The translations under genes and the position numbers were made by a program. Shown in pieces: positions 1 through 20,029 of a DNA stretch of 20,029 nucleotides. The notes beneath the pieces are model-generated. The model was not told where the DNA came from and searched no databases. It saw nothing but the letters and a program-made list of their open reading frames with translations. Positions within the stretch are counted from its first letter, which is position 1. Every line of letters begins with the position of its first letter. Source of the DNA: a virus; IMG/VR virus record IMGVR_UViG_3300021197_000118, positions 1 through 20,029 of that record. One strand, 5' to 3'.

Positions 1-105
1 ACGCTTCTGGCTTCTTTTTGGTACGCTTATGCCCCAAAACACCTACATGCCGTCAGCGGGCAAATTTGGGCGATTAAAGGCATAGTGCTATTTTTCTGCA
101 ATTAA
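1..105 (+). other. Possible 3' end of an upstream gene (frame unresolved)
   Basis: All three rightward frames are open from the left edge for at least 70 bases. Frame 1 runs to a TAA at 103-105, frame 2 to a TAG at 83-85 and frame 3 to a TAA near 75-77. One of these may be the tail of a gene that starts outside the window. None shows a recognisable motif in such a short piece, so the reading frame cannot be chosen. From about base 105 to the promoter the DNA is AT-rich and looks intergenic. Confidence 0.25.
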
Positions 106-129
106 TCTAATAATAATGCAATATTGATA

Positions 130-158
130 TTGATATATGTTGATATCATGATTATATT
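130..158 (+). promoter_or_regulatory. Sigma70-like promoter PL with palindromic operator candidate
   Basis: A TTGATA -35 box (130-135) and a TATATT -10 box (153-158) are separated by exactly 17 bases. The spacer holds the perfect 8-base palindrome TGATATCA (141-148). Three TTGATAT copies start at 124, 130 and 140. The -10 box is followed by CTAAGGGTAAG. The same arrangement recurs at 2901-2940. The promoter faces the operon beginning at 204; transcription would start near 165. That a repressor binds the palindrome is inference. Confidence 0.72.
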
Positions 159-203
159 CTAAGGGTAAGAGGGACAAAACAGGGAAATCAGGGAGATTAC
201 CAA

Positions 204-536
204 ATGACTAAATTTACTGAAAATGAAATGAAAATCTTAAACATCCTTGCCGACAACCACGGCGCAAAATGGGATACTGAGGAAGATGACAACTCACCGC
301 ACATTGACACTTTTGAGTTGACCACTGATGGGTCTGGCCAATGCGGCACAATCTTCTCTAAAAATAATCTTGACCCGAAAGTTTATCGCGGTGTGGTTTC
401 AAGCCTTATCCAAAAGGGCGCTTTAATCACTGACGAATACGACACGATGACAGACCCACGCAAAGGCTTTTTGCCTATGATTGCCATCGCAATCAACTTC
501 GACACATTCAACGAAATTAGAAAGGCGGCGGCTTAA
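204..536 (+). CDS. Hypothetical early phage protein, 110 aa
   Basis: I do not recognise this protein. It is the first gene behind the promoter at 130-158, which suggests early expression. The ATG at 204 has a GGGAG Shine-Dalgarno sequence at 191-195, eight bases upstream. The N-terminus (KFTENEMKILNILADN, residues 3-18) and the stretch VYRGVVSSLIQKGALI (about residues 61-76) have the helix spacing of a small winged-helix fold: an opening helix, then a helix followed by a hydrophobic turn. That would fit a DNA-binding or host-takeover role, but it rests only on residue pattern. No membrane segment, signal peptide or catalytic motif is visible. Confidence 0.8.
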   Translation: MTKFTENEMKILNILADNHGAKWDTEEDDNSPHIDTFELTTDGSGQCGTIFSKNNLDPKVYRGVVSSLIQKGALITDEYDTMTDPRKGFLPMIAIAINFDTFNEIRKAAA

Positions 537-562
537 CAGCCCCGCCCCGAAAGGGATTTGAT

Positions 563-769
563 ATGGCTAACTGGCAATACACTGGTGAATGTATCGAATG
601 GGCTGATGGTTCTTTCGATGCGGTCTACAGCAATGATGCTGGTGATGTTGAGTGGAAGCCAGCAACACCAGCCCAGATTGCTGCATACAAGCGTCACAAG
701 GAATGGATGGCACAAGGCTGTCCAGACATTGTCATCAGAATGAGTGATTTATTCACAGGGAGAGCATAA
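563..769 (+). CDS. Hypothetical protein, 68 aa
   Basis: This small acidic, soluble protein is not recognised. It starts MANWQYTGECIEWADGSF and contains PATPAQIAAYKRHKEWM, a probable amphipathic helix. The ATG at 563 follows an AAGGGA ribosome binding site at about 551-556. A rival ATG at 558 in another frame lies too close to that site and gives a less phage-like product. It sits 26 bases after the previous gene and ends one base before the next start, so it is part of the same operon. No function can be assigned. Confidence 0.75.
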   Translation: MANWQYTGECIEWADGSFDAVYSNDAGDVEWKPATPAQIAAYKRHKEWMAQGCPDIVIRMSDLFTGRA

Positions 770-770
770 A

Positions 771-1061
771 ATGGAAAACATTTATAAAATACCTAAAGTC
801 TATTACCGCGATCACGTCGAGTGTGATTGTGAGGCACCTGAGATTATCAGGGAAACCAAAGCCCATTATTACATCAGTGCCGAAGATACACCTGAGTTGG
901 CTGAGTTAAGAAGCCGTGCAACATTTTATGCCGATGACATTGGCGGCGATTATTGGGAAAACTGTCGAGGCATTGTTATCTCAGCGAGAGCTACGCTTAA
1001 AGTGATTGGCATTGACGAAGCCCAGAGCAAAGCCGCTTGGGCAAGGTTTAACAGGGGGTAA
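771..1061 (+). CDS. Hypothetical protein, 96 aa
   Basis: The product is not recognised. I chose the ATG at 771 over the in-frame GTG at 744 because AGGGAGAG (757-764) sits at the right distance before 771 and because the GTG lies inside the previous gene. The protein starts MENIYKIPKVYYRDHVECDC, has a Cys-Asp-Cys motif at residues 18-20, and ends with a basic helix (SKAAWARFNRG). The C-terminal half (RGIVISARATLKVIGI) looks beta-rich. It is the third gene of the left operon. Confidence 0.75.
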   Translation: MENIYKIPKVYYRDHVECDCEAPEIIRETKAHYYISAEDTPELAELRSRATFYADDIGGDYWENCRGIVISARATLKVIGIDEAQSKAAWARFNRG

Positions 1062-1063
1062 AC

Positions 1064-1354
1064 ATGAAACAGATTAGAGTAGACCGCGTCAAACTCTGGT
1101 ATGTCGTGAGCAATCCGTTCACGCGTCCAGTTGTAACTGGTCCAATTTTCGACAGGTACGACGCAATCGCGTTGGCTTGCAAGCGCACCGACAACAAGAG
1201 CCTCATCACGCACATATCGCGTGGTGAGAGTTGGGTTGGCGGTGAGATCGTGTGTAGCGCGTACCGGCTACACGTCAACGGATGGACGGCGTTAGCACCA
1301 AAGACGCCCGACGCACGTCTTAACAAACCATCAAAATATGGGAGGGTGACATGA
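1064..1354 (+). CDS. Hypothetical basic protein, 96 aa
   Basis: The protein is not recognised. It is basic and rich in beta-prone stretches (DRVKLWYVVSNPF, residues 7-19). The ATG at 1064 follows a GGGGG ribosome binding site at 1054-1058 and lies three bases after the previous stop. Its stop overlaps the next start in an ATGA junction, which indicates coupled translation. The gene looks more GC-rich than its neighbours and carries several ACGC, GCGC and ACGT steps, so it may have been acquired separately. That is an impression from reading, not a computed skew. Confidence 0.72.
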   Translation: MKQIRVDRVKLWYVVSNPFTRPVVTGPIFDRYDAIALACKRTDNKSLITHISRGESWVGGEIVCSAYRLHVNGWTALAPKTPDARLNKPSKYGRVT

Positions 1355-1557
1355 AAGTAACACGTTTAAAAAAGGGCTATCGGATCAATCTGTCTGACAT
1401 AGAGTTTCAGTTATATGTGCGTCTAATTGATGCTGGAATGGCAGATATGCACGAACCAAATTTAAATGATCCGGTTGAAAGGCTTTTTGACCGGATCAAC
1501 GGCACACAGAAAATTAGTGATTGGTTTGAAATCGCTGACGATAGGAGATCGACATGA
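1351..1557 (+). CDS. Hypothetical protein, 68 aa
   Basis: This small mixed-charge protein is not recognised. It begins MKVTRLKKGYRINLSDIEFQ and has an amphipathic middle (YVRLIDAGMADM). The ATG at 1351 is preceded by GGGAGGG (1340-1346), a strong ribosome binding site. It overlaps both neighbours by four bases (ATGA at 1351-1354 and at 1554-1557), so its translation is probably coupled to both. The basic N-terminus and acidic C-terminus (DWFEIADDRRST) give no specific functional clue. Confidence 0.75.
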   Translation: MKVTRLKKGYRINLSDIEFQLYVRLIDAGMADMHEPNLNDPVERLFDRINGTQKISDWFEIADDRRST

Positions 1558-1682
1558 TTAAAGACACAATTGGCATGCTGTTGCTAATGGCATTTGGCTT
1601 GGCTTTTTTCACAAACGCGGTGACCACTGAATATAACGTGTGGGCGCTGATGGCAAAATCATCACAATTTTTTGGAGGATAA
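1554..1682 (+). CDS. Single-span membrane microprotein, 42 aa
   Basis: This very short gene starts in the ATGA overlap at 1554-1557 and ends at the TAA 1680-1682, one base before the exonuclease ATG. The product starts MIKDTIGMLLLMAFGLAFFT, giving one hydrophobic segment at about residues 6-23. A short polar linker and an amphipathic end (VWALMAKSSQFFGG) follow. Its last codons carry the GGAGG ribosome binding site of the next gene, so ribosomes on it may control exonuclease translation. It could be an inner-membrane protein that alters the host, or a leader peptide. The overlap spacing supports a real gene; the role is unknown. Confidence 0.6.
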   Translation: MIKDTIGMLLLMAFGLAFFTNAVTTEYNVWALMAKSSQFFGG

Positions 1683-1683
1683 A

Positions 1684-2646
1684 ATGGTAGGAAAGAAAAC
1701 CCCTGACGACATCACCACGGCATCAGTATTGCCGGTAATTATGAATATGTCGCCGCACAAAACCCCAAACGATCAGCTTGCCAAGGCGCTGGCCGCAATC
1801 GAAGGCAAGCCTGATCCCGACCCATTCAACGGCAACGAAGCCTGTGATTGGGGTGACGCCTTAGAGGGCGTCATCCTCACTACCGCCGCTGAACGACTAA
1901 ACCTGACTGACCTCAAACTGGAACACGACGCCGTCTTTCACGACACGCTACCATTTGCCGTGTCGCTTGACGGCACCGCTGACGGCGGGCTGGGGCATGA
2001 AGTCACCACCGATCCGTCGAAGGGCATCTACTGCGTTGACGGCGCTGTCTGGGTTGACGGCGTGGGCGTATTGGAGAGCAAACTTACCAGCGCCAAGCCA
2101 GAAGACCGGCCAGCGCCTCACAGGGGGCCGCTGCAACTCCAAGGGCAATTGATGGCCACCAAACTAACTTGGGGCGCTGTGTGCGTCTTATACGGCGGTG
2201 TGGAGTTACGCATCTTCTTGTACCAAGCCAACGCTGCCACACAGTCGCGCATCACGGATGAAATCGAGGAGTTTGAGCGTCGCAAGTTTGACGTTGACTG
2301 GTATCCGATTCAGTCCAGCTCTGACGGCAATACCGCCTACCCGCGTGTCGATGACGGTGCGCCGCCAATCACGTTAGAGGGCGAAGACAACGACTGGCTG
2401 GCTCAGTTGGTCAATGCCAAGGACGCCAAGCGAGCCGCTGAGGGCGACATAGACGAAGCTGAGGCTATGCTGAAAGAGCGTCTTGGCAGTCACGATGAGG
2501 CGACAGGGGTAGTCGGCAATCGCTCTTACTATGTGAAGTGGCCAATGCGTAACTTTAAGGCACAACCGGCCAAGATGACACCGGCCAAGCCCGCACGGAT
2601 TGCACGCCAAGGCACGCTGACAATTAAGGAGGCAAAAGATGATTGA
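1684..2646 (+). CDS. YqaJ-type phage exonuclease (PD-(D/E)XK recombinase nuclease)
   Basis: This is probably the 5'-3' exonuclease of a phage recombination system, which chews DNA ends for strand annealing. The family motifs are in order: WGDALEGVI with Glu61, SLDGTAD with Asp96, LESK with Glu131 and Lys133, and the helix LQLQGQLMATK with Gln151-155. Such spacing fits the YqaJ/lambda exonuclease class, and 320 residues is a normal length. The C-terminal third (LVNAKDAKRAAEGDIDEAEAML onward in part) is a helical, charged tail seen in related phage nucleases. The ATG at 1684 follows GGAGG at 1674-1678; an in-frame TTG at 1672 would place that site inside the gene. The next gene overlaps by eight bases. 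No annealing-protein gene of a familiar type is visible beside it. Confidence 0.82.
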   Translation: MVGKKTPDDITTASVLPVIMNMSPHKTPNDQLAKALAAIEGKPDPDPFNGNEACDWGDALEGVILTTAAERLNLTDLKLEHDAVFHDTLPFAVSLDGTADGGLGHEVTTDPSKGIYCVDGAVWVDGVGVLESKLTSAKPEDRPAPHRGPLQLQGQLMATKLTWGAVCVLYGGVELRIFLYQANAATQSRITDEIEEFERRKFDVDWYPIQSSSDGNTAYPRVDDGAPPITLEGEDNDWLAQLVNAKDAKRAAEGDIDEAEAMLKERLGSHDEATGVVGNRSYYVKWPMRNFKAQPAKMTPAKPARIARQGTLTIKEAKDD

Positions 2647-2851
2647 TGTGCCGCTGACGAAAAAGCAGGCGGAACTGCGGATTCTGATTGACCGCATGAC
2701 CCGCCGGTATGGCTACACGCCGACGATCAATGAGCTGTCGCAGAAGACCGGCAAGAGCTTCAGCCAAGTACACCGGCTGATGACCGGCCTAGTCGAGCGC
2801 GGCGCGGCTGAGAAGGTGGCCGGGCGAGCCAGAGCGTTTAAACTTTTATAA
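2639..2851 (+). CDS. LexA-type winged-helix DNA-binding protein without peptidase domain
   Basis: The 70-residue product follows the layout of the LexA N-terminal domain. LTKKQAELRILIDRM is the first helix, GYTPTINELSQKTGKS the wing-helix entry, FSQVHRLMTGLVERGAA the recognition helix, and a short basic wing ends the protein. Full LexA is about 200 residues and has a Ser/Lys peptidase domain, which is absent here, so RecA-driven self-cleavage is not expected. It overlaps the exonuclease by eight bases, with GGAGG upstream. It is followed directly by a terminator and then the promoter at 2901. A role as a small transcription regulator is likely; its target at the palindromes 141-148 and 2913-2920 is inference. 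Confidence 0.75.
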   Translation: MIDVPLTKKQAELRILIDRMTRRYGYTPTINELSQKTGKSFSQVHRLMTGLVERGAAEKVAGRARAFKLL

Positions 2852-2860
2852 CGAATATCG

Positions 2861-2888
2861 GCCTCGCCCTTGGGCGGGGTCTTTTTTT
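2861..2888 (+). terminator. Rho-independent terminator
   Basis: A GC-rich stem is formed by 2861-2868 and 2873-2880, with a four-base loop and two G-T pairs. It is followed at once by seven T residues (2882-2888). It lies ten bases after the winged-helix gene stop and separates the left operon from the next promoter. Confidence 0.85.
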
Positions 2889-2900
2889 GCATCAAGGGGG

Positions 2901-2929
2901 TTGATATTAAAGTGATATCATCTTATATT
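2901..2929 (+). promoter_or_regulatory. Sigma70-like promoter P2, twin of the promoter at 130
   Basis: TTGATA (2901-2906), a 17-base spacer and TATATT (2924-2929) repeat the first promoter exactly in boxes and spacing. The spacer again holds the palindrome TGATATCA (2913-2920), shifted by one base relative to the boxes. The downstream bases CATAGGGTAAC (2930-2940) also match closely. A further TTGATAT lies at 2949-2955 across the next start codon. Together these suggest common control of two operons. Confidence 0.75.
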
Positions 2930-2953
2930 CATAGGGTAACAAGGGAGATTGAT

Positions 2954-3529
2954 ATGACTTTCATTATGAACCAGACAGCTTGGGAAGCCGGACGTGAGGC
3001 AAGCATCAAGGCCAACGCGTCTATCGGGCGCAATAAGCGTTGGATTGCTGAGGATGAGACACGCAAGGAAATCGAGCGTTTTGTGTTTGGTGGCGGCAGC
3101 GATTTTATCGCCAGTATGCGCGACGCTCTGCATGAGTGGGGCAGGCTGACAGAGAACCAAGAGGCTGCTGTTCGCAAGGTTATGGCACGCGAAGAAAAGC
3201 GCGAAGCCGAGCGCACCGCTGAGTGGGAAGCCGCAGCAGATTGCCCAGAGGGCCGCGTCGAGGTGATTGGCGTTATTATCTCGACTGACATTCGCGACAC
3301 TTCTTTTGGTATGCAGTGGAAGATGCTGGTGCGTGACGATAGTGGCTTCAAGGTTTGGGGTTCTATCCCATCAAAGCTGCATGAGCCTGTTGAGGAAAAT
3401 GGTGAGTGGCTTACCGGCCAAGCTATGAAGGGCAAGCGCGTGTCGTTTGTTGCGGCTGTTGAGCCAAGCAAGGACGATCAGAAGTTTGGGTTTTTTAAGC
3501 GGCCAACCAAGGCCAAACTGGAGGGGTAA
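2954..3529 (+). CDS. Putative OB-fold single-strand DNA-binding-like protein
   Basis: The 191-residue product has two parts. Residues 48-80 (SDFIASMRDALHEWGRLT, then a charged helix) match a short motif common in phage DNA-metabolism proteins, where an L-T-x-x-Q helix follows a small helical turn. Residues 100-185 form a strand-rich region (GRVEVIGVIISTDI, MQWKMLVRDDSGFKVWGS, GKRVSFVAAVEPS, KFGFFKRPTKA) with the strand and turn rhythm of an OB fold. A nucleic-acid-binding role is therefore plausible but not proven. The ATG at 2954 follows AAGGGAGA (2941-2948). The reading frame stays open further upstream, but that extension crosses the promoter and is rejected. It is the first gene of the second operon. 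Confidence 0.72.
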   Translation: MTFIMNQTAWEAGREASIKANASIGRNKRWIAEDETRKEIERFVFGGGSDFIASMRDALHEWGRLTENQEAAVRKVMAREEKREAERTAEWEAAADCPEGRVEVIGVIISTDIRDTSFGMQWKMLVRDDSGFKVWGSIPSKLHEPVEENGEWLTGQAMKGKRVSFVAAVEPSKDDQKFGFFKRPTKAKLEG

Positions 3530-3703
3530 GTGCAAACAGAACATCTAAAACCAAACGACCTAGTCAGCGTGACTAGCCCGAAGGGCAGGACGGTCACGGC
3601 TATGGTCAGGCGGGTCGAGCGCATTGACGATGAAAGCTACAACGTAGTCTTCGAGGATATGCAGACCGCCGACAGGTTTGACTATCAATATCTTTATAAG
3701 TGA
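3530..3703 (+). CDS. Hypothetical 57-aa protein with GTG start
   Basis: The frame opens with GTG at 3530, immediately after the previous stop, with GGAGGGG at 3520-3526. The product starts MQTEHLKPNDLVSVTSPKGR and ends DRFDYQYLYK. The pattern of strands (DLVSVTSPKGRTVTAMVRRV, ESYNVVFEDM) resembles a small SH3-like beta barrel. That fits the many phage proteins of this size with short barrels, but I cannot name a family. It ends just before the convergent terminator and appears co-transcribed with the OB-fold gene. Confidence rests on the ribosome binding site, tight spacing and clean fold-like pattern. Confidence 0.65.
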   Translation: MQTEHLKPNDLVSVTSPKGRTVTAMVRRVERIDDESYNVVFEDMQTADRFDYQYLYK

Positions 3704-3707
3704 GGTG

Positions 3708-3725
3708 AGGGGGCGAAAGCCCCCT
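3708..3725 (+). terminator. GAAA-loop terminator hairpin at the convergent junction
   Basis: Stem arms 3708-3714 and 3719-3725 pair perfectly (AGGGGGC with GCCCCCT) around a GAAA tetraloop. The following rightward bases TATTTCGTT are only moderately T-rich. It lies four bases after the last rightward gene, and its right arm overlaps the first base of the holin stop codon. It may stop rightward transcripts and protect the 3' end of the leftward late message. Confidence 0.75.
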
Positions 3726-4120
3726 TATTTCGTTAGCCCCTTCATCTTCTCAAATGACCGCATGCCGCCCAACCCCAACATGCCCAGCAATACGGTCATC
3801 AGGCTGTCCATATCAAAGGCTGGCATAGGCGGTATCTCAAGCCCCATATACGCCGTGACAAAGTCAGTGGCTGGAAATAAAACGAAGTGAGCCATCAGGG
3901 CAATGCCGCAAGTCCATCCGATAAACGGACGCCACCCGGCCACAAAAATTGACCTGTGAGACGCCTCAGCTTTATTGATCTCCAGTTGCCCCTTGGCAAG
4001 CTCTTGCGCGTGCTGGTCGGCCATTGTGGCGAGTTCGTGCGCCAGTTTGTTCTTCTGGTCTTTGTCTTCGATGAACTTGTCTAGCAGGCCAGTAACCGGC
4101 CCGATCAGTGCTTGTATCAT
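3725..4120 (-). CDS. Holin, 3TM (GTA-type) family
   Basis: The 131-residue protein matches the 3TM holin family known from gene transfer agents and marine phages. It has a charged helical N-terminal half (residues 12-58), the motif WRPFIGW at 63-69, a long hydrophobic span at about 66-92, and a second at about 104-120 (DSLMTVLLGMLGLGGMRSFEK). Such proteins insert in the inner membrane and let the endolysin reach the cell wall. The N-terminal helix rich in Gln, Glu and Lys is typical of the family. It is the last gene of the leftward late operon, and its start overlaps the previous gene by four bases (ATGA). Confidence 0.8.
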   Translation of the reverse strand: MIQALIGPVTGLLDKFIEDKDQKNKLAHELATMADQHAQELAKGQLEINKAEASHRSIFVAGWRPFIGWTCGIALMAHFVLFPATDFVTAYMGLEIPPMPAFDMDSLMTVLLGMLGLGGMRSFEKMKGLTK

Positions 4121-4314
4121 TTTGATTCACTCCCGCACCATACTGCAAAAGCCCCTGTGGCGGCTCCGACGATAGTGCTAACAAATGCGGTTTGCTGAGT
4201 TGTGGCTGACACGCCCAGACCCATAAACCAGTCACAGACATTCCACGCCATTACAGTAAATGCCAACATCATTAAGCGCGGAATGATTTTGTACTCAAGA
4301 AGAACCCTGCTCAT
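4117..4314 (-). CDS. Small two-span membrane protein of the lysis block
   Basis: The 65-residue product is a membrane protein with spans at about residues 13-33 and 41-60. It opens MSRVLLEYKIIPRLMMLAFT and ends in a short polar tail. Proteins with this opening and a D-W-F-M turn occur next to lysis genes of marine phages, but their function is not settled from what I can recall. A second holin, an antiholin or an accessory membrane factor are all possible. It overlaps both neighbours by four bases (ATGA), so its amount is tied to that of the holin. Confidence 0.72.
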   Translation of the reverse strand: MSRVLLEYKIIPRLMMLAFTVMAWNVCDWFMGLGVSATTQQTAFVSTIVGAATGAFAVWCGSESK

Positions 4315-4604
4315 TTTGACTCCAGACTCATCTTGATCTTGGCTATCTCAATCTCCAGATCATGCACACGCTTAACCGTATCCTGCACAGACTTTGGCGG
4401 CTCGAACTTGTCGATCCAGTCGTCATTTTCCTCGACCTCTTGCATCGTTAGCTCAAGGTTATGCTCAAGAAAACTGATGCGCTCGGTCAAACCAAAATAA
4501 ACCCACACGCTGACGGCGGTAAACGCAATCATGCTGATAAGATTGCGGAGAGGAATTGTAACCTCGCTGGCCTCATTTAGTCTTGTCGCTGCGTTTTTAG
4601 TCAT
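4311..4604 (-). CDS. Single-span membrane protein with coiled coil, possible i-spanin
   Basis: The 97-residue product has one transmembrane segment at about residues 20-39 (after TIPLRN). Charged, heptad-like stretches follow at about 41-60 and 73-95 (VQDTVKRVHDLEIEIAKIKM). This is the layout of an inner-membrane spanin subunit, and the gene sits directly after the endolysin, where spanins are normally found. Against this, no outer-membrane lipoprotein partner with a lipobox is embedded in or next to it. A general membrane-anchored coiled-coil protein conserved in marine phages is the alternative. It overlaps the lysozyme gene by eight bases. Confidence 0.7.
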   Translation of the reverse strand: MTKNAATRLNEASEVTIPLRNLISMIAFTAVSVWVYFGLTERISFLEHNLELTMQEVEENDDWIDKFEPPKSVQDTVKRVHDLEIEIAKIKMSLESK

Positions 4605-5082
4605 CAGCTAACGCCCTAAATCTTGCGGTCAATCTCTTGGCGCGGTTTGGCACCTGATCAAACCAGCGTGAATCTTCAGCTTCAGCGGCCACGGTCAGCC
4701 ACGCCTTTGGGTCTTCCATTGCCTCAGCAACGCCAGCCCACATCTTCTTGAACTTGTTGAAGCGCGGATATCCAAGATTAAACGTCATATTGCACAAAGC
4801 CAATGCGCCGTCAGGGTACTTGAGGTCAAGCTCGTTGAAGTCAACGCCGACGTTATCGCACAAACGGCGGCAATCCTCGACCGTCACGGCAATATCCAGA
4901 TTAAACGCCTTACGCACCCGGTCTTCTGACACCTCAGTGCCGACCGGCAGGCCGTATTCTGGGTCATGCTCTTTAATTAAATGGCCGATGCCAAAGGTTG
5001 GGAGTTGCAAATGATCTAAATAAATCAGATACTTACAGCCCTCATCTTCGGCTAGTTCTTCTCTCAATGCGTCTTTATTCAT
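4597..5082 (-). CDS. Endolysin, T4-type lysozyme (GH24 muramidase)
   Basis: The 161-residue enzyme should cut the beta-1,4 link between N-acetylmuramic acid and N-acetylglucosamine in peptidoglycan. The T4 lysozyme triad spacing is exact: Glu14 in DEGCK, Asp23 in YLDH and Thr29 in PTFGIGH, corresponding to T4 Glu11, Asp20 and Thr26. The later FNLGYPRFNKFKKMW and RWFDQVPNRAKRLTARF segments match the C-terminal lobe of the family (N-x-G and W-x-x-Q-x-P-x-R). There is no signal peptide or SAR segment, so release depends on a holin, consistent with the downstream holin gene. The start overlaps the upstream nuclease gene by ATGA. Confidence 0.92.
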   Translation of the reverse strand: MNKDALREELAEDEGCKYLIYLDHLQLPTFGIGHLIKEHDPEYGLPVGTEVSEDRVRKAFNLDIAVTVEDCRRLCDNVGVDFNELDLKYPDGALALCNMTFNLGYPRFNKFKKMWAGVAEAMEDPKAWLTVAAEAEDSRWFDQVPNRAKRLTARFRALADD

Positions 5083-5510
5083 CGCCTCATCTCCCGCGCA
5101 ATCTCAACAGCCCTGACAAAACTTTCTGATTCAGCCTCTGGAGTAAACGCGCTGACCGGGAGCCGTTTTGTGAACTGCCTGATTTGCGAGATGTGGTAAA
5201 AAAGGCATGAACGCTGTTGAGCTGCACAAAGCACCAAGATGTCATAATCACAATGCTCCTTTGTATTATTCGGCAGCGCCTTGTGGCTGCCAGACGTAAG
5301 TTGAAAATGGTAACCCGGAGTTCTACTGCCTTTATCCGAGCGCAGGCTCGCAGTCTTAATTTGGCAAAGATACACTTGGTTATCAGTCTTTGAAATAACG
5401 ACGCCATCAATTTTGTCCTGTTGTGCCGGAGCGTAAGCCCAGCCGTCTTGTGATAACACTGCGGCTGCCGCCAAAAACTCACCAATCAATCCGGTTGTTG
5501 TTGCACTCAA
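5079..5510 (-). CDS. PD-(D/E)XK nuclease-like protein (Holliday-resolvase-like)
   Basis: The 143-residue product shows the small PD-(D/E)XK nuclease core: GLIGEF with Glu11, DKIDGVVI with Asp35, then VYLCQIKTAS with Gln50-x-Lys52. The second acidic residue of the E-x-K motif is replaced by Gln, as in some active family members. The core resembles archaeal-type Holliday junction resolvases and intron-associated endonucleases. No longer specificity domain is present. The start is TTG at 5508-5510, overlapping the previous stop as TTGA; later starts would cut into the Glu11 helix. Its place between a membrane protein and the endolysin is unusual. A role in DNA branch resolution or host DNA breakdown is inference. 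Confidence 0.7.
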   Translation of the reverse strand: MSATTTGLIGEFLAAAAVLSQDGWAYAPAQQDKIDGVVISKTDNQVYLCQIKTASLRSDKGSRTPGYHFQLTSGSHKALPNNTKEHCDYDILVLCAAQQRSCLFYHISQIRQFTKRLPVSAFTPEAESESFVRAVEIAREMRR

Positions 5511-6019
5511 TTTTTAGACGCCAGCCACATAATCCAAAAGAATATGCCAAAGGATACAATACCCAGAACACCAATCGCAATAGCCTCTATTATTTTCTGT
5601 CGCATCTCCTGTTGCTTATAAATAGCGTCTTGGCGCTCTTTGCGGATTCGGCCTTCGAGCTGGATCAGGTCAGCCCAAGCCTGCGGGCCGTAGGTCATTT
5701 GCAGATACTGTTTAAGCTCGGCGCGTTGGCTCTCCAACTTCTTTTTGGCTGCGTAGACTTGCAGCGCCTCACTTTGCACTGCGTCTGCGCCCTTCAGCTT
5801 CTTGAATAGCGGCGGGTTCTTCACCTGCTTCTCGGCTTGGTCGATGTCGCTGGCGGCTTTCATCCAGCGAGACACGTCGCCAATGCAGGATTCCAGATCG
5901 CGGCCAGCGTTTACCATCTGCTTAATCGTATTGAAAGCTGCTGTTGCCCCAGAGATTGCTGCGCCTATCGTGATCGGGTCTATGACAACATTCCTTTCTT
6001 CAGCACTTGGCATCGCCAT
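5507..6019 (-). CDS. Conserved phage protein with C-terminal membrane span
   Basis: The 170-residue protein has a hydrophobic N-terminal segment with Gly/Ala (IDPITIGAAISGATAAFN, residues 13-30). A charged helical middle contains DIDQAEKQVKNPPLFKKL (58-75), followed by KKKLESQRAELKQYLQMTYG (92-111). One transmembrane segment ends the protein at about 144-166. I recognise it as a widely shared marine-phage protein of unknown function, probably particle- or membrane-associated. The ATG at 6019 overlaps the upstream gene by 40 bases, and a second in-frame ATG at 6013 is possible. Homologues commonly begin near the IDPITI segment, so the true start is uncertain. Confidence 0.72.
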   Translation of the reverse strand: MAMPSAEERNVVIDPITIGAAISGATAAFNTIKQMVNAGRDLESCIGDVSRWMKAASDIDQAEKQVKNPPLFKKLKGADAVQSEALQVYAAKKKLESQRAELKQYLQMTYGPQAWADLIQLEGRIRKERQDAIYKQQEMRQKIIEAIAIGVLGIVSFGIFFWIMWLASKN

Positions 6020-6183
6020 TTTTTAGGCATCAAGCCGTGGGTCATCTCGCCAACGTCACGCCCCATTTCCATAGCACGGCGTTCACAGGCAGCGCGGGTG
6101 TCGTAGGGGCCGCGAGTGTCGTGAAATTCAATACAATCGGTAGGGCTTGCTATCGCACAGGCTAGTACGATTGCCTTAAACAT
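5980..6183 (-). CDS. Small cysteine-containing exported protein, 67 aa
   Basis: The product begins MFKAIVLACAIASPTDCIEF, a short hydrophobic leader that looks like a signal peptide ending at about residue 13. Four cysteines (9, 17, 33, 58) follow a pattern seen in small periplasmic proteins of marine phages with the motif GPYDTRAACERR. The leader sequence L-A-C at 7-9 could alternatively be a weak lipobox, which would make it an outer-membrane lipoprotein and a candidate o-spanin partner. The gene overlaps its upstream neighbour by eight bases and its downstream neighbour by 40. The function is unknown. Confidence 0.72.
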   Translation of the reverse strand: MFKAIVLACAIASPTDCIEFHDTRGPYDTRAACERRAMEMGRDVGEMTHGLMPKKWRCQVLKKGMLS

Positions 6184-6352
6184 TGCCTTGGATGCGCTTG
6201 ATAATGCGCCTCACGGTCTCCGTTTCGTAGATACGAATCAGAATCCACACGCCAGTAAACAAAGCCACAACGTCAGGCACCATTGCCATATAGGCAGCAG
6301 CAGTGCCTGTTCCAGCTACAACGTCCAGAATGACTTTGTTTTCCTCGTTCAT
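6176..6352 (-). CDS. Small membrane protein, 58 aa
   Basis: This short frame starts with ATG at 6350-6352, sharing one base with the previous stop (TGATG), and ends with TAA at 6176-6178 inside the next gene's start region. The product begins MNEENKVILDVVAGTGTAAA, has one hydrophobic stretch at about residues 17-41, and ends in a basic helix (TVRRIIKRIQGNV). Small proteins with an E-E-N-K-V-I-L-D opening and a RIYET-T-V-RRI tail are familiar in phages of this type and look like holin-like or virion-associated membrane proteins. The junctions on both sides make the gene call strong even though it is short. Confidence 0.75.
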   Translation of the reverse strand: MNEENKVILDVVAGTGTAAAYMAMVPDVVALFTGVWILIRIYETETVRRIIKRIQGNV

Positions 6353-6894
6353 CAGATAGCGTCCGGCCAGTTGTTAATGGGTGCGTTACCAGTAGGATTG
6401 CCGTCAGCGTCCACAGGAACGTCATACAGCGCGATAAACGCGGCAAGGTCAGCAGCGTTAGTAATTGCTGTCTCAATGGTGCCTGAGGCCAGTCTAACGG
6501 CTGCGCGAAAGGCGAGGACATCAGCAGGGATGTCGGTGCCGTTTTCGGCAGAGCGCACAACCATCCAATCAGTCGGTGCTAGTAAGCCGCCAGCCTGTGC
6601 CTTTACTGTGGCAATGGCTTGTGACTTGAGGCCAAGTGTCACAACCTGTTCGCCATCTTGCATTAGCGGGTCGCCGTTCTCGTCAACTTCATTAACATCA
6701 TCCAGCGACTTAGCCACACCGGCTGACCAGTAGAACCGCCCATCAAAGCTGGCTGGTTCATCTTCCCAGACAAGCCCCTTGGCTGCTTTGGTTGCGTTAT
6801 CCCACAACATCCAGTTTGCTGGGTGCTGGATTTGGTCATTGTCTGTCCACGCCTTACCAGCGCGGATAATACGACCTGAGTATAGATATGCCAT
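6352..6894 (-). CDS. Tail fibre accessory/assembly-type protein
   Basis: The 180-residue product follows the fibre gene by ten bases. Residues 106-168 (APTDWMVVRSAENGTDIP, then FRAAVRLASGTIETAI) match the C-terminal domain found in phage tail fibre assembly or XkdW-like proteins, with the T-D-W, E-x-G-x-x-I-P and Y/F-R-x-A-V-R signatures. The N-terminal half (RIIRAGKAWTDNDQIQHPAN) is less familiar. It may help fold or trimerise the fibre, or sit at its tip. Its ribosome binding site TAGGAG overlaps the fibre's TAG stop, so the two are probably translated in sequence. The family match is from memory of motifs. Confidence 0.72.
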   Translation of the reverse strand: MAYLYSGRIIRAGKAWTDNDQIQHPANWMLWDNATKAAKGLVWEDEPASFDGRFYWSAGVAKSLDDVNEVDENGDPLMQDGEQVVTLGLKSQAIATVKAQAGGLLAPTDWMVVRSAENGTDIPADVLAFRAAVRLASGTIETAITNAADLAAFIALYDVPVDADGNPTGNAPINNWPDAI

Positions 6895-6904
6895 CGGTTA
6901 TCTC

Positions 6905-9900
6905 CTATCTGGCGTTAGCGTATTTGAATGGGTTTTCGGCAAAGGCGAGGTATATGTAGGTTTGACCGTTATCATTTAAATATGAACTGAACCTAATTTT
7001 CACACCATTGCTTAAAAAGTCTACCGGCCTACCAGATGCCGCCTCTGCGTTAGCTTCATTAGGTAACAACTGGTCTTGAACAGCGTTAAATGTTTCTCTA
7101 GCTGAATCATAAATAACCCAATGCGTTGCGTCTGATACTGACTTCATCATCCAAAAAGCTGGCCTAAACCCGGTGAAGACAAACGGCCCATCGCTGCTGC
7201 CGTTGCCGGTGTAGGAACCGACCTTAGTGGTGTCGCTGTTTGCGAAACAATAGGCTATGTAGTCCTCACCAGATAGGACCACATTGTTTGTGCCGGTTGA
7301 ATATGTTGTAAATCCAAATGTATCTGTGCTGAATGTTTCAACATTACCACTACCAAACGGACCTGTTTCTGCTTGCGTTGAATTTAGCACTAGAGCATCA
7401 CCAGCGGTGTTATCTATGTGTTTAACTACCCAATCCCTAGCAGACCCACCGGGGGTACCTCTGGCTTTAACTATGACCATAGATGGGGCCTTCCCAAGCC
7501 CGTGTCCTACAGTTGAGTTAATATTACCATCACCAGTATAGCTAACAATACTAAACCCTGCCGTGGTATTCGCGGAAACCTGTGACGTAATGCTGCCTGC
7601 GGTATTGCTGACCGCTGTGCCGCCAGCTTTCCAGTTCCAAGCTGCGTAGGTTTGGCCTGATTGGTTGGTTCCCCCAGATGCACCTGTTGTAAACCCATCC
7701 GCATCAAAAGACGTAAGTTGTGTTGTTGAAGTAGCTTCTGCGGCTGTTGAATGTGAACCTAAATACTCTCCAGCACCACGAATCACATCAAACAAAGAAT
7801 GTCCTGATGTACTTGAACGCTCTTTAATCCAAACGAAATCTGGTGCGCTGCCAAAACCAACGCCAGTAATACTCTGCGTTGAACCATTTCCAGTATAAAG
7901 CACCGTATTAAAATGCTCAGACCCATCCACAATCGTAGGCTCTGGAAGGTTTGCGGTACAAAGCGCAAGGTAGCCGGACGGTGGCGCATACTTGAAGTCA
8001 CCCACGCCGTTGTCATCTTGGTTGCCTCCAGCGGTGGTTGCGCCAGAGAAGGTGCTGTCTTGACCGAAGTTAAATGTCCATATTTTTGAACCAGCAGTGC
8101 TGTTTCCATTGCCAGTAAAAGGAACATATGTTCCGCTTTGCAAGGATATTGCAGTTCCTAAGTCAGAATTGTTTAGTTTAAATTGAACTGACCCACCGTC
8201 TAAATCAACTGCTATTGAAATAATATCACCGTCAACAGCGTCAGTAACAGTTTGAGTAGTTGACCCACCAAGTGCGTCCACCAATTGTGCGCTGCCGCTA
8301 CGATAGTATACGGCCTCCGTATTGCTTCTATTTGTTTCTAACGCTATTCCAAAATAATTATTTGACCTTTCTATATCATTAACAAATATTTCAAAATAGT
8401 ATTTACCGGAAGATACGCCAAAGGTTCCTGCCATAAAATCATCGGAAGTTGCTTGGTATTTTAGATTGCCCTCTGAGATTGTTCTGTTGTTGCTAGTACC
8501 TCTGAACAAAGGATTAAGCGTACACCAGTTATTCGCGGGTGAATCAATGACAGAATCCCGATAGTCTAGGTTGTTAGGTGTCCAGTGGTTGCCCTGACCA
8601 GATACGTCTTTCCAAAAGGCTGCTTCGCGTGTGTCGGCCACGGCATAGAACAGGTAGCTGTCGCCGTTATTATTAGACGTTCCACCACTACCTAGCAAAG
8701 TAAATCCATCGCTATCGAAACTTATTGCATTGTTAGAAGAAACATTTTCATCATCGGATGTGTTTGGAAATAACTGTAAATTATTTGGGTTGGATGCATT
8801 TCTTGTATTGTCGTAGACTGCCCAATTAGCCCCACCGTCCCGCTTAATCATAACAAAAGCTGGTTCAAACCCTGTGGTAATACTGTTTGATGTTCCAGTA
8901 CCAGTATATGATGAGATAGACGAATAGCCAGCCACCTCTGCGAAACAGTACGATATATAAGTAAACCCACTGCTATTGCACGAACTCGTTGTGCCAACGC
9001 TAAATACAGATGATGTTGGTGCTGTATTATTCCATAAAGCTGCACCAGCACTAGCAGACGCAGCAGTTGTTTGTAAATCAAGGTAATGTGCTGTGCTTGC
9101 TAGGTCTTTATGCCACACAGGCCAAGCAGGCGAAGAGATAGCATTGCTTCTACATTTTACAATAACCAAATCCGGCGCAACGCCCAGACCGTGACCAATC
9201 GTAGCCGCTGAACCAGTGCCAGTATAGGATGCTATCGAAAAACCATAGTCAGGATTTGCCTTGACCGTGCTGGTGATTGTTCCATCAGTATTGCTTGCGG
9301 CTGAACCGCTGCCAGCATCCCAAGCCCAAGCGACATATCCCTCACCATTGTCATTAGAATCGTTGCCAGTTCCGTGTACTGAAAAGCCATCAGCATCAAG
9401 AGAAATGAGTGCATTTGCACTTGATGCGTTTTCTGCCGCAGTTGAGTTTGAGGCTAAATATTTTGAACCTGTTGCGCCAGCATCGTAGGGACCACCATAA
9501 GTTAAAGAATTATGCAAACGGTGAGTGCTAGCCACATCACGATTTTTCAACCAAACCAGGTCTGGCGAAAATCCCAACCCGCTAATTCTGTTTGTGGCAT
9601 CGTTGCCACGATAGGTAACAGCATTGAACCCCTCGCTGACCACATCATCTTCAAAGGTCAGTCTGAATCCGTTTGTACCGTAGGTGCCAGAGTAGTCTTT
9701 GGCTTTCCAATAGCCGTCAACAGTCTCACCAAAGCTGCTTGCGTCTAGGGCTTGACCGTCAATGAAATGGATGTCGGACATATAGCCGTCAAAAAACCAA
9801 ATTCCAGTGTTTACTGCACCTATATTATGTTCAATTGTTGAGGTAAAATGGCTGTCAGTATTCTGTGCGCCATAAGTTTCAGTATCAAACGCTGTTATTT

Positions 9901-10312
9901 GTTCACCATTGACATATAACTTAAATCTATTTGTGGATGTTGCTTGCGTTGAATCGTAAGCCGCAACTATGTGATACCAAGCAGACGTATCACGAAAAAC
10001 TTGGGTAGTTACAAACTGGAATATATTACTGTTAGATATTTCTACCGCAAAGGCCAGTTTGTCTGAACTATTAAAGTGAAACCGTGTCCAATCCGTGCCG
10101 GAAGTCTGAAGGGCATCCATTAAAGAAACTGTCACACCCAAGTTTCCACGCTTGACCCAGCCACTCCAAGTCCACGTTCTACGGTTACCCGCAGTTTCCG
10201 GTGTCCAACTCAGGTATTGGCTTCTGTCATCGTTGAACTTGAGGGATTGCTGGTCGATGCCTTCAGATGCACCTATGTTGCCCGCACCACCGATTGAGAA
10301 TAGATTACTCAT
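6905..10312 (-). CDS. Large multidomain tail fibre with LamG-like and SPRY domains
   Basis: The 1135-residue fibre probably binds the host surface. Residues 20-200 are a LamG/concanavalin-like jelly roll (TWTWSGWVKRG, AWYHIVAAYD, NRFKLYVNGEQI, YMSDIHFIDGQAL). Residues 228-560 are three related but distinct beta domains, called A, B and C here. Residues 600-790 hold a SPRY domain (SGKYYFEIFV, YFGIALE, DIISIAVDLDGGSVQFKLNN). Residues 799-1130 repeat A, B and C in the same order. Each domain has an S-Y-T-G-x-G entry, a hydrophobic P-x-(L/F)-V-x-x-K strand and a closing aromatic strand. The protein ends ENPFKYANAR, a tail seen in similar fibres. The ATG follows AAAGGCGG. Glycan binding is inferred from the LamG and SPRY folds. 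Confidence 0.87.
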   Translation of the reverse strand: MSNLFSIGGAGNIGASEGIDQQSLKFNDDRSQYLSWTPETAGNRRTWTWSGWVKRGNLGVTVSLMDALQTSGTDWTRFHFNSSDKLAFAVEISNSNIFQFVTTQVFRDTSAWYHIVAAYDSTQATSTNRFKLYVNGEQITAFDTETYGAQNTDSHFTSTIEHNIGAVNTGIWFFDGYMSDIHFIDGQALDASSFGETVDGYWKAKDYSGTYGTNGFRLTFEDDVVSEGFNAVTYRGNDATNRISGLGFSPDLVWLKNRDVASTHRLHNSLTYGGPYDAGATGSKYLASNSTAAENASSANALISLDADGFSVHGTGNDSNDNGEGYVAWAWDAGSGSAASNTDGTITSTVKANPDYGFSIASYTGTGSAATIGHGLGVAPDLVIVKCRSNAISSPAWPVWHKDLASTAHYLDLQTTAASASAGAALWNNTAPTSSVFSVGTTSSCNSSGFTYISYCFAEVAGYSSISSYTGTGTSNSITTGFEPAFVMIKRDGGANWAVYDNTRNASNPNNLQLFPNTSDDENVSSNNAISFDSDGFTLLGSGGTSNNNGDSYLFYAVADTREAAFWKDVSGQGNHWTPNNLDYRDSVIDSPANNWCTLNPLFRGTSNNRTISEGNLKYQATSDDFMAGTFGVSSGKYYFEIFVNDIERSNNYFGIALETNRSNTEAVYYRSGSAQLVDALGGSTTQTVTDAVDGDIISIAVDLDGGSVQFKLNNSDLGTAISLQSGTYVPFTGNGNSTAGSKIWTFNFGQDSTFSGATTAGGNQDDNGVGDFKYAPPSGYLALCTANLPEPTIVDGSEHFNTVLYTGNGSTQSITGVGFGSAPDFVWIKERSSTSGHSLFDVIRGAGEYLGSHSTAAEATSTTQLTSFDADGFTTGASGGTNQSGQTYAAWNWKAGGTAVSNTAGSITSQVSANTTAGFSIVSYTGDGNINSTVGHGLGKAPSMVIVKARGTPGGSARDWVVKHIDNTAGDALVLNSTQAETGPFGSGNVETFSTDTFGFTTYSTGTNNVVLSGEDYIAYCFANSDTTKVGSYTGNGSSDGPFVFTGFRPAFWMMKSVSDATHWVIYDSARETFNAVQDQLLPNEANAEAASGRPVDFLSNGVKIRFSSYLNDNGQTYIYLAFAENPFKYANAR

Positions 10313-10322
10313 TATACCGCCT

Positions 10323-10961
10323 TTAGCTTACGTTTAGGCTACGACCAACTTCGTACATATTGGTGCCGTCACTGTAGAATACCAGAATATCCTTCGCTGA
10401 GGCGTCTGTGGTCAGCGTTGGCGCAGTACCGGCAGCAAACTTAAACACGGCGTTGTAGCTCAGTGTGCGTGAGCCTGTGCCATCTTGTATTGCCATCAGC
10501 GTGTATACGCCGCCGTCAACCATATTGGTAGGCGCAGCCAGTGTGCGGTTGTCTGTGAGGGTAACGCTAGTCACCTGATTGGCTGAGGCATCCCAGCTAA
10601 TGCTTGCGGCGTCTGTGAGCGTTGTCGCGTTGAAGTTCTGCGTCTTGGTGAACTCCTGTGCAGCCTCAAGGCCAGCGATAGTCACATCAGCGTCTGGTGC
10701 TGTCAGGACGCGGGTTGTGGCGGTTGTAATGCCCACCGCATCAATGCGTACCTGCTTGGTATCGTCAGCCGGGTCAGACAGCGTGAATGTGTCTTGAATG
10801 GCAGCAGTGCCAGCGTTCATATCGGCTAGGTGAGCCATAACCTCGCGCAAGGCGTTGTTAACGTCACTAGGCACCATCGTGCCTTCGCCCAGGTCGATGC
10901 TGTCGATGTCCGTGTTCGCGCTTGAGCTTGAGTCATATTCGCTGATTTTGGTTTTGGCCAT
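10323..10961 (-). CDS. Tail fibre-base or baseplate-type structural protein, 212 aa
   Basis: The N-terminus (MAKTKISEYDSSSSANTDID and the following VNNALREVMAHLADM) is a familiar marine-phage motif at the start of tail fibre or fibre-connector proteins. The C-terminal half (about residues 130-210) repeats short beta strands: TLTDNRTLAAPTNM, GVYTLMAIQDGTGSRTLSY, KDILVFYSDGTNMYEVG. This pattern is found in fibre or spike domains of many phages, often fused within a longer fibre. Here it is a separate protein ten bases ahead of the large fibre. A role linking the fibre to the tail is likely. GGAG precedes the ATG. Confidence 0.75.
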   Translation of the reverse strand: MAKTKISEYDSSSSANTDIDSIDLGEGTMVPSDVNNALREVMAHLADMNAGTAAIQDTFTLSDPADDTKQVRIDAVGITTATTRVLTAPDADVTIAGLEAAQEFTKTQNFNATTLTDAASISWDASANQVTSVTLTDNRTLAAPTNMVDGGVYTLMAIQDGTGSRTLSYNAVFKFAAGTAPTLTTDASAKDILVFYSDGTNMYEVGRSLNVS

Positions 10962-11002
10962 TACTTATCTCCGTTAATCCTTAAATAACTTATAACATAT
11001 AA
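10962..11002 (-). other. AT-rich gap between internal protein and fibre-base genes
   Basis: This 41-base gap is one of the few real spaces in the late region. On the minus strand it is AT-rich, carries TTATAAG-like sequence and ends with the GGAG ribosome binding site of the next gene. It could hold a weak internal promoter for the fibre genes, but no convincing -35 box is visible. No terminator hairpin is seen. Confidence 0.35.
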
Positions 11003-12565
11003 TCAGCGCACGCGCACCGCACGTCCGTCGGATGTCTTGGCAAACGTCACAGGGTTGCCCTGACGATCCGTCACAGTCTCATAACCGACGATGTTGCCGC
11101 CAGCCGCCATATCTTCGATTGAGCCAGCTTGGGCGGAGCTGATGGGTGAAGGCACCTGCTGAGATAGTAGGCCACCTGCTGCTGGCGCTCCATATCTGAG
11201 AGCCGCCCCCGGTGCCTTAATCATACCTCTTGCCAACTTACGACCCGGCGCGTTTCTGTATAATCCACTTAATAATATTGACGCTGGCACGCCAAGTCCG
11301 GTGCCGAGTGGGTCGCGTATGAGGTCTGACAAAGCTTGCCTTTCCGCTGTGCCGCTTGATGGAACGCTTGGGCCAATGACTTCGCGGGCTTGTCTAGCCG
11401 CTGCTTTGATTGGGTCGGTCGGTGTCTTCTTTTTCATTTGCCGCAAAAGCTGCGTCGGGCCAAACATGCCCGCCTTTGACAGTGCGCTTTCCTTGGCCTT
11501 TTCAATTGGGCGCATTTGGCTAAAGGCTTTGTTGATGTTTTGCAAGTCCGGCACGTCTGGGTTTTGAGCAGATATTTCAGCTCTTAAAGCATCTCTAAAC
11601 TCTTTTACAGCTCTGCCAATTCTGCCTTCTTTGCCGCCCTTGTTAGCCGTTGAGAACACCTCAGATGTCAGGTCTGTCTCAACGTCTTTGAGGGTTCCTT
11701 TCGACAGTTTTCCGCCCGACACGTTTCTTTGCACCAAGTCCTTTATTATGTCGTTGAACTCTTTTGCGTCAGCCGGATTAAGCTGTCTTTTTGCGGCTAT
11801 CTCTGCCGCCTTATTTGATAAACCTGAGGCATCAATTGATAGCTTTGGCACAACCTTGCTATAGGCTTCGCCGACCGCCTCAGAGGCGGCTTCGACTAAG
11901 TCTTCGCCCTCTAGGTTTTTTGGTAACTTAGCGCCAATCGGCGCAACGGCAGTTTCGACCATATCGCGGTTAAACGCCTTCATCACGTTTTTCTGTTGGC
12001 CTTGGATCATCTCTTGAGCAAACGGCAAAGATATTTTTTCTTCAATAGATTTGGTCATGCCGCCCAAAGCCTGACCGGGTGTCAGGGGGTAGCCCTTTTT
12101 CATCAAGGCGCTTGCGGCCTCTGTTATCTTGGGGCTTATGGCTTGACCGGCAGCCGCAGTTGCCAGCCCAAGCGGTGCGCCTATAGCGCCACCAACAATT
12201 CTTTCCTCTGGTGTCTCTCCGGTTGCGGCTCCGTAAATGCCGCCGCCGATTGTTCCAGCCACTTTTGTGCCTAGCTTTGCAGCCGCAGCGCCCGCACCGC
12301 CAGTTAGCAAGGAGCCTAATATCTCAAAACCGTATGCCTTAACTGGGTCTGTCTCTTTGAATCTAGCCAGTCCTTCGCGTATCTCATTGGCCGCATCTTC
12401 GTATGACTTGTCAGACGTAAACGCTTTGTAAGCGCCATATATTTCGTCTGAAAGGCCAAACGTCAGCCCCTGAGCAGCCGCACGGCCAATGTCAGCCGCA
12501 ATGTCCATACCAGTTCTGTCGCCGGTTCTGGCCTCAATTTCCGCGTCTGATTTTGGTATAGCCAT
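11003..12565 (-). CDS. Putative internal virion / DNA ejection protein, 520 aa
   Basis: The protein has a Gly/Ala-rich, membrane-compatible stretch at about residues 80-145. The motif YPLTPGQALGGM (159-170) follows, then SIEEKISLPFAQEM and FNRDMVETAVAPIGAKLP. This run, with L-T-P-G-Q, S-L-P and F-N-R, recurs in large internal or ejection proteins of marine podoviruses. The rest is mostly helical and charged, and the C-terminus (ETVTDRQGNPVTFAKTSDGR) looks like a small beta hairpin domain. Such proteins leave the head with the DNA and form a channel through the cell envelope. No lytic enzyme domain is seen. The start shares one base with the previous stop (TAATG). Confidence 0.72.
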   Translation of the reverse strand: MAIPKSDAEIEARTGDRTGMDIAADIGRAAAQGLTFGLSDEIYGAYKAFTSDKSYEDAANEIREGLARFKETDPVKAYGFEILGSLLTGGAGAAAAKLGTKVAGTIGGGIYGAATGETPEERIVGGAIGAPLGLATAAAGQAISPKITEAASALMKKGYPLTPGQALGGMTKSIEEKISLPFAQEMIQGQQKNVMKAFNRDMVETAVAPIGAKLPKNLEGEDLVEAASEAVGEAYSKVVPKLSIDASGLSNKAAEIAAKRQLNPADAKEFNDIIKDLVQRNVSGGKLSKGTLKDVETDLTSEVFSTANKGGKEGRIGRAVKEFRDALRAEISAQNPDVPDLQNINKAFSQMRPIEKAKESALSKAGMFGPTQLLRQMKKKTPTDPIKAAARQAREVIGPSVPSSGTAERQALSDLIRDPLGTGLGVPASILLSGLYRNAPGRKLARGMIKAPGAALRYGAPAAGGLLSQQVPSPISSAQAGSIEDMAAGGNIVGYETVTDRQGNPVTFAKTSDGRAVRVR

Positions 12566-13869
12566 TATTGAACACTCTCTTTTGTCACAAATACAAACTT
12601 TTCGCCATTAAAGATGAGGTCGCCTACTTTAATTTCTTTGTCTTCGTATGCTTTTTTGTATGCTTCCTCAGCATCTGGATCACCACTTCTGAAGGTCTTA
12701 AAGAGTTTTCCTTGCTTCTCATCAGCCCATCTATCAAAACCTCTTAAAGTGCCATTTCCAAGGTTCTCGTCTGCCATATAGTCATCCATAAGCCTGCGGC
12801 GCTCTTTGTTAAACTCAATAACCTGCAACATGCCTCTTGCTATCTTCCTGTTACCAAGCGTCGTCCTGCTGAACATAGGCGCGGCTTGGGCAAACATTCT
12901 CATTTCATAATCAGATGTTGAGCCTGACCCAGCCACACGCATATTGGGAATAACCCTTGATATAGACCTTTGCAACAATTCCGCTGTGCTTAACTTACTG
13001 GCCTCAGCGTCACTTAGCAGATTAAACTCTTTTAGTAGCTGCTTTAATGGGATTAAAGCGTTTTCTATTCTGCCAGTTTCCGCACCTCCGGAAAGCAAAC
13101 TGTCAATAACCTCAAGTTCGCTTTCAATAGTTCTGACATTTGCTATAGCCTCATCTGTTTTGCCTAGCTTTTTGAAAGCATATTCAGAGGAAAGTTTGTC
13201 ATAAGCAAGCTGACCTTTTTGGTCAAATGAAACTGTCGTACCCGGCTTTGTAAGCGCATCCCTTATAATTTTCTGCCCCTCTGGGCTATTTGGATCAATT
13301 CCCGCAGCAGCCAAGTTCTTCAAAAGGCTGGTTGTGTCAGGACGTGTAGCCTTAGCAAACTGCGCCTCAGCTAATAGCCGGTCGATAACTGACTTTTGAT
13401 CCGCAGCCTTCTGAGCCGCAATGCGATCCTCAGCGGCAGTATAAGCCTTTGTTCCGGCAGTACCCATACGCCCCAAAACCTGACCGAGCGACACCGGACG
13501 GTCTTGGTAGCCTGAAGCCTCAAAGCCTGCGGCGGCAGCGCCTAACATGCCCTGCGTGCGTGGCTGCATTAGCTTTTGACCAAATGTCATTTCAGGCGCG
13601 GGCTGACCAGCCGCTGCTGTCGCAGGGGTAGGCAAGCCAACCTGACCGGGCTTTGGCGTCAGGCGTGAAGCCTGAGCGTTCTTTAGCACCTGCTGCATCA
13701 GCGGCGATAGCTGCTGGTTTGCCAGCATTGGCGACTGAGGCGGGGCAGGTCGCTGACGTGCGGCGCTTGGAACAATCCCCTGAGGCGTTTGATATGGGCG
13801 CGTAATGTTTGCCTGCGGCACAGGCGCTCTGCCCTGAAGCAGTCGGTTAAATCTGTCGTAAACGCTCAT
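12565..13869 (-). CDS. Putative internal virion protein, 434 aa
   Basis: Residues 1-110 are Pro/Gln/Ala-rich and probably disordered. The middle is helical. Residues 267-365 form the recognisable part: RIENALIPLKQLLKEFNLLS, then VAGSGSTSDYEMRMFAQAAP and NRKIARGMLQV. The G-S-G-S-T-S-D-x-E motif is shared by many phage internal or ejection proteins of unknown mechanism. The C-terminal 40 residues (EIKVGDLIFNGEKFVFV) form a small beta unit. It lies between two other probable internal proteins, which supports a role in the particle core. Ribosome binding comes from GGTTAGGGGTTAGGG just upstream of the ATG. Confidence 0.7.
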   Translation of the reverse strand: MSVYDRFNRLLQGRAPVPQANITRPYQTPQGIVPSAARQRPAPPQSPMLANQQLSPLMQQVLKNAQASRLTPKPGQVGLPTPATAAAGQPAPEMTFGQKLMQPRTQGMLGAAAAGFEASGYQDRPVSLGQVLGRMGTAGTKAYTAAEDRIAAQKAADQKSVIDRLLAEAQFAKATRPDTTSLLKNLAAAGIDPNSPEGQKIIRDALTKPGTTVSFDQKGQLAYDKLSSEYAFKKLGKTDEAIANVRTIESELEVIDSLLSGGAETGRIENALIPLKQLLKEFNLLSDAEASKLSTAELLQRSISRVIPNMRVAGSGSTSDYEMRMFAQAAPMFSRTTLGNRKIARGMLQVIEFNKERRRLMDDYMADENLGNGTLRGFDRWADEKQGKLFKTFRSGDPDAEEAYKKAYEDKEIKVGDLIFNGEKFVFVTKESVQ

Positions 13870-13879
13870 GCCCTAACCC

Positions 13880-14626
13880 CTAACCAAGTAACCCGCTTAG
13901 ACCGCCAACGACAGCGCCTGTCATTGGGTCAAAGCCAGCCATAGTGCCTAGCTCCGCCCCACCCATTGCGCCGCTGAGTACGTTACCTGCGGTATTGCGG
14001 AAGACAGGCTTAGTTGATTGCCCGCCAACAGTACCACCCTGAACGGCAGCCATATAGTTGGCCAAAGCCAATTGATCCTGATTCTGCTCAAAGTTATAGC
14101 GATCAATGTCTGCCTGCAATTCAGCCTGAGACTGAGCCTCACGCGCACCGCCGACACCGGCAAGGGTGTTAAGGTCAGCGAAGCCAAACTCACGCGCTGC
14201 CGGAGCCTGAGCTATTGCCTGTTGCTGCGCCTGATACGCCATCGGCGCAAGGGCTGCTGCAACCGCGCCCTGTTCGTAACCTGAGCCATAACGCCCAGCC
14301 TTTGAGGCTTGAGCCTGCATCTGCTCTATGACAGGGCGGAAGGCGGCTGACTGAAGCGGGTTAGTACCCATCAAATTCTGCATCACAACGTCTTGTACGG
14401 CTGGGATAAACGGTGATCCGTCAATTGCCATCTGGCGGGTTCCGGCAAGTGCCATTTCGCTTTCGGGGCTAAATCCTACGGTTGTCTGACCGGGGTAGTA
14501 AGACGGTCGGTTCTGATAGATATTTTTAGCCTCAGATAAACCAAATTCCAGAAATGGCTGCGCGTACTTGGGTGCGCTGGTTGTCTGGGTGATTTGTCTG
14601 GTGTCTCCACCGCCGCCTTTACTCAT
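13880..14626 (-). CDS. Putative internal/core virion protein, 248 aa
   Basis: The protein opens MSKGGGGDTRQITQTTSAPK followed by PSYYPGQTTVGFSPESEMAL. This opening is common in marine phage genes placed just before the internal virion proteins. The centre is Ala/Gln-rich and helical (residues 105-165). The last 45 residues are Gly-rich and hydrophobic (NVLSGAMGGAELGTMAGF), as expected for a segment that can enter membranes. It is likely packaged in the head and ejected with the DNA. The start overlaps the upstream gene by eight bases. The specific role is unknown. Confidence 0.7.
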   Translation of the reverse strand: MSKGGGGDTRQITQTTSAPKYAQPFLEFGLSEAKNIYQNRPSYYPGQTTVGFSPESEMALAGTRQMAIDGSPFIPAVQDVVMQNLMGTNPLQSAAFRPVIEQMQAQASKAGRYGSGYEQGAVAAALAPMAYQAQQQAIAQAPAAREFGFADLNTLAGVGGAREAQSQAELQADIDRYNFEQNQDQLALANYMAAVQGGTVGGQSTKPVFRNTAGNVLSGAMGGAELGTMAGFDPMTGAVVGGLSGLLG

Positions 14627-15014
14627 CTCTCAAATCCTTTGTTAAAACCACCGACGTGGCGGTGTAATCTTTCAGTTGTCTTTGCCAGCCCCTACGGCCA
14701 TTGATCTCCATCGCGTCGCAGCCCTGAGCCTTAGCCCAAACTGCAATAGACTTCTCAGCCTCAACCAGCTCATCTAAGTCACCGCCTGCAAGCCAGATTC
14801 GGCACACGGTTAGGCTGGGGTAGTCAACAACTTCGGTTATAATACACGACTTTTCCAACGGATGTAACTGTGCCTCACCAACGGCGCAGGCTTGGTACAC
14901 ATCGTCTATTGAGTGCGTGCCGCCAGAATATTCCAGCGCATCCGCAATATATTTGCGGTTTTTCTCAAACTTTTCCTTCAGCTTGTCTTCAGCCGATAAT
15001 AAGGTAGGCAACAT
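14619..15014 (-). CDS. GNAT-fold-like protein in the virion module, 131 aa
   Basis: Residues 45-125 suggest an acyltransferase-like fold: GEAQLHPLEKSCIITEVVDY, LTVCRIWLAGGDLDEL, a helix AEKSIAVWAKAQGCD, and MEINGRRGWQRQLKDY. The G-C-D-x-x-E-I-x-G-R-R-G-W block is a signature I associate with phage proteins related to GNAT enzymes. The usual acetyl-CoA loop (Q/R-x-x-G-x-G/A) is not evident, so it may be inactive as an enzyme and serve a structural role. It overlaps the previous gene by 26 bases and the next by eight. The ATG at 15014 has only a weak ribosome binding site. Confidence 0.65.
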   Translation of the reverse strand: MLPTLLSAEDKLKEKFEKNRKYIADALEYSGGTHSIDDVYQACAVGEAQLHPLEKSCIITEVVDYPSLTVCRIWLAGGDLDELVEAEKSIAVWAKAQGCDAMEINGRRGWQRQLKDYTATSVVLTKDLRDE

Positions 15015-15312
15015 CTACATCGTGTCCGTGGTTCTTGTGTTCAATTATCATAGACCCATTGGTGCTAGTGCTTTTTACAAATGGGTAACTGTGTTCTAGT
15101 GTCTCGTTATATCCGGTAAAAAAGACGATACTGTCAACGCCATAGCGCGGGTCACTCACTGTCGTTGTCGTGGTTCCGCCTGCCAAGACCGCATAGCCAA
15201 CGCTGTTCAAACCACCGTTTATTGTGCGGTTCAAAACCTCGGACACCTCTCGCGTCGTCGCAGTGACAGGGTTTAGCGTTCTGAGGTTTGACTTGCGCTG
15301 CTCAACAGTCAT
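14989..15312 (-). CDS. Small beta-rich virion protein, 107 aa
   Basis: The product has an N-terminal helix (TATTREVSEVLNRTINGG) followed by beta strands: SVGYAVLAGGTTTTTVSDPR, VFFTGYNETLEHSYPFV, and MIIEHKNHGHDVDVAYLIIG. The T-T-T-V-x-D-x-R turn and the final I-x-H-x-N-x-x-x-D-x-x-Y-x-I-x-G strand are typical of small phage structural proteins that are often fused to fibres or placed near tail genes. It may be a tail or head decoration subunit. It overlaps the tail-hub gene by four bases (ATGA). Confidence 0.72.
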   Translation of the reverse strand: MTVEQRKSNLRTLNPVTATTREVSEVLNRTINGGLNSVGYAVLAGGTTTTTVSDPRYGVDSIVFFTGYNETLEHSYPFVKSTSTNGSMIIEHKNHGHDVDVAYLIIG

Positions 15313-16769
15313 CGGCGGCCAACCTGTCGTGCTTCAACGTCAATGCCGTGAGCGAAAGACCAATTGCCACTAAGTAGCATCTTGACGCGCTGATACCTGT
15401 CCTGCGCCCTAAACGGCACAAACCCGCTGGCGTTGGTTGTTCCACCAGCAGAAAACGCGACTGTGTCTGTAGGCGTTCCGCGCATGCCGACAAATAGCTC
15501 AACCGACCCATCTTCATGATAAGGATATACGCGCGTCACAATACTGTGCTTGCCCATACTGAGCGTGGCCTCGCCAGTAGTGATTGTCGCCTGAAGCGGA
15601 TCGCCAGTAAAGGTAAACAACTTGTCGCCAACCGCACCACCAAAGAAGAACTCGCCGCCTCTAAATAACTGGCTGTCCAAGACAGTGCTGAGGCCGTCTA
15701 GCGTGGCTGAAAGGTTATCCAAGTCCTCAACGGTGTAACCGGCGCTGAAGAACGGAGCAATAAAGTCGGCATCTACGTTGCCAATAGACCAGCGGCCTAG
15801 CGCGTAGTTAAAGATCAACAGACGGTCAGGGCGGCCAGTCGTGCTGGCGACGCTAGTGTAAGACCAAACTGCAATCTGGTTGAGTGGGTCAACCGCCGCA
15901 GTCATCTTGTCTTTGTATGTTGAGTTAAAGTCCTTGGCAAAAAATTTGTCTATTTTCTCATTTCCGATTGGCGTCGACTTCTGCCCATCGAACAGGTGGA
16001 AACCATTGTCTGAATAGTAAAACACGTTTGAGCCGTAATTGCACACCGAACCGGGTATGCTACAGCCGCGCTGGCTTTCGACTTTGTCAAACTGCCAGAT
16101 TAGCGGCGGGCCTGTGTATGTGGCGCGGAAGATAGCCTTCTCACACAAGATCGTGCAATATTCTCCACCCACCATTCCAGTGATAGCGCCAGAATCGGGC
16201 AGAATCTGAAAATCGCTCTGGTTAACGCCGTTAGTCCAGCCCTCAATATCATTAAAGGCAGACCATCTAGCTTTGTAGGGTATACGGCCTGAGCCTTCAT
16301 CAACATTAGCCGTCCACACGAAATCACGCACCACGGCAAGGAAGTCAGCCTTTGGCGGTGAGCCGCCAAGATCAGAAAATGCAGTATCCGTTCCTAATTG
16401 CCACTTTTGCAGTTCTTCGCCAATGCCGCCTGATGCAATGACGTACTCGCCAAATTGCACAAACTTCCACTTCTCTGCGCCAGTCAAATCATATGCCGGT
16501 GATCCGGCCTTGCTAACGTCATCAAGATTGTTTGTTGAAGCATTAAACGAATATAGTTTTGCGTCATCTCCGGCAAACAGCTTGACGTTTCCGGCGTTGT
16601 CCTTTGCAGCGTAAATGCCTTTTATCGTGCCACTAGCCGCATTGCTAAAACTGATAAACTGGTTTAGCGGGCGATAGCCATTAAAAGCCGGTATCACATT
16701 CTCTGCCGTAACGACGCCTGCGTTCATAAATGCTGGCTGGTCTGGCAGCCATTCGCCAAATTTTATCAT
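15309..16769 (-). CDS. P22 gp10-like tail hub / DNA stabilisation protein
   Basis: The 486-residue product begins MIKFGEWLPDQPAFMNAGVV, a typical opening of the P22 gp10-like family, whose members plug the portal and build the short tail hub. Further family features are WKFVQFGEYVIASGG, PKADFLAVVRDFVWTANV, WSAFNDIEGW, GGEYCTILCEKAIFRATYTG, RGCSIPGSVCNYGSNVFYYS and DGFHLFDGQKSTPIGNEKID. This repeated strand pattern suggests a beta-propeller. The ATG at 16769 forms an ATGA overlap with the previous stop and has AGGA before it; an upstream in-frame ATG at 16814 lies inside the previous gene and is rejected. Its presence favours a podovirus-type tail. Confidence 0.83.
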   Translation of the reverse strand: MIKFGEWLPDQPAFMNAGVVTAENVIPAFNGYRPLNQFISFSNAASGTIKGIYAAKDNAGNVKLFAGDDAKLYSFNASTNNLDDVSKAGSPAYDLTGAEKWKFVQFGEYVIASGGIGEELQKWQLGTDTAFSDLGGSPPKADFLAVVRDFVWTANVDEGSGRIPYKARWSAFNDIEGWTNGVNQSDFQILPDSGAITGMVGGEYCTILCEKAIFRATYTGPPLIWQFDKVESQRGCSIPGSVCNYGSNVFYYSDNGFHLFDGQKSTPIGNEKIDKFFAKDFNSTYKDKMTAAVDPLNQIAVWSYTSVASTTGRPDRLLIFNYALGRWSIGNVDADFIAPFFSAGYTVEDLDNLSATLDGLSTVLDSQLFRGGEFFFGGAVGDKLFTFTGDPLQATITTGEATLSMGKHSIVTRVYPYHEDGSVELFVGMRGTPTDTVAFSAGGTTNASGFVPFRAQDRYQRVKMLLSGNWSFAHGIDVEARQVGRR

Positions 16770-17482
16770 TGTCCTAACCAGTTCCCAGTTGCGCCTGCTG
16801 GCGGCGTTGACCAAATGCTAGGAGCGCCTGCTGCCGCTGCCGCCCAAGAAGGCGTGGTCGGAATAACCGCCGACCATTCCTCGCCAAGTATACTCATTTT
16901 TACGTCACCAGTCACCGCCACTTGCTGGTTGCCAGAGCCAGCAAAGATAGCCACCACGCTTGTCGCCTGCGTCACCGCTATGCTGGCGGTGCCTGCGCCT
17001 AGCGTCACAAAGTTAGAGCTTGAGGTTGCGCCTGCTGAGATAGACGCTGACGCAGCCATTGGGCGCACGCGATTAAATCCAGAAGTGGCCGTGCCGACGG
17101 CGCTCACCAGAGCCTCAAACGGCCTGACGCGCGCAAACGCGCTTGAGGCTGTATTGACGGCGGTCACACTTGCTGCGGCTGGTCTTATCCGCGCGACAGC
17201 GCCAGACGCCGTGACGGCGGCAGAAACGGACGCTGAGATGCCTTTTAGTTTTGACGCTGACGCGGATGCGGCAGTTGAGGTGGCGGCGCTACCGGCTGCA
17301 ACCTTTACCTCAAGGCTTAGGGCGTCCAGCGTTCCATAGTTCCAGCTATCAAGATTGCCCCAGCCATCCATATGGTCTAAGGCGACAGCAGTCCAAGCGA
17401 CCTTATCGCCAACCGTGTCAACGGTAAACGACAGGGCGTCGAGGGTGCCGGTAATCCTGTCTAGTGGTGCAACGGTTGCCAT
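16766..17482 (-). CDS. Ala/Ser-rich 20-residue-repeat structural protein
   Basis: The 238-residue protein has three parts. Residues 1-60 contain GTLDALSFTVD and GTLDALSLEVK about 38 residues apart. Residues 62-181 are six 20-residue units rich in Ala, Ser, Thr and Val; units 2-4 end in RIRP or RVRP at 98-101, 118-121 and 138-141. The last part (MSILGEEWSAVIPTTPSWAA, then a Gly/Pro tail) is a separate short domain. The exact 20-residue step suggests a beta-solenoid or fibrous stack. It sits between the tail hub and a Gp80-like tail gene, so a fibre, decoration or tail appendage is likely. AAAGGCGG precedes the ATG. Confidence 0.72.
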   Translation of the reverse strand: MATVAPLDRITGTLDALSFTVDTVGDKVAWTAVALDHMDGWGNLDSWNYGTLDALSLEVKVAAGSAATSTAASASASKLKGISASVSAAVTASGAVARIRPAAASVTAVNTASSAFARVRPFEALVSAVGTATSGFNRVRPMAASASISAGATSSSNFVTLGAGTASIAVTQATSVVAIFAGSGNQQVAVTGDVKMSILGEEWSAVIPTTPSWAAAAAGAPSIWSTPPAGATGNWLGQ

Positions 17483-17492
17483 CTATCCGCCT

Positions 17493-17879
17493 TTAGGCTG
17501 CGGTGATGTCCATATCACCAATTGCGATTTTCAGGATGTCGCCAGTCTCAATGACTTTGCTTGCAGTCAATGCGCCGTGGATTAACAGGTTGCCTGAAGT
17601 CAAAGCATCGAAAATGCCGAAGTGGCTGACCGTACCCCAAGAGCCGGTTGCAGCGTTAAACTCAACAGCCGCATCGTTTGATGCAGTGCCAGATGAAGCT
17701 GCGCCAAAGCTGATGCTCTCGCGGGCATAGTTGCTGCCGGAAAGCTCAGTGCCGCTGTTGTCGTCGTTAAACGATCCAGTGGACAGGCCGACATAGACTG
17801 TGGTCGGCATTGTGTATGCGCCGGTTCCAAGGATGTGGTCTAATATCTCGTTTTCGAGGTAGTCACTCATTGCGCTCAT
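17493..17879 (-). CDS. Gp80-like phage tail protein
   Basis: The 128-residue protein matches a widespread phage tail family (Gp80-like). It has YLENEILDHILGTGAYTMPT, TVYVGLSTGSF, YARESISFGAASSGTASNDA, a strand WGTVSHFGIFDALTSGNLLI, and a final GDILKIAIGDMDITAA. Family members are small beta proteins attached to tails or fibres. The length is normal. Translation may start at 17879 or at the ATG four residues later (MSDYLEN), which many relatives use. It lies four bases or fewer after the adaptor gene's stop. Confidence 0.78.
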   Translation of the reverse strand: MSAMSDYLENEILDHILGTGAYTMPTTVYVGLSTGSFNDDNSGTELSGSNYARESISFGAASSGTASNDAAVEFNAATGSWGTVSHFGIFDALTSGNLLIHGALTASKVIETGDILKIAIGDMDITAA

Positions 17880-17882
17880 AAT

Positions 17883-18527
17883 TTAAGTTCCCGCTGCTTG
17901 CGATTGCCGTTGATAAATACTACTGATTTGAAGGCTGCCAGTTCCATAATGGGCGCGAGAATTATCAATTTTGATCTGTGCCAAAGCCTTATCAAATCGA
18001 GCCATATACTGAGACGCCCTAGCCTCATCAAGAAGGTAAGCATAAGCCTCAGCGAGTGCGCCGTAAAGGTAGGCATCAGGCGACCGGCTCAGAATTGTGT
18101 TTGTGAGGTTTGTCGCAGACAGCGCCTCAATTGAGCCAATGTAGATGATTTCCACCTCATAGGTGGCGTCAGGCACCGGACGCAATTTCATCTCATCGCC
18201 CACAATGCTGTAGCCCTTTGGCTTTCCACCACCCTCTGATGCGTACTGCTCATCCAGCGCGACAGGGCTGTAGTACCTCAACACGGTCAGCGGTGCGGTG
18301 TTTAGCTTTATTTCGCGAACCTCACGCAGATCAGTTGGCAGAGCAAGGTATTCATTGCCCGACACAGTGTTTGCAATCACCCGCTTTTCCTGACTGCGTG
18401 TCTCCAGCTCGCGGCTCATAGAGGCTTCAGCCAGCGCAATAAAGTCAGGGATTTGTGCGGTCAAATCAGAACGCGCCAAGAAGTTGGCTATGGATGTCTG
18501 CAAATCTGTATAGGTCGCAATTGCCAT
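17883..18527 (-). CDS. Head-tail adaptor protein (SU10 adaptor-like)
   Basis: The 214-residue product fits the adaptor that joins the portal to the tail in SU10-like and P22-like phages. The N-terminal helices are ATYTDLQTSIANFLARSDL and IPDFIALAEASMSRELETRS. A beta section has NEYLALPTDLREVREIKL, GKPKGYSIVGDEMKLRPVPD and YEVEIIYIGSIEALS. The C-terminal helices include PDAYLYGALAEAYAYLLDEA and ASQYMARFDKALAQI. This order is characteristic. The gene lies between the capsid and tail-hub genes, as expected. Its start shares one base with the previous stop (TAATG). Confidence 0.82.
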   Translation of the reverse strand: MAIATYTDLQTSIANFLARSDLTAQIPDFIALAEASMSRELETRSQEKRVIANTVSGNEYLALPTDLREVREIKLNTAPLTVLRYYSPVALDEQYASEGGGKPKGYSIVGDEMKLRPVPDATYEVEIIYIGSIEALSATNLTNTILSRSPDAYLYGALAEAYAYLLDEARASQYMARFDKALAQIKIDNSRAHYGTGSLQISSIYQRQSQAAGT

Positions 18528-18847
18528 TAGATGTTACCGCCGCCTGTTCTAAAGTCTCGGTTCTCGCTGTTATTCAGCCAAGCCTTCCACGCCTTTGGAT
18601 TTTGGGCGGGCGGGCCTAGTGTCTCTAGCAGGTGATTATACACGACATTTGGTATTTCCGCCACATGCTGTACATGCCGCTGCGTATTGACCGTTGCGTT
18701 GGGTCGGTAGTCGTTATTCATCTGCTTATTCAGTTTAATTAGTCCGTCGAACCTCTGGGTCGTCTCAATGACGTCGGTGCCGTCAGATTGTTGATCCATA
18801 ACCACCTCTTTGGCGGTGTGAGGGTCTGTGTATAAAACTCGTTTCAT
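18527..18847 (-). CDS. Conserved virion-region protein of unknown function, 106 aa
   Basis: The C-terminal half (HVAEIPNVVYNHLLETLG, then NPKAWKAWLNNSENRDFRTG) is a motif familiar from marine phages of this gene order, where the protein follows the capsid gene. The N-terminal part is polar, starting MKRVLYTDPHTAKEVVMDQQ. No catalytic or membrane feature is visible. It may be a minor head protein. AAGGGA precedes the ATG, downstream of the hairpin at 18867-18890, and its stop overlaps the adaptor start. Confidence 0.72.
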   Translation of the reverse strand: MKRVLYTDPHTAKEVVMDQQSDGTDVIETTQRFDGLIKLNKQMNNDYRPNATVNTQRHVQHVAEIPNVVYNHLLETLGPPAQNPKAWKAWLNNSENRDFRTGGGNI

Positions 18848-18866
18848 GTTTTTCCCTTATGAAAGA

Positions 18867-18890
18867 GAGGGGGCAGTTGCCCGCCCCCTC
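18867..18890 (-). terminator. Strong hairpin after the capsid gene, likely partial terminator
   Basis: A perfect 8-base stem (GAGGGGGC, 18867-18874, with GCCCCCTC, 18883-18890) encloses an 8-base loop. It starts seven bases after the capsid stop in the direction of transcription. On the minus strand the following bases are TCTTTC, only a weak T-tract, so read-through is expected. It may lower downstream gene expression relative to capsid or protect the capsid message end. Confidence 0.7.
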
Positions 18891-18897
18891 AGTTTTA

Positions 18898-19848
18898 TTA
18901 TGAACCGTTCAAGTCCATAATCATTGCGTGCGCCTTAGGCGCGGTAGGTTTCAATGCCCACTCTGACACCAGATGCGAAGTTTTTGCATCGCCGTCCTGG
19001 CTAAGTTCCTGCTCAAGGAAGTTACGTCCGTTGAGTGTGCAGATTGACACAAAGTTTGGATCAATCAAGAACACCCGGTCGTTTCCAAGTAGCCGAGATG
19101 GAACAGCTTGCACAGTACCGAAGTCGGTCAAGAAAACACTGGTAGACCCGACGTAGCTGACTTCCTTAGCGGCAGTCATGTTTACGTCGTTGCTGACCAA
19201 GTTGCCAGTGGCTGACAGGTCTGAGAAGTTGGCACGGTTTGTAGCCGAGGCAACCATCAGCTCAGGTGAGCCGCCGTCTGTCCAAGCGTCCTGCATCCCA
19301 TCTTCGATGAGTGCAAGTGTTAACGCCCGGTCGTCACCGCCAGTGATTGTGTCAGTTCCGTCGCCTGTGGCGAAGGCACCGGCAGTCGCACCGACTGAGC
19401 CGTTTGTGATCCAGCAGGTCAATGAAGCTGACTTGCGTGGGTCTGTACCAGAGCGTGCAACGTCTGTGTCACCGATTGCTTTTTCGATATCACGACGCAG
19501 CTCCAGGGCTTTTAAGACCTTCTGATAATTATGCTCACGTTCCCGCCCGGCAGAATCGACAGCATCCAAAGTGCCTGATGTTGCAAACACCTTCTTTGAA
19601 ATCTGGTGGTAGTTACCGATCCGTGAAGTTGGTGTCGCCGCAGCAGTAGCTGTGGTTGCACCTTCGTTGTGGTAGTTAGTAGCAGACGCGGCGGTCAGCT
19701 CCTGAACTTGCCATTCGACGAAAATGCCGTTTGAGGTTTCTTTTTTCACATTGGAAAAAATTGGGGTCTCTGCCGGGTCGATCCGGTAAATTATGTCGGC
19801 CAATTGTTCCCGCTCACCGACAGCGTTTTGGGTTGTAAAAACAGCCAT
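18898..19848 (-). CDS. Major capsid protein, SU10 / DUF5309 type (HK97 fold)
   Basis: The 316-residue protein forms the head shell. The N-terminus REQLADIIYRIDPAETPIFS followed by SNGIFVEWQVQELTAAS is the hallmark of the SU10 capsid family. Further family features are RIGNYHQISKKVFATSGTLD, HNYQKVLKALELRRDIEKAI, DGMQDAWTDGGSPELMVASA, and a C-terminal RVFLIDPNFVSICTLNGRNF with KTSHLVSEWALKPTAPKAHA. The length is normal, and there is no visible prohead protease cleavage motif. AAGGA lies at the right distance before the ATG. A hairpin follows the stop, consistent with its need for high expression. Confidence 0.9.
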   Translation of the reverse strand: MAVFTTQNAVGEREQLADIIYRIDPAETPIFSNVKKETSNGIFVEWQVQELTAASATNYHNEGATTATAAATPTSRIGNYHQISKKVFATSGTLDAVDSAGREREHNYQKVLKALELRRDIEKAIGDTDVARSGTDPRKSASLTCWITNGSVGATAGAFATGDGTDTITGGDDRALTLALIEDGMQDAWTDGGSPELMVASATNRANFSDLSATGNLVSNDVNMTAAKEVSYVGSTSVFLTDFGTVQAVPSRLLGNDRVFLIDPNFVSICTLNGRNFLEQELSQDGDAKTSHLVSEWALKPTAPKAHAMIMDLNGS

Positions 19849-19865
19849 TGTTTTGTTCCTTCGGG

Positions 19866-20029
19866 TTATCTACCCATTAAGAGTTGTACAGCAGCGTCAA
19901 CCGTGCCAGCCTTTTCAAACTGTTCACGCGCCTTCCGCTTTGAACGATTAGCAACTTCGCGCTTGGTTGCCGGTTGCCCTGCCTTGGCCATCTTCGGTGC
20001 TTGGCGAGTGCGCTTTTTGGTTGTGGGTT
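19866..20029 (-). CDS. Partial small basic protein upstream of the capsid gene
   Basis: The frame is open from the right edge to the TAA at 19866-19868. The visible end reads MAKAGQPATKREVANRSKRK followed by AREQFEKAGTVDAAVQLLMG and Arg. An ATG at 19991 would give a 41-residue protein, but the codons further out (TTKKRTRQAPK) are open and also basic. The gene may therefore be longer and cut by the window. Its position just before the capsid gene fits a scaffold, a head-assembly factor or a short DNA-binding protein. The Lys/Arg-rich sequence supports nucleic-acid binding only weakly. Confidence 0.6.
   Translation of the reverse strand, partial: PTTKKRTRQAPKMAKAGQPATKREVANRSKRKAREQFEKAGTVDAAVQLLMGR

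Follow-up and report, generated by a model that had tools for sequence, protein, structure and literature searches.

Two early promoters of an uncultured coastal phage group share a conserved spacer element, probably an operator, with a divergent Arc-like protein as candidate reader

The window, a 20,029-nucleotide stretch of viral DNA, derives from a marine podovirus-like, virulent-looking phage. Long records of its group measure 33–37 kb, and in 7 of them no tyrosine integrase was found. At the left end of the window, two promoters (P1 and P2) precede a recombination operon and a short downstream unit, with the following features.

86–91, no strand assigned: TGCTAT half-site (as TGMTAT in related phages), conserved ahead of P1 towards the divergent Arc-like gene (alignment of relatives)
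125–136, no strand assigned: two more TGATAT half-sites (125–130 and 131–136) overlapping the P1 -35, the first one unconserved (alignment of relatives)
130–158, plus strand: early promoter P1, with -35 TTGATA at 130–135, a 17-bp spacer and -10 TATATT at 153–158 (pattern search; aligned in relatives)
141–148, no strand assigned: P1 spacer copy of the putative operator core, TGATATCA here with the consensus TGATAKCA; ATAKCA at 143–148 is strictly kept (ATA-CA in 38 or more of the 39 distinct P1 regions from close relatives)
159–203, plus strand: leader of P1 (GGGTAAGAGGGACAAA... ribosome site), almost unchanged among relatives and preceding the early operon (alignment of relatives)
204–2646, plus strand: P1 operon of small genes g1–g6 (g1 at 204) and then a RecE/YqaJ-like exonuclease at 1684–2646 (phrog_434, E 8e-23)
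2639–2851, plus strand: last gene of the P1 operon, a 70-residue winged-helix protein like the LexA DNA-binding domain, without peptidase domain (PF01726, E 2e-7; TM 0.86 to LexA)
2860–2881, plus strand: intrinsic terminator closing the P1 operon and arriving with P2 and g9 (terminator prediction; relatives)
2901–2929, plus strand: P2, with -35 TTGATA at 2901–2906, a 17-bp spacer and -10 TATATT at 2924–2929 (pattern search)
2913–2920, no strand assigned: P2 spacer copy of the putative operator core, TGATATCA here and TGATAGCA in some relatives, with a second half-site TGATAT at 2902–2907, 11 bp off (relatives compared)
2954–3529, plus strand: g9, a facultative gene predicted to be driven by P2, PHROG 4265 (relatives; profile match)
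3530–3703, plus strand: g10, here predicted to be transcribed together with g9 from P2, and joining the winged-helix gene directly where the module is absent (relatives)
3708–3726, plus strand: terminator-like hairpin past g10, facing the leftward late genes (hairpin)

A preliminary description of this DNA had presented P1 and P2 as twins with the same boxes, spacing and palindrome, and the window bears this out. The pattern TTGATA-N17-TATATT occurs only at 130–158 and 2901–2929 and in none of 100 shuffles, and the palindrome TGATATCA lies exactly at 141–148 and 2913–2920 and is absent elsewhere in the window; as described, it is shifted by one base, beginning 5 bases past the -35 in P1 and 6 in P2. 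A gapped alignment of the two promoter 40-mers scores 22, the best score of either elsewhere in the window being 14, and 22 was reached by 0 of 5000 shuffled pairs. The ungapped identity of 22/40 is also reached by chance between unrelated stretches, so that what sets the pair apart is how boxes, spacing, core and GGGTAA start are arranged. The TTGATAT copies reported around both promoters are present but do not hold up as operators, as the copy at position 124 is unconserved (mostly TTGCTAT or another word in relatives) and that at about 2949 belongs to a ribosome-site and start-codon context. The winged-helix gene does precede P2; the terminator at 2860–2881, which the earlier account did not mention, sits between them.

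Relatives were gathered with the 70-residue winged-helix protein (67 useful viral contigs) and with the Arc-like protein discussed below (80 loci), many of the fetched loci being the same contigs or near-identical ones. Over ~180 fetched loci, many of them overlapping, the conserved element is ATA[G/T]CA, usually in the form TGATA[G/T]CA. Column conservation at P1 was assessed on 39 distinct close-relative regions, with the downstream leader as the sole anchor of the alignment. Columns that 38 or more of these share are TTG..A of the -35, ATA.CA, ATAT of the -10, most of the leader and a few columns of the upstream flank, while most remaining promoter columns vary. The constraint on ATAKCA is therefore as strong as that on the -35 and -10 hexamers. 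The exact palindrome was rejected as the signal, as many relatives carry TGATAGCA or AGATAGCA. Its loss from relatives with the same genes had been named beforehand as evidence against a shared regulator; in such relatives the exact palindrome is often missing, but ATAKCA is kept.

The reverse complement of this hexamer, TGMTAT, has 9 occurrences in the two promoter regions, compared with 1.44 in shuffles, and ranks first there among its 120 letter permutations. Half-sites of this form exceed the shuffle mean in all 38 distinct P1 regions, most regions of type B (see below) holding only 2, which are individually not significant. In one 35.6-kb record (G005) the two densest half-site clusters are P1 and P2, and in distant relatives, where the P1 core drifts to AATATAA or TAATATAA, half-sites are still found nearby.

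TGATAKCA persists in P2 among divergent clades and in differing gene neighbourhoods, the divergent copies keeping TTGATATT....GTGATAKCA. In L166, L167 and L169 a different promoter, TTGCGTTATGCTATCAACCTGATATAAT, follows the winged-helix gene with a 16-bp spacer and the core inverted (TGCTATCA), an orientation more readily expected of a two-fold protein site than of an element contacted by polymerase. This bears on the view that ATAKCA is a spacer element of strong host sigma-70 promoters and that the twins share only their use of polymerase. Its constant place between -35 and -10 at fixed spacing in the P1 of close relatives would suit such an element, as would a conservation matching that of the hexamers. 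The inverted copy with its different spacer length, the additional copies outside the spacer (at window position 86 and beside the -35) and the one-base shift between P1 and P2 all argue against it; we know of no such sigma-70 spacer element and regard this explanation as very unlikely.

The earlier proposal that one regulator acts on two early units through a common spacer element is supported by the many relatives that keep this element in both promoters at a constant position, and also by its inversion in one distant P2. These sequence comparisons suggest that P1 and P2 probably share one operator. Covariation of the P1 and P2 cores within a genome was not seen, the types assorting freely: P1 type B occurs with GATAGCAC in L014 and L025, type A with GATAGCAC in L028 and L031, and type C with GATATCAT in L035. 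A strict promoter-pattern scan of viral_contigs returned 31 stretches, of which 27 belong to this phage group and 4 (L084, L087, L089 and L099) are unrelated, approximately the level expected by chance. A near DNA search in cultured phages gave no match, and literature searches on the operator word and on early control of the Arc-like type yielded nothing relevant. Confinement of the element almost entirely to this group, and its rarity in phages of the same waters, argue against a host regulator as the reader of TGATAKCA, by which the phage would borrow host control for both early units. We consider this unlikely, even though the element outlasts changes in the phage proteins and the weak Arc-like assignment leaves space for a host protein.

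Among the phage's own proteins, the 70-residue LexA-like protein had been put forward as the shared regulator, and as the product of the last gene of the P1 operon it would feed back on both P1 and P2. It does have a genuine LexA-type DNA-binding fold, resembling the N-terminal winged-helix domain of LexA in both fold and sequence (PF01726, E 2e-7; TM 0.86), but it consists of this domain only and lacks the C-terminal S24 self-cleaving peptidase domain. Its gene, lying in the P1 operon and adjoining P2, is conserved in most relatives with both promoters, and delayed negative feedback would make sense. However, P2 is near-identical in L079/80/82/91 and L085/90/98, where the protein is only 38–39% identical and its recognition helix is unrelated (LSTSMVKKYQDQL or RSVTATQALINQL, compared with KSFSQVHRLMTGL in the window protein), and proteins 90–100% identical to that of the window occur mostly in relatives without P2. 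This evidence speaks against its reading the P1 and P2 sites, and we consider the assignment unlikely.

A second small protein is encoded on the other side of P1. In the relatives read, a gene for a 63-residue Arc-like protein diverges from P1, and it was present in 9 of 9 long records searched. Its start codon would lie ~37 bases past the left end of the window; because the contig ends first, we infer its presence in the window's own phage from L028 and L031, whose P1 region is 99% identical. The motif KPxLLRLR is kept in versions of 65–100% identity. Matches to Arc-like repressor PHROGs were obtained for 10 of 20 members (best E 6e-4), the match to Pfam RHH_5 has an E of 0.03 (0.028), and no PDB match was found. 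AlphaFold predicts one long helix for the monomer (pTM 0.50), a model that speaks neither for nor against a strand-helix-helix fold; ribbon-helix-helix proteins fold as intertwined dimers. No relatives of the protein were found in bacterial genomes. Arc-like alleles show a weak association with P1 types A and B (p ~0.006 at residues 5–40); association across types A, B and C was set aside as mostly linkage, with V/I at residue 4 accompanying type C.

With P1 types A and B the Arc-like gene has a long leader containing a GAAGC...GCTTC inverted repeat, ~90–170 nt upstream of P1 and partly off the left end of the window; type C is without the long leader and its start codon lies ~33 nt from P1. 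This difference suggests control of the repressor at the level of its leader. In L007, L011, L023 and L030 an ORF starting MLDLFSGIGGFSYAGEKLVGGYETVAFCE, by eye apparently a cytosine-5 DNA methyltransferase, lies upstream of the Arc-like gene; it occurs in several type-C records and was not noted in the others.

The element is present at a fixed position, conserved and linked to the divergent Arc-like gene, and on these sequence grounds the Arc-like protein is most likely a better candidate reader of P1 and P2 than the LexA-like one. Our preferred explanation, to which we give a probability of roughly 0.58, is that P1 and P2 are early promoters under one operator (core TGATAKCA, half-site TGMTAT/ATAKCA) that would be read by the divergent Arc-like repressor. 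Upon infection, host sigma-70 RNA polymerase would start both units, P1 driving the recombination operon and P2 the facultative add-on module. The 63-residue, putative ribbon-helix-helix protein would then accumulate from the divergent gene and bind the half-sites in the spacer and beside the -35, excluding RNA polymerase and thereby shutting off P1, P2 and probably the Arc-like gene's own promoter.

Arc/Mnt-type ribbon-helix-helix repressors are known from phages such as P22. The likeness, beyond the PHROG matches, lies in a small repressor gene beside the promoter that it (here putatively) controls, and in short palindromic half-sites that lie beside the -35 and -10 or between them. The sequence relation is weak, however, and here the protein would act on an early recombination operon of a phage showing no integrase, together with a facultative module. 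Small repressors that control early genes through shared operators are already known, as are facultative promoter-gene modules. If the preferred explanation holds, an uncultured, widespread coastal phage group gains a concrete circuit of early control, made up of promoters, an operator, a candidate repressor and the facultative module, with the Arc-like protein taking the place of the LexA-like one as candidate regulator.

Terminator, P2 and g9 form a unit (2860–3529) that is missing from most relatives and, where present, stands on one or the other side of g10. In counts that include near-identical contigs, 24 of 67 loci have P2 placed between the winged-helix gene and g10, and the winged-helix gene abuts g10 without terminator, P2 and g9 in 42 of 67. 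The unit follows g10 instead in L079/80/82/91, and g9 is wholly absent from G001–G004, G006 and G012. P2 always has the terminator just upstream, and g9 downstream wherever the contig is long enough. The conserved C-terminal domain of g9 (RxEVxGxIxS...GFKVWGSIP...KGKRVSF...KFGFxKRPTKA) has matches in 464 phage records, most of them from Microbacterium and Klebsiella phages.

Morons are accessory genes of phages that bring a promoter and a terminator of their own. The unit resembles them in combining a terminator, a promoter and a gene that are present or absent among relatives, between genes that otherwise abut. It differs in that its terminator precedes the gene, g9 reading on into g10, and in that its promoter bears the phage's own early operator and is hence probably phage-controlled. 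The early operator in P2 suggests that the module is not expressed independently of the phage programme; carrying a copy of the operator, P2 would place g9 under the same control and timing wherever the module inserts. A facultative gene module would thus enter the circuit by bringing the operator along.

The P1 regions of aligned relatives combine near-invariant flanks with many promoter alleles. Type A, that of the window, is TTGATATATGTTGATATCATGATTATATT, type B is TTGTCATATGTAGATAGCATCCCTATATA, type C is TTGACATATATTGATAGCAAGTCCATATT, with a different and shorter upstream flank, and type D is TTGTCAAACCCTGATAGCATCATTATATA; distant relatives have further types with cores such as TAATATAA. 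Between L131 (type A) and L112 (type B), 160 upstream bases are identical and then 16 of 46 promoter bases differ. L067 and L149 appear to be A/B mosaics. Comparison of window 130–170 with L112, L131 and others reveals at least 10 allelic sequences of the P1 core, several of them between near-identical flanks.

What is unusual at this locus is the presence of many exchangeable promoter-core alleles that keep only the polymerase contacts and ATAKCA between unchanged flanks. The alleles may have arisen by drift, by exchange with other phages or by competition between co-infecting relatives. A more specific idea, which we hold only tentatively and as unlikely, is that the core of the early promoter forms a cassette of 40–46 bp that diversifies and can be exchanged, keeps only TTG, ATAKCA and ATAT, and could reflect operator-level competition among virulent phages. 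If so, selection would alter how strongly the repressor of a co-infecting relative silences an incoming genome. A promoter core with many alleles between flanks that do not change offers a testable sign of diversifying pressure on early-promoter control in phages showing no integrase.

The MEP301-type OM43 phages (MW452941) have rightward recombination genes with a YqaJ exonuclease and leftward late genes (PMC8024684). Their genome size (34.8 kb) and layout, with a rightward early RecE/YqaJ operon and leftward late genes, are like those of the window's group. They differ in that the exonucleases are 34% identical and that no core-bearing promoter was found there. C72C1 was rejected as a comparable system; its terminase is 75% identical, but the regulator diverging there is a different one, by eye helix-turn-helix, and no such promoter pair is present. 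Within the group, the early operon of G005 holds an extra ORF (L073:1479–2516), by eye an apparent GIY-YIG-type endonuclease (MIVYLATNTVNGMQYVGLT...) and probably a homing endonuclease.
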